Positions 1 to 53,108 of a stretch of DNA of 53,108 nucleotides are shown here, piece after piece. Positions within the stretch are counted from its first letter, which is position 1. The number at the start of each line of letters is the position of its first letter. Source of the stretch: a virus; the IMG/VR virus record IMGVR_UViG_3300031975_000697, positions 1 through 53,108 of that record, one strand, 5' to 3'. The position numbers and the translations under genes are program-made. Below the pieces are notes generated by a model. That model saw only the letters and a program-made list of their open reading frames with translations. It had not been told where the DNA came from and did not search any database.

Positions 1-248
1 TGCGTCTGAGACCTCGCGTACGGGTACAGGGTCAATTTGGAAACGAGGCTCGCGCTCCTGTAGCGTGTCCTGCCCCTCAGCGCCACGCTGACGCGTGTGT
101 CCAGGTCAGCCGGTGTATCCGGACCTAGGAATCGGCACAGAGCCCCTCATCCATTGTGTGATCTCCGACACACTAGAGGACGTTTGTCTCCGAGTTACAT
201 GTACTACTGGTGGGAGAGGGTAGCGACCTCCGACCTTCGGGAGAGGGG
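1..248. other. Left genome end, non-coding leader
   Basis: No convincing gene is seen before 508. The first bases resemble the left cohesive-end region of cluster A phages, as recalled, but the end structure itself cannot be read from one strand. Two small hairpins are visible: a bulged one using CCGG pairs around 107-127, and GTGTG/CACAC at 156-160/169-173. A long open frame starting at 97 runs in frame into the HNH gene but has no ribosome-binding site and odd composition, so it was not used. Confidence 0.5.
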
Positions 249-492
249 GAGGCCAGGGGGTGAGGGCCTCGCTCTGGCTCGGCCTCGGGGCGCCCCTCCA
301 AGGGCGCCGCCCGGAGAGCCGCTCGAATGCGGCTCGTCGAACGGCAGCCTTCGGGGCTGCCCGATCGCAGCTCGTCCAAGAGCTGCTCTCCCGGTGGACC
401 GCCTGGAGCGGTCCCCAGAACAGCGAAGCTGTTCCAATCCAACCCATCGAAAACCCGAAGGGTTTTCTCATTGGCCGCGCCCGAGCGCGGCC
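249..492. other. Array of nine consecutive perfect hairpins
   Basis: Nine stem-loops follow one another with no coding between them. Stems (left/right arm): 249-254/265-270, 289-295/302-308, 316-322/329-335, 343-349/355-361, 367-373/380-386, 396-402/408-414, 418-424/428-434, 449-456/460-467 and 473-479/486-492. All but the first (6 bp) are perfect 7- or 8-bp stems with 3-6-nt loops. The last eight begin about every 22-31 bp. The stem sequences all differ, so pairing rather than sequence is what is repeated. The array ends just before the ribosome-binding site of the HNH gene. It could be a structured leader RNA, a DNA cruciform or packaging element, or a binding array. Function is unknown. 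Confidence 0.85.
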
Positions 493-507
493 CCAGAGGA
501 GACCCTC

Positions 508-801
508 ATGTGGGAACACGCGAGCAGACGCAGGCAGGAACTCCCCCCGGAGTGGGAGGAGATTCGCCTTGCCGTGCTGCGAGACGCCGAGTGGATGTGC
601 GAGCTCGGCTGGGCAGGGTGCCTAGTCGAAGCGACCGACGTCGATCACCGCAAGCGCGGAAACGACCACAGCCGCTCCAACCTCCAAGCCCTGTGCTCGG
701 AGTGCCACAAGAAGAAGACCTCCCGCGAAGGCGTGGAGGCCCGTCGCAAACTCAGAGCCCGGAGGAAGAGACCACCAGAGAGACATCCCGGGCGTAGATG
801 A
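508..801 (+). CDS. HNH endonuclease
   Basis: A 97-aa protein with the HNH fold: CELGWAGC, then the DVDHRKRG core, then CSECHKKK, giving zinc cysteines around the catalytic DH and the final H. Such phage HNH proteins nick DNA and often work with terminase during packaging, which fits its place just upstream of the small terminase. The ATG at 508 is chosen because AGAGGAG lies at 495-501, seven bases before it. The frame stays open upstream to 97 through the hairpin array, but that part is not protein-like. A hairpin (803-808/814-819) follows the stop codon. Confidence 0.85.
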   Translation: MWEHASRRRQELPPEWEEIRLAVLRDAEWMCELGWAGCLVEATDVDHRKRGNDHSRSNLQALCSECHKKKTSREGVEARRKLRARRKRPPERHPGRR

Positions 802-840
802 CGCCGGCCAGGTGCCGGCCCCACGCCCAGGAGGCACCCA

Positions 841-1335
841 ATGGCAGACAAAGGCCCCGTCCGGAAACGGGACGAGCAACGGATTCGCCGGAACAAGGAC
901 GAAGTCGAAACCGAAACGGTCACCGAGATTGGCCCTGTAGAGATTCCGGAGCTCGGTATCCCCGACGCTCACCCGTTCGTGACCGAGATGTACGAGTCGA
1001 TGAAGAAGTCGGGACAGCGCAAGTTCTTCGAGCCCACCGACTGGTCTCAGGCCAAGATCACCCTGCACTTCCTCAACAAGCTGCTCTGGTCTCCGAAGCC
1101 ATCCGCGCAGCAGCTCGCCAACGTCGTGTCGATGCTCGGGAACCTGTTGGTCACCGAGGGCGACCGCAGACGAGCGCGAGTAGAGGTCGAACGCAAGGAA
1201 GGCCCCGCTGGCGGCGCCGAGGTCAAGCCGATCACCGACGCGTACATGCAGATATTCGCCCAACAGCAGCAGACCAACCTACAGCAGATGGCGTCCGCGC
1301 CTGCTCCAGAAACCGGGTCCTCCGAGGAGGGTTGA
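841..1335 (+). CDS. terS: Terminase small subunit
   Basis: A 164-aa protein with a charged N-terminus (RKRDEQRIRRNKDE), a helical middle and a Gln-rich C-terminal tail. It matches, as recalled, the protein annotated as small terminase in cluster A phages; no catalytic motif is expected. The small terminase recognises the packaging site and loads DNA on the large subunit. It is separated from the large subunit at 8698 by over 7 kb of tail-fibre and lysis genes, a layout seen in this phage group. GGAGG precedes the ATG. Confidence 0.7.
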   Translation: MADKGPVRKRDEQRIRRNKDEVETETVTEIGPVEIPELGIPDAHPFVTEMYESMKKSGQRKFFEPTDWSQAKITLHFLNKLLWSPKPSAQQLANVVSMLGNLLVTEGDRRRARVEVERKEGPAGGAEVKPITDAYMQIFAQQQQTNLQQMASAPAPETGSSEEG

Positions 1336-1394
1336 GCCTCCCTCTCCGCTCCCCTCTTCGGGGTTGACCCATCCACCACCCGAAAGGAACGAAC

Positions 1395-1721
1395 ATGGCC
1401 GATCTCGGCATCAGGGCCGACCAGGACACGCTCGTCCTCTGGAAAGGCCGCGACTTCAAGTGGGCCTTCGACAATCTCGACCCCGAGACTGGCGACCCCA
1501 TCGACTTCCCAGCCGGTCGGCTGTTCTTCGAGCTCCAGACCGGGGAGACGCCCACCGAGTGGGACTTCAGCTTCAACGGCTCCCAGGCCGTCATCAAGGT
1601 CGAGTCCGACGAGGTCGCGCAGATCCCGAAGCGGACCAAATGGCAGCTCGTATTCCTCCCCGATGGCGAGGTCGCGGGCGGTGACCCGATCACCGCAGGA
1701 CTGGTCGAGGTGGTTGGCTGA
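1395..1721 (+). CDS. LtfC-like beta-sandwich tail protein
   Basis: 108 aa; begins [18 protein letters not shown] and is rich in beta-forming residues. The pattern (an N-terminal WKG-x-DF segment, then alternating strands, then a C-terminal GLVEV) fits the LtfC/Gp6 beta-sandwich domain family found beside actinophage tail-fibre genes. Its TGA overlaps the ATG of the collagen-like protein by one base (TGATG), so the two are probably translated together. The role is inferred to be tail-fibre attachment or assembly. Ribosome-binding site AAAGGAA lies upstream. Confidence 0.6.
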
Positions 1722-4700
1722 TGAGGCTCAAGGGCTACCCGCCAGAGGGAACCCCCGTCTACTCCTACTTGACCAAGCCCACCGGCTCGATCGTCGGATC
1801 GGCCAAACTACCGGTAGGTCGGATCATGTCCCTCCCCGGCCTGCCAGGCCCCCGAGGCGATAAAGGCGAGACCGGCGAGCCTGGACCGCAAGGTCCTGAA
1901 GGACCGAAGGGGGATACGGGCGCCACTGGACCCCAAGGTCCTCAGGGCGTCCCCGGAGACGAGGGGCCGGCAGGCCCGGAGGGTCCCGAAGGTCCCCAAG
2001 GACCGCAGGGCATTTCCGGAGAGGACGGCGCGACCGGACCTCAGGGTCCTCAAGGCATACAAGGTGAGGTCGGCCCGACCGGGCCTCAAGGCATTCAAGG
2101 ACCCACTGGCCCGAAGGGAGACAAGGGAGATACCGGCGACACCGGCCCAGTCGGACCTCAAGGCCTCCAAGGCATTCAAGGCGAGGCCGGAGACACCGGC
2201 CCGCAGGGACCGGAAGGTCCCGTAGGCCCCACCGGGCCGAAAGGTGACACAGGCGATACAGGACCCGCTGGACCCCAGGGAGAGCAGGGCATACAAGGCC
2301 CAACAGGACCCAAGGGGGACACTGGTGACACAGGACCCGAAGGCCCACAAGGCCCTCAGGGTGCAACGGGACTCCAAGGCCCACAAGGCGATACAGGCCC
2401 CGTTGGTCCCAAAGGCGACACCGGGGACACAGGACCACAGGGACCGACAGGCCCGGAAGGCCCTGTAGGACCTCAAGGTCCGAAGGGTGACCAAGGCGAC
2501 ACCGGACCTCAGGGGCCGACTGGCGACGGTCTGACGATCGACGAAACGGTCGCGGACTACGCGTCGCTTCCCACGGGGCTCGGCTCCGGAGACAACGGGT
2601 ACACCGCGTTCGTACAGAGCAACGGTCGCCTCTACGTCTGGTCGGGAACCGCGTGGCCGGCAGAGGCCGAAGGCGCACAGATCCAAGGCCAGGAAGGTCC
2701 GCAGGGGCCGACCGGACCCGAGGGTCCTCAGGGGCCACAGGGAATCCAAGGCCCTGCTGGCAACGACGGGGCGCAAGGACCGGAAGGTCCGCAGGGTCCT
2801 GAAGGCCCTCCAGGAACGACCGACTACAACGAGTTGGAAAACCTCCCGGATCTCGGCACCAAGGTAGACGTATCGTCCACGCCGTACCGGGTGTATGCCA
2901 CGGACAATAATGGTGAGCAGACGACCTTCCCACATACGGTCGGTGCCCTGGAGGGCTCGGTAGTTCGTCGTGACACATCAGGTCGTGCGCAGTTCTCAAC
3001 ACCAGCAGCAAACGCCGATGCAGCTAACAAGTTGTATGTCGACGACGAGGTTGCCAAGAAAGTTGGTATAGAGCCGGTCAACGACGCCTACCCTATCGTC
3101 GACAGCGCGGCTCTAGTCTTCGACACATACCGGGTGGAGGCGACCAATCCATTGCCGCCTCTCTGGAATGACCTGGCCTACAACAACCTTAAAGGCGGGT
3201 CGACAGAGGTAACCCTGAACGGGCAGCCTTGGTCAGGCCTCGGTATCGACGACGCTTTCACCCCGGAAGCGTTCCCGGCGTCGAACAGCGGTATGTCTCC
3301 CAGCGACGTCGTTGTCATCACCGTCAACCTGCACCGGAACATCCGCTACGAGCAGCAGATCGGCATCCTCATGGGAGGGTCCTGGTACTCCGAGGATGTC
3401 ACCATCGAGGCGTACTGGGGCGGTGCGTGGCACGAGGTGTACAGCGCCGCAGGAAGCAACAGCAAGTTGCACTGTGCCAAGTACACCGAGAACGCATCTA
3501 GCCCCATCACCAACCTGCGGTACACGTTGACCAACCACCGGTCGACGTTGCTGAGGATCGTCTCTCTGTTCGCCACGTCCTACGACAGCGATCTACTGTC
3601 GGCTGCTTTCGTCAACCGCGAGGGCGGGTCGATATACGGACACATCAGCGACTATGAGAACCCGACAGACGACAGCCACCTGGCCCGAAAGGGCTACGTG
3701 GACGCCGAGATCGAGGCAATCGAGCTAACCCCCGGACCTGCCGGCGCAGACGGGGCTTCAGCCTACGAAGTCGCTGTCTCGCAGGGGTACTCGGGCACAG
3801 AAGCCCAGTGGCTATCTTCTCTGGAGGGGCCGCAAGGACCCCAAGGGCCTCAAGGCCCAGCCGGCGACGATGGAGAAGAGGGGCCTCAAGGTCCGCAAGG
3901 GCCACAGGGACCTCAAGGCATCCAGGGCATCCAAGGTCCTCAAGGTGATCCCGGCGCCGATGGCGTTGACGGAGCAACTGGCCCAGAGGGGCCACAAGGA
4001 CCGGTCGGACCTACTGGCCCGAAGGGTGACACGGGAGACCAAGGACCGCAGGGTCTAAAGGGTGACACCGGGGATACCGGACCCGAAGGCCCACAGGGGC
4101 CTAAGGGAGATACCGGCGACACCGGCCCGCAGGGCATACAAGGACCTCCGGGAGACGACGGAGCCCAAGGACCGGAAGGGCCTCAGGGACCGCAAGGGCC
4201 TACCGGGCCAGAAGGACCCGAGGGACCTCGCGGACCACGGTTCGGACTGACTCCGACAGCGGTGATCTCGTCGAACTATACCGCGTCCGTTGGCAGTTAC
4301 GTTGTCGTCAACGCAGTTGCCGCTCTGAATGTTTCGCTACCAAGCTCCCCATCTGGAGGAGACGCGGTAGGCGTATACATCTCGGACGGCACGGCAGACG
4401 TCAACCTGCTAGCACCGGGCTCGGAGCTGCTATACAACGGCAGCGGAATGACCTCGATGGTCCTCCAGGACGAGAACACCCTCGTTGGCCTATCGGTCTG
4501 GGAGTACAGCTCATCCGGGAACTTCTGGTTCCTGGTGAACTACAACACCGCTCCGTCCTCGACGGACATCGTGGATTCCACCCCGTTCGGCAGGGATCTG
4601 GTCACCGGCACCGAGTCGGATGCTCGCACCTCGTTGGGAGTGTTCGAGCAAGAGGAGATCTCCCAAGCAGCCTACGACGCTCTCGGAGCTGGAAGGCCCA

Positions 4701-4726
4701 ACAAGCTGTACATCATCACGTCATAA
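1721..4726 (+). CDS. Collagen-like minor tail protein
   Basis: 1001 aa. The first about 40 residues are a short globular segment. Collagen Gly-X-Y repeats ([13 protein letters not shown] types) run to about residue 268, followed by a short domain with a YVWSGTAW stretch. A second, shorter collagen run spans about 320-362, and a globular region about 365-690 follows. A third collagen run (about 700-840) leads to a C-terminal domain ending in NKLYIITS. Phage collagen-like proteins form trimeric tail fibres; this one is probably a host-binding fibre on the tail. Codons vary among repeats, so the repeats are not a recent amplification. It belongs to the adhesin group 1395-6522. Confidence 0.85.
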
Positions 4727-4737
4727 GGAGGCAGGCC

Positions 4738-5682
4738 GTGCCCGTGCAACTAGGCGATAAGACACCGTCGACCTTCTACTTGGGCGACAAAGTGGTACAG
4801 AGGATGTACCTAGGTGATGACATTGCATGGGTCGTCTTCTCCGGAGACTACGAAGAGAACACGCCCCGAACCGACCACCCGGTTCCGGTTGGAGCTACCC
4901 AATTCCGGGTGCGCCTGATCGGAGCTGGTGGCGGTGGTGGCGGTGGGAGAGTCTCCTCGGGTGGCCTCATCCGAGGTGGCGGCGGCGGTGGCGGCGGCGG
5001 CGCCGTCGTAGACACCGGGTGGCAGAGCATCGACCTCCTCGGAGACACCTACAGCGTGATCGTCGGCAGCAGAGGAGCGGGAGGAGCCAGCTCCAGCTCC
5101 CCCGCGAACGGATCATCCGGCACCGGCTCCACGTTCTCCAGCGGCTCTGTGTCGATCACAGCAGGAGGAGGTAGCGGCGGGCAGGCTGGCAACAGCTCGT
5201 CGTCCCCCGGAGGGCCTGGAGGCACTACAACGGTCTCCGGGATGTCTGGGCTGACCGAGAACGTCAGCGGCACCGAGGGAGGCAGCGGCGGCGTCACTTC
5301 TCAGACAGTCGGGTTCAACAGCGTCTACGAAGGAGCCGCTGGCGGCGGCGGTGCGGGCGGCCTATCAGGCGGTAGTGCACCCACTGACGGTAGGGCTGGA
5401 GGTTCCGTAGACGGAGCTCCCGGAGGCGCTGCCGGCCAGGCGAGCACTTCGTCCGGGTCTAACGGTCGAGGTGGCGACGGCCAGGACAGAGCGTTCGGAG
5501 TTATAGGCCCAGGTGGCGGCGGCGCAGGCTGCGCTGACTACTACAGCACCCAAGACGGCGGTGAAGGCGGCGACTGGGGAGGCGGTGGCGGCGGCGCCAG
5601 CGGCGGCTCCAGCTCAGGAAGCGTCACTACATCGACCGGAGGACAGGGAGGCAGGGGCTACACGCTCGTCGAGTTCTCCTGA
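4738..5682 (+). CDS. Glycine-rich minor tail protein (adhesin)
   Basis: 314 aa, GTG start at 4738 with AAGGAGG just upstream. The N-terminus has repeated YLGD segments (FYLGDKVV, MYLGDDIAW), a small fibre-tip motif common in actinophage tails. The rest is extremely rich in Gly and Ser (runs such as GGGGGGGG), typical of glycine-rich tail-tip proteins that may form polyglycine sandwiches and contact receptors. It follows the collagen-like fibre by 11 bases and precedes a hydrolase, so it is likely part of the adsorption apparatus. Confidence 0.75.
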   Translation: MPVQLGDKTPSTFYLGDKVVQRMYLGDDIAWVVFSGDYEENTPRTDHPVPVGATQFRVRLIGAGGGGGGGRVSSGGLIRGGGGGGGGGAVVDTGWQSIDLLGDTYSVIVGSRGAGGASSSSPANGSSGTGSTFSSGSVSITAGGGSGGQAGNSSSSPGGPGGTTTVSGMSGLTENVSGTEGGSGGVTSQTVGFNSVYEGAAGGGGAGGLSGGSAPTDGRAGGSVDGAPGGAAGQASTSSGSNGRGGDGQDRAFGVIGPGGGGAGCADYYSTQDGGEGGDWGGGGGGASGGSSSGSVTTSTGGQGGRGYTLVEFS

Positions 5683-5697
5683 TAGAGAGGAGAATAG

Positions 5698-6522
5698 GTG
5701 GCAACGCACGTCATCTACGTGCCCGGAGCGTTCGGGTCCTACGACCAAGAGAACTTCGGCGGCACGATGCTGCAATCGCCCAACGTAGCGGTGACCCGGT
5801 CCTGGAACAACTGGACCATATCGGACAGCGCAGCTACCACCGACATGAACAACCTGTTCGACCTGATAGTCGACCAATTCATCGCTGGCGCTACGTTCGT
5901 CATCGTCGTGGGCCACTCCAGAGGGGCTCAGGTCATCTACAAGCTGCTACGAGAGCGACTGGGAGACTTGGTAGCACAGGTCGACACGGACAAGCTCCTG
6001 CTCATCTCAGCAGGTAACCCCGAGCGCAAGGGGCGCGGTAGAGCAGTTCTCCGACCGGACGACTACCCCGCCGCGTACCCCGGACCCTCGGGAGGAGGAG
6101 AAGGGGTCGGCTACGGCCTCCCCACGGGCGGCATAGACCCAGTGAAGCTGTTGGACATCTCGATGCAGTACGACGAGTGGTCCGACTACCCCAACGACTG
6201 GGACAACACCGCAGCCTCAGATGCGATCGGCAACAGTTGGCACTCGAAGTACGAGCAGGCACCGGAGCTAGGTCTAGACGGTCTACCAGTCGACTGGAAC
6301 GAGTGGACATACTGGGAAGAGGGCACCGTGACCTACATGGTCGCTCCCGCCCAGTCACTCGTAGCTGCTCCCGAGAAGTCAGCCATCGCAAGGCTACACG
6401 GAGGGGTTCCCAACAGGAACCGAATCCTGAAGGCACAACTACTTGACCAAGCACATCCTGATCGGATTGCAATCGAATCGGCCTACGACAGGCCGTATCC
6501 CATCTTAGCGAAGGTCTCCTGA
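5698..6522 (+). CDS. Alpha/beta-hydrolase (PE-PPE/cutinase-like) in the tail module
   Basis: 274 aa, GTG start preceded by AGAGAGGAG. It has a nucleophile elbow GHSRGAQ (G-x-S-x-G) near residue 73 after a hydrophobic strand, and later the segment SNPERKG-like NPERKGRG. This matches serine esterases of the PE-PPE domain type found in mycobacteria and their phages. It is distinct from lysin B at 7700, which has its own GYSQGA. Location among adhesin genes suggests a tail-borne enzyme acting on mycobacterial surface lipids or glycans. That role is inference. Its C-terminus ends before the tRNA gene. Confidence 0.7.
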   Translation: MATHVIYVPGAFGSYDQENFGGTMLQSPNVAVTRSWNNWTISDSAATTDMNNLFDLIVDQFIAGATFVIVVGHSRGAQVIYKLLRERLGDLVAQVDTDKLLLISAGNPERKGRGRAVLRPDDYPAAYPGPSGGGEGVGYGLPTGGIDPVKLLDISMQYDEWSDYPNDWDNTAASDAIGNSWHSKYEQAPELGLDGLPVDWNEWTYWEEGTVTYMVAPAQSLVAAPEKSAIARLHGGVPNRNRILKAQLLDQAHPDRIAIESAYDRPYPILAKVS

Positions 6523-6601
6523 TCTTCGTTAGGTCTGGCCCACCTACTGAAAGGGCTTGCAGCGAGCGGTCCCCTACATCAGAGGGGAGCCCTCGCGGTA
6601 T

Positions 6602-6677
6602 AGGCGCCTAGCTCAACTGGTAGAGCAGCGGTCTCCAAAGCCGCAGGTTGGGGGTTCAAGTCCCTCGGCGTCTGCCA
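6602..6677 (+). tRNA. tRNA-Trp (anticodon CCA)
   Basis: A full cloverleaf can be drawn. The acceptor stem AGGCGCC pairs with GGCGTCT, and there is a D-arm GCTC...GAGC. The anticodon stem GCGGT/GCCGC carries loop CTCCAAA (anticodon CCA) and the T-arm has loop TTCAAGT. The 3' CCA is encoded. tRNA-Trp at this place, just before lysin A, is typical of cluster A phages. A stoperator follows after five bases. Confidence 0.95.
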
Positions 6678-6682
6678 CTGAA

Positions 6683-6695
6683 CTTGACATCGAAC
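6683..6695 (+). promoter_or_regulatory. Stoperator (CTTGACATCGAAC)
   Basis: A 13-bp site matching CTTGACAnnGAAC, between tRNA-Trp and lysin A. It reads in the direction of transcription, as stoperators do in L5. Binding by the repressor would block readthrough into the lysis genes. Confidence 0.8.
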
Positions 6696-6707
6696 GAGAG
6701 GAAACGC

Positions 6708-7703
6708 ATGGGCTTTCGCACCGTATACGGCAGGACTCACTCGGAGAACGGTTGGCGCATGTGCGATTACGCGCAGTGCGATAACAACCCGATCCCCGGT
6801 ACGTCAGTCCGAATCCCGCTCCAGCGCGGCCACGCGAACATCATTCTGAAGGCGTTCGCCGCCGACCTGAACCGCATCGAGCCGGTGATGAACGCACGAG
6901 GAGGCACCGACGAGGGCGGCTGGACCAACACCAACGAAGTTGCATCCTCGAACCACCTGTCTGGCACCGCTTTCGACTACAACTGGTCTGACCACGCGTT
7001 CCGAGTCTCGTACGACGGCTGGACCTCGGAGGAGATCCGACAGGTACGAGCTCTGCTCGACTTCTACGAAGGCATCGTCTTCTGGGGCCAGGACTGGACC
7101 AACCCGCGTGATTCCATGCACTTTCAGATGAACCGAGGCACCGCCAACGACCCGAACAGACTCCAGGACTTCATCAACCGCAAGATCCGAGCAGACGGCT
7201 TCTCGACTTTCAAGGCAGGGCCGAAGGACCCGGACGCGTTCCCGCTTCCGGTTGGCTACTGCTGGGGTCCGTTGGACGGTCCCGAGTGGTCGGTCTCCGG
7301 TCTCTACGAGGGCACGCCCAAGGCGTGGAAGGACGGCCTGAAGCGTTGGCAGAAGGCCCTCGGCCTCGTCGAGTCGGGAGTCTGGGACGGAGCTACCGAG
7401 GCTGCGGCCACGGCCCTCCAGAAGGACAAGGGCTGGCCCCCGGTCGTCATGGACCGAGGCAACGGCGAAGTGACCTTCCACGGTTGCGTCTTCGAGGGCG
7501 AGTGGGACGCGGTGATCCGCAAGGGCTGGCGCCTGACGCCGGCCACTCCCCCGAACAAGAAGTTCCCGGACGACTACAGCGACCGAGAGCTCTTGATCCG
7601 ACTGGTTGAGAAGGTCGACTACATCGAGCTTCAGATGAGCGAAGGACACCCGGACTGGGACACGTTCGGAACCACGCTCAGGGACCTGGCGGCTGGCAAG
7701 TGA
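6708..7703 (+). CDS. lysA: Endolysin, lysin A (M15-type peptidase plus peptidoglycan binding)
   Basis: 331 aa; ATG at 6708 follows GAGAGGAA. An N-terminal zinc peptidase domain shows SNHLSGTAFD (H83, D90) and DSMHF (H138), the zinc-ligand pattern of M15/VanY-type peptidases that cut peptidoglycan cross-bridge or stem peptides. The C-terminal half (about 200-300) has WKDGLKRWQKALGL...DGATEAAATALQ, resembling a peptidoglycan-binding helical domain. It lyses the cell wall at the end of infection. It has no signal peptide, so export depends on a holin or other route. Its TGA overlaps the lysin B GTG. Confidence 0.88.
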   Translation: MGFRTVYGRTHSENGWRMCDYAQCDNNPIPGTSVRIPLQRGHANIILKAFAADLNRIEPVMNARGGTDEGGWTNTNEVASSNHLSGTAFDYNWSDHAFRVSYDGWTSEEIRQVRALLDFYEGIVFWGQDWTNPRDSMHFQMNRGTANDPNRLQDFINRKIRADGFSTFKAGPKDPDAFPLPVGYCWGPLDGPEWSVSGLYEGTPKAWKDGLKRWQKALGLVESGVWDGATEAAATALQKDKGWPPVVMDRGNGEVTFHGCVFEGEWDAVIRKGWRLTPATPPNKKFPDDYSDRELLIRLVEKVDYIELQMSEGHPDWDTFGTTLRDLAAGK

Positions 7704-8680
7704 TCCGGCTCTGGGACGCCAACCCGACCGTCAAGAAGTGGCGGAGGGTCATGGCCGCGATGTTCTCCGGGTACGAGCGAGATCTCGGCCCACTACCAGG
7801 TGACACCGACGTATTCGGACCCCGAGCCCAGTCGTGGCAGAAGGAGTACCAGCGCCGCACTGGGCAGGAGCCCACAGGCGAAGTAAGCCGCGAGGATCTG
7901 CTGGCCCTCGGCATTTCCCCGGTCGAAGACGCCCGAGCGATGCCCTGGTTGTTCACAGTCCACGGCACCGGCATGGCCGACCCGCTCGGCCCCGGTCTCC
8001 CCGCCGATACGGCGAGGGACGTCCTCGACAAGTACCGCTGGCAGCCCATCGGCAACTACCCGGCGCAGGCGTTCCCGATGCAGCAGTCGATCGACCTCGG
8101 CTACGAGGAGCTGGTGCTCCAGATCGAGGCGAAGCTCAGCCGGGACAACGCCGACTTCGCGATGGCCGGCTACTCGCAGGGCGCCGTCGTCGTGGCGCGG
8201 GTCCTCAAGTACGAGATCCTCGCCAAGACGGGACGGCTGCACAAGTACCTGCACCGCCTCAAGAAGGTTGTGTTCTGGGGAAACCCGATGCGGCAGAGGG
8301 GCCTTGCCCACTTCGACCACTGGAAGTTCGACGTCGCTCCGGAAGATACCGGAGGGATCATGGAGGACCGACTCGAAGGACTGGAGCAGTACGACTTCGA
8401 GGTCCGCGACTACGCCCACGAAGGCGACATGTACGCGTGTCTCCGAGACGGCCAGGCCGGCGAGTGGAAGATCGCCATCCAACGCCTGATCTTCAGCGTA
8501 TCGAGCTTCATCGGAGGCGAGAACTCGCTCGTCGCTCAGTTCGCCGAGCTAGTGGCACAGCCGTTCACCGAGGTTATCGCCGCCGCACAGGCCGGCGTAG
8601 AGGCCATCTGGTTCTTCCTCAACCTCGAACAGCACGCCTACAACCGCTACCCCGCCGTGGAGTTCCTACGGCAGATCTGA
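7700..8680 (+). CDS. lysB: Lysin B, mycolylarabinogalactan esterase
   Basis: 326 aa; GTG start overlaps the end of lysA by four bases (GTGA). It contains the serine-hydrolase elbow GYSQGA and downstream WGNPMRQRG, the typical lysin B pattern. Lysin B cuts the ester bond linking mycolic acids to arabinogalactan and so detaches the outer membrane. An N-terminal stretch (residues about 1-60) with QSWQKEYQRRTG resembles a peptidoglycan-binding-like segment found in some lysin B proteins. It acts after lysin A. No gene separates the two lysins, unlike L5, where one lies between. Confidence 0.92.
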   Translation: MIRLWDANPTVKKWRRVMAAMFSGYERDLGPLPGDTDVFGPRAQSWQKEYQRRTGQEPTGEVSREDLLALGISPVEDARAMPWLFTVHGTGMADPLGPGLPADTARDVLDKYRWQPIGNYPAQAFPMQQSIDLGYEELVLQIEAKLSRDNADFAMAGYSQGAVVVARVLKYEILAKTGRLHKYLHRLKKVVFWGNPMRQRGLAHFDHWKFDVAPEDTGGIMEDRLEGLEQYDFEVRDYAHEGDMYACLRDGQAGEWKIAIQRLIFSVSSFIGGENSLVAQFAELVAQPFTEVIAAAQAGVEAIWFFLNLEQHAYNRYPAVEFLRQI

Positions 8681-8697
8681 CCTGAAAGGAGGGGAGG

Positions 8698-10395
8698 GTG
8701 ACCGCTACCGCTACAGCCCCGCTGTTGCCCTCTCCCCCTCACAAGGTCGGGCCGACCTGGCAGATCCGCGAAGACGGGTCCTGGCACCTGCCCGAGAAGT
8801 CCCTTGGCTGGGGGGTTTTGGAGTGGCTAGCCAAGTACGTAAAGAGCCCTGGTGGCGACTTCGCCGGGTCTCCGTTCATGGCCACGCCTGAGCAGGCCAG
8901 GTTCATACTCTGGTGGTACGCCGTAGACAGCCGAGGCAGGTTCGTCTACCGCCAAGGCGTACTGCGCCGCATGAAGGGCTGGGGCAAGGACCCCCTGGCC
9001 GCTGCGATGTCGTTGGCTGAACTCTGTGGACCGGTGCGCTTCTCGCACTGGGACGAGTTCGGGATGCCGGTCGGCAAGGCCCAGCACGCCGCGTGGGTCC
9101 AGATCGCTGCTGTGTCAAAGGACCAGACCAAGAACACCTTCCGGATGTTCCCGGTGATGATGTCCAAGCAGCTCAAAGAGGACTACGGGCTAGAGGTCAA
9201 CAAGTTCGTCATCCACTCAGCTATCGGCGGTCAGATCGAGGCAGTCACCTCATCCCCAGCGTCGATGGAAGGCAACCGGCCCACGTTCGTCATCCGCAAC
9301 GAGACGCAGTGGTGGGGAACAGGCCCCGGTGGAGAGGTAAACGACGGCCACGAGATGGCCGACGTTATCGACGGCAACATCACCAAGATCCCCGAAGCCC
9401 GCATCCTGTCGATCTGCAACGCGCACATCCCCGGAAACGACACCGTAGCCGAGAAGGACTACGACAACTGGCGAGATGTGCAGGCCGGCAAAGTCGTCGA
9501 CACCAACAAACTTTACGACGCGCTGGAAGCCCCGGCAGATACCCCGGTGTCGGAGATCCCGCCTGAGAGCGAGGACCCCGAAGGGTACGCAGCAGGTATC
9601 GACGCGCTGCTTGATGGTCTGGCAGTAGCACGAGGAGACTCTTACTGGTTGCCGCTGGAGGGCATCCTCCAGTCGGTGTTGGACACGAACAACGCCATCA
9701 CCGAGTCCCGTCGCAAGTTCCTCAACCAGGTAAACGCCTCTGAGGACGCGTGGATTTCGCCGAACGAGTGGAACCGCTTGGCCCTGACCGACAAGATCTT
9801 CAAGCTCAAGAAGGGCGACAGGATCACTCTCGGTTTCGACGGGTCGAAGTCCAACGACTACACCGCGCTCGTAGCTTGCCGAGTCGAAGACGGGATGCTG
9901 TTCAAGATCAGAGTTTGGAACCCCGAGCTATACGGCGGGGAGGTGCCACGCGAAGACGTGGACGCTGTAGTGCGCTCGATGTTCGCCTCGTACGACGTGG
10001 TCGCGTTCCGCGCCGACGTGAAGGAGTTCGAGGCATACGTCGACCAGTGGGGCAAGGACTTCAAGAAGAAGATCAAGGTCAACGCCACGCCCGGCAATCC
10101 GATCGCGTTCGATATGCGCGGCCAGACAAAGCGATTCGCGCTCGACTGCGAGAGATTCCTAGACGCGGTCTTGGAGCGCGAGCTCAACCACGATGGCGAC
10201 CCGACTCTGACTCAGCACGTCCTCAACGCGCACAAGTACCCAACTACCTACGACGCAGAAGCCATTCGCAAAGCAAGCAAGGACAGCTCGAAGAAGATCG
10301 ACGCTGCTGTCTGCGCTGTGCTCGCTTTTGGTGCGAGACAGGACTTCCTGATGAGCAAGAAGAATCGTAGCGGGAGAGTGACGGTGATCCGATGA
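8698..10395 (+). CDS. terL: Terminase large subunit
   Basis: 565 aa, GTG start after AAAGGAGGGGAG. The ATPase domain shows RMKGWGKD (91-98) as the Walker A-like P-loop and a strand TFVIRNETQWW as Walker B region. The nuclease domain shows ITLGFDGSKSNDYTAL, whose aspartate is typical of the RNase H-like nuclease centre. It cuts concatemers and pumps DNA into the prohead through the portal, which is the next gene and overlaps it by four bases. Confidence 0.92.
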   Translation: MTATATAPLLPSPPHKVGPTWQIREDGSWHLPEKSLGWGVLEWLAKYVKSPGGDFAGSPFMATPEQARFILWWYAVDSRGRFVYRQGVLRRMKGWGKDPLAAAMSLAELCGPVRFSHWDEFGMPVGKAQHAAWVQIAAVSKDQTKNTFRMFPVMMSKQLKEDYGLEVNKFVIHSAIGGQIEAVTSSPASMEGNRPTFVIRNETQWWGTGPGGEVNDGHEMADVIDGNITKIPEARILSICNAHIPGNDTVAEKDYDNWRDVQAGKVVDTNKLYDALEAPADTPVSEIPPESEDPEGYAAGIDALLDGLAVARGDSYWLPLEGILQSVLDTNNAITESRRKFLNQVNASEDAWISPNEWNRLALTDKIFKLKKGDRITLGFDGSKSNDYTALVACRVEDGMLFKIRVWNPELYGGEVPREDVDAVVRSMFASYDVVAFRADVKEFEAYVDQWGKDFKKKIKVNATPGNPIAFDMRGQTKRFALDCERFLDAVLERELNHDGDPTLTQHVLNAHKYPTTYDAEAIRKASKDSSKKIDAAVCAVLAFGARQDFLMSKKNRSGRVTVIR

Positions 10396-11858
10396 CTAGC
10401 CCGCAGCAGCAGGGCGAGAAAGTCCCACCCGAAGAACTCCGCGACAAGATGCTGGAGGCATTCGAGAACGCACGGCGCAACTTCAACGACGACCGCGCCT
10501 ACTACGAATCCATGCGCCGGCCAGAGGCCATCGGTCTCGCAGTGCCACCTGAGATGCGCAAACTACTGGCCCACGTCGGCTACCCGCGACTCTACGTAGA
10601 CGCGCTGTCGGCGCGGCTGGAGTTGGAAGGATTCCGCCTCGGTGGAGCCGAGGAATCCGACGAGGAGCTCTGGGACTGGTTCCTGGCCAACGACCTCGAC
10701 GTCGAATCCATCCTCGGACACACCGACGCGCTGGTACACGGACAGTCGTACGTCACCGTCTCGATGCCAGATCCGAAGATCGACCTCCACGTACCGCAGG
10801 ACATCCCGATCATCAGAGTCGAGTCCCCCAACTCGCTTTACGCAGAGATCGACCCACGGACTCGCCAGGTCACCGGAGCTATCCGGGCGATCTACGACAA
10901 AGAGGGCAACGAGGTCATCTCGGCCACGCTCTACACACCCAACGACACAACTCGCTGGGACAAGGTCGAGAACGAGTGGTCACAGATCTCGCTCGTCAAC
11001 CACGGCCTGGAGATGGTCCCGGTCGTCCCGATACCGAACCGCACTCGGCTCTCGGATCTGTACGGCACGTCGGAGATCTCTCCGGAGCTGCGGTCGGTCA
11101 CCGACGCGGCTGCCAGGGTCCTGATGAACATGCAGGGCGCCGCTGAGCTTATGGCGGTCCCGCAGCGGCTCCTCTTCGGCGTCAAGCCGGGAGAGCTGGG
11201 AGTGGACCCGAACACCGGTCAGACTCTCTTCGACTCCTACTTGGCTCGCATCCTGTCTTTCGAGGACCCCGAGGGCAAGGTAGGCCAGTTTGCAGCCGCA
11301 GAGCTGCGGAACTTCACCGAGGCGCTCGACGCACTGGACAAGAAGGCAGCGGCTTACACAGGGCTGCCCCCTCAGTACCTCTCTACGCAGTCGGACCAGC
11401 CTTCTTCGGCAGAGGCCATCAAGGCGTCCGAGTCGCGGTTGGTCAAGCACGCCGAGCGGAAGGCCAAGATCTTCGGCGGCGCGTGGGAGCAGGTGATGCG
11501 AGTCGCCTACAAGGTGATGAAGGGTGGCGACATCCCGGACGAGTACTTCCGGATGGAGTCCATCTGGAGGGACCCGAGCACTCCGACGTACGCGGCCAAG
11601 GCCGACGCGGCGAGCAAGCTCTACAACCAGGGCACCGGGGTCATCCCGAAGAAGCGCGCCCGCAAGGACATGGGCTACTCCGAGGCAGAGATCACGGAGA
11701 TGGAGCAGTGGGACGAGGAAGAGAACCCGCTGGGCCTCGTGGGAACGCTGTACGGAGCAGGGACGCCCGGTTCGGGCGCTCCAGGGGGTAAGACCCCGAG
11801 CGACGTAGACAAGCCGTCTCAGCCCACAGGAGGGGCGAAAGCCGATGAGGCTGCGTGA
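10392..11858 (+). CDS. Portal protein
   Basis: 488 aa; ATG overlaps the terL stop (ATGA). The sequence matches SPP1/gp6-type portal proteins of actinophages: an N-terminal clip/wing region with ARLELEGFRLGG and VHGQSYVTV, and a helical C-terminal part with PPQYLSTQSDQPSSAEAIKASE. The C-terminal tail is acidic then Pro/Gly-rich. It forms the dodecameric ring through which DNA enters and on which the head-tail connectors are built. Its stop overlaps the MuF-like gene. Confidence 0.92.
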   Translation: MTSPQQQGEKVPPEELRDKMLEAFENARRNFNDDRAYYESMRRPEAIGLAVPPEMRKLLAHVGYPRLYVDALSARLELEGFRLGGAEESDEELWDWFLANDLDVESILGHTDALVHGQSYVTVSMPDPKIDLHVPQDIPIIRVESPNSLYAEIDPRTRQVTGAIRAIYDKEGNEVISATLYTPNDTTRWDKVENEWSQISLVNHGLEMVPVVPIPNRTRLSDLYGTSEISPELRSVTDAAARVLMNMQGAAELMAVPQRLLFGVKPGELGVDPNTGQTLFDSYLARILSFEDPEGKVGQFAAAELRNFTEALDALDKKAAAYTGLPPQYLSTQSDQPSSAEAIKASESRLVKHAERKAKIFGGAWEQVMRVAYKVMKGGDIPDEYFRMESIWRDPSTPTYAAKADAASKLYNQGTGVIPKKRARKDMGYSEAEITEMEQWDEEENPLGLVGTLYGAGTPGSGAPGGKTPSDVDKPSQPTGGAKADEAA

Positions 11859-12739
11859 CGCCCGAGGAGTACGCGCTACAGCAGGCGTTCATCTCGGCGG
11901 CAGCCGCTCGGTACTCGCAGCAGTTCGGTAACTACTTCAGCCAGCCGGCACTCTCGTTCGCCGAGTGGATTCAGCTTCTCCAGTTGATATACCCGGTGGT
12001 CGAGCAGTTGCGGAATGAGTCCGCGACGTTGGCTCGGCGCTTCTACGACTCCCAGCGGGAGCAGAACCACCCGGAACTGCCCCGGAACGACAGGCCCCTG
12101 GAGGGCACGGCGTTCAAGGAGTTCGTCGAGAACATGGAGCCGGCACGCAAGAAGATGTCGAAGGCCGAATCGGGACAAGACGCACAGGGAGTGTTCGCGC
12201 TCCGCATCATCCGAGAGGTCGAGAACGCCGGTCGTCAGCAGATCATCCACGCCGTAGAGAACGACCCTGAGCCTCGCATCCTGAGGGGCTGGGCACGTGT
12301 GGCTACAGGACGAGAGACCTGTGCCTGGTGCCTGATGCTGATCTCCAGAGGGCCAACCTATCTGGGATCTGACAACGCAGGCCTACAGGGACTCGACGAG
12401 GACGACGCACAAGAGTTGTTCGACAACAACGACATCGAAACGTATTTCGAGAACATCGAGCCGCACATGCAGCAGTGGCACACAGGCTGCGACTGCAAGG
12501 TGATCCCGGTGTTTCGCCAAGAGAACTGGTTTGGGCAAGAGGCCGCAGACCGGGCTCTTGATCTGTGGAACGAAGCCACCAAAGAGGCGATACGCCTCGA
12601 AGACGAGGGACTAGTCCACAAGTCAGGAAGGAAGAAGGGCGAGCCATTCACTCGTAATGAGTTGGCTATCAACGCACTTCGACGCCGCCTTGAGCGCGGT
12701 GAGATCAACGCAAGCGAGTTCGCCGCACTAGCGGCGTAA
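11855..12739 (+). CDS. MuF-like minor capsid protein (capsid maturation protease candidate)
   Basis: 294 aa; GTG start overlaps the portal stop (GTGA). The middle contains GRETCAWCLMLISRGPTY and later WHTGCDCKVIPVF, the conserved Cys/His signature of MuF-type proteins that follow portals. In cluster A phages this gene is often labelled capsid maturation protease, but no clear protease triad is visible here. The role is therefore a minor head protein, possibly with protease activity. A perfect hairpin (12721-12736) spans its stop codon. Confidence 0.75.
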   Translation: MTPEEYALQQAFISAAAARYSQQFGNYFSQPALSFAEWIQLLQLIYPVVEQLRNESATLARRFYDSQREQNHPELPRNDRPLEGTAFKEFVENMEPARKKMSKAESGQDAQGVFALRIIREVENAGRQQIIHAVENDPEPRILRGWARVATGRETCAWCLMLISRGPTYLGSDNAGLQGLDEDDAQELFDNNDIETYFENIEPHMQQWHTGCDCKVIPVFRQENWFGQEAADRALDLWNEATKEAIRLEDEGLVHKSGRKKGEPFTRNELAINALRRRLERGEINASEFAALAA

Positions 12740-12766
12740 TTCACCGTACGAGCCCCTGGTGGGCTC
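12721..12766 (+). other. Two adjacent hairpins at gene end
   Basis: CGCCGC/GCGGCG (12721-12726/12731-12736, loop ACTA) covers the last codons of the MuF-like gene. GAGCCC/GGGCTC (12750-12755/12761-12766) follows in the 47-bp gap before the scaffold gene. No U-run follows, so RNA processing or attenuation is more likely than full termination. Confidence 0.5.
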
Positions 12767-12786
12767 TCAACTGTCCAGGAGACAAA

Positions 12787-13287
12787 ATGGCCGATACACC
12801 CGTCGAAACTCAGACCGAAGACACGACCACTGGCCTGGTGCCGGATGGCGTGAACACCTTCGGTAAGGACTACGTCCAACAGCTACGCAACGAGGCTGCG
12901 GCGCACCGCACCGCCAAGAACGAAGCGGTGGCCCAGACCCACGCGGAGGCCAAGGAGTACCTCGACGCTGTGATCGCTCAGCGAGACTCGGCTTTCGCCG
13001 AACTCGAAGGCAAGCTCGGGGCAGCCGGGGTCGAGCTCACGAAGCTCAAGACCGCGCTGGACCTGAAGGTGCCGTCCGACAAGGTGCTTCAGTTCGCCGC
13101 CATCCTCCAGGGTACCGACGAGGACTCCATCAAGGAGTCTGCCAAGTCGGCCAAGGAGCTGTTCGGAGGTTTCAAGCAGCACGACCTCCCGGTGGACCAC
13201 TCGCAGGGCTCCGGTGGTGGCTCCCCCATGCCGCTCAACGGTGATCCGGTCCTCACTGCGATCAAAGCCAAGCTCGGCATCAACTGA
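12787..13287 (+). CDS. Scaffolding protein
   Basis: 166 aa, highly charged, with a long predicted coiled-coil (about residues 30-90; RTAKNEAVAQTHAEAKEYL, then ELEGKLGAAG). It ends with a Gly/Ser/Pro-rich linker and a short helical tail. This composition, plus its place directly before the major capsid gene, is the standard signature of a phage scaffold that shapes the prohead. GGAGA lies before the ATG. Confidence 0.85.
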   Translation: MADTPVETQTEDTTTGLVPDGVNTFGKDYVQQLRNEAAAHRTAKNEAVAQTHAEAKEYLDAVIAQRDSAFAELEGKLGAAGVELTKLKTALDLKVPSDKVLQFAAILQGTDEDSIKESAKSAKELFGGFKQHDLPVDHSQGSGGGSPMPLNGDPVLTAIKAKLGIN

Positions 13288-13320
13288 CCCAAATACACAC
13301 TACCAGTTAGGAATTAAATA

Positions 13321-14277
13321 ATGGCTGCTGGCACTGACTTCGCCGTCAACCACAACCAGATCGCTCAGACGGGCGACTCGATGTTCACCGGCTACCTCGA
13401 ACCCGAGGTGGCGCAGGACTACTTCGCCGAGGCCGAGAAGACCTCGATCGTTCAGCGGGTGGCCCAGAAGATCCCGATGGGCGCTACCGGCGTCAAGATC
13501 CCGCACTGGAACGGCGACGTCTCCGCGCAGTGGATCGGTGAAGGCGACATGAAGCCCATCACCAAGGGCGACCTGACTTCCGAGTCGGTGGAACCCCACA
13601 AGATCGCCACGATCTTCATCGCCTCTGCGGAAACCGTCCGTGCGAACCCCGCGAACTACATCGGCACCATGCGGACCAAGATCGGCACCGCGATTGCGAT
13701 GGCGTTCGACAGCGCGGCGCTGTACGGCACCGACTCCCCGTTCGACAAGGCCATCGCGGACACCACGAAGGAGCAGTACCTCTCCAGCGCGACCGCGTAC
13801 GACGCTCTCGCCGTGGACGGACTGGGCCAGCTCGTGAGCCCCGCCCCGGGCAGTGCCAAGCACCGTTGGCAGGCCACTCTGTTCGACGACACCGTCGAGC
13901 CGATCCTCAACGGCGCCAAGGACCAGAACGGTCGTCCGCTGTTCATCGAGTCGACCTACGAGGGCGTCACCCCGCCTTACCGCGAGGGCCGCATCATCGG
14001 TCGTCAGACCATCCTGAGCGACCACGTCGTCAGCGACGACGGCACGGTCATCGGCTTCATGGGCGACTTCAATCAGGTCCTCTGGGGCCAGGTCGGCGGT
14101 CTGTCCTTCGACGTCAGCGACCAGGCGACCTTGAACCTCGGCACGCCGGCTGCTCCGCAGTTCGTGTCGCTGTGGCAGCACAACCTCGTCGCTGTCCGTT
14201 GCGAGGCTGAGTTCGGCCTGCTCATCAACGACGTCAACGCATTCGTCAAGCTGACCACGGTGGACCCGACTCCGTGA
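13321..14277 (+). CDS. Major capsid protein (HK97 fold)
   Basis: 318 aa; begins with MAAGTDFAVNHNQIAQTGDS and contains KIPHWNGDVSAQWIGEGDMK, TRANPANYIG-type and MRTKIGTAIAMAFDSAALYGT stretches. These match HK97-fold capsid subunits of cluster A phages. In L5 these subunits become covalently cross-linked; whether that happens here cannot be seen. Strong codon bias toward C/G-ending codons suits high expression. The gene is followed by a stoperator and a strong hairpin. Confidence 0.93.
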   Translation: MAAGTDFAVNHNQIAQTGDSMFTGYLEPEVAQDYFAEAEKTSIVQRVAQKIPMGATGVKIPHWNGDVSAQWIGEGDMKPITKGDLTSESVEPHKIATIFIASAETVRANPANYIGTMRTKIGTAIAMAFDSAALYGTDSPFDKAIADTTKEQYLSSATAYDALAVDGLGQLVSPAPGSAKHRWQATLFDDTVEPILNGAKDQNGRPLFIESTYEGVTPPYREGRIIGRQTILSDHVVSDDGTVIGFMGDFNQVLWGQVGGLSFDVSDQATLNLGTPAAPQFVSLWQHNLVAVRCEAEFGLLINDVNAFVKLTTVDPTP

Positions 14278-14283
14278 CCCTGG

Positions 14284-14296
14284 CTTGACATCGAAC
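14284..14296 (+). promoter_or_regulatory. Stoperator (CTTGACATCGAAC)
   Basis: A perfect 13-bp site just after the major capsid stop codon, oriented with transcription. It lies 7 bases before a strong hairpin. Confidence 0.8.
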
Positions 14297-14303
14297 GTAC
14301 GGG

Positions 14304-14323
14304 GGAGGCCCTTCGGGGCCTCC
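14304..14323 (+). terminator. UUCG-tetraloop hairpin after capsid gene
   Basis: GGAGGCCC (14304-14311), loop TTCG, GGGCCTCC (14316-14323): a perfect 8-bp stem with an extra-stable tetraloop. No long U-run follows (CTCCTCGTTCTG), so it is probably a partial terminator or RNA-stabilising end of the capsid message. Confidence 0.6.
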
Positions 14324-14346
14324 TCCTCGTTCTGAGAGGAGGCGCT

Positions 14347-14718
14347 ATGGCGTACGCAACCGTCGACGACGTTGCCGACAGGTGGACCCGAGAGTTCACC
14401 GACGAAGAGATCGTCCTCATCGAGACGCGCCTGGAGGACATCGAGCGCAAGATCCGGCGCGTCATCCCCGACCTCGCTACCAAGGTCTCCGACCAGGAAT
14501 ACCTCGAAGACGTCAAGCAGATCGAAGCAGACGCGGTTCTGCGGCTGGTCCGCAACCCCGAGGGATACATCTCGGAGAGTGACGGCAACTACACCTACAT
14601 GCTCGCCAGGGACCTAGCCAGCGGCAAGCTGGAGATCCTCGACGAAGAGTGGGAAACGCTCGGGGTATTCAAGACCCAGTTCGCCGTGATCGTCCCGAGG
14701 CTGGTGATGCCGACGTGA
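14347..14718 (+). CDS. Head-to-tail adaptor
   Basis: 123 aa; MAYATVDDVADRWTREFTDEE followed by helical segments. This fits the phage Gp15/Gp19-type head-tail adaptor family, which stacks under the portal. It is the first of five short connector genes between capsid and major tail protein. Ribosome-binding site GAGAGGAGG precedes the ATG. Confidence 0.8.
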   Translation: MAYATVDDVADRWTREFTDEEIVLIETRLEDIERKIRRVIPDLATKVSDQEYLEDVKQIEADAVLRLVRNPEGYISESDGNYTYMLARDLASGKLEILDEEWETLGVFKTQFAVIVPRLVMPT

Positions 14719-14882
14719 GCGCGAGCGATCGTCAACCGCCCCTCCCTTACCCGGACGACTTCACAGAGGCCGTACGCCCGGAGCACGTAAACACCACGAA
14801 GTGTGACCACGAGAACGGCATCTGCTTCTGCGTACATGACTGGCGCATCCACTGGGGCAACCTTCCGAGGAGCTCAGCATGA
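14715..14882 (+). CDS. Small Cys/His-rich protein among connector genes
   Basis: 55 aa; GTG start at 14715 overlaps the adaptor stop by four bases (GTGA), and its TGA overlaps the next ATG (ATGA). The centre holds CDHENGICFCVHDWRIHWG, a likely metal-binding knuckle (three Cys, three His). A small protein of this kind occurs at the same place in other cluster A phages as recalled. Function unknown; overlap on both sides supports translation. Confidence 0.7.
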   Translation: MSASDRQPPLPYPDDFTEAVRPEHVNTTKCDHENGICFCVHDWRIHWGNLPRSSA

Positions 14883-15241
14883 GTCTCTTGGACAGGGGCA
14901 CAGAGGATGTCATCGTCTACCCGGAGGAGGTCTCCGAGAGCCCAGACGGCAACATCAAGCTCAAGCCGTCCAAGACGGGCATCCCAGCCAAGGCCAGCAT
15001 CCAGGTCCGAGGCCAGTCGGGGACCTCGTCCCGGCGCCAGGAGCAGGACAACGAGGGCTACGAGTCCGAGAAGGTCTACACGATCCGATTCTCTCGGGCT
15101 TCGGCCAAGAAGCTGGGACGGCTCGGCACCGAAACGATGGTCGAGTGGCGAGGCCGTAAGTGGTCGCTGTTCGGCGACGAGAACGTCTACAACAGCTCTC
15201 GACGCACCAGGCACGAGACGTACACGATCAAACGGTACTGA
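14879..15241 (+). CDS. Head-to-tail stopper
   Basis: 120 aa; MSLLDRGTEDVIVYPEEVSE, then a beta-rich body ending TYTIKRY. Size, order and fold pattern fit the stopper (gp16/FII-like) that closes the connector channel until DNA ejection. The ATG overlaps the preceding TGA, with GAGGAG upstream. Its own stop overlaps the next start by one base. Confidence 0.75.
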   Translation: MSLLDRGTEDVIVYPEEVSESPDGNIKLKPSKTGIPAKASIQVRGQSGTSSRRQEQDNEGYESEKVYTIRFSRASAKKLGRLGTETMVEWRGRKWSLFGDENVYNSSRRTRHETYTIKRY

Positions 15242-15564
15242 TGGCCAGGTTGATGAGCGAGAAGGCCCTCAACACGGTCGTCGCTCGGATACCGGGCGTT
15301 CACGACGCTCTCGGAGGGGTTGCTCGCAGAGTGGCCGGCGCCGCGAAAGGGCGCCTGGCAGTACACAAGTTTCAAGGGCACTCGCGCATCACGATCACCG
15401 AAGGTGACGTCGACTGGTTCGTCAACCTCGACGACTCCAGAGGAGACCACGCCGCGATGTCCATCGAGTTCGGCCACATCGTCAAGGGGAAGTACGAGGA
15501 CCCCGGAAAGCCAAAGTACGTGCCCGGGCTCTACATCCTAAGCACCGCAGCAGGTCTGGCATAA
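15241..15564 (+). CDS. Tail completion/HK97 gp10-like connector protein
   Basis: 107 aa; MARLMSEKALNTVVARIPG, then SAVRRVAG-like helix and GEVDWFVNLDD-type beta segment. The position between stopper and tail terminator fits an HK97 gp10-like neck or tail-completion protein. Recognition rests mainly on order and size. Confidence 0.65.
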   Translation: MARLMSEKALNTVVARIPGVHDALGGVARRVAGAAKGRLAVHKFQGHSRITITEGDVDWFVNLDDSRGDHAAMSIEFGHIVKGKYEDPGKPKYVPGLYILSTAAGLA

Positions 15565-15576
15565 GAGAGGAGGGAC

Positions 15577-16008
15577 GTGCCGAAGAAACGCTTTCCGAGA
15601 GTGCAGAGCATCCTCCTCCCGATCCTACGAGATGCGTTCCCCGACTGGGAACGTCACCAGATCGGCTCGTGGGTAGAGGACATCGACTTCCGCACTTTCC
15701 CGATGATAAACGTGCGCCGAATTGGCGGCGCTAGAAACAAGAAGCTGCCGTTCATACACGGCAAGCCGGTGGTGGAGATGACCGTCTACTCGGACGAGGA
15801 TGTCGAAACCGCAGAGGAGATCTACGAAGACGCACTCGACGCGATTATCGAGGCGATCAGGACCCAAAAGCTAACGCCCAAGGGCTATTTAAGTAGCTAC
15901 AACGAGAACATGGGGATGACACAGTTCAGCTCCCCGTTCATGGACTCCTGGAGGGTCCAGGGACTTCTCGAACTCGGTATTCGACCACCGAGAACAACCA
16001 ACCAGTAA
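15577..16008 (+). CDS. Tail terminator
   Basis: 143 aa, GTG start after GAGAGGAGG. MPKKRFPRVQSILLPILRDAF and FRTFPMINVRRIGG resemble the tail terminator family (lambda gpU-like fold), which caps the growing tail tube and fixes its length. It sits directly upstream of the major tail protein. Confidence 0.75.
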   Translation: MPKKRFPRVQSILLPILRDAFPDWERHQIGSWVEDIDFRTFPMINVRRIGGARNKKLPFIHGKPVVEMTVYSDEDVETAEEIYEDALDAIIEAIRTQKLTPKGYLSSYNENMGMTQFSSPFMDSWRVQGLLELGIRPPRTTNQ

Positions 16009-16022
16009 GAGGAGACTGCCAC

Positions 16023-16610
16023 ATGGCAATGAACGATGATGCGGTGTTGACCGCTGCGGTCGGGTACGTCTACACCGGCCCTGTGGGCACTGCTGCGCCG
16101 ACCCCCACTGAGCTTCCGACGATCGACCTGGAAGACCCCAGCACGTGGACCGCGAACGGGTGGGACTCGATCGGCCACACGTCCCGAGGTGAGATGCCCG
16201 AGTTCGGCTTCGACGGAGGCAACTCCGAGGTCCGAGGCTCTTGGCAGAAGAAGAAGCTGAAGGACGTCACGACCGAAGACCCGGTCGACTACCTGACGAT
16301 GTTCCTGCACCAGTTCGACGAGGAAGCATTCTCGCTGTACTACGGCGCGAACGTCTCGACTACTCCCGGGGTGTTCGGCGTCAAGAGCGGGGCTGACCCC
16401 CTGGAGAAGGCATTCCTGGTAGTCATCCTCGACGGAGAGGAGCGCCTCGGATTCCGATCCGCACGGGCGTCCGTGAAGCGTGACGACTCGATCCAGCTCC
16501 CGATCGACGACCTGGCTGCGCTGCCCATCCGGGCGACGTTCCTGGACTACCAGAGCGATCCACTGTTCGAGTGGATCAACGAAGACCTGTTCCCCAACGC
16601 GCAGGTCTGA
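16023..16610 (+). CDS. Major tail protein
   Basis: 195 aa; MAMNDDAVLTAAVGYVYTGP start and GWDSIGHTSRGEMPEFGFDGG are typical of the major tail tube subunit of cluster A phages. It polymerises around the tape measure to form the tail tube. The gene is bracketed by a ribosome-binding site AAGAGGAG and, downstream, a stoperator and an 11-bp hairpin, as for the capsid gene. Confidence 0.9.
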   Translation: MAMNDDAVLTAAVGYVYTGPVGTAAPTPTELPTIDLEDPSTWTANGWDSIGHTSRGEMPEFGFDGGNSEVRGSWQKKKLKDVTTEDPVDYLTMFLHQFDEEAFSLYYGANVSTTPGVFGVKSGADPLEKAFLVVILDGEERLGFRSARASVKRDDSIQLPIDDLAALPIRATFLDYQSDPLFEWINEDLFPNAQV

Positions 16611-16616
16611 CTCTGA

Positions 16617-16629
16617 CTTGACACCGAAC
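16617..16629 (+). promoter_or_regulatory. Stoperator (CTTGACACCGAAC)
   Basis: A perfect site seven bases after the major tail stop codon and six bases before a strong hairpin, oriented with transcription. Confidence 0.8.
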
Positions 16630-16635
16630 GGTGTC

Positions 16636-16675
16636 CGGGGGAGGGGTTTTCCTTGGCGGGCCTTCCCCTCCCCCG
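16636..16675 (+). terminator. Large GC hairpin after major tail gene
   Basis: CGGGGGAGGGG (16636-16646) pairs perfectly with CCCCTCCCCCG (16665-16675); 18-nt loop. Only TTAT follows, no U-run. It may reduce readthrough so that capsid and tube proteins outnumber downstream tail proteins. Confidence 0.6.
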
Positions 16676-16711
16676 TTATCCCCCAGCCCGCCTACCTAAG
16701 AAAGGTTCGCC

Positions 16712-17080
16712 ATGAGCACATTCAAACTTGACGACATCGCCGCTGCGGCACGGCGCCGGTTCGAGCCGGTGAAGATCGAGGTCTCCGAGGGAGAGACCGT
16801 CACCCTGCCGGCGCTGCTGCGCCTGAGCCAGGACGACCGAGACGCGGTCGCCGGCCTGCTGAAGGACATCTCCGACATGGGCGGGGACGACGAAGACGAT
16901 CTCGACGACGACGCAGCAGAGCTGTTGGCCGACTCGATCACCAACGTCCTGGTCCGAGTCAGCAAGGGCGCCCGGAAGATCAGCCGAGCCATCGAGCACG
17001 AGGAACCTCTGATCCAGGTCTCGATCCTGACCGACATCCTCAACACCTGGATTTCGAGGACCCAAGCGGGGGAAGCCTGA
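16712..17080 (+). CDS. Tail assembly chaperone (short, G-like)
   Basis: 122 aa; an acidic stretch (DDEDDLDDDAAE) and a place just upstream of the tape measure match the short tail assembly chaperone (lambda gpG type). It coats the tape measure during tail assembly. Translation normally stops at 17080. A fraction of ribosomes is expected to slip at 17068-17074 to give the longer form. AAGAAAGG precedes the ATG. Confidence 0.88.
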   Translation: MSTFKLDDIAAAARRRFEPVKIEVSEGETVTLPALLRLSQDDRDAVAGLLKDISDMGGDDEDDLDDDAAELLADSITNVLVRVSKGARKISRAIEHEEPLIQVSILTDILNTWISRTQAGEA

Positions 17081-17607
17081 GGCTCGCCGCCTTACTAGAT
17101 AAGTACGGCGAGTATCTCGTACCGGATCTGAAGCACTACTACGGGATCGACCTCCGGGAGCTGTTCTCGGAGGAAGACCCGCTCTCTCCCGCGTGGGTTC
17201 TGGCACACATCTACAACCTCCCCCTCGAATCTGCCTACGTCGCAGAGACCAGAGGTGGCCAAGAGTTCCGAGGCTGGGACGAAGAGATGTACATGCGGGC
17301 CGCTGAGCTGAACGCGCTCAGGACCCTCGTCTACGTGTTCGTGATGGCTCACATCGACCCGAGCGCACGTAAGCCAAAGCAGCCGGACCCATACCCGCTG
17401 CCCGGCAACAGAACCCGCAATCCGCAGAAGCCCAAACCGGGCTCGTTCCTGGCCGTCGCTAGCCAGATGATCGCGGCCACCCGAGAAGCGAAGAAGAGGA
17501 GAGCCGAGCAATGGCAGGAGGAGCAGGCGGCAGAGAAGTCGGACGGATCTCGATCCGAGTCGTCCCCAACCTCGACGGTTTCCGACGAAAGGTCAAGCGA
17601 GAGCTAG
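16712..17607 (+). CDS. Tail assembly chaperone (long, GT-like, by -1 frameshift)
   Basis: About 298 aa if the ribosome shifts -1 on GGGGGAA. The first 120 codons are those of the short form. The rest is read in the -1 frame from 17071 to 17607 and begins GSLRLAALLDKYGEYLVPDL. This second frame has no ribosome-binding site, is open from the slip site, and has the helical then Pro/Lys-rich character of T-part chaperones. It ends inside the tape measure gene, overlapping it by 97 bp. Confidence 0.82.
17068..17074 (+). promoter_or_regulatory. Programmed -1 frameshift site GGGGGAA
   Basis: In the zero frame the codons are GCG-GGG-GAA, four codons before the stop (GCG, GGG, GAA, GCC, TGA). Slipping back one base gives GGG-GGA-AGC and enters the open downstream frame. 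The match to tail-chaperone frameshift sites is by position and heptamer type. Confidence 0.7.
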
Positions 17608-20012
17608 AGGAGATCGAGCGGACTCTCCGTGGGGATGTGGAGATCACAGCCCACATGAACTCCGCTCAGGCACGAGCCGACTTCCAACGCCTCCTCTACG
17701 GCATGCGGGCGCAAGGAGCCAAGGGCGTCACGATCGACGCCAAGGTCGAGAGATCCACACTCGACCGGCTCCAGAGTGTGATCGGAGGTTTCGGCAGAAG
17801 CGTAGGCGGTGGCGGCTTCGGTCGCATGGGCCAGTTCGCCGACACGATCGCCGTGGTTGCCGCTGTAGCAGCCGTTGCGGCCCCCGCCCTGGCACTTATC
17901 TCGGGAGCTCTCGTCAGCCTCCCAGCAGTCGCCTCAGCCGTTCTGACACCCATCGGAGCGGTGGCCCTCGGCATAGAGGGCATCAGCGCAGCGTCCCAGA
18001 CGCTTGGAGCCGAGTGGCAGAGCTTGCGCTCGGTTATGAGCAACACGTTCGAGACCAGGCTTGTGCCTATCTTCGACGACTTGCGTGCGATATTCCCGAC
18101 GCTGGAAGGCTCGCTGCCCTCCGTAGCCAACGGGCTATCCGACGTAGCGCAGTCCATCGTCGACATAGTCACCGGGGCTCCGGGGATGCAGGACATCGAA
18201 GGCACGATCAACAACATCGGTGCCGCTATCTCCGCATCGGCTCCAGGCATCGGATCGCTGACAAGCGGCCTGTTGACACTCTCGGAGAGGGTGAGCGCCA
18301 AGTTCCCCCGGCTGTCGGAGAACTTCAACCGGGCTATGGATTCGTTCGGCGGGTGGATCGACGAGATCACCGCCAAGGGTCCGGATGGCATCTCCAAGCT
18401 CGACGTCGCTATGGACTCGTTCGGCGGCACGATGGGCGAGCTCCTAGGGCTGGTAAAGGATCTGGCCAAGCAGGGCTTCGACTTCCTGACAGATCCCGAG
18501 TTCGGCGACACCATGAAGGACTTCGTTGCCGACGCCAGGACCCTGGTGGAGCAGATCGGCCCCGGTCTCAAGACCGTGTTCGAGCAGGTCGCTGGATACA
18601 TCGGCGTCATGGTCGACGGGCTCGACAAGTTTGACAAGTGGGAACCGCCGAAGTGGCTGAACCTGGACCAGGAGAAGGCCAGAGAGCAAGGCCAAGGACT
18701 AGGCGCCTTCCCCGGGCTGGCGAAGCCTGACGAGCCCTGGTTCGACGGCAAGGTCGGCAACTGGCTAGACAGCCTCGAAGAGAAGATCGAGAACCTCCCG
18801 ACCACGGTCAAACAGAACTGGAACCTGATGAAGGAGCAGTTCTCGACCCTGTTCGACGGGGTAGGCACCGGGGCCGACATGTTCAAGGCCCAGCTCAACA
18901 CACTGTGGACTGGCATCACCACCGGCGTAAACATGGCCAGGACGCAGCTCTCCAGCATATGGAGCGGACTCCAGACTGGTTGGCAGACAGCGCAAACCGC
19001 CTACAACAACGCGATCAACTCGATCCGTAACCAGGCGGGGAATGTAGTCAGCGGCGTACAGCAGGCGTTCTCTTCGATTCCCGGCGTGCTTTCCGGGATT
19101 TGGAACACGGCAGTTTCCACAGTGGCGTCCATCATCCCGAACATGCTGACTCCGTTCGTCACGGTCGGAGGTCAGATCATCTCCGAGGCAGGTACGTGGC
19201 CCGGAAGGATACTCGGCGCGATCGGTGACCTAGGAGGGCTCCTGGTCGGAGCTGGAACGGCTCTGATGAATGGTCTGCTCTCGGGTATCAAGGCCGGCTT
19301 GCAGTCGGTGCTCGACTTCGCCAGCACAATCGCAGGGAAGATCGCAGCGGTCAAGGGTCCGCTGGACTATGACCGCGTCGTCCTCACACCCGCTGGCCAG
19401 GCTCTCATGGAGGGCCTGGAGAACGGCATGGACACCGGCTTCGAGTCGGTACTGAACCGAGCCAGGACGATGGCCGGCGAGATCTCCGAAGCGATGAACG
19501 GCGGCTTCGAGGGAGTCAATTCCGAAGGTCTGCAAGAGCAGCTCAAGTCGATGCTGGACGTGATCGACCTGACGCGTAAGCAGATGAAGGTCGAGTACAA
19601 CGCGATCCCCGACGAGGACAAAGCTGCTCGTGACGTCGCCCGCAACAAGCGGGACCAGCTCCAGAGCATCCGTGACCAGCTTTCCCTCCAGAGGGAGCAG
19701 CTCGGATTCGCCGAGAAGTACGGCGAGAAGGAGCAGGAGAACAACGACATCCTCAGCGACCAGGCCACTCGCCTGATCGACGTCGGCAAGGGGCTAGCAG
19801 AGACCGTAATTGGTGCGCACGCACAGGATCTCGGTATCTCCGGGAACGGTGCGATCTCGCAGGGGATCACGCAAGGAATCGGGTTCCTGTCGCAGATGCT
19901 CTCCGGACTCATCGGAGGAGGCGGCACGACCATCCAAGTCAACTCGGTCGACGAAGCCGTTTCGGCACAGTCGCGGATCGCCGCGAAGAAGGCACTTCAG
20001 TACTACCGCTGA
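17511..20012 (+). CDS. Tape measure protein
   Basis: 833 aa. The N-terminus RISIRVVPNLDGFRRKVKRE is typical of actinophage tape measures. Hydrophobic Ala/Val-rich segments (about 108-160 and near 590-640) and many amphipathic helices follow. The C-terminal region (about 690-760) is coiled-coil, rich in Gln/Arg/Glu. It sets tail length (at about 0.15 nm per residue, roughly 125 nm) and is ejected during infection. It overlaps the chaperone frame by 97 bp. Confidence 0.93.
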   Translation: MAGGAGGREVGRISIRVVPNLDGFRRKVKRELEEIERTLRGDVEITAHMNSAQARADFQRLLYGMRAQGAKGVTIDAKVERSTLDRLQSVIGGFGRSVGGGGFGRMGQFADTIAVVAAVAAVAAPALALISGALVSLPAVASAVLTPIGAVALGIEGISAASQTLGAEWQSLRSVMSNTFETRLVPIFDDLRAIFPTLEGSLPSVANGLSDVAQSIVDIVTGAPGMQDIEGTINNIGAAISASAPGIGSLTSGLLTLSERVSAKFPRLSENFNRAMDSFGGWIDEITAKGPDGISKLDVAMDSFGGTMGELLGLVKDLAKQGFDFLTDPEFGDTMKDFVADARTLVEQIGPGLKTVFEQVAGYIGVMVDGLDKFDKWEPPKWLNLDQEKAREQGQGLGAFPGLAKPDEPWFDGKVGNWLDSLEEKIENLPTTVKQNWNLMKEQFSTLFDGVGTGADMFKAQLNTLWTGITTGVNMARTQLSSIWSGLQTGWQTAQTAYNNAINSIRNQAGNVVSGVQQAFSSIPGVLSGIWNTAVSTVASIIPNMLTPFVTVGGQIISEAGTWPGRILGAIGDLGGLLVGAGTALMNGLLSGIKAGLQSVLDFASTIAGKIAAVKGPLDYDRVVLTPAGQALMEGLENGMDTGFESVLNRARTMAGEISEAMNGGFEGVNSEGLQEQLKSMLDVIDLTRKQMKVEYNAIPDEDKAARDVARNKRDQLQSIRDQLSLQREQLGFAEKYGEKEQENNDILSDQATRLIDVGKGLAETVIGAHAQDLGISGNGAISQGITQGIGFLSQMLSGLIGGGGTTIQVNSVDEAVSAQSRIAAKKALQYYR

Positions 20013-20033
20013 TAAGGCGCAGGAGGTAATCCT

Positions 20034-22010
20034 ATGGAAGACGTCGTCGTTGAGCTCAAGGGAGTCAACGGCGAGTGGTTCAACCTGACCACGGGGGACC
20101 GTGGGGTCTACTTGGGAACCGATCCCGAGGGGCTCTACGATCCCCCGGTCAAGGTGGTATACGAGGAGCCGGGCAACTACCCCGGCGCCCGATACCTGAA
20201 TCATCGGATTCTTCGGCGAGACGTCGTGTTTGGCGTCGAGATCCTGAACGATGGCAAGGGCTACAACTCCTGGCTGTCTAGGGACTCTGAGTGGCGTAAG
20301 GCGTGGGCGTTTGACCGCGACTGCGAGCTCTACATCACCACGCCAGAATCCGGCACTCGCTATCTGAAGTTGCGCCTCGGCGAATCGCCTGAGGTGAAGA
20401 TGCACACCTACCCGCAAGGTAACACGGTCAACAGGTGCGCGATGGTCTGCATCGCGGGCGACCCGTTCTGGTACGAAGAGGACGTCGTCGCAGAGGCGTA
20501 CACCACGCAGGACACCACGTTCGACCCGAACCCGCTCCCCTGGCCTTGGCCGAAGGAGGAGCTTCCGGAAGAGACGCTCACGATCAGTGTCTACCCCGGA
20601 GACGAATGGGGCAGCAACGGACTAAACCCCACCGACAACTACATCTTCCCGAAGTGGATTCTGCCCGGATCTACCGAGAAGCCAGCAGAGCCATACATTC
20701 CCGGACTTCCCTGGCTGGGAGCACCGAACTCGCCGGCCACCATCTGGACAGTCCCGGACTACTCGTTCGAGGACGACGAACTGGCCAACCGGCGCATACA
20801 GATGCCCGGTCTTATCGGAGGGCTCTGGACCAACGAGGTCCAGCGGATCTACATCGACGGGCGACCGACAGGTGGCACGTTCACTCTGAAGCTCGGCGAA
20901 GAGACCACGGACCCTATCCCGTACAACTGCAACTCCGCTGACATCAAGGCAGCGCTGGAGGCGCTGGCTGCCGTGGCCTACAACGACGTCAAGGTGACCC
21001 GAGACCGTAAGACCAACGAGGTCCAGTACATCGACGTCAGAGGAGGCGCCACCGGAGGTTCGTACCAGATCGAGTTCGACGGATATACCACGAGCCAGAT
21101 CGACTACAACGCAAACTCGTTCGAGATCTGGGCAAAGTTGAACGCCCTAGACTCGACGACCCTCTGGGACATCCGAGTCACCGAAGAGATCGTGCGCGAA
21201 GAACAGATCGTCACGCTCGTAGGAGAGCCCCAAGACGGTACGTTCACCTTGACACTGGACGGGTACACGACAGATCCCATCCCGTGGAACGCGGGTGCGA
21301 TCAGGATGCACAACGAGCTCATCAAGCTCCCGAACATCGACCTGTTCGACATCACCGTCACAAAGGACTGGAAGAGATACGCGCCGTGGAAGATTCGATT
21401 CAACGGAACGGGTCTAGCCGGCGTGGATGTGACAGAGCTGACCGGAGACCCCACAGGTCTGATCGGCGGCGCTGGGATGGACGTCGAGGTAGAGACCATT
21501 ACACAGGGCTCTCACCGCTACCGGGTCGAGTTCCTCGACGAGCTGGCGGCGTACAACCTGCCGCAGATGACCGTGGCGTCCGAGAGCTTCGAGGGCGGAA
21601 CTGACCCGGAGGTCGTCGTCACGACAGAAGTGGACGGGTCCTATCCGTTCGTCGTCGAGTTCCAGAACAACCTCGGTGGACAGAACATGGACCTGGTGAT
21701 CGGTGATGGGTCTGGCTTTACATCGTACGTAGGAACCACACCGCCGACCGTGCGGTGCAACGTGGCCCAAGAGGGCCGCACCTACCCAGGTGAGAACGCC
21801 GTCATCGACACCGATACCCGTGTGGAGCAGGTGGCTTCGGAGAACGGCGCCGAACTGTGGTCTCGGATGAACGGGGTCCGGTTCCGGCACCCGATCCCGC
21901 CGTACACCGAGCGGGGTGATTTTGAACTGACCGTCAGCGGACAACTTCCGGGGCAGCTAGTCACGCTGCGCCTGGTCCGCGCCTGGACTCGACCTTGGGG
22001 GCTTGAATGA
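20034..22010 (+). CDS. Minor tail protein (distal tail, Dit-like)
   Basis: 658 aa, first gene after the tape measure. It starts MEDVVVELKGVNGEWFNLTTG, with the beta-strand layout of distal tail proteins, then contains three or more internal repeats. These share GTFTLxLxxxTTDPIPxN (for example GGTFTLKLGEETTDPIPYN, DGTFTLTLDGYTTDPIPWN), each followed by a segment pairing residue counts (AALEALA, NELIKLP). The repeats look like tandem beta domains. GGAGG precedes the ATG. Confidence 0.85.
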   Translation: MEDVVVELKGVNGEWFNLTTGDRGVYLGTDPEGLYDPPVKVVYEEPGNYPGARYLNHRILRRDVVFGVEILNDGKGYNSWLSRDSEWRKAWAFDRDCELYITTPESGTRYLKLRLGESPEVKMHTYPQGNTVNRCAMVCIAGDPFWYEEDVVAEAYTTQDTTFDPNPLPWPWPKEELPEETLTISVYPGDEWGSNGLNPTDNYIFPKWILPGSTEKPAEPYIPGLPWLGAPNSPATIWTVPDYSFEDDELANRRIQMPGLIGGLWTNEVQRIYIDGRPTGGTFTLKLGEETTDPIPYNCNSADIKAALEALAAVAYNDVKVTRDRKTNEVQYIDVRGGATGGSYQIEFDGYTTSQIDYNANSFEIWAKLNALDSTTLWDIRVTEEIVREEQIVTLVGEPQDGTFTLTLDGYTTDPIPWNAGAIRMHNELIKLPNIDLFDITVTKDWKRYAPWKIRFNGTGLAGVDVTELTGDPTGLIGGAGMDVEVETITQGSHRYRVEFLDELAAYNLPQMTVASESFEGGTDPEVVVTTEVDGSYPFVVEFQNNLGGQNMDLVIGDGSGFTSYVGTTPPTVRCNVAQEGRTYPGENAVIDTDTRVEQVASENGAELWSRMNGVRFRHPIPPYTERGDFELTVSGQLPGQLVTLRLVRAWTRPWGLE

Positions 22011-23809
22011 GCACTAGCGGAATCGCCTCCAGGGCCGAAGCACAGCGCACTTGGGACACCGTAAGGCAGAGGCAGCAGGACAGGGAACGAGAGCGGCTCA
22101 AGCCGCCTCGGACCCGTTTCTGGGACGGCGACTACACGCTCCGCGGTGAGCTGGTAGGAGAGCGTGGAGGGGACTTCGAGTTCGTCGAGAACGAGACGGG
22201 CACGGCCTCTGTTCAGCTCTCGCTAGACCACTACCTCGCCAAGTGGGTGATGAACCATAAGGGCAGGGCCAAGCGCAACGTCCACGTGACGTTCGAGAAG
22301 CAGGGCGCCCGGTGGTCGGGCCGGATGGTCAACTACGCGGTCATCCGGAAGGAAAGCGGGGACGCCTACCTCGAAGTCACGTTCAAACACGACTACGAAG
22401 AGGCCAAGCATATCTATTGCTGGGCCAACCCCTTCCTGAGGCCAGAAGTCCAGTTCCCCAAGCTATGGGTGATATTCGGACCGGCCAAGTGGTGTTTGCT
22501 GCTGACGCTGTTCGTGAACATCATGAGGCTGGAGTCGAGCCTTTGGACGCTTCCCGACAATCCACTGGACATCACCGAGTGGATGGGGCCTTCGTTCTTC
22601 CCCGGATTTTGGCGGCAGATCGTCAAGCCCTTCCCGTTCTTCTCGGACAACTCCAACCTGACCATCGTCTTCTCTCGGTTCCGGTCGTTCCACGACGTTG
22701 CCAAGAAGACCTTGGCCGACGCCCAGTTGACCCTAGTTCCACGCCGCTACCTGAAGGGCGAGGATAAGCACCCGTTCGCCGTAGGCTCGGGGGCCGGCAT
22801 CCTGTGGGAAGGAGACCTCGGGAAGCTCTACGAGCTGATCCCCCTCCGTCACGGCTGCCTGGTCTGGGACATCGTCGACAACTCCGGTTGGGGCACTGAA
22901 ACCGCTTTCGGCGGTTCGCTTCTCACCGGGCTAGCTCGCGCTGTTGTCCGGATCGCTCAGGACGGGACCACCGAAGGCATAGACGTATTCAGCGGAGACC
23001 CAACCTTCCCCGGTGAGTACTACTCGCCGCACTGGTTCGGCACCATGCCACAGGCTCCGTGGGTCGTCTTCGAGGAAGGTCCTCTAACCGGCATCAAGTC
23101 GTCGGAGTTCAAGTACTTCGAGGCCACGGACACCTCCGTACTGGCAGGGGGGCGCTCAGCCCCCGGCGTGAACGAGGCGATCTCAGCCGGTATCAACATC
23201 GGCGGGGATTTCATTACCTCGCTTATCAACTCGGCTATGGCAGCCGGTGGAGCATTCGGCGCCGCGATCGACCTACCGCCCCTCGGCGGGATGATGGACG
23301 CGGTCCTGAACCCGCTCTACTCAGACGTTTTCTTCGCGTTCTCCGAAACGCCCACGGTGCGCGCGGCTGGGATGAGCCTGCCGATCGCAGGCATGGAGAA
23401 CATCGTCACCGGGCTCGGGGACTACCACTACTACGAAGGGTGGGCCGAAGGGGCAGATAGGGCATTCACCCTGTCAGCGACCCTGGCTGTTCGCTCCAAG
23501 CTCTGGGCCACACGTGCTCACACGGTGCACACGATCAAGGTGTCGGACGCTGCTCCGTACTACATCGGAGAGCGCGGCTACGGCCACTTCTGGCTCGGAG
23601 ATCGCGTTGGCACAACCGTTCTGGGGAACCCGGACCCGTACGTCATCTACGTGGAGCGGGTCCAGAGGATCAGCTACGGGTGGGGTCCGGACGGTCCCAC
23701 GGGCTGGGAGCTGTCGATCGGTTACCGGGAGCCAGAGGACCCGGTGCTGAAGGTGTTCGAGTTGGTCCAGGAGCTCAACTCGTCTCTCGGACAGCTAGGC
23801 ATTCTCTGA
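22007..23809 (+). CDS. Minor tail protein (tail-tip hub, Tal-like)
   Basis: 600 aa; ATG overlaps the preceding stop (ATGA). Sequence such as WDGDYTLRGELVGERGGDFEFVENETG and the second position after the tape measure match the baseplate hub/tail-associated protein of actinophages. A hydrophobic, Gly/Ala-rich stretch about 390-430 (NIGGDFITSLINSAMAAGG) could be a membrane-active segment. No peptidase motif was recognised. It is likely part of the tip that contacts the cell envelope. Confidence 0.85.
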   Translation: MSTSGIASRAEAQRTWDTVRQRQQDRERERLKPPRTRFWDGDYTLRGELVGERGGDFEFVENETGTASVQLSLDHYLAKWVMNHKGRAKRNVHVTFEKQGARWSGRMVNYAVIRKESGDAYLEVTFKHDYEEAKHIYCWANPFLRPEVQFPKLWVIFGPAKWCLLLTLFVNIMRLESSLWTLPDNPLDITEWMGPSFFPGFWRQIVKPFPFFSDNSNLTIVFSRFRSFHDVAKKTLADAQLTLVPRRYLKGEDKHPFAVGSGAGILWEGDLGKLYELIPLRHGCLVWDIVDNSGWGTETAFGGSLLTGLARAVVRIAQDGTTEGIDVFSGDPTFPGEYYSPHWFGTMPQAPWVVFEEGPLTGIKSSEFKYFEATDTSVLAGGRSAPGVNEAISAGINIGGDFITSLINSAMAAGGAFGAAIDLPPLGGMMDAVLNPLYSDVFFAFSETPTVRAAGMSLPIAGMENIVTGLGDYHYYEGWAEGADRAFTLSATLAVRSKLWATRAHTVHTIKVSDAAPYYIGERGYGHFWLGDRVGTTVLGNPDPYVIYVERVQRISYGWGPDGPTGWELSIGYREPEDPVLKVFELVQELNSSLGQLGIL

Positions 23810-23813
23810 TCCA

Positions 23814-23826
23814 CTTGACATCGAAC
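23814..23826 (+). promoter_or_regulatory. Stoperator (CTTGACATCGAAC)
   Basis: A perfect site in the 30-bp gap between two minor tail genes, oriented with transcription. Confidence 0.8.
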
Positions 23827-23839
23827 TAAAGGACCGCCT

Positions 23840-24340
23840 ATGGAAGTCAAACGCAGCTACAAGAAGCCGAGACGATCTGAGGAGGAGGAGGCCAAGCCCC
23901 TTGACCGGGGGCCGGCTCTCCCTCCGAAGAAGCAGGAGGAGTACATCCTGGAGTGCTTGCAGATGATGCCCGTCGTGGCCGGCACAGGAGCGGTAACGCA
24001 CAGTGCTGTGCTGAAGGGCTGGGCCAAGCATCTGGTCGACGCAGGCAGCACTCACGTCGAATACCTGGAGACGCTGGCAGACGAGAACGGCTACATCCAC
24101 GTGAGCCAACTCCCCCGGCGCAAGAAGAAGCTGGTGGCCCCGATGAGAGGGCCGCGACACGGATACAACAACGCCGCTCGTTGGGTGGACGTCAACGCGA
24201 AAGCAACGCCTCCTCCGGTGGTCCAGGACCCCAGGACGATGACCGCCCAGGAGCGCGAGGCGCAGCTCGGCATCTACCGGGAGATGGGATACATCCCCGG
24301 ACCGGACGCGCGCAGAGACGTAGCAATCGAGATCAAGTAA
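23840..24340 (+). CDS. Minor tail protein (DUF2744-like)
   Basis: 166 aa, very basic N-terminus (KRSYKKPRR). The body with HGYNNAARWVDV and YREMGYIPGPDARRD matches, as recalled, the DUF2744 family of mycobacteriophage tail-region proteins. It lies between the tail-tip genes and two membrane proteins. The exact role is not known. Confidence 0.65.
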   Translation: MEVKRSYKKPRRSEEEEAKPLDRGPALPPKKQEEYILECLQMMPVVAGTGAVTHSAVLKGWAKHLVDAGSTHVEYLETLADENGYIHVSQLPRRKKKLVAPMRGPRHGYNNAARWVDVNAKATPPPVVQDPRTMTAQEREAQLGIYREMGYIPGPDARRDVAIEIK

Positions 24341-24355
24341 TTGGAGGTGCCAGAG

Positions 24356-24673
24356 ATGGCAGAGAAGTTGAACGACGCTGATACACAGCCGTTCCCGGTG
24401 ATCGAGGGAGAAGAGACCCCTCCTTGGCACAGCGTCCCGTCACTGGGCTGGGATGCCAACGACGACGGCCACATCGACGAGCTGGAGTCGAATGTCCCTG
24501 AGCCGCTGGTGCTCCGGGGCGTTCTCCTTACAGTCCTCGGCCTGGTCGGGTACGCGTTCGGAGAGACGCTAGACGTCGAGTGGGTCGAGAAGGCCGTGGC
24601 CGCATACGCGGTGCTGGTTCCGCTGGTCCTATCGGTCTGGGCTCGCCGGCACGTCTCCCCCGTTGACAAGTGA
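24356..24673 (+). CDS. Small membrane protein, holin candidate
   Basis: 105 aa; ATG at 24356 chosen because GGAGG lies 8 bases upstream. The first about 55 residues are acidic and soluble. Two membrane segments follow, LRGVLLTVLGLVGYAFG and AVAAYAVLVPLVLSVWA, then a short basic tail. A two-segment membrane protein near the end of the late operon could be a holin, although it lies 16 kb from the lysins. Its TGA overlaps the next GTG. Confidence 0.6.
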   Translation: MAEKLNDADTQPFPVIEGEETPPWHSVPSLGWDANDDGHIDELESNVPEPLVLRGVLLTVLGLVGYAFGETLDVEWVEKAVAAYAVLVPLVLSVWARRHVSPVDK

Positions 24674-25056
24674 GCCTCATCGAAGCGCTGGCAGCCCTCG
24701 GCGTTCCTGCCGGGGGCGTGCTCGGCATCTGGATCAAGTCGGCCTACGACCGCAGGCTGAATAAGGCCAAAGCCGAAGAGTCGCAGTCGATCGTAGAACT
24801 CAACGAGGCGCAGGAGGAGAAGCTCGGCGCTGATGCCGCAGCGGTGATCGCCAACACGGCAATGCAACTGGTTGCTCCTCTCCAGGCTCAGGTGACTGGT
24901 CTAGCGGAGCGCGTAGCGACCCTGGAGACCGAGAACGCTCTGACAAACCGCAGGCTGTCGCTGGCGATGGAGTACATCCAAGAGCTTCTGGGGTGGATCA
25001 AGATTCACGTCCCAGACCGCACGCCTCCAGGCGCCCCTCACGAGCTGAAAGTCTGA
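24670..25056 (+). CDS. Membrane-anchored coiled-coil protein, lysis or tail role
   Basis: 128 aa; GTG start overlaps the previous stop (GTGA). One short N-terminal hydrophobic segment (EALAALGVPAGGVLGIWI) is followed by a long charged coiled-coil (ETENALTNRRLSLAMEYIQ) and a Pro-rich tail. One-segment proteins paired with a two-segment holin candidate can act as accessory lysis proteins. This is inference from topology and pairing. Confidence 0.55.
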   Translation: MSLIEALAALGVPAGGVLGIWIKSAYDRRLNKAKAEESQSIVELNEAQEEKLGADAAAVIANTAMQLVAPLQAQVTGLAERVATLETENALTNRRLSLAMEYIQELLGWIKIHVPDRTPPGAPHELKV

Positions 25057-25069
25057 ACGGAGGTAGACC

Positions 25070-26635
25070 GTGACCACGCCGCACCAGGAAGCTCCTGACG
25101 AAGCGTACGTGATCGGCGGCGGGGAGTGGAGGTACGGCCAGGACTACTCCGAGAGCCGGATCTCTGAGATGTTCTCGGTACCTCGCCCGACCAACCTCTC
25201 CGAGGCGGTAGCGGCTCTGGGGGACGCCCTGGAGATGGCTCCTGAAGGCTCCCTCGACGGGATCACGACCGCTATCTCGGGAACCGACGAGAGCAACGTC
25301 GAAGGACGAGAGAGTACCGCCGCGTCGGTCATGGCGGCGCTGGAGGACAAAGAAGATCCGTTCAAGTGGATCAGGGACCTCCGCGATGTGATCGTCCAAG
25401 GATTCACCGGGGACTCCCAGTCGGGATGGTCTGACGGGGACGTATTCCAGACGGCTGCCCAGGTGAAGCGGGAGCAGCTACAGCTCCGGGCCGGCGTAGC
25501 CGCGCTGATGGCCGACAAAGCCGCCAACAACAACTCCGGGCTCTCGTTCGAGGTCGACGTGTCCTCGTACAACCAAGTGATTCCCCCCGAGTTCAACCGG
25601 GAGTACATCGAAGGTTCCGGCTCGGTTACCAACGACGGCGACACGATCGAGCTCTCCAACGACGACCTGCTGGTGATGTACCGGTACACGCCATCGCCGT
25701 TGTTGACCGACTACAGCGAGGTATCGGTCGTTGTTCCCCGGCACGCGGGCAAGTACTTCGGATCGTACGGCGAGCGTTCGATCTTCCTCATCGCGAGAGC
25801 AGACAACACGTTCGACAACCTGTGCATCGCCAGGCTCAACGGCAACAAGGTGAGCGTCGGAAGCGTGAACGGAGGGCTAGCCGGGGGCACGTACACGTGG
25901 TTCGGTTCCGGAGGTACCGGGACTGGGCCGATCGAGGTCCCCGTGGAGCTCGGCCCGTACATCACGTTCCGGGCGGGCACCGTGGGCGGTGCTCGGGTGT
26001 TCCAGTTCCTCGTCGGCAACGACGTCGTAGCAACCTTCGTCGACAACAACAGCGTGTCGCTGATAGGCGAGGACTACAGGTGGGTCGGCTTCGGCCTCTG
26101 GAACGACGCCAACGACGGCGTGAACCGAGTGCCCAACGTCAGCCACCTATTTGCCAACGACAACGAGCCGGCGCCGATCGTGGGAACGATCGCCACGATG
26201 GTCCGCACCAACGAGCAGCAGATCCCCGTGGCCGCTGGGCAGAACAAGCTCCCTCCGGACTTCTTCGACCTACGCCAAGAGGTCTCGACGAACATGGCGG
26301 CTGACCCGGCTACCGGGATGATCCAAGTCCCTGACGACGGGCCGTACATGATCTCGATCTCGTCCCGGACGGGCACCTCGTGGGTGAACAAGTTCGTGTG
26401 GCTGCTCTACGTGGACGGCTTGCCGTTCCGGTACTTCCCGATGCCCACGGTCATGTGGGGGTCGGACGCGCTAGGCGGTACCCGTAAGCCCGACCTAGTC
26501 GGAGCTTCGCTGCCGGTGTACCTCCACGCCGACGACATAATCGAGATCGGCTACGACGCGAACGGAGACGCTGGAAACATCCTCCGTGGTTCGGTTGACA
26601 ACCTGATGACCTACGTCACCGTCGCCAAGATGTGA
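25070..26635 (+). CDS. Minor tail protein
   Basis: 521 aa, GTG start with GGAGG upstream. Last gene of the late block. The N-terminus is acidic and helical; from about residue 160 it is beta-rich (SFEVDVSSYNQVIPPEF, then FGSGGTGTGPIEVPVEL). The C-terminal half resembles a receptor-binding or jelly-roll domain. Cluster A phages carry a minor tail protein of about this size at this position. A terminator follows at 26647. Confidence 0.75.
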   Translation: MTTPHQEAPDEAYVIGGGEWRYGQDYSESRISEMFSVPRPTNLSEAVAALGDALEMAPEGSLDGITTAISGTDESNVEGRESTAASVMAALEDKEDPFKWIRDLRDVIVQGFTGDSQSGWSDGDVFQTAAQVKREQLQLRAGVAALMADKAANNNSGLSFEVDVSSYNQVIPPEFNREYIEGSGSVTNDGDTIELSNDDLLVMYRYTPSPLLTDYSEVSVVVPRHAGKYFGSYGERSIFLIARADNTFDNLCIARLNGNKVSVGSVNGGLAGGTYTWFGSGGTGTGPIEVPVELGPYITFRAGTVGGARVFQFLVGNDVVATFVDNNSVSLIGEDYRWVGFGLWNDANDGVNRVPNVSHLFANDNEPAPIVGTIATMVRTNEQQIPVAAGQNKLPPDFFDLRQEVSTNMAADPATGMIQVPDDGPYMISISSRTGTSWVNKFVWLLYVDGLPFRYFPMPTVMWGSDALGGTRKPDLVGASLPVYLHADDIIEIGYDANGDAGNILRGSVDNLMTYVTVAKM

Positions 26636-26646
26636 CGAACAGAGAA

Positions 26647-26687
26647 CCCCCTACTTGGGCTTAATTGCCTTGGTAGGGGGCTTTTTT
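26647..26687 (+). terminator. Rho-independent terminator of late operon
   Basis: CCCCCTAC (26647-26654) pairs with GTAGGGGG (26673-26680), an 8-bp perfect stem, followed by C and six T (26682-26687). It ends rightward transcription before the integrase. Confidence 0.92.
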
Positions 26688-26700
26688 GCGTTCTACGGGT

Positions 26701-26746
26701 GTTGTGTACGGAGTTGCCCTAAGCAGTGATTCTCCGGTACACTTCG
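26701..26746 (+). other. Candidate attP
   Basis: An imperfect inverted repeat, GTGTACGGAG (26704-26713) and CTCCGGTACAC (26732-26742), is centred near 26723. It lies immediately upstream of the serine integrase, where attP sits in related phages. Each arm carries GTAC, and the span of about 40-46 bp suits a serine-integrase attP. The crossover dinucleotide cannot be fixed without the host junctions. Confidence 0.5.
26714..26743 (+). promoter_or_regulatory. Candidate integrase promoter
   Basis: TTGCCC (26714-26719), 18-bp spacer, TACACT (26738-26743). The predicted start of transcription falls at or next to the integrase ATG at 26750, giving a leaderless message. It overlaps the candidate attP. 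Confidence 0.45.
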
Positions 26747-26749
26747 TAC

Positions 26750-28249
26750 ATGAGCACTGTGAGAGCTGTTATCGGCGCCCGAGTGTCGTATGTACAAGGT
26801 ACCGAGAAGACGTCGCACGAGACGCAGAGGACCAAAGGAGCCGCCTACGCGGAGTCCCAGGGATGGGAGGTCGTGGGATCGTTCGAGGACCTCGACGTGT
26901 CCGCGATCAAGCTCTCGCCGTGGGACCGCCCCGACCTGAAGTCGTGGCTCACCGACCGCACCGACGAGTGGGACGCTCTGATCTTCGCCAAGACCGACCG
27001 TGTGTTCCGGTCGGCGTCGGACTGCGTAAGCCTCGCGGAGTGGTGCCGGCAGCAGGGCAAGATCCTGGTGCTCGTCGATGACGGGATCAAGCTCGACTAC
27101 TTCCACCCCGAGGACGCGAAGGACGCGTTCGCCGGGGCTATGTCCAAGGTGTTCCTGATCTTGGCATCGGTGTTCGCCGAGATCGAGGGGCAGCGGTTCG
27201 TGCAGCGGGCACGGGACCGGGTGGCTTACCTCCGGAACACGGACAGGTGGGGCTACGGCATCCCGCCGTTCGGCTTCCAGGTCGTCGACCACCCGAGCGG
27301 GAATGGCAAAGCCCTGGATCACGATCTGGGAGCGCAGAAGGTGCTCCACGGCGTAGCAGACCAGCTCATAGCAGGAGGCTCGCTGACGGGGATCGTGGCG
27401 GATCTGAACGAGGCCGGCACGCTCAGCCCGCAGGACTGGAACAGAGCTCGATCCGGGAAGCCCACGAGAGGCTCTCAGTGGACCGTGGACAAGCTGAAAG
27501 CGATCCTCCGGAACCCGAGCACCCAAGGGATCAAGACGGCCAACGGGAAGCCCGTCCTCGACGACGAAGGGGAGGCGGTACGGGTGGGTCCACCGTCGTT
27601 CGACCCGGAGACGTGGTCTCGTATCCAGTCCGAGATGGACCAGAGGTCACAAGATCCTCGGAAGCGTAGGCACTCGACTAACCCGCTCCTCGGAGTGGCC
27701 AAGTGCGGAGTGTGCGGGAAGAACATGCGCCAGCGGTCGCAGACCACGCCGGCAGGGGTAACCCACCGCTACTACCTCTGCGGGAACTCGCCGAAGGCGT
27801 GCCCAGGTGTGTCGATGGTCGCGGACGACGCGGAGACCCTCGTTGCCGAGACGTTCCTGGAGGGCCACGCGGAGCGCCGGGTGAAGATCAGGGTATGGCA
27901 GCAGGGCTCGGACCACTCGGCCGAGTTGGAGCAGACGAACCAGACGATCGAGTCGCTGCGCGAGGACCGGGCTCTCGGCCTGTTCTCGACACCGGAGGAC
28001 GAGCAGATGTTCCGGTCGCAGATGGCGGCGCTCATCGCCAAGCGCGACTCTCTGTCGGACAAGCCCGTAGTGAGGGCTGGTTGGGCCGAGATCGAGTCGG
28101 ATCAGACGTACGGGGACATGTGGCCAGAAGCGACTCCGGAGGAGCGCAGAACGATGCTGATCGACGCGGGCGTACGGCTGGAGATCACCAGGCCGAATCG
28201 GTGGGACCTGCACGCCGACTACGACAAGCTCCTCGGCTCCTACGCATAG
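26750..28249 (+). CDS. int: Serine integrase (large serine recombinase)
   Basis: 499 aa from the ATG at 26750; a GTG at 26726 in frame would add eight residues. The catalytic domain has VIGARVS (nucleophile S13), KTDRVFRS and the long helix AFAEIEGQRFVQRARD-type region. A recombinase domain (about 150-280) follows. The zinc ribbon has CGVCGKNMRQRS and YYLCGNSPKACPG. A coiled-coil (about 390-440) ends the protein. It integrates the prophage by recombining attP with attB. No Shine-Dalgarno is visible at 26750, which fits leaderless translation. Similar in plan to Bxb1 integrase but clearly different in sequence. Confidence 0.95.
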   Translation: MSTVRAVIGARVSYVQGTEKTSHETQRTKGAAYAESQGWEVVGSFEDLDVSAIKLSPWDRPDLKSWLTDRTDEWDALIFAKTDRVFRSASDCVSLAEWCRQQGKILVLVDDGIKLDYFHPEDAKDAFAGAMSKVFLILASVFAEIEGQRFVQRARDRVAYLRNTDRWGYGIPPFGFQVVDHPSGNGKALDHDLGAQKVLHGVADQLIAGGSLTGIVADLNEAGTLSPQDWNRARSGKPTRGSQWTVDKLKAILRNPSTQGIKTANGKPVLDDEGEAVRVGPPSFDPETWSRIQSEMDQRSQDPRKRRHSTNPLLGVAKCGVCGKNMRQRSQTTPAGVTHRYYLCGNSPKACPGVSMVADDAETLVAETFLEGHAERRVKIRVWQQGSDHSAELEQTNQTIESLREDRALGLFSTPEDEQMFRSQMAALIAKRDSLSDKPVVRAGWAEIESDQTYGDMWPEATPEERRTMLIDAGVRLEITRPNRWDLHADYDKLLGSYA

Positions 28250-28272
28250 GCTCCCTATGCAGTTTTGGGCAC

Positions 28273-28308
28273 AAAAAAAGGACCCCCCGAGCAGCCCCGG
28301 AGGGCTGC
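28273..28308 (-). terminator. Rho-independent terminator of leftward operon
   Basis: On the - strand GCAGCCC, loop TCCG, GGGCTGC (28308-28291) is a perfect 7-bp stem. It is followed 11 bases later by seven T (28279-28273). It lies between the converging integrase and leftward genes. The hairpin alone could slow rightward transcription too, but no T-run follows on that strand. Confidence 0.65.
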
Positions 28309-28323
28309 CCAGAGGGCACGCGA

Positions 28324-28590
28324 TCAGTTGGGGCTGACGAGTACGGGAGGCTTCCAGGGGAGGGAAGCTGGCCCACCGAATCCGAACGGGCTGGCAGCCT
28401 CCTGGCGCCAGTAAGACCCGTCCTCGAAAGGTAGCCCGTTGCAGTACGGGATCAGCGCCACGTTACCGAGACCTCCTTGGCACCAGAGGCTACCGCCGTC
28501 TGGCATGTGCGGATCTCGCTCCTGAGCGCCCGCTGGCGCGGACGTAGCCAGAGCTCCAGCGACTACCGCAGCTACAACCAGCTTCCTCAC
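28324..28590 (-). CDS. Small secreted protein
   Basis: 88 aa with a clear signal peptide: MRKLVVAAVVAGALATSAPAGA followed by a likely cleavage site AGA-QE. The mature part of about 65 residues is Gly/Pro-rich with two cysteines (WCQGG, PYCNG) that could form a disulfide. The downstream-most gene of the leftward operon, next to integrase. Function unknown; a cell-surface or periplasmic role during infection or lysogeny is possible. AGGGGAA lies upstream. Confidence 0.75.
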   Translation of the reverse strand: MRKLVVAAVVAGALATSAPAGAQERDPHMPDGGSLWCQGGLGNVALIPYCNGLPFEDGSYWRQEAASPFGFGGPASLPWKPPVLVSPN

Positions 28591-28600
28591 AACTTCCCCT

Positions 28601-28795
28601 CTACTTCTTGGCGACGGTTACGGCGCCGGCTGTCCCGGCGACCGCTACCCCGAGGAAGACCAGGAAGAAGGCGAAGTCAGCCACTCCCCAGCCGTCCTCT
28701 AGGAAGATCTTCAGGTCCACTACGACGAGCAGCCAGAAGATCAGCGCGACGAACGCCAGCACCGTTGACACGGCAGCCTTAGCGAATGTGCCCAT
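28601..28795 (-). CDS. Small two-span membrane protein
   Basis: 64 aa, nearly all membrane: AVSTVLAFVALIFWLLVVV and ADFAFFLVFLGVAVAGTAGAV, separated by a short acidic loop (DLKIFLEDGWG). It ends in Lys-Lys. It lies between a deaminase gene and a secreted protein. Small membrane proteins here may affect lysis or superinfection, but no family was recognised. Confidence 0.72.
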   Translation of the reverse strand: MGTFAKAAVSTVLAFVALIFWLLVVVDLKIFLEDGWGVADFAFFLVFLGVAVAGTAGAVTVAKK

Positions 28796-28799
28796 ACAG

Positions 28800-29435
28800 C
28801 TACCGTACCGTCTCCCAGTTGCTCGCCGTCGCAGAAAGGATCTCCGATAGGTCCTTGTGCATCGCCTGGTTGATCGCTTCGAGGCACCTCCGGTTGATCT
28901 CTTGCGACAGGTCCGGGAGGTAGTTGGCCTCGACGACCTCGTCCGGGATGGTAACGATCCTCCCGTAATGAGGGGGTATCTCCTGGCCGACCCCGAACAT
29001 CAACCGCTGCGGGAAGCCGTAATACATCAACTCCTCGGCCCTCAGCTTATCCAGCTTCTCGGGCCAGATCACGTGAGCGATGCCGGCAGCCTCGATCAGC
29101 TTCTCGCAGGCGTAGCAGGGCTCCCTCGTCACGTATAGCGTGGCGCCGACTAGATCCTCTCGGTCGCAGTAGAGGAGAGCGTTCGCTTCCGCGTGAATGG
29201 CCACACAGCGAGTGGCTCCGCTAGAGTAATCGCTAACTCCCGGTTCCGCTTCCGACACTCGACGAGGGCACGTCGCACATCCTGACTTGCCCGAAGGCGC
29301 TCCGTTGTAGCCCGTTGCTCGGACTCGGCGGTCTTTGACGACGACTGCACCGACCTTGCTCCTTTCGCAGTCCGATCGGGAGGCTACTGCCTCCGCGATG
29401 ATGAGGAAGTACTCGTCCCAGTCAGGCCGTGACAT
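28800..29435 (-). CDS. Deoxycytidylate (dCMP) deaminase with C-terminal extension
   Basis: 211 aa. The zinc deaminase core has HAEAN (81-85) and PCYAC (106-110), plus GYNGAPSG (42-49), typical of dCMP deaminases that make dUMP for dTTP synthesis. After residue about 130 comes an extra segment of about 80 residues (begins LRAEELMYYGFPQ) not needed for the fold. It overlaps the next upstream gene by 14 bases. It fits the phage's nucleotide-supply set with ribonucleotide reductase. Confidence 0.88.
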   Translation of the reverse strand: MSRPDWDEYFLIIAEAVASRSDCERSKVGAVVVKDRRVRATGYNGAPSGKSGCATCPRRVSEAEPGVSDYSSGATRCVAIHAEANALLYCDREDLVGATLYVTREPCYACEKLIEAAGIAHVIWPEKLDKLRAEELMYYGFPQRLMFGVGQEIPPHYGRIVTIPDEVVEANYLPDLSQEINRRCLEAINQAMHKDLSEILSATASNWETVR

Positions 29436-29673
29436 CGCCCTCCTCCCAGTCGAATTGGACGTCGTAGATCGAAACCCATTCAGCTTCGGGAGGACCTGGC
29501 CGTCCCAGTCTGAATAGGAACAACATCGACCCGGCTCCGGGGTAGTTCAGTGCCCAGACTTTCCCGTTCCAGAGAACCCTTCGGCCCTTTAGGTAGTCGG
29601 GGTTGGCGAGCAGCCAGTCGGGGTCTTCGTACTCCGGGAACTCGACGTAGCACTCATCGCACACGGATCTCAC
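29422..29673 (-). CDS. Hypothetical protein with CxxC
   Basis: 83 aa, GTG start at 29673. CDECYVEF at the N-terminus and many aromatic residues (LWNGKVWALNYPGAG). It overlaps genes on both sides (20 nt upstream, 14 nt with the deaminase). No family recognised. Confidence 0.65.
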   Translation of the reverse strand: MRSVCDECYVEFPEYEDPDWLLANPDYLKGRRVLWNGKVWALNYPGAGSMLFLFRLGRPGPPEAEWVSIYDVQFDWEEGDVTA

Positions 29674-29809
29674 CCGACTCCGTGAGAGTTTGCATCTGCC
29701 CGTTGATCTCGACAGACTCCTCGTACTTCCAGTAGATGGACTTGTCAGTCGGCCCGGTGTAGATCAGGTTCCACTCCGCGTCGTACAGCAGCAGCTTCCC
29801 CGGCTTCAT
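29654..29809 (-). CDS. Hypothetical small protein
   Basis: 51 aa: begins MKPGKLLLYDAEWNLIYTG and ends GEIRVR. Its ATG overlaps the stop of the upstream gene (ATGA). Beta-rich, no known domain. Supported by the tight overlap and protein-like composition. Confidence 0.65.
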   Translation of the reverse strand: MKPGKLLLYDAEWNLIYTGPTDKSIYWKYEESVEINGQMQTLTESGEIRVR

Positions 29810-30006
29810 CGGCGCCGCCAGGAGCCGACGTCGTTCACCTTTGTCGACGTGAGCTCGTGCTCGAACATCTTCCTAAGATCCAAGAAGAGAGCCCGAGCAT
29901 CCTCCTCGGCCACTGCCACATAGTGGAACCCGTCTTCGTCTGTCTGCGTGGCGTACGGCTCCAGAACTCGGAGCGTTACTGTCTTGGTTGCTGTTGCTGT
30001 GCTCAT
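29806..30006 (-). CDS. Hypothetical small protein
   Basis: 66 aa: MSTATATKTVTLRVLEPYAT, then an acidic middle (VAVAEEDARALFLDLRK). The internal ATG at 30006 is preferred over a longer frame because it overlaps the end of the upstream gene by four bases. No family recognised. Confidence 0.65.
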   Translation of the reverse strand: MSTATATKTVTLRVLEPYATQTDEDGFHYVAVAEEDARALFLDLRKMFEHELTSTKVNDVGSWRRR

Positions 30007-30320
30007 CGGATCACCCGCAGGTACAGTGGGAAACCGTCTTCGGTCTCTCCTGCCTGTCTCCATTCGGAAGTCTTCTTGGCGCCGGCCTCTTCCGAGACTT
30101 CGTCGAACGCCTTCGCGTAGTCCTCGACACCGGCGTCGTACGGGAGAACTCTCTTCGAGGCCCCGCAGTACACGGTGACGGTCCCCCCAGTCGGCCTGGC
30201 CTCCACAGGCCCCGACAGCGGAGCTCCGAGGGGCAGTCTGACCTTCTTGGGCTTGTTCCGGAGCTGGTTCCACCAGCGCCTCACGAGCTCCGAGAGTAGG
30301 TCGAAGATGATGTAGATCAT
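30003..30320 (-). CDS. Hypothetical protein
   Basis: 105 aa: begins MIYIIFDLLSELVRRWWNQL, an amphipathic or membrane-surface helix, then a basic linker and a beta-rich C-terminus. It overlaps genes on both sides by four bases. No family recognised. Confidence 0.65.
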   Translation of the reverse strand: MIYIIFDLLSELVRRWWNQLRNKPKKVRLPLGAPLSGPVEARPTGGTVTVYCGASKRVLPYDAGVEDYAKAFDEVSEEAGAKKTSEWRQAGETEDGFPLYLRVIR

Positions 30321-30568
30321 GGTTTCCTCAGTCCTAGATGTGTTGATATGCGCCGCTTGAGCTTTGGCGGCTCCGGATCGGGCTCCAACAGGAATGCGCG
30401 GATGCGCAGCTCGTAGTCGGCCCGCTGCCTGCCAAGCACCCCTACGGGGTAGGTATTCTGTTCTATCCGAGGTTCCTCCAGGACTCCGAACTTCCTCCCG
30501 TGTAAGTGAAGCACCGGCCTGCCGAGGTCGTCCGCAACGATCTTCAGGTAGACGTCGCCGGCACTCAC
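30317..30568 (-). CDS. Hypothetical protein
   Basis: 83 aa from the GTG at 30568, which overlaps the upstream stop (GTGA). It contains VYLKIVADDLGRPVLHLHG and ends in a basic stretch (PKLKRRISTHLG). A longer frame to 30664 exists but lacks coupling. No family recognised. Confidence 0.6.
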   Translation of the reverse strand: MSAGDVYLKIVADDLGRPVLHLHGRKFGVLEEPRIEQNTYPVGVLGRQRADYELRIRAFLLEPDPEPPKLKRRISTHLGLRKP

Positions 30569-30753
30569 CAGAGCTTCTCCCCGGTCAGCGGCCCACAAGG
30601 CACGCCCTTCTCGTCGTGGTAGGACGGTCGAGGGCAAAGGTACCCTCCAACCGGAGCGGTACACGGGTACCGGGTGCCTGCTGCGTCGAACTCGTGATCG
30701 ACTTCGTCGTGGTCACACGTGTCGATTCCACACTTGCACAATGCGATGCTCAT
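30565..30753 (-). CDS. Small zinc-ribbon-like protein
   Basis: 62 aa from ATG 30753. CKCGIDTCDHDEVDH and CTAPVGGYLCP give four or five cysteines with histidines, a likely zinc site. The ATG overlaps the upstream TGA. DNA or protein binding is possible; not assigned. Confidence 0.65.
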   Translation of the reverse strand: MSIALCKCGIDTCDHDEVDHEFDAAGTRYPCTAPVGGYLCPRPSYHDEKGVPCGPLTGEKLW

Positions 30754-31124
30754 CGTTGGTCCAACAACTTGTCGAGTTCCTTTACGAGCGTTCCGTTCTC
30801 CATCTCCAACTCCGCGATGCGACACTCCTGCTCGTCTCGGTCAAGGTCCAGCCTGTCGGCCTCGTCGTACGCCTCGTTGCACCTCCGGACGATGTCCGGT
30901 AGCGATCCGTGGATGGCGGTGATGAACGCAGCATCTTCCTCGGATAGGAAGGACGCCACCAGCGTCCGGGTCTGCTCCTGAGTCTCGGGGTCAACCTTCA
31001 CTGCGTAGACCTTGTGCCGGCTCTGGTTGTTCGCCATCGGCTCGTGCATCCAAAAGGAGTGCTCGGCCTCTGTGGTCTTCGACCAGCCCTGGTACATCAT
31101 GTCCAGGAAGTCGCGTTCGTCCAT
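30750..31124 (-). CDS. Hypothetical protein with C-terminal coiled coil
   Basis: 124 aa: acidic start MDERDFLDMMYQGWSK. A middle segment reads HKVYAVKVDPETQEQT, and a long charged C-terminal helix ends ELDKLLDQR. Overlaps neighbours by 4 and 1 bases. No family recognised. Confidence 0.68.
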   Translation of the reverse strand: MDERDFLDMMYQGWSKTTEAEHSFWMHEPMANNQSRHKVYAVKVDPETQEQTRTLVASFLSEEDAAFITAIHGSLPDIVRRCNEAYDEADRLDLDRDEQECRIAELEMENGTLVKELDKLLDQR

Positions 31125-31399
31125 CAGACAACTGCCCCTTCCTTCGGGTACGCCATGATCGTGGCCCGCACAGCTACCAGATCCACTTCCTCAGAGACGG
31201 ATTCCGGTAGCTCCACGAACCGCCACTGGAACGTGCCGTCGAGCCAGCCGGCGACCGTCTCGTTGGTAGTCAGCGCTTGGTACAGCCGCTCCCGGACCAT
31301 CTCGTGCTGCTTTTTTAACGACCTCAGAGAGTTCCAGTGCTTGGTGGGGTACGTGGCGATGACCGCGAACTCCTTTGGCTCCGTTTTGAACAGGCTCAC
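31124..31399 (-). CDS. Hypothetical protein
   Basis: 91 aa: MSLFKTEPKEFAVIATYPTK and C-terminal VRATIMAYPKEGAVV. The ending resembles that of the next upstream gene (ASLMAVPYEGEDV), so the two may be distant duplicates. Coupled by overlaps of 1 and 4 bases. Confidence 0.65.
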   Translation of the reverse strand: MSLFKTEPKEFAVIATYPTKHWNSLRSLKKQHEMVRERLYQALTTNETVAGWLDGTFQWRFVELPESVSEEVDLVAVRATIMAYPKEGAVV

Positions 31400-31677
31400 A
31401 CGTCCTCCCCTTCGTACGGAACGGCCATGAGACTGGCCTCGACGAGAACGAGGTTGTGCTCGAACAAGTTGATGTCGTCGGGATCGTCTTCGGTTCCGAT
31501 GTTGACGTGGCCCTCTGTAGAGATCTCCAATTCCACTCGGGACATGTCCGGCACGCCGCGCTTGCTGGCAGCCTTCTCGACGAGTTCCTTTGTCCTAGTG
31601 ATGAGCTCGTCCGGATTCTTGTCTACCAGTTCCTTGGTGATCAGTAACCTAACCGTCAGCTTCTTCGCCTCGCTCAT
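31396..31677 (-). CDS. Hypothetical protein
   Basis: 93 aa from ATG 31677, chosen because it overlaps the upstream stop. It begins MSEAKKLTVRLLITKELVDK and ends VLVEASLMAVPYEGEDV. See the preceding entry for a possible paralogue at 31124-31399. No function assigned. Confidence 0.65.
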   Translation of the reverse strand: MSEAKKLTVRLLITKELVDKNPDELITRTKELVEKAASKRGVPDMSRVELEISTEGHVNIGTEDDPDDINLFEHNLVLVEASLMAVPYEGEDV

Positions 31678-31910
31678 CGCAAGAACTCCGGAGGGGTCCA
31701 TCCATCATCGACCAACTGCTGAATGACTCTGGCTCCGTTCATGTTCGGGTGTTGTTGCGGCTTGATGAGGCTGCCGAGCATTCCCACGTACCGCTCCTGT
31801 TGGTACGCCTTCTCCGCGTCAGCCTCCAGATCTGCAATGGCCTCCTCCGCGTCGTATCCCTGCTCCCGGAGGACCCTGGCCGCTGTCTTCAGCTCGTACG
31901 AGGTAGCCAT
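31674..31910 (-). CDS. Hypothetical helical protein
   Basis: 78 aa from ATG 31910: MATSYELKTAARVLREQGYD, then acidic helix (EEAIADLEADAEKAYQQE). Overlaps 4 bases with the gene below and 1 base with the gene above. No family recognised. Confidence 0.65.
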   Translation of the reverse strand: MATSYELKTAARVLREQGYDAEEAIADLEADAEKAYQQERYVGMLGSLIKPQQHPNMNGARVIQQLVDDGWTPPEFLR

Positions 31911-32095
31911 CAGAGGACCACCCCGAGGAACTTGGCCAGCTCGACACGCTTCTCGGAAAGCTCCCTTCTCCGTTCCATCGCTTGGCTGAGAGCCTCCTCT
32001 TGCCATTCGATGTCGTGACCCAGGTTCTCTATCGCTCTGTCGAGTTCGTAGATCCGTTCAGTCAGAACGTTTCTGACCTCTGTTGTGATGTTCAT
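31910..32095 (-). CDS. Hypothetical coiled-coil protein with start codon in a stoperator
   Basis: 61 aa from ATG 32095 (a TTG two codons earlier is possible). Almost wholly helical and charged (ELDRAIENLGHDIEWQEEAL). The start codon lies inside the stoperator 32090-32102, so repressor binding would also cover it. No family recognised. Confidence 0.65.
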   Translation of the reverse strand: MNITTEVRNVLTERIYELDRAIENLGHDIEWQEEALSQAMERRRELSEKRVELAKFLGVVL

Positions 32096-32102
32096 TGTCA
32101 AG
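32090..32102 (-). promoter_or_regulatory. Stoperator (CTTGACAATGAAC)
   Basis: Lies just after the DNA polymerase gene in the direction of transcription and contains the ATG of the next gene. Confidence 0.8.
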
Positions 32103-32108
32103 TTTCTC

Positions 32109-33929
32109 TCACTTCAATAGGTATGGGTCGGTGATGCCGCTGGAGTCGCCCTTGACGTAGAGCGAGCCCCACGAGCGCCCTCCGACTTCGGGGTCCGTGC
32201 CGATGATGACCGGCCCCATCTCCTCGACCATCAGCTCTCCGATGCGGTTAGCTCCCCAGTGCGCCTTCTCAGCAGGCACCGAGGCCACGACCTCGTCGTG
32301 GATAGGTAGCCGCAGATACGGCGTGAACCCCGCGTCGTGGAGACGCAGCAGAGCACCGCACGTAACGTCACGTGACGTCGACTGGATCAGGTAGTTCAAC
32401 GCCGAGTAGCCACGGTCTGCATCGACCGGGAGCCGGCGCCCCTTGGGCGTGATGATCGCACCCGAGCCAGCGGCCTCCCGCTGGAGTTTGGCGCTCAGCT
32501 TGGCCACGCCGGGGTAGGTCCGTTCGAACGCGGTCACCACCTGCTTGGCGACGGTGAACGGGATCTTGGCGTTCTTCGACAACGTCCCGGCTCCCCCGCC
32601 GTACACGGTGAGGAAGTTCGTCATCTTCCCGACGTCGCGCACAACACCCGCTGCGTCGGCGGTCATCTGGTGAAGGTCCGAGTTGTTCAGGAACGCCCGG
32701 ACCATCGTCGGATCTCCGGACAGCGCCGCCAGAACACGTAGCTCCTGCGTCTGGTAGTCGATCGAGGCCATCAGTTGGCCCTCGTCCGCTAGGAAGCACC
32801 GGCGAACCATCCAATCGCTCGCAGGGAGCGTCTGAGCGGGTATTCCGGTGATCGACATACGCGAGGTGCGAGCCTGAAGCGGGTTGATACCCGCGTGGCA
32901 TCGGTCCTGAGAGTCACGAGAGTCCAGGAACTTCCGGACCCACGTCTTCTCCCACTTGCCCCACTTCTTCGCCTCCGAGATCGCCTCTGCGAGGTCGTTT
33001 CCCTCTTCCTTGAGCCTGTCCAACAGGTCCTCGTTGACCTGCCGCTTGCCAGAGGGTGTGCGGCCTTTGATCTTCACTCCGGTACGCTCCAGAGCGTCGG
33101 CGCACTGCTCGGTCGAGTTGACGTTCTCCAGCCCGTACAGCACATCGGCTTTGGCCGCGAAGTGGTCTCGCTTCTTGAGCATGTCCTTGGACAGTTGCTC
33201 CGAGTACTCCACGTCGAGCAGGAAGCCCTTGCGCTCCATGTACGAGCAGACTTCCGAGATGCGATGCTCGTACGCGATCAGAGGCTCCGAGACAGCCGGC
33301 ACCAACGGCGCCAGCTTCGACATGAGCCGAGCCGCGAAGATCGGGTCCATGCCCGAGTAGAGCTGGTAGTCGGGGTCCTCGAACGGGATGATCTCCCAGA
33401 TCTTGGCCTTCGTGGTCTTGTGCCGGATGCGGAGCATGTTCATCAGGCCCTTCACGTTCTCGGCCTGTTCCGCGTCCACGTACTTCGCCAGCAGCTCCTC
33501 CAGTTTGTGCCCGGAGCCGCCCTCTTTACGTGCCCGAGGGTCTACTAGATGCGCCAGAATCTTCGTGTCGGTGACCTTCGGCCACATGTCCTCCATCGGC
33601 ACACTGAGCGTCCGCTCGAAGACCTGGAGGTCGAAGGCCGCGTTGTGGAGGATGAACCGCTTCACCTGGCGCAGCGCGTCGATGACAGCGCCCTCGAATA
33701 CCGATCCGTGCTCCACAGGGACTACGTAGGACTCCCGGTGATTACCGAACTGAACTAGGCGACAACGGAAGTCGTCTTGGTAGATGTTCAGCCCGGTAGT
33801 CTCCGAGTCCAGACCGAGGCACCCCAAGTTGCTTTGGATGAAGTCGCGGAAGGCGTCAAGGTCCTCCTCGCGCTCCACGACGTGGATCTCGACAGCATCG
33901 CCCTCTACCGAGTGTCGGTGCTCGATCAT
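32109..33929 (-). CDS. DNA polymerase I (family A)
   Basis: 606 aa. N-terminal 3'-5' exonuclease domain: GLDSETTGL (D41, E43) and HNAAFDLQVF. Polymerase domain: ASIDYQTQELRVLA (motif A), NFLTVYGGGAGTLS (motif B/O-helix region) and LPIHDEVVASVP (motif C). There is no 5'-3' exonuclease domain, as usual for phage replicases. It replicates the phage genome with the primase and helicase encoded further upstream in the operon. Confidence 0.95.
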   Translation of the reverse strand: MIEHRHSVEGDAVEIHVVEREEDLDAFRDFIQSNLGCLGLDSETTGLNIYQDDFRCRLVQFGNHRESYVVPVEHGSVFEGAVIDALRQVKRFILHNAAFDLQVFERTLSVPMEDMWPKVTDTKILAHLVDPRARKEGGSGHKLEELLAKYVDAEQAENVKGLMNMLRIRHKTTKAKIWEIIPFEDPDYQLYSGMDPIFAARLMSKLAPLVPAVSEPLIAYEHRISEVCSYMERKGFLLDVEYSEQLSKDMLKKRDHFAAKADVLYGLENVNSTEQCADALERTGVKIKGRTPSGKRQVNEDLLDRLKEEGNDLAEAISEAKKWGKWEKTWVRKFLDSRDSQDRCHAGINPLQARTSRMSITGIPAQTLPASDWMVRRCFLADEGQLMASIDYQTQELRVLAALSGDPTMVRAFLNNSDLHQMTADAAGVVRDVGKMTNFLTVYGGGAGTLSKNAKIPFTVAKQVVTAFERTYPGVAKLSAKLQREAAGSGAIITPKGRRLPVDADRGYSALNYLIQSTSRDVTCGALLRLHDAGFTPYLRLPIHDEVVASVPAEKAHWGANRIGELMVEEMGPVIIGTDPEVGGRSWGSLYVKGDSSGITDPYLLK

Positions 33930-33936
33930 TGTTCTC

Positions 33937-34125
33937 CTATCTGCCTAACCGCTGCAACGAGCGCCTGAGCTGCTCGCGCTGGTCTTCGGCAACTTCCTCG
34001 TACGCCAGCCGAGCCCCGTCCAAGACCTGGATCACTTCGGAGTACCTGCCCTCGACCGAGATCAGAAGGTTCACGTTCTCGTCCCTCGGCTCACCTTCTC
34101 CGGTGAGTGCGTAATTGAGCTTCAC
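33937..34125 (-). CDS. Hypothetical small protein
   Basis: 62 aa, GTG start at 34125 overlapping the upstream stop (GTGA). It begins MKLNYALTGEGEPRDENVN and ends in a basic helix. Lies just before the polymerase. No family recognised. Confidence 0.65.
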   Translation of the reverse strand: MKLNYALTGEGEPRDENVNLLISVEGRYSEVIQVLDGARLAYEEVAEDQREQLRRSLQRLGR

Positions 34126-34289
34126 GAGAAGTCCTCGTATCGGGTTCCGACGATGACAAACTCTCGGTTCTCGACGTCCAACCGGACAGTGCAGTCGCCC
34201 GTGTAGTTGCCGAGTTCTTCGTAAAGCCGATCGACGGTGTCCCCGTCTTCGATCACGATGCGGTGAGCGGCTTCGGGAATGACCTTCAT
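34122..34289 (-). CDS. Hypothetical small protein
   Basis: 55 aa: MKVIPEAAHRIVIEDGDTVD then YTGDCTVRLDVENREFVIVG. Beta-rich with a helix in the middle. Four-base overlaps on both sides support it. No family recognised. Confidence 0.65.
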   Translation of the reverse strand: MKVIPEAAHRIVIEDGDTVDRLYEELGNYTGDCTVRLDVENREFVIVGTRYEDFS

Positions 34290-34495
34290 CGGTACAACCT
34301 CTCGAACTCGTAGGCTGCGTCTTCGACGTCCTCCAGGAACGTCAACAGCTCCTTCGGGATAAGGCTCTGGACCAGCTCGGTAGCTCCGTACTTCTCCCTG
34401 GCCTTGTCGGTGGCGACGGCCACGCCGACAGCGAGAGCCATCAGGTCCATCACCTCGGCATCGAGAACCTCTTTGAAGGCGCCCTGTACCTCCAT
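34286..34495 (-). CDS. Hypothetical small helical protein
   Basis: 69 aa from ATG 34495; a GTG one codon earlier is also possible. AAGGAGGAG lies just upstream. Helical (MDLMALAVGVAVATDKAREK), ending EDAAYEFERLYR. No family recognised. Confidence 0.65.
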   Translation of the reverse strand: MEVQGAFKEVLDAEVMDLMALAVGVAVATDKAREKYGATELVQSLIPKELLTFLEDVEDAAYEFERLYR

Positions 34496-34665
34496 CACTC
34501 CTCCTTCTCGGAGATGACGAGCTTGCCGTCCTCGATCTCTAGGATCAGCTCGGACTTGCAGCTGTTCGGGAACTCGGCTGCGACGATGTCCTCCAGCTCG
34601 TCGTACGTGTCGTGAAACATCGAATCGAACTCGATCCGGAGAACCTTCTCGGACGATGTGTACAT
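34495..34665 (-). CDS. Hypothetical small protein
   Basis: 56 aa: MYTSSEKVLRIEFDSMFHDT, then acidic helix and a strand ELILEIEDGKLVIS. Overlaps its neighbours by one base on each side. No family recognised. Confidence 0.65.
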   Translation of the reverse strand: MYTSSEKVLRIEFDSMFHDTYDELEDIVAAEFPNSCKSELILEIEDGKLVISEKEE

Positions 34666-34952
34666 CAGGCTCCCTTTCGGTGGTAGATGCCCCGGACGAT
34701 GCGGGACACGGTGGCGTTGTGGATGTCGTAGATGTCTGCGATCTCGTGCTGCGTCACGCCCTTTCGATGCATGGCACGGATCGACCTGACCTCTCGGTCG
34801 GTGAGCTTCGGCCTGTTGGACTTGGGCTTCTGCGCCTTCATCACGACCATTCGACCTTCTCGGAAAGCGTTGTTCTCGGCCTCCAGCTCCTCGACGAGTT
34901 TGACTACGTCCGAGAGGATCTCGTGTGCTCTCGATACCGGGTCTTCGATCAT
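34665..34952 (-). CDS. Helix-turn-helix DNA-binding protein
   Basis: 95 aa. The C-terminal half holds KLTDREVRSIRAMHRKGVTQ followed by HEIADIYDIHNATVSRIVRG, a resolvase/homeodomain-like HTH with a basic tail. The N-terminal half is a coiled coil, probably for dimerisation. It resembles the DNA-binding part of HNH homing proteins and small phage regulators. A local regulator role is inferred. Confidence 0.78.
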   Translation of the reverse strand: MIEDPVSRAHEILSDVVKLVEELEAENNAFREGRMVVMKAQKPKSNRPKLTDREVRSIRAMHRKGVTQHEIADIYDIHNATVSRIVRGIYHRKGA

Positions 34953-35131
34953 CCGGCCTCGCTGATGATGATCTCCAGGACCTCGTTCAGGTTGACGATC
35001 GCGGTGTCCCCGTTGGAGGCGGTGATCTCGAACGTCCGAGACCGGTCGTTGATCCGGTAGTCCAGGTCGGAATTGACCGTGGCAGCGAGGAATCGGCCAT
35101 CCTCGATGTAGCTGATCACTACGAACTTCAT
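34949..35131 (-). CDS. Hypothetical small protein
   Basis: 60 aa from ATG 35131: MKFVVISYIEDGRFLAATV, then YRINDRSRTFEITASNGDTA. Beta-rich, like the proteins at 34122 and 34495; these small beta proteins may be related to each other. It overlaps the HTH gene by four bases. Confidence 0.65.
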   Translation of the reverse strand: MKFVVISYIEDGRFLAATVNSDLDYRINDRSRTFEITASNGDTAIVNLNEVLEIIISEAG

Positions 35132-35135
35132 CAGG

Positions 35136-35375
35136 TCAGCTCTCGTTGTCCCGCGCGACGGCGGCGTTGCCCCAGAACATCGCCTCTTCGAGCTTCGTGA
35201 TGGCCAGAGACTTCTCACGTCCCACCGGCAAGTGCTGGTCCAGGAACAACGCAGCACGCTCGATCGTGGCGCGAACGCTGGTGTGTTCGTTCCGCTTCTC
35301 TTCGGTCGTTGCCGGGTGGAAGGCGAATCGGTGCGAGATCTCGGACTGCGAGCTCTCGGTTGAGTGGTTGGGCAT
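35136..35375 (-). CDS. Acb2/Tad1-like cyclic-nucleotide sponge (anti-CBASS/anti-Thoeris candidate)
   Basis: 79 aa from ATG 35375, with AGGAGAGGAAAC upstream. The protein has a disordered Ser-rich start, then HRFAFHPATTEEK. The helical hairpin follows: RATIERAALFLDQHLPVGRE and KSLAITKLEEAMFWGNAAVA. The 'LPxGREKSLAITKLEEAMxW' pattern is the signature of the Acb2/Tad1 hairpin family. Members bind cyclic di- and trinucleotides or related signals and so block CBASS (and some Thoeris) immunity. Assignment is from recalled motif; length (about 80-100 aa) fits. It follows a stoperator and a 100-bp leader, and lies directly downstream of a SLOG-domain gene. Confidence 0.78.
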   Translation of the reverse strand: MPNHSTESSQSEISHRFAFHPATTEEKRNEHTSVRATIERAALFLDQHLPVGREKSLAITKLEEAMFWGNAAVARDNES

Positions 35376-35459
35376 TCTTGTTTCCTCTCCTGAAAGTTGT
35401 TGGGGCGCGGCGGAAGGCATCGGCACCTCCATTAAGCGTTGTGAAGACGCACCGCTCCC

Positions 35460-35472
35460 GTTCGGTGTCAAG
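35460..35472 (-). promoter_or_regulatory. Stoperator (CTTGACACCGAAC)
   Basis: Perfect site directly after the SLOG/zinc-ribbon gene and upstream of the Acb2-like gene. No -10 box is seen at 16-18 bp, so it looks like a stoperator, not a promoter. Confidence 0.82.
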
Positions 35473-35474
35473 TG

Positions 35475-36395
35475 TCAGCGCAGGAATTGCGCCTTGCACT
35501 CGTCGTTGCGATCTCCGCTCGCGCAGAAGAATCCCTCGTACGCCTTGCCGGCCTTCGAGGTCCCGGAGCGGTAGTTCATCTTGCCGTGCCGGCAGAAGCG
35601 CTCCTCGCCGTTGGGGGCTTCCTGAGCCGCCTTGGGCGCGGACTGGGACTTACCGCCCCCTCCGCCCTTGCCGCTCTGCGAGCCCTGGCTGGCGAAGTGC
35701 TTGCCGGCCACCTGCGTCCGCTCCATGAGCTTGGCGAGCTTGGCCGCATCGCCGTCTTCGCTGACGGCCTCCAGCGCCTCGTCGAGCGTGTTGGCGTGGT
35801 AGACGATCCACGGAGCGTCGTACCCGGTGCCGCCCTTGAACGTCAGGACCCACTTGCCGTCGCCCTGCGGGACGATGGCCGGCGCCGTGGTGGCCTGCGT
35901 CTTGGTCTCACCTCCCGAGAACGACGACTGCTGCGACTCCTGCGGCGGGGCCTGAGTCTGGGCCTCGTCGTCGGCGGGGGCTGATGCGAAGGGGTCTTCG
36001 ACTGCCAAAGTGATCTCCTTTGTTATTACTCGTATTCCGAGACGTTGTGCCTCGGACATGCAGTGCCTAGTGCCTCTCGACTCCCCGCATATGAATGCGA
36101 GGCACACGTTGGCTCCTAGTTGCGCCATATCGGCGTTTCTTCTGAACCCGGCAGCCTTTCCATACCGGTTCCAGTTCGCAGGGTGCTTGTCCTGGAGGAC
36201 TCCGTTCCTCTCGCACCACTCCCTAGCGAATCTGTCGGCGCCTTTAGGGCAATCGCCGTGCCTGACAACCAGTTCCAAGCCCGAAGACAGTGCGTGCGCT
36301 GCCAGTAGATCCAGCGCAGACCACACAGGTGCCTTGTCATAGAACAGGCGGGAGCCGGTTATCAGGACTACGAACTGACCTACTTGATCGGACAT
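35475..36395 (-). CDS. SLOG (YspA/DUF2493-like) domain fused in frame to a zinc-ribbon protein
   Basis: 306 aa as one frame from ATG 36395. Residues 1-125 form a YspA-type SLOG nucleotide-binding domain: [29 protein letters not shown] and [15 protein letters not shown]. After [14 protein letters not shown] comes a second protein: acidic/Gln linker, a domain with [19 protein letters not shown], and a C-terminal zinc ribbon [12 protein letters not shown]...[12 protein letters not shown]. The join contains AAAGGAG then TTG at 36008, so the second part (177 aa) can start alone. In related phages, as recalled, it is a separate gene of probable ssDNA-binding type. The frame overlaps the RNR stop by 16 nt. 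Confidence 0.72.
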
Positions 36396-38449
36396 GCTCC
36401 GTTGGCGCAGTCTTCGTCTACGCCGTCCGAAACTGACTTGGTTGTCGCAGCTTCGTACTGCTGCTTGGTGATCCGCTCGTACGGCGCCTGTTCGTAGGAC
36501 GCCTCCGGGAAGATCGTGGAGCCCTTGATGAGCCCCGAGAACTTCACGAGCATGTCCGCGACGTCCTTCGCCGTGTACGCCTGCGGGTCGACGTTGGCTG
36601 TGAACGAGACCGCGTTGTCTGCCCAGCACGTCTGGTAGAGCGCCTGGAACGCGAGCATCTCGTTCAGTGTCAAGTCTGCCGCCGACTGGACGATCTCCTC
36701 CGCGTCGGGTCCGTACAGCTCGACGACCTGAGCCACGAGGCTGTCCTGTGTCGGGATCGTGACAACCGTGGTGTTTTCGGCATAGAGGTCAGCTTCGACC
36801 TCGTACCCGTCCATCACATACTCGTTCACTGTGTCCCGCTGTGACTGGTCGAAGTCCGAGAACCGGATGCGGCGGTTGAAGTACTTCGAGAAGATCGGGT
36901 GAATCCCCTCGGATACTCCGGGCATCTTGGAGATGGTGCCTGTAGGCGCCACCGTCCTCTTCTTCACCGGCACCGGGATACGGAGCTGGTGAGCGAACGC
37001 CTCTGCCTCTTTGTCGACGACCTCGGACAGCCAGCGGAGCTTGTCCCGGAACCAGGGCATGTTCGGCCCGTCCGAGTACTTTCGATGGCACAGCGCCAGG
37101 AACGACGCCACGCCGAGGTGGCCTACGCCGATACGGCGGTTGCGATCGAGAACCTCCCGCGACTTCGGATCTCCCACCGGGGAGAACGTCGCACGGATGA
37201 GGAACCGCGTCATCAGCCGGTGAGCTGTCAGTAACCCAAGTTGATCCACCTTCCCGTTGTCGCGGACGAACGCCGCGAGGTTGATGTGCCCGAGGTTGCA
37301 CGGCTCCCACGGTTCGAGGGTGATCTCGCCACAGGGGTTCGTACAGACGACCTCGTTCGGCTCTCCCTGGTTGGACACCGAGAAGTCCCACATTCCCGGC
37401 TCTCCGTTGCGTACAGCGCCCTCTGCGAGGGTGGTGAGCACGTTCCGGGCTAGAGTCCCGGCCTTGGCCGTCGACAGGGGTCCTCCGTTGACCTGCTGCC
37501 AGAACTCGTCATCGACCTCGACCGAGATGTTCGTCGTCCAGTGGTCCCCGGACTCCTTCTTGCAGTTGACGAACTCGGTGATCTGAGGATCGGCCCAGTG
37601 CATCATCGCCATGCGCGCTGAGCGCCTGACGCCACCGGCCACCACACACTGTGCGATGGCGTGGTCGATCTTCATCGCGTCGATGCCAGTTAGGTGCCCT
37701 CTGACGGCGAGGGTATCGGTGCTGTACCAGTGGGTAGCGTCGCTCAAGATCTCGCAGACGTCGATCAGCATCCGAGCCAAGGGAAGAGGGCCAGAGGCCC
37801 GACCTCCGAACGTGCGGAGCTTGGTACCGGCACCGCGCACCCGGGACACGTCGTAGACGCGCCGGAAGTGGCTCACCTCGTCGCGGTAGTGGGTCTGGAT
37901 AAGATCCACCAGAGCAGCCGCCCAGCCTTCACGAGAGTCCTCGATCTGGAAGGCACCGGCCCAGTCCACGTCGTAGCGATCGGACAGGACACCGGCCTCT
38001 TTGAGTTCCTCGTAGTCGGGATGCTCGTCGTCGCAGACGATCTCGACGTACAACTCCTGTTGCACAGGCGGATAGTGTTCCAGGAATCGGTTCGAGTAGT
38101 TCGCGCCGACTCCCCCTCCTTCCATCAGGCGTAGGAACGTGAACTCGAAGTGTTCCCAGGGCTTCTCGGTCCAGCCGCTCACCCAACAGTTGAAGAGGTG
38201 CTGCGCGTTCTTGACGCCGGATGCCCAGAGGTGCCGACCTGCTGGGAGGAGTTTGAACTCCGTCATCAGGTCGATGAGTTGTTCGCGCTCCCCTTCGAGT
38301 TGGTGCCGTGAATCGACCAGAGCCAAATTACCGTCCACGACACGGCGAACCGTTTCGGGCCAAGATTCCTTACTGCCGTCTGGCTTTGTACGAGAGTAGG
38401 TCCGGTTATAGACAAGCTCTCCCGTTGGCCCCCAGTTGATCTCACTCAA
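36380..38449 (-). CDS. Ribonucleotide reductase, class II (adenosylcobalamin-dependent)
   Basis: 689 aa from TTG 38449, which overlaps the upstream stop (TTGA) and has AAGGAGG five bases before it; no ATG is as well placed. Motifs: HLFNCWVSG near the N-terminus, VCTNPCGEI with [10 protein letters not shown] at the active site, [15 protein letters not shown], and a redox Cys pair CANGACPIK at the end. It reduces ribonucleotides with vitamin B12 cofactor, as in L5. It supplies dNTPs alongside dCMP deaminase. A stoperator (36662-36674) lies within it. Confidence 0.93.
36662..36674 (-). promoter_or_regulatory. Stoperator inside RNR gene (CTTGACACTGAAC)
   Basis: Matches the consensus inside coding sequence, read here in the frame TTG-ACA-CTG-AAC (L-T-L-N). 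Intragenic, so it can act only on elongation. Confidence 0.72.
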
Positions 38450-38724
38450 GCTGCCTCCTTCAGGTACGCCGCCTTGGCGTATTCGCCTCCGCAGTACATG
38501 ATCTGGTCCTGCTCGTCCCAATTCTCGACCCGCATCGGCTTCTCGTGAGGGAACAGATCCGGTGCGACCTGCGCCCGGTACATCTCAGACCGAGCAGCTC
38601 CGTTGAAGCCTCCGTCGAAGATGTTGTCGAGCGGGCCCCCGTCGCCGCCGTCAGCGGAGTCCCAGGTCTTGCTCTCGTAGAGATGCTGCTGGATCTCCAG
38701 CTCGTCTAAGTGATCGTCGATCAC
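38446..38724 (-). CDS. Hypothetical acidic protein upstream of RNR
   Basis: 92 aa, GTG start at 38724 overlapping the upstream stop (GTGA). Acidic ([16 protein letters not shown]) with a Gly-rich middle and ending [11 protein letters not shown]. Its stop overlaps the RNR start, so it is translated just before it; a link to RNR function is possible but unproven. Confidence 0.7.
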
Positions 38725-39428
38725 CTGTAACCCCCTGTTGAGTAGCGGTCGAAGTTGACGGCCTCGTCGTAGTCGAAGCTGTACTCGTCGCCCTCTTCCG
38801 GAGCGCCCCCGTACTGGGCCTGAGAGATCGCCTGAGCCTCTGCTCGGGTGAGTACGGTGCGAGTGCCTGGACCGTCGTCACGTTCGACGTAGCGCCGCTT
38901 GTTGGACTTGTTCATCTCGTTCGTCAGCTCGGTAAGAGCATCCGAGAGGCGCTTCTTGTCAGCTCCCGAAGAGGGGTAGGCCAGATCTGCGTAGCGGCTA
39001 ACGATGGAATCGACGTAGCGCTGGTTCCGCTTCCACATGGCCTCCAGGCCCTCCATGAGGTCGAACACCGCGTCGTAGAACCCGTCCACCGGTTCGATCA
39101 GGACACCGCGCTTCAGCAGCGACTTGACCTCGTCGACTCCGTAGCGGTAGCTGCCCTTGTAGTAGTCGTAGTCGGTTCGCTCCTGGCTGGCGATCTGGTG
39201 CCCGATGCCGACTATGGCGCGGTACTGAGGACGGTCCTCCATCTGGGAGACCTTCACCAGCGACCCCGGACGCTCCCAGAGGTGCGTGGCGATCGACTGC
39301 TCGACGTCGTCCTCCTCGACGACCCCCGGCCACTGGAAGGCGACGGAACGCGCCGCCCTCCGGATGGTCGGATAGAGGTCTTGGAGGATCGGCTCCAGCT
39401 CCTCGTAGCTGTACTCGTTCGTTGTCAA
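38721..39428 (-). CDS. Sigma-factor-like DNA-binding protein
   Basis: 235 aa. TTG start at 39428 with GGGAGG eight bases upstream; the TTG is part of a stoperator. The N-terminal half (EPILQDLYPTIRRAARSVAF, then VEEDDVEQSIATHLWE) resembles sigma-70 region 2. The middle has a charged helix-rich segment, and the tail is Tyr/Asp-rich. Related cluster A proteins are of uncertain function. A role in transcription is inferred only. Confidence 0.6.
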   Translation of the reverse strand: MTTNEYSYEELEPILQDLYPTIRRAARSVAFQWPGVVEEDDVEQSIATHLWERPGSLVKVSQMEDRPQYRAIVGIGHQIASQERTDYDYYKGSYRYGVDEVKSLLKRGVLIEPVDGFYDAVFDLMEGLEAMWKRNQRYVDSIVSRYADLAYPSSGADKKRLSDALTELTNEMNKSNKRRYVERDDGPGTRTVLTRAEAQAISQAQYGGAPEEGDEYSFDYDEAVNFDRYSTGGYR

Positions 39429-39429
39429 G
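39417..39429 (-). promoter_or_regulatory. Stoperator (CTTGACAACGAAC)
   Basis: Covers the TTG start codon and first codons (TTG-ACA-ACG-AAC) of the sigma-like gene. Confidence 0.8.
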
Positions 39430-39431
39430 TC

Positions 39432-40202
39432 CTAGACCTCCCAGGATCGTCCGTCGACCGTGAAGCGACCTTTGTCGATGGTCACGATCTCGGGCTTGAC
39501 GTACTGCGACTCGACGGTGATGATGCCGAATCCCATCTGCCAGTTTCCGGTGCCGCCCTTCAGGTAGCCGGCCTTGCGCATGTCCATGAGGTGGCCGACC
39601 TCCATGCCGTGGAGCTTGCGCTTGACCGTACCGCCGTATCCCTTCGAGTACGACCCGATGGCCAGACGGTGGGTGTGCCCCATCACGACCGACACATCGA
39701 ACCGCTTCGCGGCGTTCGTGGCCGTGTTGCCGGCGATCGGAGACATGCCGATCATGCCCCGGTGGCCGTGGGTGGAGATCCATCCCGGAGCGATGTCGTA
39801 GAACTCTGGCAGCAGCCTGATCCCGAACCCGTCGAAGTCGAGCAGGTTCTCGATGTTGAACGGGCTGTTGGCCTGAGCCAGCGCGGGGGCGTACTTCTCC
39901 AGGTACACCCGAGGCCGCTCGTCGTGGTTACCTTCGTGGACTCCGATGGGGCCGTCGTAGACGGCGCGGAGTGGCTCCAGGAACCGACGCTTGGCGGTGT
40001 CCACGTCCTCGAAGATGGAACCCTCGAACTCCGCTCGGGAGTCCTTCGTCCACCGGGACGGCTGCGGGAAGTCCATCAGATCTCCGATGTGGACTACCTC
40101 GTCGGGCTGGTACTCCCCGATGAAGCTGACGACCGCCTTGACCGCCTTCTGGTGGTCGTACGGCATCTGCGTGTCGGGGACGATAACGATGCGTTTCGTC
40201 AA
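39432..40202 (-). CDS. Metallophosphoesterase
   Basis: 256 aa from TTG 40202, with GGAGG nine bases upstream. All calcineurin-type metal motifs are present in order: VPDTQMPYDH, HIGDLMDF, GNHDER, STHGHRG and MGHTHR. Phage enzymes of this class act as nucleases or phosphatases; Mre11/SbcD-like DNA processing in replication or recombination is plausible. A longer frame to 40349 is open but lies inside the upstream gene. Confidence 0.85.
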   Translation of the reverse strand: MTKRIVIVPDTQMPYDHQKAVKAVVSFIGEYQPDEVVHIGDLMDFPQPSRWTKDSRAEFEGSIFEDVDTAKRRFLEPLRAVYDGPIGVHEGNHDERPRVYLEKYAPALAQANSPFNIENLLDFDGFGIRLLPEFYDIAPGWISTHGHRGMIGMSPIAGNTATNAAKRFDVSVVMGHTHRLAIGSYSKGYGGTVKRKLHGMEVGHLMDMRKAGYLKGGTGNWQMGFGIITVESQYVKPEIVTIDKGRFTVDGRSWEV

Positions 40203-40203
40203 A

Positions 40204-40818
40204 CTAGTTGTCCTCCAGGGCCTCTGTGAAAGGACCTTGTCCGATTTTGTTGTAGTTGACCGGCCCTCCGTAGTTACCCCAGAGCCAGTCGTTGCACTCG
40301 GGGTACCACTTCCAGACTTCCCCGCCCGCTGATCGGGCTTTGGTGCCATCTCGCGGAATGTCCTGCTTCGACTCCCATACCCGAGGCTGGGCAGGCTGGT
40401 TGATGTGGCTCAGGAAGAACGAGTCCGACACCCTAGAAGAGGTGTGCTGCTCCAGGAGTTCTTTCTCCCAGTCCGCGATCGGCTCTGATTCCAACGCGTC
40501 CTGCGGTGCCGGAATTGTCGGGGAATCTGAGGTATCTTCTTCCTCGTAGATCCGCTCGGCGCAGCCGGCGTAGCCCGCGATGTCGGTGAACGAGTCCCGG
40601 TGGTATCCGGTGCCCTTCACCCTGGCTACCTTCACGAGGATCATCAGGTTCGCCACGTCGAGATCGGTGACCTCGATGCCGAAATAGGCGCCGAACAGCG
40701 CCGCGATGTCGCGGAAGTTTTCGCGAGGGTGGCCGTAGTTCTTGTTGCGCTCCCCGTGGATGAGCGTCTGAGCCTCTTCCAGGATCGAGTACTTCTCAGT
40801 TCCCAGGTCGATCGTCAT
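40204..40818 (-). CDS. DUF6378-like protein with C-terminal domain
   Basis: 204 aa. The N-terminal about 95 residues (EEAQTLIHGERNKNYGHPRE, then VARVKGTGYHRDSFTDIAGYAG) match, as recalled, the DUF6378 phage family, possibly a MazG-like helical domain. A linker of about 30 residues leads to a Trp-rich C-terminal part (EVWKWYPECNDWLWGNYGG). The family's activity is not known; nucleotide binding is a guess. ATG at 40818 overlaps the upstream stop. Confidence 0.72.
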   Translation of the reverse strand: MTIDLGTEKYSILEEAQTLIHGERNKNYGHPRENFRDIAALFGAYFGIEVTDLDVANLMILVKVARVKGTGYHRDSFTDIAGYAGCAERIYEEEDTSDSPTIPAPQDALESEPIADWEKELLEQHTSSRVSDSFFLSHINQPAQPRVWESKQDIPRDGTKARSAGGEVWKWYPECNDWLWGNYGGPVNYNKIGQGPFTEALEDN

Positions 40819-41204
40819 TTGCTCTCCTCGATGATCTCGGTGAACACCGGGTCATCCCAGTAAATCCCAGGGTCGTCAGGGTAGTAGTAGGGGCCGTAAG
40901 CGCAGTTTGCTATGCTAGCGACCCATTTGGCCCTTGCGGTGTTGTACTCCCAGGCCCATCCGTCCTGGTCCACCCACTTACGCCCACGGCAGTCTCTGGT
41001 GAGCACAGCGACCTGCTCGGGCTTCTTCTGTTCCTTCTTCTTCTCGAAGACGTAAGCCCAGGTGCCCGAGGCGAACTCGGCCACTCCTTCGCCGGACTCC
41101 TTGTCTCCGATCCACAGGTGGCCTCGGCTCTCCGAGTCGGAATCCCAGTCGTCCGCATCGAACTCCAGGGCTCCGTAATCGCGTGTGACTACGGTGATGG
41201 TCAT
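40815..41204 (-). CDS. Hypothetical protein
   Basis: 129 aa: [20 protein letters not shown], then KSGEG-type and [10 protein letters not shown] linker, with a Trp/Tyr-rich end ([17 protein letters not shown]). Overlaps both neighbours by four bases. No family recognised. Confidence 0.65.
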
Positions 41205-41836
41205 TGCAACCTTTCCAGCAGAGCATCCCTACCCTGCGATATGACTAGTGAGTTGACGTCCTCGCCTGGAGGACAGGGGATTACCTTTGCGTTAGGTAGC
41301 GTCTTGGCCACCTTGTTGGCGAACTCCATGCCGGGCTCGTCACCGTCAGCGAGGAGGAAGACCTCCTTGTACCCGAGGAACAACTCTCGGAAGTACGGCT
41401 TCCACGTCTGTACCCCGGGGACTCCTACGGTCGGAATCCCGCAGAGGTGTGCTGTGATGGCGTCGAACTCGCCCTCGGTGATAGCAACCCGGTCGTGGTG
41501 CTCGACTAGCGCGAAGGTGTTGAACAGCCGAGGCTTGTCCCCGGCGAGGGTCAGATACTTCGGTGTGCCGTCGTCGAGACGGCGGAACCGCAGCGTGGCT
41601 ACCGACCACTTACGCCACGGAGACCACCGCATGTACGGGATAGCCAACATCCCCCGGAACATCTCATGTCCAGGGAGTGGGTCTGCTACGTATCCCAGAC
41701 CGAACGGGCTTACCTCCGGTCTCAGAAGTCCACGACTCGCCAAATACTCGGCGCCCGGACTTCCTGGCAGACTTTCGCGGTACTGCTGCGTGGCCTTCCA
41801 CAGAAAGTCCCTCTGTGATTCTGAGAGCCTCTGCAA
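41201..41836 (-). CDS. DNA primase, TOPRIM part
   Basis: 211 aa from TTG 41836, with AAGGAG six bases upstream. [20 protein letters not shown] and FGLGYV match the primase core. TOPRIM motifs are [11 protein letters not shown] (catalytic E) and LLADGDEPG (DxD). Together with the zinc-finger part in the overlapping upstream frame it makes a full DnaG/T7-type primase. The two frames overlap by 173 bp. They are either separate subunits or joined by +1 frameshifting. Confidence 0.85.
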
Positions 41837-42056
41837 ACGAGACTCCTTCCTGTTCTCTGATGATCTTTATGGCATCCCCTCCTGCGTCGCAGACGAAGCA
41901 GTTGAAAGCGTTCAGCTCGAACGAGATCGACGCGGACTTGTTGGTGTCGCCGTGGAACGGGCAGAGCGTGGTGTTCCACCTCCCCCGAGCCTGCGGAGGT
42001 TCCCAGTCCGGGTGATACCGACGGATCACGTTGACGATCAACGAGTCATGTGCCAT
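41664..42056 (-). CDS. DNA primase, zinc-finger part
   Basis: 130 aa. The N-terminus has [14 protein letters not shown] and [16 protein letters not shown], the CHC2-type zinc finger of primases. It runs on to about residue 75 (VSFAEALRI), then the frame becomes less protein-like (basic, [10 protein letters not shown]) where it overlaps the TOPRIM gene. The last about 55 residues may be a by-product of the frame. AGAGGATATG precedes the start. Confidence 0.82.
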
Positions 42057-42234
42057 ATCCTCTCCTGGCCTTGAAGGTGACGACCTGAGGGTCTTCCCCG
42101 CTCAGGGTCGATGTCACGACCACCGCCACTTCCGGAGGGGCTTCGATGACCAGCTCGTCCTTCTCGTAGTCCCAGAGCATCCTCAACGAGTCGATGACGC
42201 TGTCAGGCTTCGGATTGCCGATCATCTCGATCAT
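42046..42234 (-). CDS. Hypothetical small protein
   Basis: 62 aa from ATG 42234, overlapping the upstream stop (ATGA). MIEMIGNPKPDSVIDSLRML, ending [12 protein letters not shown]. It overlaps the primase start by 11 bases. No family recognised. Confidence 0.65.
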   Translation of the reverse strand: MIEMIGNPKPDSVIDSLRMLWDYEKDELVIEAPPEVAVVVTSTLSGEDPQVVTFKARRGYGT

Positions 42235-42695
42235 GCTGCCTCCTCCATGTCCTCTACCGGGGCTCGGCGCTTGCCGATCACGCGGTGGGCCGGCGGCGTA
42301 CGCAGGTACCAATAACCACGCAGGAACGCGTCCTCTTCGTCCCTGAGATGCCCCACAACGTCCCGGTTGCACGGACCGCATAGAAGGCCCCTGACGAAAC
42401 CCGTCTCGTGGCAGTGGTCGACTGAGAGCTTCTTCTTCCCGGTGCCCTTAGCGCGCCGGCAGATGTAGCAGGCGCCGCCTTGGAAGTCGTAGATCGCCCA
42501 GTACTCCTCGGGTTCGAGGTCGTAGTACTTCTTGATCCGCTTCTCCCAGGCGGTGTCCCGCGTGCGGGCGCGCTTGGCGCGCTGGTGAGTCGTGCAGCGT
42601 TTTCCGGGAGCGTCCTTGCCGTTGCGGAGCTTGGCGACCTTCCGGGGGGAGGTGATACCCTCCTTCTTGCAGTCGACGCAGACGACTTCAGCCAC
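42231..42695 (-). CDS. Recombination endonuclease VII
   Basis: 154 aa, GTG start at 42695. Contains CYICRRAK, VDHCHETG and RGLLCGPCN, the endonuclease VII (HNH/beta-beta-alpha metal) signature; an extra N-terminal pair CVDCKK is present. The enzyme resolves Holliday junctions and branched DNA, helping recombination and packaging. Confidence 0.88.
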   Translation of the reverse strand: MAEVVCVDCKKEGITSPRKVAKLRNGKDAPGKRCTTHQRAKRARTRDTAWEKRIKKYYDLEPEEYWAIYDFQGGACYICRRAKGTGKKKLSVDHCHETGFVRGLLCGPCNRDVVGHLRDEEDAFLRGYWYLRTPPAHRVIGKRRAPVEDMEEAA

Positions 42696-42853
42696 TATTC
42701 AATCCACCTTCGGTTCACGATCGAGATGCACTCGTCCCAAGTGGTTTGGTGCAGAGTGGCCCACACTCCCTGCCACTCACCCTCGTAGAGAACCGTGTCC
42801 AGCAGAGCTTGGATGTGCCAAGTGCCTTGGATCTTCTTGATCCGGTACTTCAC
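42695..42853 (-). CDS. Hypothetical small protein
   Basis: 52 aa, GTG start: MKYRIKKIQGTWHIQALLD, ending ISIVNRRWIE. GAGAGGAG lies upstream. Rich in Trp. Its stop overlaps the endonuclease VII start by one base. A similar small protein is common in this phage group as recalled. Confidence 0.65.
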   Translation of the reverse strand: MKYRIKKIQGTWHIQALLDTVLYEGEWQGVWATLHQTTWDECISIVNRRWIE

Positions 42854-42947
42854 GGCTTCGCTCCTCTCTGACCTCTATGACGAGCAGCCACCAACTGAGG
42901 AAACCCCAGCCGGCGACTAGCCACGCCACGAGAGCCTGCCCGCTCAA
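42777..42947 (-). CDS. Possible small membrane protein, overlapping frame
   Basis: 56 aa from TTG 42947, overlapping the upstream stop (TTGA). A membrane segment ALVAWLVAGWGFLSWWLLVI is followed by a charged tail. The last 77 bases overlap the gene at 42695-42853 in another frame. No clear ribosome-binding site. Weakly supported; the membrane segment lies in a stretch with no other gene. Confidence 0.45.
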   Translation of the reverse strand: MSGQALVAWLVAGWGFLSWWLLVIEVREERSREVPDQEDPRHLAHPSSAGHGSLRG

Positions 42948-43165
42948 CGGATGCCGAAGTAGGCCTTCCGCGCTGCGGCCTGACGCTTCTCTGCCTTGAC
43001 CGTCTTGCGGAAGCTGAAGACGACCCCGATACCGACGACGAGCACCGTCAACACGACCGGAATCCACAGCGGCGCCAAGACCCACAGCCAGGACCAGGCG
43101 ACGATGCCGGTCAGCTTGAGGACCAAGAACACGAGGAACAGCAGACCTCCGAGACCGATGTGCAT
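42944..43165 (-). CDS. Small membrane protein (Fragile-X-F-like)
   Basis: 73 aa: MHIGLGGLLFLVFLVLKLTG followed by VLAPLWIPVVLTVLVVGIGVV; two membrane spans and a basic C-terminal helix (RKTVKAEKRQAAARKAYFG). The 'LKLTG...WSW.WVLAPLWIP' pattern matches transmembrane Fragile-X-F proteins found in many phages. Their function is unknown. Confidence 0.78.
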   Translation of the reverse strand: MHIGLGGLLFLVFLVLKLTGIVAWSWLWVLAPLWIPVVLTVLVVGIGVVFSFRKTVKAEKRQAAARKAYFGIR

Positions 43166-43515
43166 CAGGCGACCGCCTTGGGGGTGATGTCGAACTGCGA
43201 CAGCAGCTTGATCGCCTGCTGGCGACGGGTGCCGACCCGGCTCAAAGCCGAGACGACGGACTGGATCTCGGCCTCGACGGCGGCGAAGTGCGCGCTCTCG
43301 GCGTCCAGCCAGGCTTGGAAGTAGTCGACCTTGGCCTGCTCGTAGGCAGCCTTCTGGTCGATCATGTCCTTCAGATCCTCGACAGCATCGTCGAGGCTGT
43401 GGTAGATGCCGAACAGCTCATCGGCTGCCGCGACGTTGCTCTCCAGGACGTGGGCCGCGTAGGAGAGCTCTGCGACACTCAACTTGTCGAGCGTGGGGTT
43501 GTTGGGCATGGTCAT
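43165..43515 (-). CDS. Hypothetical helical protein
   Basis: 116 aa from ATG 43515 (a second ATG two codons later). GAGAGGGAAAC lies upstream. Nearly all helix (LDKLSVAELSYAAHVLESNV, then a coiled-coil stretch). Its stop overlaps the membrane protein start by one base. No family recognised. Confidence 0.7.
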   Translation of the reverse strand: MTMPNNPTLDKLSVAELSYAAHVLESNVAAADELFGIYHSLDDAVEDLKDMIDQKAAYEQAKVDYFQAWLDAESAHFAAVEAEIQSVVSALSRVGTRRQQAIKLLSQFDITPKAVA

Positions 43516-43550
43516 GTGTTGTTGTTTCCCTCTCACTTTTTTGTGTTGTG

Positions 43551-43700
43551 CTACTTCATCATTCGCCGGACCCACCACGAGGACATCTTCTTGGTGCCCT
43601 TGTCGAGGACCGACACTTTCTCTTCTTTGGACTCGTCTTCATCGAGATCTAGTTCGATACGGGCGATCTCGTACCCGAGGATGTTGAAGCGGAGGGTCAC
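43551..43700 (-). CDS. Hypothetical small protein
   Basis: 49 aa, GTG start at 43700 overlapping the upstream stop (GTGA): MTLRFNILGYEIARIELDLD, ending KKMSSWWVRRMMK. Too short to assign; a conserved-looking small protein of cluster A phages as recalled. Confidence 0.65.
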   Translation of the reverse strand: MTLRFNILGYEIARIELDLDEDESKEEKVSVLDKGTKKMSSWWVRRMMK

Positions 43701-43822
43701 TGGAATCCCTCCCAGTACTTGTCGATGATTTCCTCCGAGACGGACAGCGCGTGCTCGTCGAGCAGCCCTTCCTTGTCCAGGAAGACCAGGAAGTCCTCCA
43801 ATAACTGGTCGGTGGTCTCCAT
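43697..43822 (-). CDS. Hypothetical small acidic protein
   Basis: 41 aa: METTDQLLEDFLVFLDKEGL, ending DKYWEGFQ. Overlaps its neighbours by 4 and 1 bases. No family recognised. Confidence 0.55.
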   Translation of the reverse strand: METTDQLLEDFLVFLDKEGLLDEHALSVSEEIIDKYWEGFQ

Positions 43823-43965
43823 CAGACCGCCTCCTCCAGGTAGTAGGGGCGCTGGTGTCGCAAGTTCGTGTACCGGGTGAATCCGCCGAACCCGTTGAAT
43901 ACGGTGATCCGCTTCTTATCGAAGTTGGCGAACTTCGGGAACTCGGTGTCGTAGTGGTGCTTCAC
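43822..43965 (-). CDS. Hypothetical small basic protein
   Basis: 47 aa, GTG start at 43965 overlapping the upstream stop: MKHHYDTEFPKFANFDKKRI, rich in Tyr, Phe and basic residues. No family recognised. Confidence 0.6.
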   Translation of the reverse strand: MKHHYDTEFPKFANFDKKRITVFNGFGGFTRYTNLRHQRPYYLEEAV

Positions 43966-44216
43966 CGCGCCGCCTTGGCGAAGCGCTCCGCGATCCTCTC
44001 GACGTTCTCGGCAGAGACGTTGCGGGCCAGCCCGTTCGACAGCTCGACGCCGGCCACCTTGGTCTCGATGATCCGGGGCTTCCGGGGGTCCTCCGACTCC
44101 GGGTCGATGGCCTTGTGGGTCCACGACGTGGGCCTGGTCTGATCCAGAGCCTTGACGATCTGCTGGTGCAGCGGGTTGGCCTTGCTCTTGGCGAGGGCGT
44201 TCGGGGTAGCGGTCAT
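43962..44216 (-). CDS. Hypothetical protein
   Basis: 84 aa from ATG 44216 with AGGAGAAGG upstream. MTATPNALAKSKANPLHQQI, then a basic middle and helical end (ENVERIAERFAKAAR). No family recognised. Confidence 0.65.
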   Translation of the reverse strand: MTATPNALAKSKANPLHQQIVKALDQTRPTSWTHKAIDPESEDPRKPRIIETKVAGVELSNGLARNVSAENVERIAERFAKAAR

Positions 44217-44245
44217 GGTTGCCTTCTCCTGTGTGTTGTTGTGGT

Positions 44246-44797
44246 TCAGATGATCTCGAACGACATCTTGTTGCCCTCGCGTCCCGCCAACTGCCCTCGG
44301 TAGGTGTCGGCGTACACCTGGAGCCATCGGTGGTGGCACTGATCCGGGCGGATGTACTGCCGATCGCCGTAGAGGAACGTGCCGACGAACTCCGACTGGA
44401 ACTCGTAGTGGTAGGTCATCGTCTGGACCTTCTCCCAGACGCGGGAGAACGTGCGCCCGGAAGCGACCACGTCATCGACGAACAGCCAACGCTTTCCGAG
44501 GAATCCCTCGACCGGTAGCGAAGAGTGTGTGCCGTCGTTGTCCTTGCGTACGACGAGGTAGTACTTGCCCAACTTCCGAGCCAGCTCGGACACCGCAAGC
44601 GTCCCGGAAAGCCCTGTGCCGACGAGGGTGTCGTACTCCAGAGAGTCTGGAACGAAGTGGTTGAACCGTTCCATCAGCTTCGTCGGGTCGTGGACGACCT
44701 CCATGTACATACACCTGAGGTCTAGGAATGGCGGCTGCGGAGCTTCCTCCTCGCCGAACAACTGCGTGGTGTCGAAAGTAGCCTTGAGAGATACCAT
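44246..44797 (-). CDS. Phosphoribosyltransferase
   Basis: 183 aa from ATG 44797 (the ATG one codon earlier is too near GGAAG). The PRPP-binding loop is LFVDDVVASGRTFSRV, with the D-D pair and GRT of type I phosphoribosyltransferases; VGTGLSGTLAVSELA is the N-terminal loop. Substrate not determined; nucleotide salvage or a modified base are possible. It starts ten bases after a stoperator. Confidence 0.85.
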   Translation of the reverse strand: MVSLKATFDTTQLFGEEEAPQPPFLDLRCMYMEVVHDPTKLMERFNHFVPDSLEYDTLVGTGLSGTLAVSELARKLGKYYLVVRKDNDGTHSSLPVEGFLGKRWLFVDDVVASGRTFSRVWEKVQTMTYHYEFQSEFVGTFLYGDRQYIRPDQCHHRWLQVYADTYRGQLAGREGNKMSFEII

Positions 44798-44806
44798 CAT
44801 TCTTCC

Positions 44807-44819
44807 GTTCGGTGTCAAG
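44807..44819 (-). promoter_or_regulatory. Stoperator (CTTGACACCGAAC)
   Basis: Perfect site upstream of the phosphoribosyltransferase; it contains the TGA of the small gene at 44815-44940. Confidence 0.8.
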
Positions 44820-44940
44820 TATTCGAGCAGCAGACGGGGCACTCCTCTGACCTGCCCCAATAGTCGTCGCTGATAATCCAACCGGCCCCGAAGGGGTCGT
44901 CGTACTCGGGATCAAAGGACCCGTGCTCTTTGCAGAGCAT
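44815..44940 (-). CDS. Small zinc-binding protein
   Basis: 41 aa from ATG 44940, overlapping the ATPase stop by one base (TGATG). CKEHGSF at the start and CPVCCSNT at the end make a likely zinc knuckle. The stop codon lies within the stoperator. Too short for a firm family. Confidence 0.6.
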   Translation of the reverse strand: MLCKEHGSFDPEYDDPFGAGWIISDDYWGRSEECPVCCSNT

Positions 44941-45746
44941 CAGGAAGAGTCCCTGATCTGCATCGTGTCGCCGTCGAAGTCGAGCCTGACGAAGTCCTGT
45001 CCCGAGGCGTCCATCTTGCCTCCTCGGTTCTTCACCGTGGAGACGTTGAGAGAGTCGTTGCCGAACTCAGCCGGCACCCTGTGCAGCGTCAGGATCATCT
45101 CCGGAACGCGGCTGATCTGGCCCTTGACACCCGAGAGCGGTATGGGCTTGTCAGCGTCGTTGTAAGTCCCGGTGACGTGGTGCAGTCCGATGATGCAGGC
45201 CCCCGTCTCGCGGGCCATCTCGTGGAGGTAGTCCATCATCGACTCCAGTCCAGAGAACGGGTCGTCATCCTCCTCGCCGCCCGTGCCTCCTCGGACGTTG
45301 GTGATGTTGTCCACGACGATCAGACCGGGGAAGTCCTCGTACAGCGCGTCGTAAGCCTGTATGGCGTCCTCGATCTGGCCCAGCGACGGGGATGCCCGGT
45401 AATTGAACCGGATCGGGATCTCCCCCAGTTCTCGGGAGATCTCCTCCAGGTCTCCCTCCCGGACCTTCGTCGTCGCCTTCTCCATCGTCCACTCCGCGAT
45501 GATCGCCGCCGAGCGGGACAACTGCGTGAACGCGTCGGAGTCTGCCGAGAAGTAGAGAGTCGGCACCTTCGACTTGAGCGCGTACGTCAGCACGAACGCT
45601 GACTTGCCCGTTCCGGGGCCGGCGCAGATCAAGCAGAGCTGTCCACGGAGTAGGCGCGTACCTCTCTCGTCGAGAGACTCGAACACCGTAGGTAGCGGAT
45701 CACCCGCTGATCCCTTGATGTTGAGAGACTGTTTGAGCGTGTACAT
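44940..45746 (-). CDS. DnaB/RecA-like replicative ATPase (helicase)
   Basis: 268 aa. Walker A CAGPGTGKSAF, Walker B LIVVDNITNV and a C-terminal GLHHVTGTY/GQISRVPEMI region fit RecA/DnaB-type helicase motors, without the DnaB N-terminal domain. It probably unwinds DNA for the phage polymerase with the primase. ATG follows directly on the upstream TGA. Confidence 0.87.
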   Translation of the reverse strand: MYTLKQSLNIKGSAGDPLPTVFESLDERGTRLLRGQLCLICAGPGTGKSAFVLTYALKSKVPTLYFSADSDAFTQLSRSAAIIAEWTMEKATTKVREGDLEEISRELGEIPIRFNYRASPSLGQIEDAIQAYDALYEDFPGLIVVDNITNVRGGTGGEEDDDPFSGLESMMDYLHEMARETGACIIGLHHVTGTYNDADKPIPLSGVKGQISRVPEMILTLHRVPAEFGNDSLNVSTVKNRGGKMDASGQDFVRLDFDGDTMQIRDSS

Positions 45747-45893
45747 TCACCAACCGACCCTTCCGATGCGGTCTACGCGGTCCGGGCGCTCCAGGTCCGC
45801 TACGCGGCGCGTGAGCGCGTCCACCAGGCGCTCCAGCCGTGCGATCCGCTGTTCGGTGTCAAGTCTCGTGGGGGGGTTGTAGATCTGCTTCAC
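45747..45893 (-). CDS. Small coiled-coil protein with intragenic stoperator
   Basis: 48 aa, GTG start at 45893: MKQIYNPPTRLDTEQRIARL, then leucine-heptad helix (LERLVDALTRRVADLERP). The codons for RLDTEQ are the stoperator. It ends right before the helicase ATG. No family recognised. Confidence 0.6.
   Translation of the reverse strand: MKQIYNPPTRLDTEQRIARLERLVDALTRRVADLERPDRVDRIGRVGW
45851..45863 (-). promoter_or_regulatory. Stoperator inside a gene (CTTGACACCGAAC)
   Basis: Perfect site within the small coiled-coil gene, read as Leu-Asp-Thr-Glu. Confidence 0.8.
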
Positions 45894-46198
45894 TTCGTTC
45901 CCTTTTTGATGCCGGAGTCGATGATCGCCTGGCCGCGTTCGTGAGCCGCATCCTCGGCCTTGATGCCGTCGCGGACCAGCTCGATGAGCTCGGTAGGTTG
46001 GACCTTCAGCGTCTTCCGGATCTCGTGATGGCTCATGCCGTTACGGTTCATCCGGAGAACTCCAGACGCCTCGTGGAAGGGTCCAGGCTCCCGGACCAGA
46101 TCCCGATTGCGGGGCAGGTCGATGTCTTCGCCGGCCAGCATCTCGAATGTGTCGTAGTTCTTCTTGCTCAGGTACTTGTTGAACGGGTTGGGGATCAT
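45890..46198 (-). CDS. HTH-like DNA-binding protein candidate
   Basis: 102 aa from ATG 46198, with GGAAGG upstream. MIPNPFNKYLSKKNYDTFEM, then RMNRNGMSHHEIRKTLKVQP, a probable helix-turn-helix, and an acidic/basic tail. A regulatory or replication role is possible. Overlaps both neighbours by four bases. Confidence 0.65.
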   Translation of the reverse strand: MIPNPFNKYLSKKNYDTFEMLAGEDIDLPRNRDLVREPGPFHEASGVLRMNRNGMSHHEIRKTLKVQPTELIELVRDGIKAEDAAHERGQAIIDSGIKKGTK

Positions 46199-46440
46199 GA
46201 TGCCTTCCAGGACATGTCTGCTTGTAGTGAGTACGCCTCTCCCTGAGGCGATCTGACGACTATCTCTCGCTCCAGGTATGCCTTCTTGTGGTTCTCGGCG
46301 AACAGCAGCGCTGCTTCCTTCTTCGGGAATGGGTAGGCACACGCCACGGTGTGGACTCGTCCCTCGAACATGATCGGACCCATCTCGACCGCGAACATCG
46401 TGCCTTGTTCGATGTCAAGTTTGCGTCGATAGCTCTGCAT
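46195..46440 (-). CDS. Hypothetical protein with intragenic stoperator
   Basis: 81 aa: MQSYRRKLDIEQGTMFAVEM. Codons for KLDIEQ are the stoperator 46407-46419. The rest is a compact alpha/beta pattern (HTVACAYPFPKKEAALLFAE). No family recognised. Confidence 0.65.
   Translation of the reverse strand: MQSYRRKLDIEQGTMFAVEMGPIMFEGRVHTVACAYPFPKKEAALLFAENHKKAYLEREIVVRSPQGEAYSLQADMSWKAS
46407..46419 (-). promoter_or_regulatory. Stoperator inside a gene (CTTGACATCGAAC)
   Basis: Perfect site near the 5' end of the gene at 46195-46440, read as Leu-Asp-Ile-Glu. Confidence 0.8.
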
Positions 46441-46706
46441 CAGGCCCTCTGGAATAGATTTTGGAGGTATTCCAGGAGAGGGTCTGACGGCTGCGTGAAG
46501 ATAGGCTTCTCGTCGCTCCCCTCGGGAGGGAACCAGGCGTCCCAGAATCGGCCAGTCTTCGAGACTCCAGTACGGAACTCCCAGTCGGCCTTAGGAACTG
46601 CCACGCCTTCGAGGCAGTGCAGGCACCTGTAGGTTCCTGCATCCGACCACTTCATGTAGTTCGAGAACGTGACTTCGTCACAGCCTTGGCACCATTCCTG
46701 CTTCAT
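46440..46706 (-). CDS. Zinc-ribbon protein
   Basis: 88 aa from ATG 46706 (GTG one codon before). CQGCDEV and CLHCLEG form a four-cysteine zinc ribbon. The C-terminal segment TGVSKTGRFWDAWFPPEG resembles the terminal module of the protein at 35475 ([14 protein letters not shown]), suggesting a shared domain type. Confidence 0.7.
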   Translation of the reverse strand: MKQEWCQGCDEVTFSNYMKWSDAGTYRCLHCLEGVAVPKADWEFRTGVSKTGRFWDAWFPPEGSDEKPIFTQPSDPLLEYLQNLFQRA

Positions 46707-46708
46707 CA

Positions 46709-46924
46709 CTACTCCCCGAACGAGGCGAAGAAGTCCTCCGTGCTGACGTCGAGCGTGATGGTCCCGTACTCGCCGTTGGTGCCTCGGTACTCGACCTGCG
46801 TCTGCTCGAAGTCGGCTCCGTTCGTGGTCACTCCGTAGACCGCGATGACCTCGTGGATGAACTCGTACCCCAGCTCGTCGACGACGTAGTCGAGGATAAG
46901 TTCGTTGATGATGTCTTCCAGCAT
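46709..46924 (-). CDS. Hypothetical acidic protein
   Basis: 71 aa: MLEDIINELILDYVVDELGY, then a beta-rich half (YRGTNGEYGTITLDVSTED). It follows a stoperator by 11 bases. No family recognised. Confidence 0.65.
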   Translation of the reverse strand: MLEDIINELILDYVVDELGYEFIHEVIAVYGVTTNGADFEQTQVEYRGTNGEYGTITLDVSTEDFFASFGE

Positions 46925-46927
46925 GTC

Positions 46928-47209
46928 TCAGCTCCGTTCGGTGTCAAGTTTGTAGCCGGCGTCGATGGCGCGCTTCGCGATGCGCCTTTGGTTGAGCTTC
47001 GTGGATGAGGACAAGGCGTTGTACGCGGGATACAAGATTCGGGCCAGCTCCTCGACCGCTTGCTCGTCGGCGTCTATCCTTCCGAATCTGTTCTTGATGA
47101 CCTTGCCGTTCTCGATGATTACATCGGCCCTTTGCTCGTCGTCGTTGAACAGGTACTTCCTGTCCTCCACGTTGACGATCAATCCTTCGCTGACATTTAC
47201 AGGGCTCAT
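46928..47209 (-). CDS. Hypothetical protein with intragenic stoperator
   Basis: 93 aa: MSPVNVSEGLIVNVEDRKYL, then a basic C-terminal helix (KLNQRRIAKRAIDAGYKLD). The final codons (KLDTER) are the stoperator 46936-46948. GAAGGTAGAG lies upstream of the ATG. Confidence 0.65.
   Translation of the reverse strand: MSPVNVSEGLIVNVEDRKYLFNDDEQRADVIIENGKVIKNRFGRIDADEQAVEELARILYPAYNALSSSTKLNQRRIAKRAIDAGYKLDTERS
46936..46948 (-). promoter_or_regulatory. Stoperator inside a gene (CTTGACACCGAAC)
   Basis: Perfect site forming the last codons of the gene at 46928-47209, read as Leu-Asp-Thr-Glu. Confidence 0.8.
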
Positions 47210-47223
47210 GCTCTACCTTCCTC

Positions 47224-47236
47224 GTTCATTGTCAAG
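47224..47236 (-). promoter_or_regulatory. Stoperator (CTTGACAATGAAC)
   Basis: Perfect site between the Cas4-like nuclease and the gene starting at 47209. Confidence 0.8.
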
Positions 47237-47238
47237 TC

Positions 47239-48069
47239 TCAACCCACGGCGAACTCGCACGAGGCGTTCACGTCGCAGAAGTTGCATTTGTCCGGTTCCG
47301 GGTCCGGTGGGAACTCCTCGGCCTCCAGGTGCCTCTCCAGCTCCAGGAACTCAGCGGTCACCGCTTCCTCGGTCCACTCGGTGAGATCGTATGGGAAAGT
47401 GGGCTTTCCGGGCTTTCCCTTCTTCCCAGCCATGAAGTAGTCGCCCTTCTCGACCTTCACTCCGAACATGAGCCAGATGGCTAGGGCGTACACGCCGAGC
47501 TGGAAGTCGTCACCAGGGTCGTTGCCGGTCTTGTAGTCCCGGACTCGGACCTCCCACACTCCCGGTGATACCTCTACCTCGACGACGAGGTCGATGTAGC
47601 CCCGAACGGGTATGCCTCCCAAGTTGATCGAGAAGTAGAGCTCGATGGCCGGCGTGCCTTCGGGCGTGACCCACACGCGTTCGTTCGGGTGGTTGACCGC
47701 CCAGTTGATGAGCTTCTCGACCTGCTCCAGGCCGATCTCGTAGCGGCGCTCGGTGTCCTCGAAACCTCCGTAAGGCCCAGACTTGAACCAGAACTGCCAG
47801 TTCGGTGTCACCTTGCAGAATCCGTTGGTGTACTTCTGGAATGCTTCCCGGAAGATGTCTTGCGTCTCTTCCAGCGTGAGTTTCCTCGCGGACTTCTCCC
47901 AAGCCTCCAGCGCCTCGTGGACGGCACTCCCCTGCGGCAGCCACGCTGCCGGCCTCTTCCACACCTTGTCGATGCGGGACAACTTGTACTGATACGGGCA
48001 GCGGTTGTACTGGTTGATCTGGGAAACGCTGCGGTACTTAGGCTTTGAACCTGAACCGAACTCTGCCAT
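47239..48069 (-). CDS. Cas4-like exonuclease (PD-(D/E)XK)
   Basis: 276 aa. N-terminal SVSQINQYNRCPYQYKL (C24), GSAVHEALE with catalytic H, GYIDLVVEVEV, then VRDYKTG as the D-x-K site. The C-terminus has CNFCDVNASC (C262, C265, C271), which with C24 would bind an iron-sulfur cluster. Such phage Cas4/RecB-like nucleases process DNA ends for recombination. There is no CRISPR array in this window. Confidence 0.88.
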   Translation of the reverse strand: MAEFGSGSKPKYRSVSQINQYNRCPYQYKLSRIDKVWKRPAAWLPQGSAVHEALEAWEKSARKLTLEETQDIFREAFQKYTNGFCKVTPNWQFWFKSGPYGGFEDTERRYEIGLEQVEKLINWAVNHPNERVWVTPEGTPAIELYFSINLGGIPVRGYIDLVVEVEVSPGVWEVRVRDYKTGNDPGDDFQLGVYALAIWLMFGVKVEKGDYFMAGKKGKPGKPTFPYDLTEWTEEAVTAEFLELERHLEAEEFPPDPEPDKCNFCDVNASCEFAVG

Positions 48070-48076
48070 GCCTCTC

Positions 48077-48361
48077 CTAGTTCGGGAGAGGCTGGCCCCC
48101 TCCCAGCTTGTAGATCAAACATTCGGCCATGCCAAACGACATGGAGATGTCTTGTACTGTCTCGATGTAATCCGGGCAGCGAAGGCCTACGAGAGCCCGC
48201 ACCGGTGCGTATAGCTCATCGGAATCTCTGACTAGAGGACTGCGGTACACCTGCAACAACGAGCCATGCTGCTCGTACACATACAGGAGGCTGTCGACCC
48301 CGAACAGCATTTTCCCTTGCAGCTCGACGACGGAGGGTTCGCACGCCAAGGCTTCGCCCAT
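48077..48361 (-). CDS. Hypothetical protein
   Basis: 94 aa: MGEALACEPSVVELQGKMLF then YVYEQHGSLLQVYRSPLV. It lies between repressor and Cas4-like nuclease. A segment CPDYIETVQDISMSFGMAE is helical. No family recognised. Confidence 0.65.
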   Translation of the reverse strand: MGEALACEPSVVELQGKMLFGVDSLLYVYEQHGSLLQVYRSPLVRDSDELYAPVRALVGLRCPDYIETVQDISMSFGMAECLIYKLGGGQPLPN

Positions 48362-48389
48362 TAATCACTCACTTATCTCTTCGCCTGGT

Positions 48390-48507
48390 TTACGGCTCTA
48401 CCGGAGGAAACCTCCAGTAAACCCGTCCCTCTGGAGTGAGGGTGGTGTGTTCGTTAACGCGAATGAGAAGGTCGCCGTCTGACTTACGACGCTTACGAAA
48501 AGCGAAG
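48390..48507 (-). pseudogene. Out-of-frame C-terminal part of the repressor
   Basis: In the frame next to the repressor this segment reads GGFAFRKRRKSDGDLLIRVN then EHTTLTPEGRVYWRFPPVEP and stops at 48390. It is protein-like and, as recalled, resembles the L5-type repressor C-terminus. Removing one G from the 7-G run (48508-48514) would join it to the upstream part and give a 168-aa protein. Confidence 0.75.
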
Positions 48508-48897
48508 CCCCCCCTTGTTGGAAACCCCCTCGATGGGTGGAATATTGGGGTCGTATTCCACCACCAGATTCTCCTCCCGGAGCTTCTGGTAGAACGCTCG
48601 AAGCCTTCTGAGCTTGTCTTCCGACATGCCCACCCCACCAGTTGCGACGTACTCGCCGTGGTCGCGCATACGGCGGTAAGGAGACGACTGGCCCTGTTCC
48701 GCTGACACCTTCCAAGGAAAGTGCTTGTGCACCATCTGACGTGGCGTCATGCGTCCCCCGTAAGTGTGGATAATCCATGAAACGTACTGGCGCGTAACAC
48801 CGTACATGTCAGCGATCTCCGACTGGGAGAATCCTTTGCCTTTCAAGTCCTCGACGATGGCAAGGGTCAACTTCTTCGGCTTCGTGCTCATATTCAT
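48493..48897 (-). CDS. Immunity repressor (truncated by frameshift)
   Basis: 134 aa as read. A helix-turn-helix near the N-terminus (VEDLKGKGFSQSEIADMYGV, then TRQYVSWIIHTYGG) is followed by the conserved core SPYRRMRDHGEYVATGG and EFDPNIPP-like VVEYDPNIPPIEGV. This matches the L5/Bxb1 repressor family, which binds stoperators as a monomer. After SNKGG the frame runs into LRFS-stop at a 7-G run. The lost end lies in the neighbouring frame. The ATG at 48897 (another two codons later) follows GGAGG and a good promoter. Confidence 0.88.
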   Translation of the reverse strand: MNMSTKPKKLTLAIVEDLKGKGFSQSEIADMYGVTRQYVSWIIHTYGGRMTPRQMVHKHFPWKVSAEQGQSSPYRRMRDHGEYVATGGVGMSEDKLRRLRAFYQKLREENLVVEYDPNIPPIEGVSNKGGLRFS

Positions 48898-48939
48898 TTG
48901 TTCGAGATCCTCCGTTTCGGAGTGATTAGGGCGCGTCTT

Positions 48940-48969
48940 ATGTTAGACACGCCCGCCGTACAGTGTCAA
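48940..48969 (-). promoter_or_regulatory. Repressor promoter with degenerate operator
   Basis: TTGACA (48969-48964), 18-bp spacer, TAACAT (48945-48940), about 40 bases before the repressor ATG. The -35 region reads TTTGACACTGTAC, a weak match to the stoperator (CTTGACACCGAAC), suggesting weak self-repression. Confidence 0.65.
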
Positions 48970-49278
48970 AGAAACCTCCACGTGGTTATGTGCCGAAACC
49001 TCTCCCTTGAGGTTAGCCGGCACCATCTACAGCTATCGGTTCAGAGCATCCGTGGCAACGTCCCAAAATCGGGACTACCTGCTCTGCCAAGGGAGACTCT
49101 ACTCACAACTCGTCTTTCGTCCAACCACCGAAATGGCACCCGCTGTCAGCTTCCCCCCGATTGCTGTAGACGCGCATAAGCAGTTAGCAACGCCTAGTGC
49201 TAGTTGCTGTGAACATCAGCGTTTATAGCTTGATGATTTTCTGTTATCTAGCTGTGACCCTACGATGCCGTAACCGAG
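48970..49278. other. Non-coding region upstream of repressor
   Basis: No convincing gene. It contains a hairpin AGCAAC/GTTGCT (49186-49191/49203-49208). An AT-rich patch at about 49215-49255 stands out from the GC-rich surroundings and includes TATAAA on the - strand (49227-49222). A further repressor promoter here is possible, as L5 has several. Confidence 0.45.
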
Positions 49279-49578
49279 TCAGCGCTCCTCGTGTATGACG
49301 TAGCCTCCGTCCCGCCACTCGGTGAAGAAGCCGATGCTGTAGAGCAACGTCTCTGCCTCACCCTCCAGCTCTTGGAAGTCGGACAGGACCGCACTCTCTG
49401 GGAATCCGGCCATACCTTCTGCCTCGCGGACCATGTCCCGTGTCAAGTAGATCTCGTCGGACGACCCGAACTTCTCGGCGATCTCCGCGACGTGACGTAG
49501 GTAGTCGTAGATCACCTCGGTCTGCGTCTGGAGGGAGTGACCTTCTCGAATCAGGAACGGGCCGGCTGCGAGTGTCAT
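49279..49578 (-). CDS. Hypothetical protein
   Basis: 99 aa from ATG 49578, overlapping the upstream stop (ATGA). MTLAAGPFLIREGHSLQTQT, then VAEIAEKFGSSDEIYLTRD and an acidic end. The codons YLTRD contain a degenerate stoperator. No family recognised. Confidence 0.65.
   Translation of the reverse strand: MTLAAGPFLIREGHSLQTQTEVIYDYLRHVAEIAEKFGSSDEIYLTRDMVREAEGMAGFPESAVLSDFQELEGEAETLLYSIGFFTEWRDGGYVIHEER
49435..49447 (-). promoter_or_regulatory. Degenerate stoperator (CTTGACACGGGAC)
   Basis: Two mismatches from CTTGACACCGAAC, inside the gene at 49279-49578. Possibly a weak site or chance. Confidence 0.35.
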
Positions 49579-49709
49579 GTCTTGGTTTTGCCTTTCATCT
49601 GATGTCCTGTGATGTCGCTGTGAAACTTCGTTGCGAGGGCCAGGGACTCCGGAGAGCTGGCCCGGTGCTTCCACGAGCACGCAGAGCATCGAGCCTTGTG
49701 GCTCAGCAC
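49575..49709 (-). CDS. Small Cys-rich protein
   Basis: 44 aa, GTG start at 49709. CSACSWKHRASSPESLALAT, then KFHSDITGHQMKGK; two cysteines and three histidines suggest a zinc finger. It overlaps the upstream gene by 7 bases and the downstream ATG by four. Confidence 0.65.
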   Translation of the reverse strand: MLSHKARCSACSWKHRASSPESLALATKFHSDITGHQMKGKTKT

Positions 49710-50041
49710 CACCAACGCTTCCGGCAGAACCGGCTCTTGCCTTCGTCGTCGCGGAGGTCTCTCCTAGCCTCTGAGGTCTCCTTTCGCGGCTCCTCGGAAC
49801 GCTCCCGGACAGTTCCGTTCGATGCCTCGTTAGCGTCTGCCTCCGAGCAGTACATCGGCTTCTGTCCTTGGGAGAGCCAGTGGCGCCGATCCTCGGCAGC
49901 CGAGACATGCCTTCCGGTAGCGGCCTCCACACGCTCCAGGTGCAGCCGGCACCCTGGCGAGATGGCCGAAGCCTCCGGAGGGGAGGCCAGCAGCATGGCG
50001 CCGACCGACGCGATACCGGCGAGGAACAGGTTCAGCTTCAC
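49703..50041 (-). CDS. Small secreted protein
   Basis: 112 aa, GTG start at 50041 with GAGAGG upstream. A signal peptide MKLNLFLAGIASVGAMLLAS ends near PPEASA-IS. The mature part is charged with Cys near both ends (PGCRL, MYCSE, RFCRKRWWC), suggesting disulfides. No family recognised; exported early protein. Confidence 0.7.
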   Translation of the reverse strand: MKLNLFLAGIASVGAMLLASPPEASAISPGCRLHLERVEAATGRHVSAAEDRRHWLSQGQKPMYCSEADANEASNGTVRERSEEPRKETSEARRDLRDDEGKSRFCRKRWWC

Positions 50042-50042
50042 G

Positions 50043-50192
50043 TCATGCCTCTCTGATGTCTTGGGTGTCTTCCCACGTATTCGCCCGGTCGCTGGCCCAC
50101 TCCCACAGGACGCGAGTCAGCCCCGGTGCGTTGCGGATCACCACACCTCGGATTCCGTGCTTGTCAACGACTCTCGTGCCGGGCGGGTACAT
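50043..50192 (-). CDS. Hypothetical small protein
   Basis: 49 aa: MYPPGTRVVDKHGIRGVVIR, a small beta-barrel-like start, then TRVLWEWASDRANTWED. AAGGCATGAG lies upstream. The pattern 'PPGTRVxDxxG' is like small SH3-like phage proteins; see 51682 and 50678 for similar ones. Confidence 0.65.
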   Translation of the reverse strand: MYPPGTRVVDKHGIRGVVIRNAPGLTRVLWEWASDRANTWEDTQDIREA

Positions 50193-50204
50193 ATCTCATG
50201 CCTT

Positions 50205-50396
50205 TCAGAGCGAAGCGCGGACGCGACGCACCTTGCTCTCGACGGTGTTGACGGCTTCCATCAGTTGGTCGTAATCGGTGACCAGGATGCCGCCGTGGTT
50301 CAGGATCTCTTCGAGCATCGCTGTCGCCCGCCGAATCTCCCCCATCGCTACGTCTAGATCGCCCTTGGCTTCGTTGACCTCAGTTGTGATGGTCAT
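50205..50396 (-). CDS. Hypothetical helical protein
   Basis: 63 aa: MTITTEVNEAKGDLDVAMGE, then coiled-coil (NTVESKVRRVRASL). Its start MTITTEV resembles that of the gene at 31910 (MNITTEV), so the two may be duplicates. Overlaps the upstream gene by four bases. Confidence 0.65.
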   Translation of the reverse strand: MTITTEVNEAKGDLDVAMGEIRRATAMLEEILNHGGILVTDYDQLMEAVNTVESKVRRVRASL

Positions 50397-50665
50397 GCCT
50401 CGTCACCGAACTTCCAGTCGGTATCTCGATCGTCTTCTCCGTCGTCGATGGGTTCCTCTTCGGTGATGGTCTCTCCCAGTTCGGAATCGAGCCATTCGCT
50501 GAATCCGACGCGGTAGGCGATCGGGTCGACAGCTTCGAGCACACGAGATGCCGGGTAACTGTCCATGAAGTCTCCGTAGACCTCGTCGAGCATGTCTTTG
50601 TAGCGCACGTCCAAGTCGCCATCCTCCAGCGGCTCGCCGGTCGCGATGTCCCAGTAATCGGCCAT
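50393..50665 (-). CDS. Hypothetical acidic protein
   Basis: 90 aa: MADYWDIATGEPLEDGDLDV, strongly acidic throughout with a C-terminal EEEPIDDGEDDRDTD stretch. Possibly a DNA-mimic-like acidic protein, but no family is recognised. Confidence 0.65.
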   Translation of the reverse strand: MADYWDIATGEPLEDGDLDVRYKDMLDEVYGDFMDSYPASRVLEAVDPIAYRVGFSEWLDSELGETITEEEPIDDGEDDRDTDWKFGDEA

Positions 50666-50677
50666 GTCTTGCCCCTC

Positions 50678-50896
50678 TCAGAACTCGGAGTATTCAGCGA
50701 TGAGCTCGCAGCGTCCGTCTACCGCGCTGCCGTTCGACTTCCACACCCTGACGACGTCTTTACCGTCTTCGTGGTCGATCCGGACGATCGCTCCGACGTT
50801 CCACCCGTTGGCGGTGACGATCAGGCCAGATACCTTGCTACCCAACCGTGATGCCTGTCCGCGGGTTCCTTCCACGGTGCCTCGGTACTGTGCCAT
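50678..50896 (-). CDS. Hypothetical small SH3-like protein
   Basis: 72 aa: MAQYRGTVEGTRGQASRLGS, then VSGLIVTANGWNVGAIVRID; beta-rich, common in mycobacteriophages as recalled. It lies 12 bases after a stoperator, with GAGAGGAAG upstream. Confidence 0.68.
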   Translation of the reverse strand: MAQYRGTVEGTRGQASRLGSKVSGLIVTANGWNVGAIVRIDHEDGKDVVRVWKSNGSAVDGRCELIAEYSEF

Positions 50897-50908
50897 GACT
50901 TCCTCTCA

Positions 50909-50921
50909 GTTCGATGTCAAG
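50909..50921 (-). promoter_or_regulatory. Stoperator (CTTGACATCGAAC)
   Basis: Perfect site upstream of the gene starting at 50896. Confidence 0.8.
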
Positions 50922-50943
50922 TAGTGCTGATGTCTTTGGTTGG

Positions 50944-51462
50944 CTAGAGCTCCCAGCCCGCTTCCCGGTAGGCGCGGTCTGCCTCGTACAGAAGCCTCAT
51001 GTACTCGGTCAGCTTGGCCTCTGCGTCTGTGTGACTGACCTCTTCGATCGAGAAGTACTCGGAGATCAAGTCTCCCATCGCGAAGTCGCCTCCGAGGATG
51101 CGAAGGGCGACCGAGACGTTGACCTCGTCCCACTCTTCGGGGCTGATGTAGCCATCCGGGACGTCGTCCAAGCCTTGCCACTCCCACCACTCGCCTCCCC
51201 CTCGGACGATGGCGCAGGCTGCCTCGTAGTCCTCGCGCATGAAGCCGGACACGATCGGACCTGGCTCATATTGATAGCTCGGGTCAACTCCGTATCCGAG
51301 TCCGTAGAGCAACTGGCAGACGTTGAACTCACGCATCACAACCCTTTCCAGGCTGTACTCCCCGGAGTCGGTGATCGAGTGATAGATCGGGAATGCTTCG
51401 TTGCCGAAGGTGTCTAGCGCTTCCTCGGCCTGCTCGATGCCTCGCGTGACGGTGTCTTGCAT
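50944..51462 (-). CDS. Hypothetical protein
   Basis: 172 aa from ATG 51462 with AAGGGAT upstream. MQDTVTRGIEQAEEALDTFG, then YHSITDSGEYSLERVVMREF and an EF-hand-like acidic stretch (DDVPDGYISPEEWDEVNV). The stretch follows the D-x-D/N-G-x-I calcium-loop pattern loosely. No family recognised. Confidence 0.68.
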   Translation of the reverse strand: MQDTVTRGIEQAEEALDTFGNEAFPIYHSITDSGEYSLERVVMREFNVCQLLYGLGYGVDPSYQYEPGPIVSGFMREDYEAACAIVRGGGEWWEWQGLDDVPDGYISPEEWDEVNVSVALRILGGDFAMGDLISEYFSIEEVSHTDAEAKLTEYMRLLYEADRAYREAGWEL

Positions 51463-51569
51463 GGGTATCCCTTCAGTGCAGGTGTTTTCGATGGCTTGGG
51501 TGGTGGCTTCCACGGATCTCGGCCCATCTTGCGGGCACGCCTCATGGCCACCATCGTCTCGGCATCCAT
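51414..51569 (-). CDS. Possible small basic protein, overlapping frame
   Basis: 51 aa from ATG 51569, overlapping the upstream stop by one base (TGATG). MDAETMVAMRRARKMGRDPW then Pro/Lys-rich. The last 49 bases overlap the gene starting at 51462. It is basic and low in complexity, so support is modest. Confidence 0.45.
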   Translation of the reverse strand: MDAETMVAMRRARKMGRDPWKPPPKPSKTPALKGYPCKTPSREASSRPRKR

Positions 51570-51679
51570 CAGAGCGGTATGACTCGGTAGCTCCGCTCCC
51601 CGGTCCTGGTGTCTTCAACCAAGACTCGGATAGCTCCCCCGGTCACGTGCTGTGTGATGACTCGGTGATGTCCGTACAT
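51569..51679 (-). CDS. Hypothetical very small protein
   Basis: 36 aa from ATG 51679, which lies in a stoperator: MYGHHRVITQHVTGGAIRVL, ending SYRVIPL. Coupled to the next gene by TGATG. No family recognised. Confidence 0.5.
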   Translation of the reverse strand: MYGHHRVITQHVTGGAIRVLVEDTRTGERSYRVIPL

Positions 51680-51686
51680 TGTCAAG
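51674..51686 (-). promoter_or_regulatory. Stoperator (CTTGACAATGTAC)
   Basis: One mismatch from the consensus; it contains both the TGA of the upstream gene (51682-51684) and the ATG of the next gene (51679). Confidence 0.68.
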
Positions 51687-51867
51687 TCTCCTCGGCGCGA
51701 ATATTCATCGAAGGCCAAACGTCATGGATCTTGCCGTCGTAGTCCATACGGACGCCGTACCGAAACTTGCCTTGGAACTCGATGGAGTCGACGACTGTGC
51801 CGCTCATGTCTTCGTCGCAGAACGTAGCCGTGACGCGGGCACCTGCCGGGTACCTTGGGTGTCTCAT
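51682..51867 (-). CDS. Hypothetical small protein
   Basis: 61 aa from ATG 51867: MRHPRYPAGARVTATFCDED, then IEFQGKFRYGVRMDYDGKIH. Beta-rich, SH3-like. Overlaps the upstream stop by four bases; its own stop lies in a stoperator. Confidence 0.65.
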   Translation of the reverse strand: MRHPRYPAGARVTATFCDEDMSGTVVDSIEFQGKFRYGVRMDYDGKIHDVWPSMNIRAEET

Positions 51868-52070
51868 CGGAGCAGATCCTCGATGTGTATGCAGCCGACC
51901 CAGTCGGGGCCGAACTGCGGCGCGTAGCCGAGCACCTCGTCTTCCTGGCACGGAAACTCTGCCTGGCTCATACCTCGGTCGTCGGCGCTCGCCACCCAAG
52001 CCGGCGTAGCGATGAAAGCCGGCGCGGCCATGATGAAAGCTCCTGCTGCGATGCGCTTAGCGATGTGCAT
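51864..52070 (-). CDS. Small secreted protein
   Basis: 68 aa from ATG 52070: a signal peptide MHIAKRIAAGAFIMAAPAFI leads to a cleavage near ASA-DD. The mature part has two cysteines (FPCQEDEV, VGCIHIED). The third exported small protein in the right arm (with 28324 and 49703). First gene of the leftward operon seen here. Confidence 0.7.
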   Translation of the reverse strand: MHIAKRIAAGAFIMAAPAFIATPAWVASADDRGMSQAEFPCQEDEVLGYAPQFGPDWVGCIHIEDLLR

Positions 52071-52084
52071 GTGACGTCCCCTTC

Positions 52085-52097
52085 GTTCGGTGTCAAG
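52085..52097 (-). promoter_or_regulatory. Stoperator (CTTGACACCGAAC)
   Basis: Perfect site just upstream of the first leftward gene. No -10 box at 17-18 bp, so a stoperator, not a promoter. Confidence 0.8.
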
Positions 52098-52110
52098 TCT
52101 TGCTGCGTAC

Positions 52111-52184
52111 GTGGGTAGCCGAGAATCGAACTCGGTAGCTTGCGCCAGAGGCCGGCGATCGTTCCATCGCGCCATGCCTACCCT
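52111..52184 (-). other. tRNA-like element, probably degenerate
   Basis: The - strand has a perfect T-arm (CCGAG, loop TTCGATT, CTCGG) and GGGTAG/CTACCC arms about 71 bases apart, the span of a tRNA. The anticodon arm pairs only four bases (CGCC/GGCG) with loop GGCCTCT, which lacks U33, and no regular D-arm is found. A decayed tRNA or a tRNA mimic; not called as a functional tRNA. Confidence 0.4.
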
Positions 52185-52189
52185 GATGT

Positions 52190-52512
52190 CTTAGTCACGA
52201 CCGAGTTGCGTTCCCTTAGTGGCCTTCACGTGGTTTACCACCGTTCACCAAGCCTTGCCCGGTCACCGCGCACTGTCACCACGCGTTCACCCGTTCGGGG
52301 CTCGGATCGTCACACGAAGCCTCATGGCGGTGCCCGTCACCGCTCCGCTTCGGACCGTATCTTCGCTCGATCGCTGTATGTCGTAGCTAGCGCCTAGCCA
52401 GTCAGCGGGCCTTACCGCTGCCGAAGGGATTTGCACGCGGGTCTGTGGCCTTTGATGCTATCTCTGCCTGCCGCGATCTTGCCGCTACGTTGTTCTGTTG
52501 TCTGTGTTCTCC
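52190..52512. other. Non-coding leader with repeated TCACC words
   Basis: No gene seen. Five copies of GTCACC/GTTCACC occur in about 100 bp (starting 52243, 52262, 52275, 52285, 52336). The region lies between the tandem promoters and the first gene, so it is the untranslated leader of the early messages. Confidence 0.45.
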
Positions 52513-52542
52513 ACCCTACCCGAACTGTCGTTCGGTGTCAAG
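52513..52542 (-). promoter_or_regulatory. Early leftward promoter 1 with operator
   Basis: TTGACA (52541-52536), 17-bp spacer, TAGGGT (52518-52513). The stoperator CTTGACACCGAAC (52542-52530) covers the -35 box. Confidence 0.75.
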
Positions 52543-52658
52543 TGGCGGATCTCTGTGAGCTGGTCGGTCTCCGCTGGCGTCAATTCGCGTATGCAGTGCC
52601 GGAGGCCGGTACCCCCGGAGTCGGTTCGTGCGACCCGCTCTGTTCTGTTGTGGTTCCC

Positions 52659-52688
52659 ACTCTAGCACGTTGGCCGTTCGTTGTCAAG
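52659..52688 (-). promoter_or_regulatory. Early leftward promoter 2 with operator
   Basis: TTGACA (52687-52682), 17-bp spacer, TAGAGT (52664-52659). The stoperator CTTGACAACGAAC (52688-52676) covers the -35 box. Confidence 0.8.
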
Positions 52689-52793
52689 CGTCTGCGTCGG
52701 TGAGTTCATCTGGCTCTGTGCTGCTCCAAACCCGCTGGCTCTTGGGTTCCCCGAACGCTGCTCTCGTTGGCCTCTGTGCTGTTGTGTGTCTCC

Positions 52794-52824
52794 ACACTAG
52801 CACGGTGCTCGGTTCGTTGTCAAG
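52794..52824 (-). promoter_or_regulatory. Early leftward promoter 3 with operator
   Basis: TTGACA (52823-52818), 18-bp spacer, TAGTGT (52799-52794). The stoperator CTTGACAACGAAC (52824-52812) covers the -35 box. Confidence 0.8.
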
Positions 52825-52919
52825 TCCCGATCTGAGATCCGGTCTGGACTGCCTCCGAGCTGGAGATCCGCTGTTGTGTTGTCGTGGTTCACGTTGTCCG
52901 TGCTGGCCCAACAACAACG

Positions 52920-52949
52920 ACACTACACGGCGCCCCGTTCGGTGTCAAG
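52920..52949 (-). promoter_or_regulatory. Early leftward promoter 4 with operator
   Basis: TTGACA (52948-52943), 17-bp spacer, TAGTGT (52925-52920). The stoperator CTTGACACCGAAC (52949-52937) covers the -35 box. Outermost of the four. Confidence 0.8.
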
Positions 52950-53108
52950 CCCGGCTGCACACTGCCCCCCCCCCTGTGCAGGTGGGTGGGCCTGCCGGCC
53001 CCCTCCCCCTGGCCCCTAGGTGGGGCGCCCCTCCCCCGCCTCCTGCCGTGCGGGCACCGGCCCGCCTGCCCCCTGCTGCCCTGCCCTCGCTCCGGGTGGG
53101 TGCGCTGC
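52950..53108. other. Right genome end, C-rich, non-coding
   Basis: Strong strand bias: long C runs on + (ten C at 52965-52974) and G runs on -. A hairpin CTGCAC/GTGCAG (52955-52960/52976-52981) holds the C10 run in its loop. Several closely spaced G runs on the - strand could form G-quadruplexes. Near the presumed cohesive end. Confidence 0.6.

Follow-up and report, generated by a model that had tools for sequence, protein, structure and literature searches.

The window analysed here, that is, the whole 53,108-nucleotide stretch of IMG/VR virus record IMGVR_UViG_3300031975_000697, carries a row of small perfect hairpins ahead of its first late gene, and rows of the same kind, built from other stems, stand at the same place in many related phages. 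That this hairpin array is a real, conserved element in a fixed location is well supported. Its position is best explained if it serves as the 5' untranslated leader in the mRNA of the late (virion and lysis) operon, and it is apparently a transcribed RNA element previously undescribed as a structure. Full-text searches of the accessible literature, the Kampy and WC1 papers among it, returned no description of such a row.

The hairpin row in the window

Eight perfect hairpins with stems of 7-8 bp are packed into 204 nt of the window at 289-492 (Table 1), the starts of successive units lying 22-31 nt apart and no two stem sequences being alike. A sequence-only reading made earlier had described nine hairpins here. 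Eight of them are confirmed, as are the spacing it gave for the last eight and the difference of every stem from the others, while the leftmost, with its 6-bp stem, does no better than chance. In 3000 dinucleotide shuffles of 249-492, non-overlapping perfect stems of at least 7 bp averaged 0.23 and never exceeded three, compared with eight observed; shuffling at the same composition, a check proposed with the original description, thus yields far fewer stems than the window has. The first 500 bp hold eight of the 30 perfect hairpins of at least 7 bp counted over the whole 53-kb genome. Folded as RNA, 200-510 scores z = -6.3 for the + strand and -5.6 for the - strand, and a fold restricted to local pairing has z = -7.9 for 249-492 compared with +0.3 for the DNA upstream.

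The 3' end of the array lies a few bases ahead of the ribosome-binding site (RBS) of the first late gene, and a terminal hairpin of like kind (GGCCGCGC, GCCCGCGC or GCCGCGCC) is present in many relatives. The HNH frame of the window is open across the entire array, giving a 234-aa ORF (97-801, + strand). A coding role is unlikely in view of the relatives, 58 of 62 of which have in-frame stops within the array.

Table 1. Left-end features of the window and the basis on which each was assigned
Feature	Position	Strand	Basis or detail
Probable late-transcript start region (CATGTACTAC...GGGAGAGGG block)	198..248	+	Inferred from published starts of relatives (~230 in L5/D29; near 200 in Kampy)
Hairpin 1, GAGGCC/GGCCTC, weak	249..270	+	6-bp stem, 10-nt loop; z -1.3, alone indistinguishable from chance
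Hairpin 2, GGCGCCC-CTCCAA-GGGCGCC	289..308	+	7 bp; -14.7 kcal/mol
Hairpin 3, GAGCCGC-TCGAAT-GCGGCTC	316..335	+	7 bp; -13.7 kcal/mol
Hairpin 4, GGCAGCC-TTCGG-GGCTGCC	343..361	+	7 bp; -13.8 kcal/mol
Hairpin 5, GCAGCTC-GTCCAA-GAGCTGC	367..386	+	7 bp; -12.4 kcal/mol
Hairpin 6, GGACCGC-CTGGA-GCGGTCC	396..414	+	7 bp; -12.3 kcal/mol
Hairpin 7, GAACAGC-GAA-GCTGTTC	418..434	+	7 bp; -7.7 kcal/mol
Hairpin 8, GAAAACCC-GAA-GGGTTTTC	449..467	+	8 bp; -8.5 kcal/mol
Hairpin 9, final one ahead of RBS, GGCCGCGC-CCGA-GCGCGGCC	473..492	+	8 bp; -17 kcal/mol
RBS of first late gene, AGAGGAG	495..501	+	Sequence
HNH endonuclease, 97 aa, first late gene	508..801	+	Pfam PF01844, E 2e-7; PHROG 333, E 1e-39
Hairpin GCCGGC-CAGGT-GCCGGC, HNH/terminase intergenic	803..819	+	Sequence
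Small terminase subunit, 164 aa	841..1335	+	Pfam PF25673, E 3e-40

A search of the window against Rfam returned nothing above the gathering score except one tRNA, and the earlier remark that no listed feature type explains the row holds to that extent. Sequence repeats or mobile palindromes were ruled out, as all of the stems differ. At the site of the hairpin between the HNH and terminase genes, relatives keep a CAGGT or CAGGA loop on other perfect stems (AGCGGGC, TAGCGGC, GTGGGC).

Distribution among relatives and position at the late promoter

By sequence comparison the window phage is of the Cluster A type. Over the structural genes the named phages that match it best, Peaches and Miramae among them, belong to Cluster A (~75% identity), and a stoperator-like 13-mer, GTTCRNTGTCAAG, occurs 19 times between 6683 and 52949, compared with no occurrence of the reversed control. 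Fifteen of these sites are on the + strand, all from 32090 on, and four on the - strand, all before 23827; the late leader of the window has none, unlike A2-type phages, in which one immediately precedes the late start. D29, L5 and Bxb1, which are among the best-studied mycobacteriophages, belong to Cluster A along with hundreds of sequenced relatives. The only stretch of the window that aligns as DNA to A5-type phages is 198-286, at 76-77% identity, and in DNA comparison the hairpins of the window align to no named phage.

The left ends of relatives were gathered through the HNH gene and joined with those of named phages, after which duplicates were removed; a search with the small terminase as query found no relatives. 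We counted as an array any run of at least four perfect hairpins (at least 7 bp) that lies after the late promoter and before the first late gene. Eighty-six deduplicated loci have one, among them mycobacteriophages, prophages, metagenomic contigs and the Cluster CA phages of Rhodococcus, and in all of them it lies in the late-operon leader, which is probably untranslated. The array of D29 consists of six hairpins at 225-369, the array of Kampy begins at 196, and that of the Rhodococcus phage Erik is at 553-665. Bxb1 (A1) has a hairpin-rich leader in another style, with some larger loops, and the Streptomyces relative Daudau gave no array signal (z 0.1). In 11 diverse phages the local RNA-fold z of the leader ranges from -5.7 to -10.4, and that of the DNA just upstream from +1.9 to -2.4. 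Per 100 nt there are about 3.4-3.6 hairpins within the array; upstream the figure is 0.1-0.3, and farther downstream it is mostly 0.02-0.3. The length of array stems peaks sharply at 7-8 bp, whereas chance hairpins in the same loci decay geometrically from 6. Rows hold 5-9 units across phages, and the number, order and loops of the hairpins are not conserved between groups.

The array keeps to the late promoter. A2-type phages have, in this order, a stoperator, TATTATG, the first hairpin, further hairpins and the ribosome site; some relatives carry an insertion of about 2 kb of genes ahead of HNH, and there the array remains at the promoter, and in prophages it remains upstream of HNH. Neither 1-248 of the window, adjoining the left end, nor the right-end non-coding DNA at 51-53 kb (z near 0), whose position corresponds to that of the strongly transcribed early leader in L5 and its relatives, has an array. 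A structured leader RNA, one of the roles suggested from the sequence alone, fits this layout, in which the array follows the late transcript start and precedes the first start codon. A general trait of non-coding or highly transcribed phage DNA was rejected as an explanation on the right-end value.

Transcription of the region is documented in relatives. Counted from the left end, the late transcript of D29 and L5 starts at about 230 bp (PMC5712189). That of Kampy starts near 200, in a region that forms the highest single peak at 60 min and yields no peptides; its authors attribute the peak mostly to a pile-up of reads at the start site, and by BLAST they found no conservation outside A4 (PMC4626039). 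In WC1 the feature nc_1, between genes 1 and 2, collects the most reads of any phage feature from 30 to 120 min (PMC10986025). It spans 375-717, and as WC1 380-700 is identical in sequence to the corresponding part of Erik, nc_1 contains the array at 553-665. The Kampy left peak, WC1 nc_1 and the D29 late leader occupy the same place, from the late start to gene 1, and have arrays inside them; the Kampy and WC1 RNAs are late and very abundant in published RNA-seq, and the available text of those papers does not report the hairpin row. Among Cluster A phages a left-hand RNA is listed for D29 and Kampy and not for L5, StarStuff, RedRock or SWU1 (PMC10986025), so its abundance may not be uniform. 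What is conserved in the left-end non-coding RNA of Clusters A and CA is structure, and not sequence.

Some smaller observations concern these left ends. Several A2-type phages (L034 at 139-158, L030 and others) have an extra hairpin upstream of the promoter, about 90 nt before the late start. It is of the GAGCGGC-TTTCAG-GCCGCTC type, its stem varying between phages and its loop staying similar, and is possibly a cos or promoter element. Three arrays (L084, L041, L096) have spacers, such as ACTTGACATAGTACAGA and GTACTTGACATAGA, that resemble stoperators (the reverse complement ends in TGTCAAG). In A4-type and similar loci (L084, L089, L090, L095) the HNH coding sequence folds strongly (z -4.5 to -6.6), one example being CGGTTGCCT-CAGGA-AGGCAACCG, which spans the codons for GCLRKAT.

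Turnover of the stems

In the late-leader arrays of relatives structure is kept while sequence changes, a conclusion that the comparison of leaders supports. An RNAalifold consensus was disturbed by gaps and by mixed hairpin registers, and named stems were counted instead. The evidence of compensatory change comes from A2-type relatives, the stems of the window having no close relative that aligns beyond 198-286: three named helices in 31 A2-type leaders are 96.7% paired and hold 43 double-changed cells, compared with 12.7 after shuffling and 1-8 with the partners slid. All eight positions of the helix GATCCGGC-AACC-GCCGGATC are paired in 31 of 31 sequences, with zero G-U; the pair is UA, AU or CG at one position and GC, CG or UA at another, under an AACC loop that is nearly constant. 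G-U makes up 5 of the 666 paired cells in the three aligned helices, compared with 10.7% of internal tRNA pairs in the same phages, and a single internal G-T in otherwise perfect 8-bp stems is no commoner in arrays than elsewhere. The compensatory changes that the sequence-only reading had proposed to look for are thus present in these A2-type relatives, and its claim of selection for structure, as opposed to recent duplication, agrees with relatives that keep rows with different stems and compensatory changes.

It looks, as a secondary matter, as though the pairing of the arms is maintained partly by template switching during replication. When the template is switched between inverted repeats, arms are known to become homogenised and spacers inverted (PMC8604942), and such switching would explain compensation without G-U intermediates. 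In one pair of loci, L024 (252) and L026 (251), the stem AGAGCGCC and its flanks are identical and the loop TTCAG is exactly inverted to CTGAA, the only clear case in an array. Loops of 5-6 nt have their reverse complement in the set in 28 of 107 instances, compared with 9.3 expected when per-position composition is kept (P < 0.0005). Loop inversion with an identical stem is not above chance by a crude permutation of loops among stems (2 compared with 1.1), and our support for the L024/L026 case rests on its identical flanks together with the excess of reverse-complement loop pairs. In a comparison made to look for a strand preference, the first loop mismatch is T.G in 65 cases and C.A in 44. 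Since arrays exist only in late leaders, template switching would be a helper of selection and not a replacement for it.

Possible functions of the leader hairpins

Our preferred reading, held tentatively and at a little under even confidence, is that the row armours the start of the late mRNA whatever its stem sequences, blocking RNases and Rho and leaving a stable leader RNA. As RNA polymerase leaves the late promoter, each unit of about 20 nt would fold at once and only with itself, and the chain of local folds would leave hardly any unbroken single strand in the long untranslated leader. Landing sites would be denied to host endonucleases, 5' exonucleases and the termination factor Rho until ribosomes load at gene 1, and the leader would persist after processing as a very stable RNA. 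If it is occupancy that matters and not sequence, the stems would be free to change while pairing is kept; different stems would also avert mispairing and repeat-mediated deletion. We infer both the protection from RNases and Rho and every link from fold to protection. Occupancy is nevertheless the simplest account of the features to be explained: the arrays are found only in late leaders, the hairpins are small and uniform, stem sequence is a matter of indifference, spacers are short and the RNA accumulates. Rho-dependent termination is dominant in mycobacteria (PMC12288462).

Several observations count against such protection. In A4-type phages hairpins run on into the translated HNH gene, which shielding of an untranslated part does not predict. 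The near-absence of G-U is stricter than RNA stability alone needs, and AACC loops conserved above changing stems hint at sequence recognition. The Kampy peak, as its authors read it, would mostly reflect reads piling up at a start site (PMC4626039). In more general terms, and somewhat more guardedly, it is possible that Clusters A and CA share a sequence-free late-leader element, a uniform row of 7-8-bp hairpins maintained in part by template switching, that controls the fate of the late transcript as a whole.

Stabilising leaders of the ompA and T4 gene 32 type, in bacterial and phage mRNAs, likewise place hairpins at the start of an abundant message. Their hairpins number one to a few and are conserved in sequence, whereas the array has 5-9 that are uniform, sequence-indifferent and nearly free of G-U. 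TIGR arrays (TIGR-Tas) are also tandem small hairpin-like units in phages; the window differs in having no repeated sequence in its array and no match to a Nop-domain protein (PF01798) in its genome, and TIGR-Tas was rejected on these grounds.

Among the rival explanations, we regard as unlikely, though deserving some weight, an attenuator in which tandem U-less terminators stop most late transcripts until an antiterminator or a change in the host intervenes, the leader RNA being the terminated product, as with lambda 6S RNA and tR'. We know of no antiterminator in Cluster A-type phages, which counts against it, and it would be costly to set nine terminators ahead of a late operon that is strongly expressed. 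Intrinsic terminators, including the mycobacterial I-shaped ones, share with the array a 7-8-bp stem, a 3-6-nt loop and G+C-richness, but the array has no U-tract, comes as 5-9 in a row and stands at the start of an operon and not at its end. A row of U-tract terminators was rejected, there being no U-tract directly after the hairpins either in the T counts of the arrays or in the spacers of the window; the 8 nt that follow have 0-2 T in 70% of cases. One paper reports I-shaped, U-less terminators in mycobacteria, yet it cites a 2014 title that requires a U-tract and a 2020 title that does not (PMC12288462), leaving the need for one disputed. In Kampy and WC1 the leader RNA is far more abundant than the RNA downstream, which favours attenuation. 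Antitermination in cis, in which nascent hairpins would bind RNA polymerase and cause later terminators to be ignored over the late operon of more than 20 kb, suits the place of the array directly after the late promoter, the length of that operon and, in one group, loops (AACC, CAGT/CTGAA) that are conserved above stems with compensating changes. It has its model in the put RNAs of HK022-like phages, stem-loops that also act in cis directly after a phage promoter. The put RNAs are, however, a defined pair of stem-loops with a required, conserved sequence, whereas the hairpins of the array are many and vary in number, order and loops across groups, and we consider this decidedly unlikely.

A trans-acting leader, whose abundant small structured RNAs would sponge a host protein (an RNase, Rho or a defence sensor) or regulate the host, is improbable in our view. 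Its very high abundance late in infection in Kampy and WC1 and the short spacers, which could be cut to release units, would suit such a role, as would the right-end leader RNA of L5, which is stable, processed and toxic when cloned. But the right-end RNA region of the window has no such array (z near 0), a partner is not known, and a trans role does not need a place at the head of an operon. Mutational drive without function, with template switching perfecting chance quasi-palindromes in heavily transcribed, replicating non-coding DNA, is very improbable even though it would account for the exact loop inversion, the excess of reverse-complement loops and the scarcity of G-U intermediates by a process known to homogenise arms and invert spacers (PMC8604942). 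The other non-coding DNA of the same phage (1-248 and 51-53 kb) has no array, in the groups examined the promoter and the ribosome site bound the arrays, stems keep to a narrow range of sizes, and the conserved AACC loops oppose unselected turnover. Least probable of all is an element acting as DNA near cos, whether a packaging site, cruciforms or a binding array for HNH or terminase. The row does lie within about 600 bp of the left end, and perfect pairing is strand-symmetric, but there is no array in 1-248 beside that end and the region is transcribed in relatives. The cos and packaging role raised in the sequence-only reading is not supported: where about 2 kb of genes parts the array from HNH and terminase, the array stays at the late promoter. 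Its binding array for these two proteins is not supported either, as it is the promoter that the array follows and there is no common stem sequence for a protein to read.

Two transcriptome studies had left their most abundant late phage RNA unexplained; its anatomy can now be seen and put to the test. If the occupancy account is true, an arbitrary row of hairpins would be a portable shield for long untranslated RNA in Rho-dominated mycobacteria. The arrays also preserve what looks like a natural record of arms homogenised and loops inverted by template switching, useful for asking how compensation arises without G-U intermediates.

Elsewhere in the window, a long protein of collagen-like Gly-X-Y repeats, probably a minor tail protein, is encoded at 1721-4726. 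The right end carries a tRNA-like sequence (GGGTAGGCATGG...CTCGGCTACCC) at about 52113-52187 on the - strand that ARAGORN does not call.

What the first reader, a model, noticed from the sequence alone, without database searches (positions are those of the whole stretch)
35136..35375. Acb2/Tad1-like sponge protein in a mycobacteriophage early operon
The 79-aa protein carries the hairpin motif LPVGREKSLAITKLEEAM, characteristic of Acb2/Tad1-fold proteins that sequester cyclic nucleotide signals of CBASS and related immune systems. It would be an early counter-defence gene. Which signal it binds in mycobacteria is not known from sequence.
Basis: partly seen in the sequence, partly recalled or inferred. 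Interest (0 to 1): 0.78.

Follow-up and report, generated by a model that had tools for sequence, protein, structure and literature searches.

The report
Phage sponge for bacterial alarm signals
A small gene in a mycobacteriophage-like virus very probably makes an Acb2-type sponge protein that soaks up the alarm molecules bacteria use to trigger suicide during infection; this is a new member of a known family, not a new kind of system.

Summary
Window 35136-35375, on the MINUS strand, encodes a 79-aa protein with the quoted motif. It matches Pfam PF24729 (Acb2/Tad1 hairpin) at 72.9 bits against a cut-off of 27; the experimentally known T4 Acb2 scores 71.4 on the same model. The predicted fold is one short and two long helices, no strands: the Acb2 layout, without Tad1's beta-sheet domain. 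A cyclic-oligonucleotide sponge is therefore the best explanation; gcADPR is the less likely ligand. Related genes are in 303 of 50,697 phage records; one, Xandras gp101 (46% identical), is already published as a CBASS antagonist. In the cluster-A-like genomes read, the gene is present or absent at one fixed spot; other phages carry it elsewhere. Host-side targets exist: 28 of 198 genomes of a Mycobacterium-type genus carry a SMODS cyclase, with neighbours pointing to dinucleotide and trinucleotide signalling. Binding, hexamer formation and protection were not testable here. Verdict: correctly identified, ordinary; new member of a known kind.

The parts
35136..35375 (-). acb2-like gene, 79 aa (P0001), PF24729 Acb2/Tad1 hairpin
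35178..35231 (-). codons of LPVGREKSLAITKLEEAM (residues 49-66): turn and start of the most conserved helix
35384..35391 (-). Shine-Dalgarno-like AGGAGAGG, 8 nt before the ATG
   Evidence: read; no expression data
34949..35131 (-). next small gene downstream (starts 4 nt after the stop codon of the acb2-like gene), no family match
   Evidence: a small gene holds this place in 20ES, Anthony, Remus and Pharaoh
34665..34952 (-). HTH gene (PHROG 517) that marks the fixed spot in related phages
35475..36395 (-). SLOG (YAcAr) domain joined in frame to L5/D29 gp49-family protein, directly upstream
   Evidence: neighbour only, no shown link to the sponge

Best explanation
The gene makes an Acb2-type sponge. 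Shown here: family membership, a predicted protomer of one short helix and a long helical hairpin, and a position in the leftward operon of replication and nucleotide-metabolism genes. Inferred: the protein assembles into a hexamer, as solved Acb2 does, and binds cyclic di- and/or trinucleotides made by host CBASS cyclases after infection. By holding these signals rather than degrading them it keeps suicide effectors (CapV-type phospholipase, SAVED-HNH nuclease, membrane effectors) silent long enough for the phage to replicate. Cyclic oligonucleotides are favoured over gcADPR because the beta-sheet domain that helps form Tad1's gcADPR pocket is not predicted.
For: PF24729 72.9 bits, cut-off 27, with T4 Acb2 as positive control at 71.4 bits and the published Xandras gp101 at 59.1 bits on the same model. 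PDB sequence matches: 'Acb2 homolog 43' 9ptq 7.9e-6 alone and 3e-10 with profile A1; Tad1 chains 2.7e-5 with A1. Profile comparison with T4 Acb2: E 1.8e-5, 78%. Predicted helices 7-16, 25-48, 53-75, no strand, pLDDT 86.5, as the review PMC12043709 describes Acb2. Accessory behaviour: present or absent at one spot in relatives, at other spots in other phages. Host genus has CBASS cyclases in 28 of 198 genomes with phospholipase, SAVED-HNH and membrane effector neighbours.
Against: No binding or infection data for this protein or, in the literature searched, for any mycobacteriophage homologue. Residue F82 that stacks on the base in T4 Acb2 is A74 here, although Pseudomonas p26 also has alanine there. 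Profile similarity to T4 Acb2 is limited to 30 columns of the last helix, and a forced global alignment scores only 14.9%. Structure searches do not separate Acb2 from unrelated hairpins. The neighbourhood is nucleotide metabolism, not a recognisable anti-defence island.
Confidence: 0.8

Rival explanations
1. It is a Tad1-like sponge whose main target is the Thoeris signal gcADPR.
For: Profile A1 matches Tad1 chains (2.7e-5); ThsB_TIR matches occur in 22 of 198 genomes of the same genus.
Against: The predicted protein has no strand, while Tad1 has an N-terminal beta-sheet and binds gcADPR with its loops; at 79 aa it is much shorter than the Tad1 chains of 123-138 aa. Several of the ThsB_TIR matches lie in frames of about 1000 aa, not typical ThsB.
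Confidence: 0.06
2. It is a small helical protein of the hairpin family that now serves phage nucleotide metabolism or replication, for example as a partner or regulator of the RNR/ThyX/gp49 products, not counter-defence.
For: In the window and in four related genomes it sits among RNR, ThyX, gp49 and polA genes.
Against: Homologues sit in quite different places in Bernal13, Fionnbharth, Farewell, Henry and Xandras, and three relatives with the same replication genes lack it.
Confidence: 0.1
3. It is a decayed sponge that no longer binds any signal.
For: No functional data exist for this branch; the base-stacking F82 of T4 Acb2 is not kept.
Against: Intact frame with a Shine-Dalgarno-like site, and the majority residue at all 18 invariant or nearly invariant family positions.
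Confidence: 0.04

Closest known systems
Acb2 of phage T4 (Vs.4, PDB 7uq2) and of Pseudomonas phage (p26, PDB 8h2j, 8ixz)
   Same: Same Pfam family at equal score to T4 Acb2; same helix layout; shared A-x-T-K-L-x-E-A-x-x-W core in the last helix.
   Different: Only 9 of 18 residues identical in the BLAST-aligned stretch with T4 Acb2; shorter loop before the last helix; A74-R75 in place of T4 F82-Q83; ligand not measured.
Published mycobacteriophage homologues: Xandras gp101 and BigBubba gp102 (cluster E; PMC11953737, abstract and passages)
   Same: Same family; Xandras gp101 46% identical over 63 residues and 59.1 bits on PF24729.
   Different: Other cluster and other place (after a ClpP-like protease); also without functional test, the authors calling its role unknown.
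Acb2 homolog 43 (PDB 9ptq)
   Same: Best solved relative by sequence (7.9e-6); six chains of 76 aa in the entry.
   Different: Source phage and ligand are not told by the tool; lacks the conserved W and N of the last helix.
Tad1 (CbTad1, PDB 7uav, 8smd, 8kbf)
   Same: Related hairpin: Tad1 RENACALTHVEEALMWMN against REKSLAITKLEEAMFWGN here.
   Different: Tad1 has an extra N-terminal beta-sheet domain (PMC12043709), not predicted here.

Membership tests
Acb2 | Match to PF24729 (Acb2/Tad1 hairpin) above the curated cut-off | tested here: met
   72.9 bits vs 27; T4 Acb2 71.4 as control
[quoted passage not shown]
   Predicted H7-16, H25-48, H53-75, no strand, pLDDT 86.5; a prediction, compared with the description in PMC12043709
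Acb2 | Structural match to solved Acb2 above background | tested here: inconclusive
   7uq2 Z 6.1, rmsd 3.8, 57 aligned, 30% identity, tied with unrelated hairpins; no Foldseek match at E <= 0.001
Acb2 | Hexamer with pockets for cyclic dinucleotides and trinucleotides | not testable with these tools
   Single-chain prediction only; no ligand assay
Acb2 | Aromatic residue stacking on the base (F82 of T4) | tested here: inconclusive
   A74 at that position by the Pfam coordinates, but Pseudomonas p26 has alanine there as well
Acb2 | Protects phage from CBASS | not testable with these tools
   Needs phage and host experiments
Tad1 | Helical hairpin of the Acb2/Tad1 family | tested here: met
   PF24729; Tad1 chains at 2.7e-5 with profile A1
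Tad1 | N-terminal antiparallel beta-sheet domain | tested here: not met
   No strand in the model; 79 aa against 123-138 aa for Tad1 chains
Tad1 | Binds gcADPR and blocks Thoeris | not testable with these tools
   Needs binding assay

The most novel reading that the evidence does not exclude
The RF-x-[FY]-H-P branch of these hairpin proteins, common in phages of Mycobacterium, Gordonia and Paenibacillus, is a sponge class with its own ligand preference (for example trinucleotides only, or an undescribed signal of actinobacterial CBASS), and in this virus it works together with the upstream SLOG-gp49 protein as a two-gene signal-blocking unit.
Probability: 0.1. Interest if true: 0.55.

Novelty: new member of a known kind. 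Interest (0 to 1): 0.3.

Why it matters
Most homologues seen are filed as 'hypothetical protein': none of the 60 rows listed carries an Acb2 or anti-CBASS name. Recognising them predicts a counter-defence function for a few hundred phage genomes, mostly actinobacterial (303 records), and gives a direct test of whether CBASS limits mycobacteriophages, a role that the authors of PMC11953737 call unknown. Natural pairs of cluster-A-like phages with and without the gene at the same spot make that test practical.

Tried and rejected
Structure comparison as proof: a 79-aa helical hairpin matches too many unrelated folds, so the case rests on sequence profiles. PADLOC and NCBIfam do not recognise P0001; NCBIfam misses T4 Acb2 too, so that is uninformative. 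Panoptes, which Acb2 triggers in E. coli (PMC12657218, passages), was sought as mCpol in 198 genomes of G001's genus: 0 of 198, but no control genome rang either, so absence is not shown. PF24729 itself was found in only 2 of 198 of those genomes, G001 and G005, both already known to hold it. Promoter scan of 34500-36500: none found, 0.2 expected, uninformative for phage promoters. Plasmids: 6 of 72,556 records match. The primary Acb2 papers could not be read: three ids not held. No statement that something is absent from print is made beyond the searches.

Rows dropped: one search kept 80 of 107 relatives; from 68 distinct proteins four were left out of A1 (L006 start uncertain, L026 and L073 fragments, L066 near-duplicate). 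Of 30 SMODS places in 28 genomes, 20 regions were fetched and neighbours at 17 scanned; L145, L154 and L156 were not scanned. Of the 17, 13 had an effector model, 2 only E1-E2 (L147, L155), 2 neither (L149, L151). For the T4 profile A2, 21 of the 35 loci were used, plus T4 itself.

Full report
What is there. It lies in a leftward operon. Upstream (in transcription order) are a metallophosphoesterase, a gp53-family gene, a class II ribonucleotide reductase and a SLOG-gp49 gene; downstream are small genes, an HTH gene (PHROG 517) and a 606-aa frame in the place where related phage records have DNA polymerase I. The window is a 53,108-base virus record whose nearest DNA relatives are Mycobacterium (886 of 918 matching records) and Gordonia (31) phages; no record covers 80% of the 25-kb query.

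Family. PF24729, Acb2/Tad1 hairpin, matches at E 2.5e-20, 72.9 bits, cut-off 27. As a positive control the T4 sponge Vs.4 (Acb2) scores 71.4 bits on the same model, and Xandras gp101, the gene published as a CBASS antagonist, 59.1 bits. Xandras gp101 and P0001 share 46% identity over 63 residues. A single-sequence PDB search finds 9ptq, 'Acb2 homolog 43', at 7.9e-6, and Tad1 only at E 1.2. A profile of 65 sequences finds 9ptq at 3e-10, Tad1 chains at 2.7e-5 and T4 Vs.4 at 0.39. Profile against profile, A1 versus a 22-sequence T4 Acb2 alignment gives 78% probability and E 1.8e-5, over 30 columns of the last helix; a forced global alignment gives only 14.9%. PHROG 1454 (unknown function) is the phage-family match.

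Fold. AlphaFold2 on A1 gives mean pLDDT 86.5, pTM 0.74, helices 7-16, 25-48 and 53-75 and no strand. The review PMC12043709 (parts 1 and 2 of 4 read) describes the Acb2 protomer as one short N-terminal and two long antiparallel helices, and Tad1 as an N-terminal beta-sheet plus two helices, with its gcADPR pocket made by loops and helices of two protomers. The protein is thus built like Acb2. Comparison with solved structures cannot prove this: Foldseek gives nothing at E <= 0.001, and in the second look T4 Vs.4 with cGAMP scores Z 6.1 (rmsd 3.8, 57 residues, 30% identity), tied with unrelated hairpins.

Residues. By the Pfam coordinates, T4 Y8 corresponds to F19 here (Y in 31 and F in 28 of 65 sequences), and T4 F82 to A74. 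F82 stacks on the bound base in T4 Acb2 (PMC12657218, passages). Pseudomonas p26, solved as 8h2j and 8ixz, also has alanine there (alignment), so the change does not exclude dinucleotide binding. The stretch REKSLAITKLEEAMFW-x-NAA-x-AR is nearly fixed across the family.

Distribution. By tblastn, 303 of 50,697 phage records match at E <= 1e-5: 186 Mycobacterium, 53 Paenibacillus, 40 Gordonia, 10 Streptomyces and others. In 20ES, Anthony, Remus and Pharaoh the gene sits between ThyX and the small gene plus HTH gene upstream of polA; the window keeps the spot but has no ThyX match. Morpher26, A10ZJ24 and A9GX2 have ThyX, small genes and polA in that order but no homologue (tblastn, none at E <= 1 in the stretches fetched). 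Elsewhere it is the first gene before terminase in Bernal13, among the left-end genes of Fionnbharth, beside RelBE in Farewell and after ClpP in Henry and Xandras. A gene that comes and goes at one spot and reappears at unrelated spots behaves like an accessory gene, as counter-defence genes do (inference).

Possible targets. In the genus of G001 (the genome that holds the Mycolicibacterium rhodesiae locus L082), 28 of 198 genomes have a SMODS cyclase at E <= 1e-5. At 17 of the 20 fetched loci neighbours were scanned with PADLOC: phospholipase effector at L140, L142, L143; SAVED-HNH nuclease at L141, L144, L146; 4TM effector at L150, L152, L153, L157, L158; 2TM at L139; 1TM at L148; only E1-E2 at L147 and L155; neither at L149 and L151. 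According to PMC12043709, CapV phospholipase responds to 3'3'-cGAMP and Cap4 to cA3 or cAAG, so potential hosts probably use both dinucleotide and trinucleotide signals. ThsB_TIR matches occur in 22 of 198, several in frames too long for typical ThsB. The true host of this virus is not known.

Mechanism. Most likely the protein is a hexameric sponge for CBASS cyclic oligonucleotides, expressed with the replication genes. Membership and predicted fold are shown; hexamer, ligand, timing and protection are inferred.

Known or new. Mycobacteriophage Acb2 is already in print for cluster E (PMC11953737, abstract and passages), whose authors write that its role in mycobacteriophage infection is unknown, and for a Microbacterium phage (PMC13348362, passages). 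The searches (listings read) showed no functional study of such a protein in mycobacteriophages within the held open-access library. This finding is therefore a further member, in a cluster-A-like virus, of a known family.

Noticed in passing
window 35475-36395, minus strand: A 306-aa frame joins a YspA/YAcAr SLOG domain (PF10686, 51.2 bits) to an L5/D29 gp49-family protein (PF25690, 188 bits), overlapping the end of RNR and directly upstream of the sponge gene. A TTG near 36008 with AAGGAG before it could also start gp49 alone (read). Related SLOG modules are in 911 of 50,697 phage records, in other places in the rows shown.
   Followed up: partly
window 39432-40349, minus strand: A metallophosphoesterase (PF00149) in the same leftward operon, of the kind that cluster A phage A10ZJ24 needs (gp48) to kill M. 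tuberculosis (PMC12287305, abstract, introduction and passages). Whether this copy is an enzyme or an RDF like Bxb1 gp47 was not tested.
   Followed up: no
window, whole record: No ThyX (PF02511) match, although ThyX precedes the acb2-like gene in the four related genomes read that carry it.
   Followed up: partly
   Followed up: no
window 6602-6677, plus strand: A tRNA-Trp gene (anticodon CCA) in the left arm.
   Followed up: no

Follow-up and report, generated by a model that had tools for sequence, protein, structure and literature searches.

A single-base frame break in an L5-type immunity repressor gene suggests a repressor-defective derivative of a temperate actinophage

We analyzed the DNA of a mycobacterial virus, 53,108 nucleotides long (IMG/VR record IMGVR_UViG_3300031975_000697; this whole stretch is referred to as the window) in which an immunity repressor gene loses its reading frame at a run of seven G. 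The best explanation, which we consider reasonably likely, is that the window carries a recent +1 G slippage allele, and that the phage derives from a temperate one but has a defective repressor and probably forms clear plaques. The parts of the broken gene are listed below.

48493-48897, minus strand: immunity repressor ORF as found, 134 aa, comprising the HTH and the segment of the Stoperator domain that contacts DNA; premature stop (TAA) at 48493-48495
48508-48514, minus strand: G7 run at which the frame is lost (seven C on the plus strand), spanning the codons for a Gly-Gly pair that is invariant in the family
48390-48506, minus strand: detached conserved C-terminal tail in the next frame, 38 codons plus stop

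Past the G7 run the repressor frame reads CTT CGC TTT TCG (LRFS) and then TAA, so that the frame stops four codons after the run, as had been noted in a preliminary description of the sequence; the lengths given there (134 aa as found, 168 aa with the frame restored) and its coordinates were also correct. The frame is lost at residues 128-130. The same description had seen a conserved end continuing in the next frame, and this was borne out: FAFRKRRKSDGDLLIRVNEHTTLTPEGRVYWRFPPVEP is encoded in the second frame after the run, with its stop at 48390-48392. When the repressors of four relatives were searched against the window by tblastn, each gave two HSPs in different frames that meet at the G7 run; the HSPs of the MyraDee repressor had 76% identity (E=4e-66) and 62% identity (E=7e-18). 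Judged from these alignments, the switch of frame exactly at the G7 run reflects homology to a single protein and not chance. The read-through protein matched phrog_357 over positions 4-168 (E=2.5e-82), and the truncated frame matched it at 1e-64, reaching only position 135 of 170.

The gene is a Cluster A/L5-type immunity repressor. Its 134-aa frame, with an N-terminal HTH and the Stoperator DNA-binding motif, matched 7r6r_A in phmmer (E=3.5e-37), and its best solved match, 7R6R/7TZ1, is the crystal structure of a Cluster A2 immunity repressor. The AlphaFold model of the read-through protein had a mean pLDDT of 89, with 7R6R as its sole significant structural match in Foldseek (E=8e-19, TM 0.72, 52% identity). 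The domain order is the same as in the Cluster A repressors of the L5/Bxb1/TipsytheTRex type (phrog_357, 7R6R/7TZ1), and as in that family the gene adjoins a Cas4-like exonuclease in a genome with asymmetric 13-bp sites across it. Unlike the family, the window gene loses the frame before the last 38 residues; the LLIRVNE...IWRFP tail of Cluster A repressors is missing from the repressor frame and present in the next one.

The integrase, the neighboring exonuclease and representative stoperator-like sites are as follows.

26726-28249, plus strand: intact serine integrase, 507 aa, with Resolvase, Recombinase and zinc beta ribbon domains
47239-48069, minus strand: intact Cas4/RecB-like exonuclease adjoining the repressor, gene order as in relatives
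44807-44819, plus strand: stoperator-like site GTTCGGTGTCAAG
45851-45863, plus strand: stoperator-like site GTTCGGTGTCAAG
46936-46948, plus strand: stoperator-like site GTTCGGTGTCAAG
52085-52097, plus strand: stoperator-like site GTTCGGTGTCAAG
52530-52542, plus strand: stoperator-like site GTTCGGTGTCAAG
52937-52949, plus strand: right-most stoperator-like site, putative operator near the right end
16617-16629, minus strand: left-arm stoperator-like site, in the opposite orientation

The window holds 18 such asymmetric sites that differ from GTTCGGTGTCAAG at no more than one position, and the reversed control gave 0. The commonest repeat of MyraDee, GTTCGATGTCAAG, is one letter off GTTCGGTGTCAAG. 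With its serine integrase undamaged and 18 or more stoperator-like sites retained, the phage is of temperate origin. The earlier statement that the repressor break decides whether the phage is temperate is fair for the sequence as given, but the integrase and the sites show its temperate descent. The window start (TGCG...GTACGGG) is very similar to that of four isolate genomes from the group, and the window is probably a complete Cluster A-type actinophage isolate genome, finished end to end. The serine integrase is on the plus strand in the window vs. the minus strand in MyraDee, Stasia, AvatarAhPeg and Sheen; the integration cassette appears to be inverted or replaced relative to those four genomes. 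At about 52108-52183 on the minus strand there is a tRNA-like stretch with a good T-arm, perhaps a decayed tRNA, which was called by neither ARAGORN nor Rfam.

Comparison with relatives, a check of the kind proposed in the preliminary description, indicated that the intact repressors examined read through the break point. All 12 relatives first sampled read through it. Among 96 loci from viral contigs and host genomes, 93 were unbroken and the three exceptions were broken elsewhere in the gene. In GenBank, 80% or more of the read-through protein was matched at a single place by 1061 of 1082 repressor-bearing phage records, and the 40-residue tail was matched by 1029 phage records (at a looser E-value). 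None of the intact family members examined ended at the window's break point, and no near-identical repressor end was found in a scan of IMG/VR, a set from which the very nearest records may be missing. ACFishhook, with two genes annotated under the match, turned out to have an ordinary full-length repressor. The three exceptions are natural broken repressors: L035:701-1189 and L110:862-1362 have in-frame stops (L110 also looks degenerate), and L117:253-745 (Nocardia thailandica) is frameshifted at about residue 60.

Relative to the frame of these relatives, the window has an extra G within the G run. At the Gly-Gly site the run was 2-5 G long in 91 of 92 scored relatives and six in one. The repressor of a metagenomic relative (L048:477-968) is intact and carries an in-frame run of six G at these Gly-Gly codons, evidence that runs of this kind exist at the site. 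The window contains 3 G/C runs of seven or more bases vs. about 10 expected under a first-order Markov model; the G7 run by itself is unremarkable for such a genome, which if anything has fewer long G/C runs than expected.

These counts bear on two other causes put forward in the preliminary description, a phase-variable switch and ribosomal frameshifting, neither of which gained support. Reversible phase variation, in which the run would switch frames at a high rate and be selected as an on/off switch of lysogeny, could draw on the slippage of M. smegmatis in G/C runs, where mismatch repair is reported not to correct frameshifts (PMC10159617), and a back-mutation would restore the repressor frame. 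However, the relatives lack a conserved long tract, and seven bases are short for a contingency tract in a genome depleted, if anything, in long G/C runs; we consider this explanation very unlikely. We give equally little credence to the broader proposal that the Cluster A Gly-Gly codons are a slippage hot spot at which some lineages drift to six or seven G and gain a reversible lysogeny switch; if true, it would give populations mixed for temperate and lytic forms. Recoding, by which ribosomal or transcriptional slippage would make some full-length repressor from the G7 gene, is still less probable. Seven G is a plausible slippery run, but the ribosome would have to shift by +1 (or -2) and not by the usual -1, and the relatives, in one frame, need no shift and conserve no slippery tract. 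No stimulatory structure was evident either, the RNA structure around the site being no better than that of shuffles (z -0.76), and tRNA-Trp is the only tRNA encoded by the phage.

The main rival of a slippage allele is a homopolymer miscount, that is, an intact repressor in the true phage and one G too many in the deposited consensus. We regard this as possible, though rather unlikely. A G run is a classic place for a miscount, this one is the longest among the genes checked, and the sequencing platform may have been one prone to homopolymer errors; the intact six-G repressor of the related contig L048 also fits an error of this kind. The detached tail is informative here. When five relatives were compared, the tail, read in the frame that encodes it, was similar to the rest of the gene in residue divergence and third-position bias (0.58 for the tail versus 0.56 for the rest in the MyraDee comparison), and no decay was seen. 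Since it diverges like the rest of the gene, the tail was under selection until recently, and since it is undecayed, the break is either recent or not real; the lack of any decay is therefore also what a miscount would give.

On the other side, the repressor was the only true frame break in the window when about 250 annotated CDS of MyraDee, Stasia, AvatarAhPeg and Sheen were compared, and the 6-base G/C runs in conserved genes (e.g., HNH, terminase, minor tail) keep the frame. A sequence with many errors is therefore unlikely, but this says little about a single miscount at the G7 run. The genome appears finished end to end, and a random error would have to strike the one gene whose loss is favored by clear-plaque picking. 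Nothing specific on homopolymer sequencing errors in phages came out of a literature search. We infer that the base call is correct and that the break is recent. Annotated CDS were used in the comparison because an all-ORF survey produced many antisense shadow hits. The sigma-K/DNA-binding gene at 38476-39386 was a candidate second break vs. Stasia, Sheen and AvatarAhPeg and was rejected, as MyraDee shares the two-gene arrangement; the gene is in two parts in the window and in MyraDee and a single long gene in Stasia and Sheen. The longest homopolymer of the genome, a ten-C run at 52965-52974, lies just right of the last stoperator-like site and is the best place to judge sequencing quality.

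We also mapped the break onto the solved structure. With a chain offset of 20 to 7R6R, checked on R45, W50, K81 and R108, it falls close to residue 139 in the TipsytheTRex repressor. The 134-aa product keeps every residue known from 7R6R to contact DNA, and the lost segment falls within the TipsytheTRex 128-181 region, which makes no DNA contact and for which a location close to the RNAP beta-prime insert was proposed (PMC9283540). A truncated protein that still binds stoperators, with its function kept or altered by loss of an acidic tail proposed to face RNA polymerase, would fit this location, and the core of the 134-aa form is still confidently modeled by AlphaFold, weak evidence that says little on stability. 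We nevertheless find a functional truncation highly improbable. The tail holds the invariant residues D140, R146, N148, T151 and G157, and an escape mutant selected in Bxb1, phiTM45, carries the nonsense mutation Q138*, equivalent to window residue 137. Owing to these invariant residues and to the laboratory mutants, loss of function is expected, and the 134-aa product most likely fails as a repressor.

Single-G insertions of this kind have been obtained in the laboratory. The escape mutants phiTM42, phiTM46 and phiTM47 each carry a +1 G in rep (PMC6550527 Table 1, Mavrich and Hatfull), and when placed on the parent sequences all three insertions fall at top-strand G runs of 4-5. Gladiator G135 corresponds to window residue 124 and RedRock R149 to residue 136, which bracket the window break; two +1 G mutants and one nonsense mutation lie within about 7 residues of it. 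phiTM42 was described as obligately lytic and carries additional large changes, and the products of phiTM46 and phiTM47 were presumed inactive by the authors (PMC6550527). The phiTM mutants were selected on lysogens or cloned-repressor strains and can be compared with their parents, whereas the window stands by itself. D29, MissWhite and Jeffabunny are natural isolates with temperate parents that have lost the repressor; in these phages rep was deleted wholly or in part, whereas the window differs by one base. It was reported previously that clear-plaque and escape mutants of the group are commonly repressor deletions, truncations or frameshifts (PMC9283540), and a paper on Rhodococcus phages states that repressor loss in Cluster A is not uncommon and may be selected for when plaques are picked (PMC13313380).

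Slippage of the required type has also been measured in M. smegmatis. With a 6C run, sucrose-resistant cells arose at 1 in 10,000 and 15% of these had +1 in the run (PMC10159617); by our arithmetic this gives a +1 rate of ~1.5e-5, a host-chromosome figure from which the phage polymerase may differ. In a 5G reporter, +1 in the run accounted for 67% of the sequenced kanamycin-resistant isolates (PMC10159617). If the sequence is right, the slippage allele is probably ordinary in kind, the same sort having already been seen in the laboratory. With the laboratory precedents and the M. smegmatis data, a clear-plaque mutation is the best supported of the four causes listed in the preliminary description, the phenotype itself being a prediction.

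According to the proposed mechanism, replication slippage in the G run would recently have added one G to an L5-type repressor gene, with the invariant Gly-Gly pair encoded by the run acting as a built-in weak point. Translation would yield the 134-aa product, keeping the HTH and the DNA-contacting Stoperator part and missing the last 38 residues, about a fifth of the protein. Failure of this repressor would leave the early lytic promoters and stoperator-controlled transcription active; no lysogens would form and plaques would be clear. With its binding sites and integrase kept, the phage is still expected to respond to an intact cognate repressor made by a prophage. Since the operators are still present, a clear mutant is expected, and not an operator-type virulent one.

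For annotation, the slippage allele would settle the choice between a temperate phage and a repressor-defective derivative of one. A truncation in the one part of the protein that is free of DNA contacts in the crystal structure could, together with phiTM45 and phiTM47, help to test the role of the tail. The gene may also illustrate how, at high GC content, the codons of an invariant Gly-Gly pair can render a gene prone to slippage.
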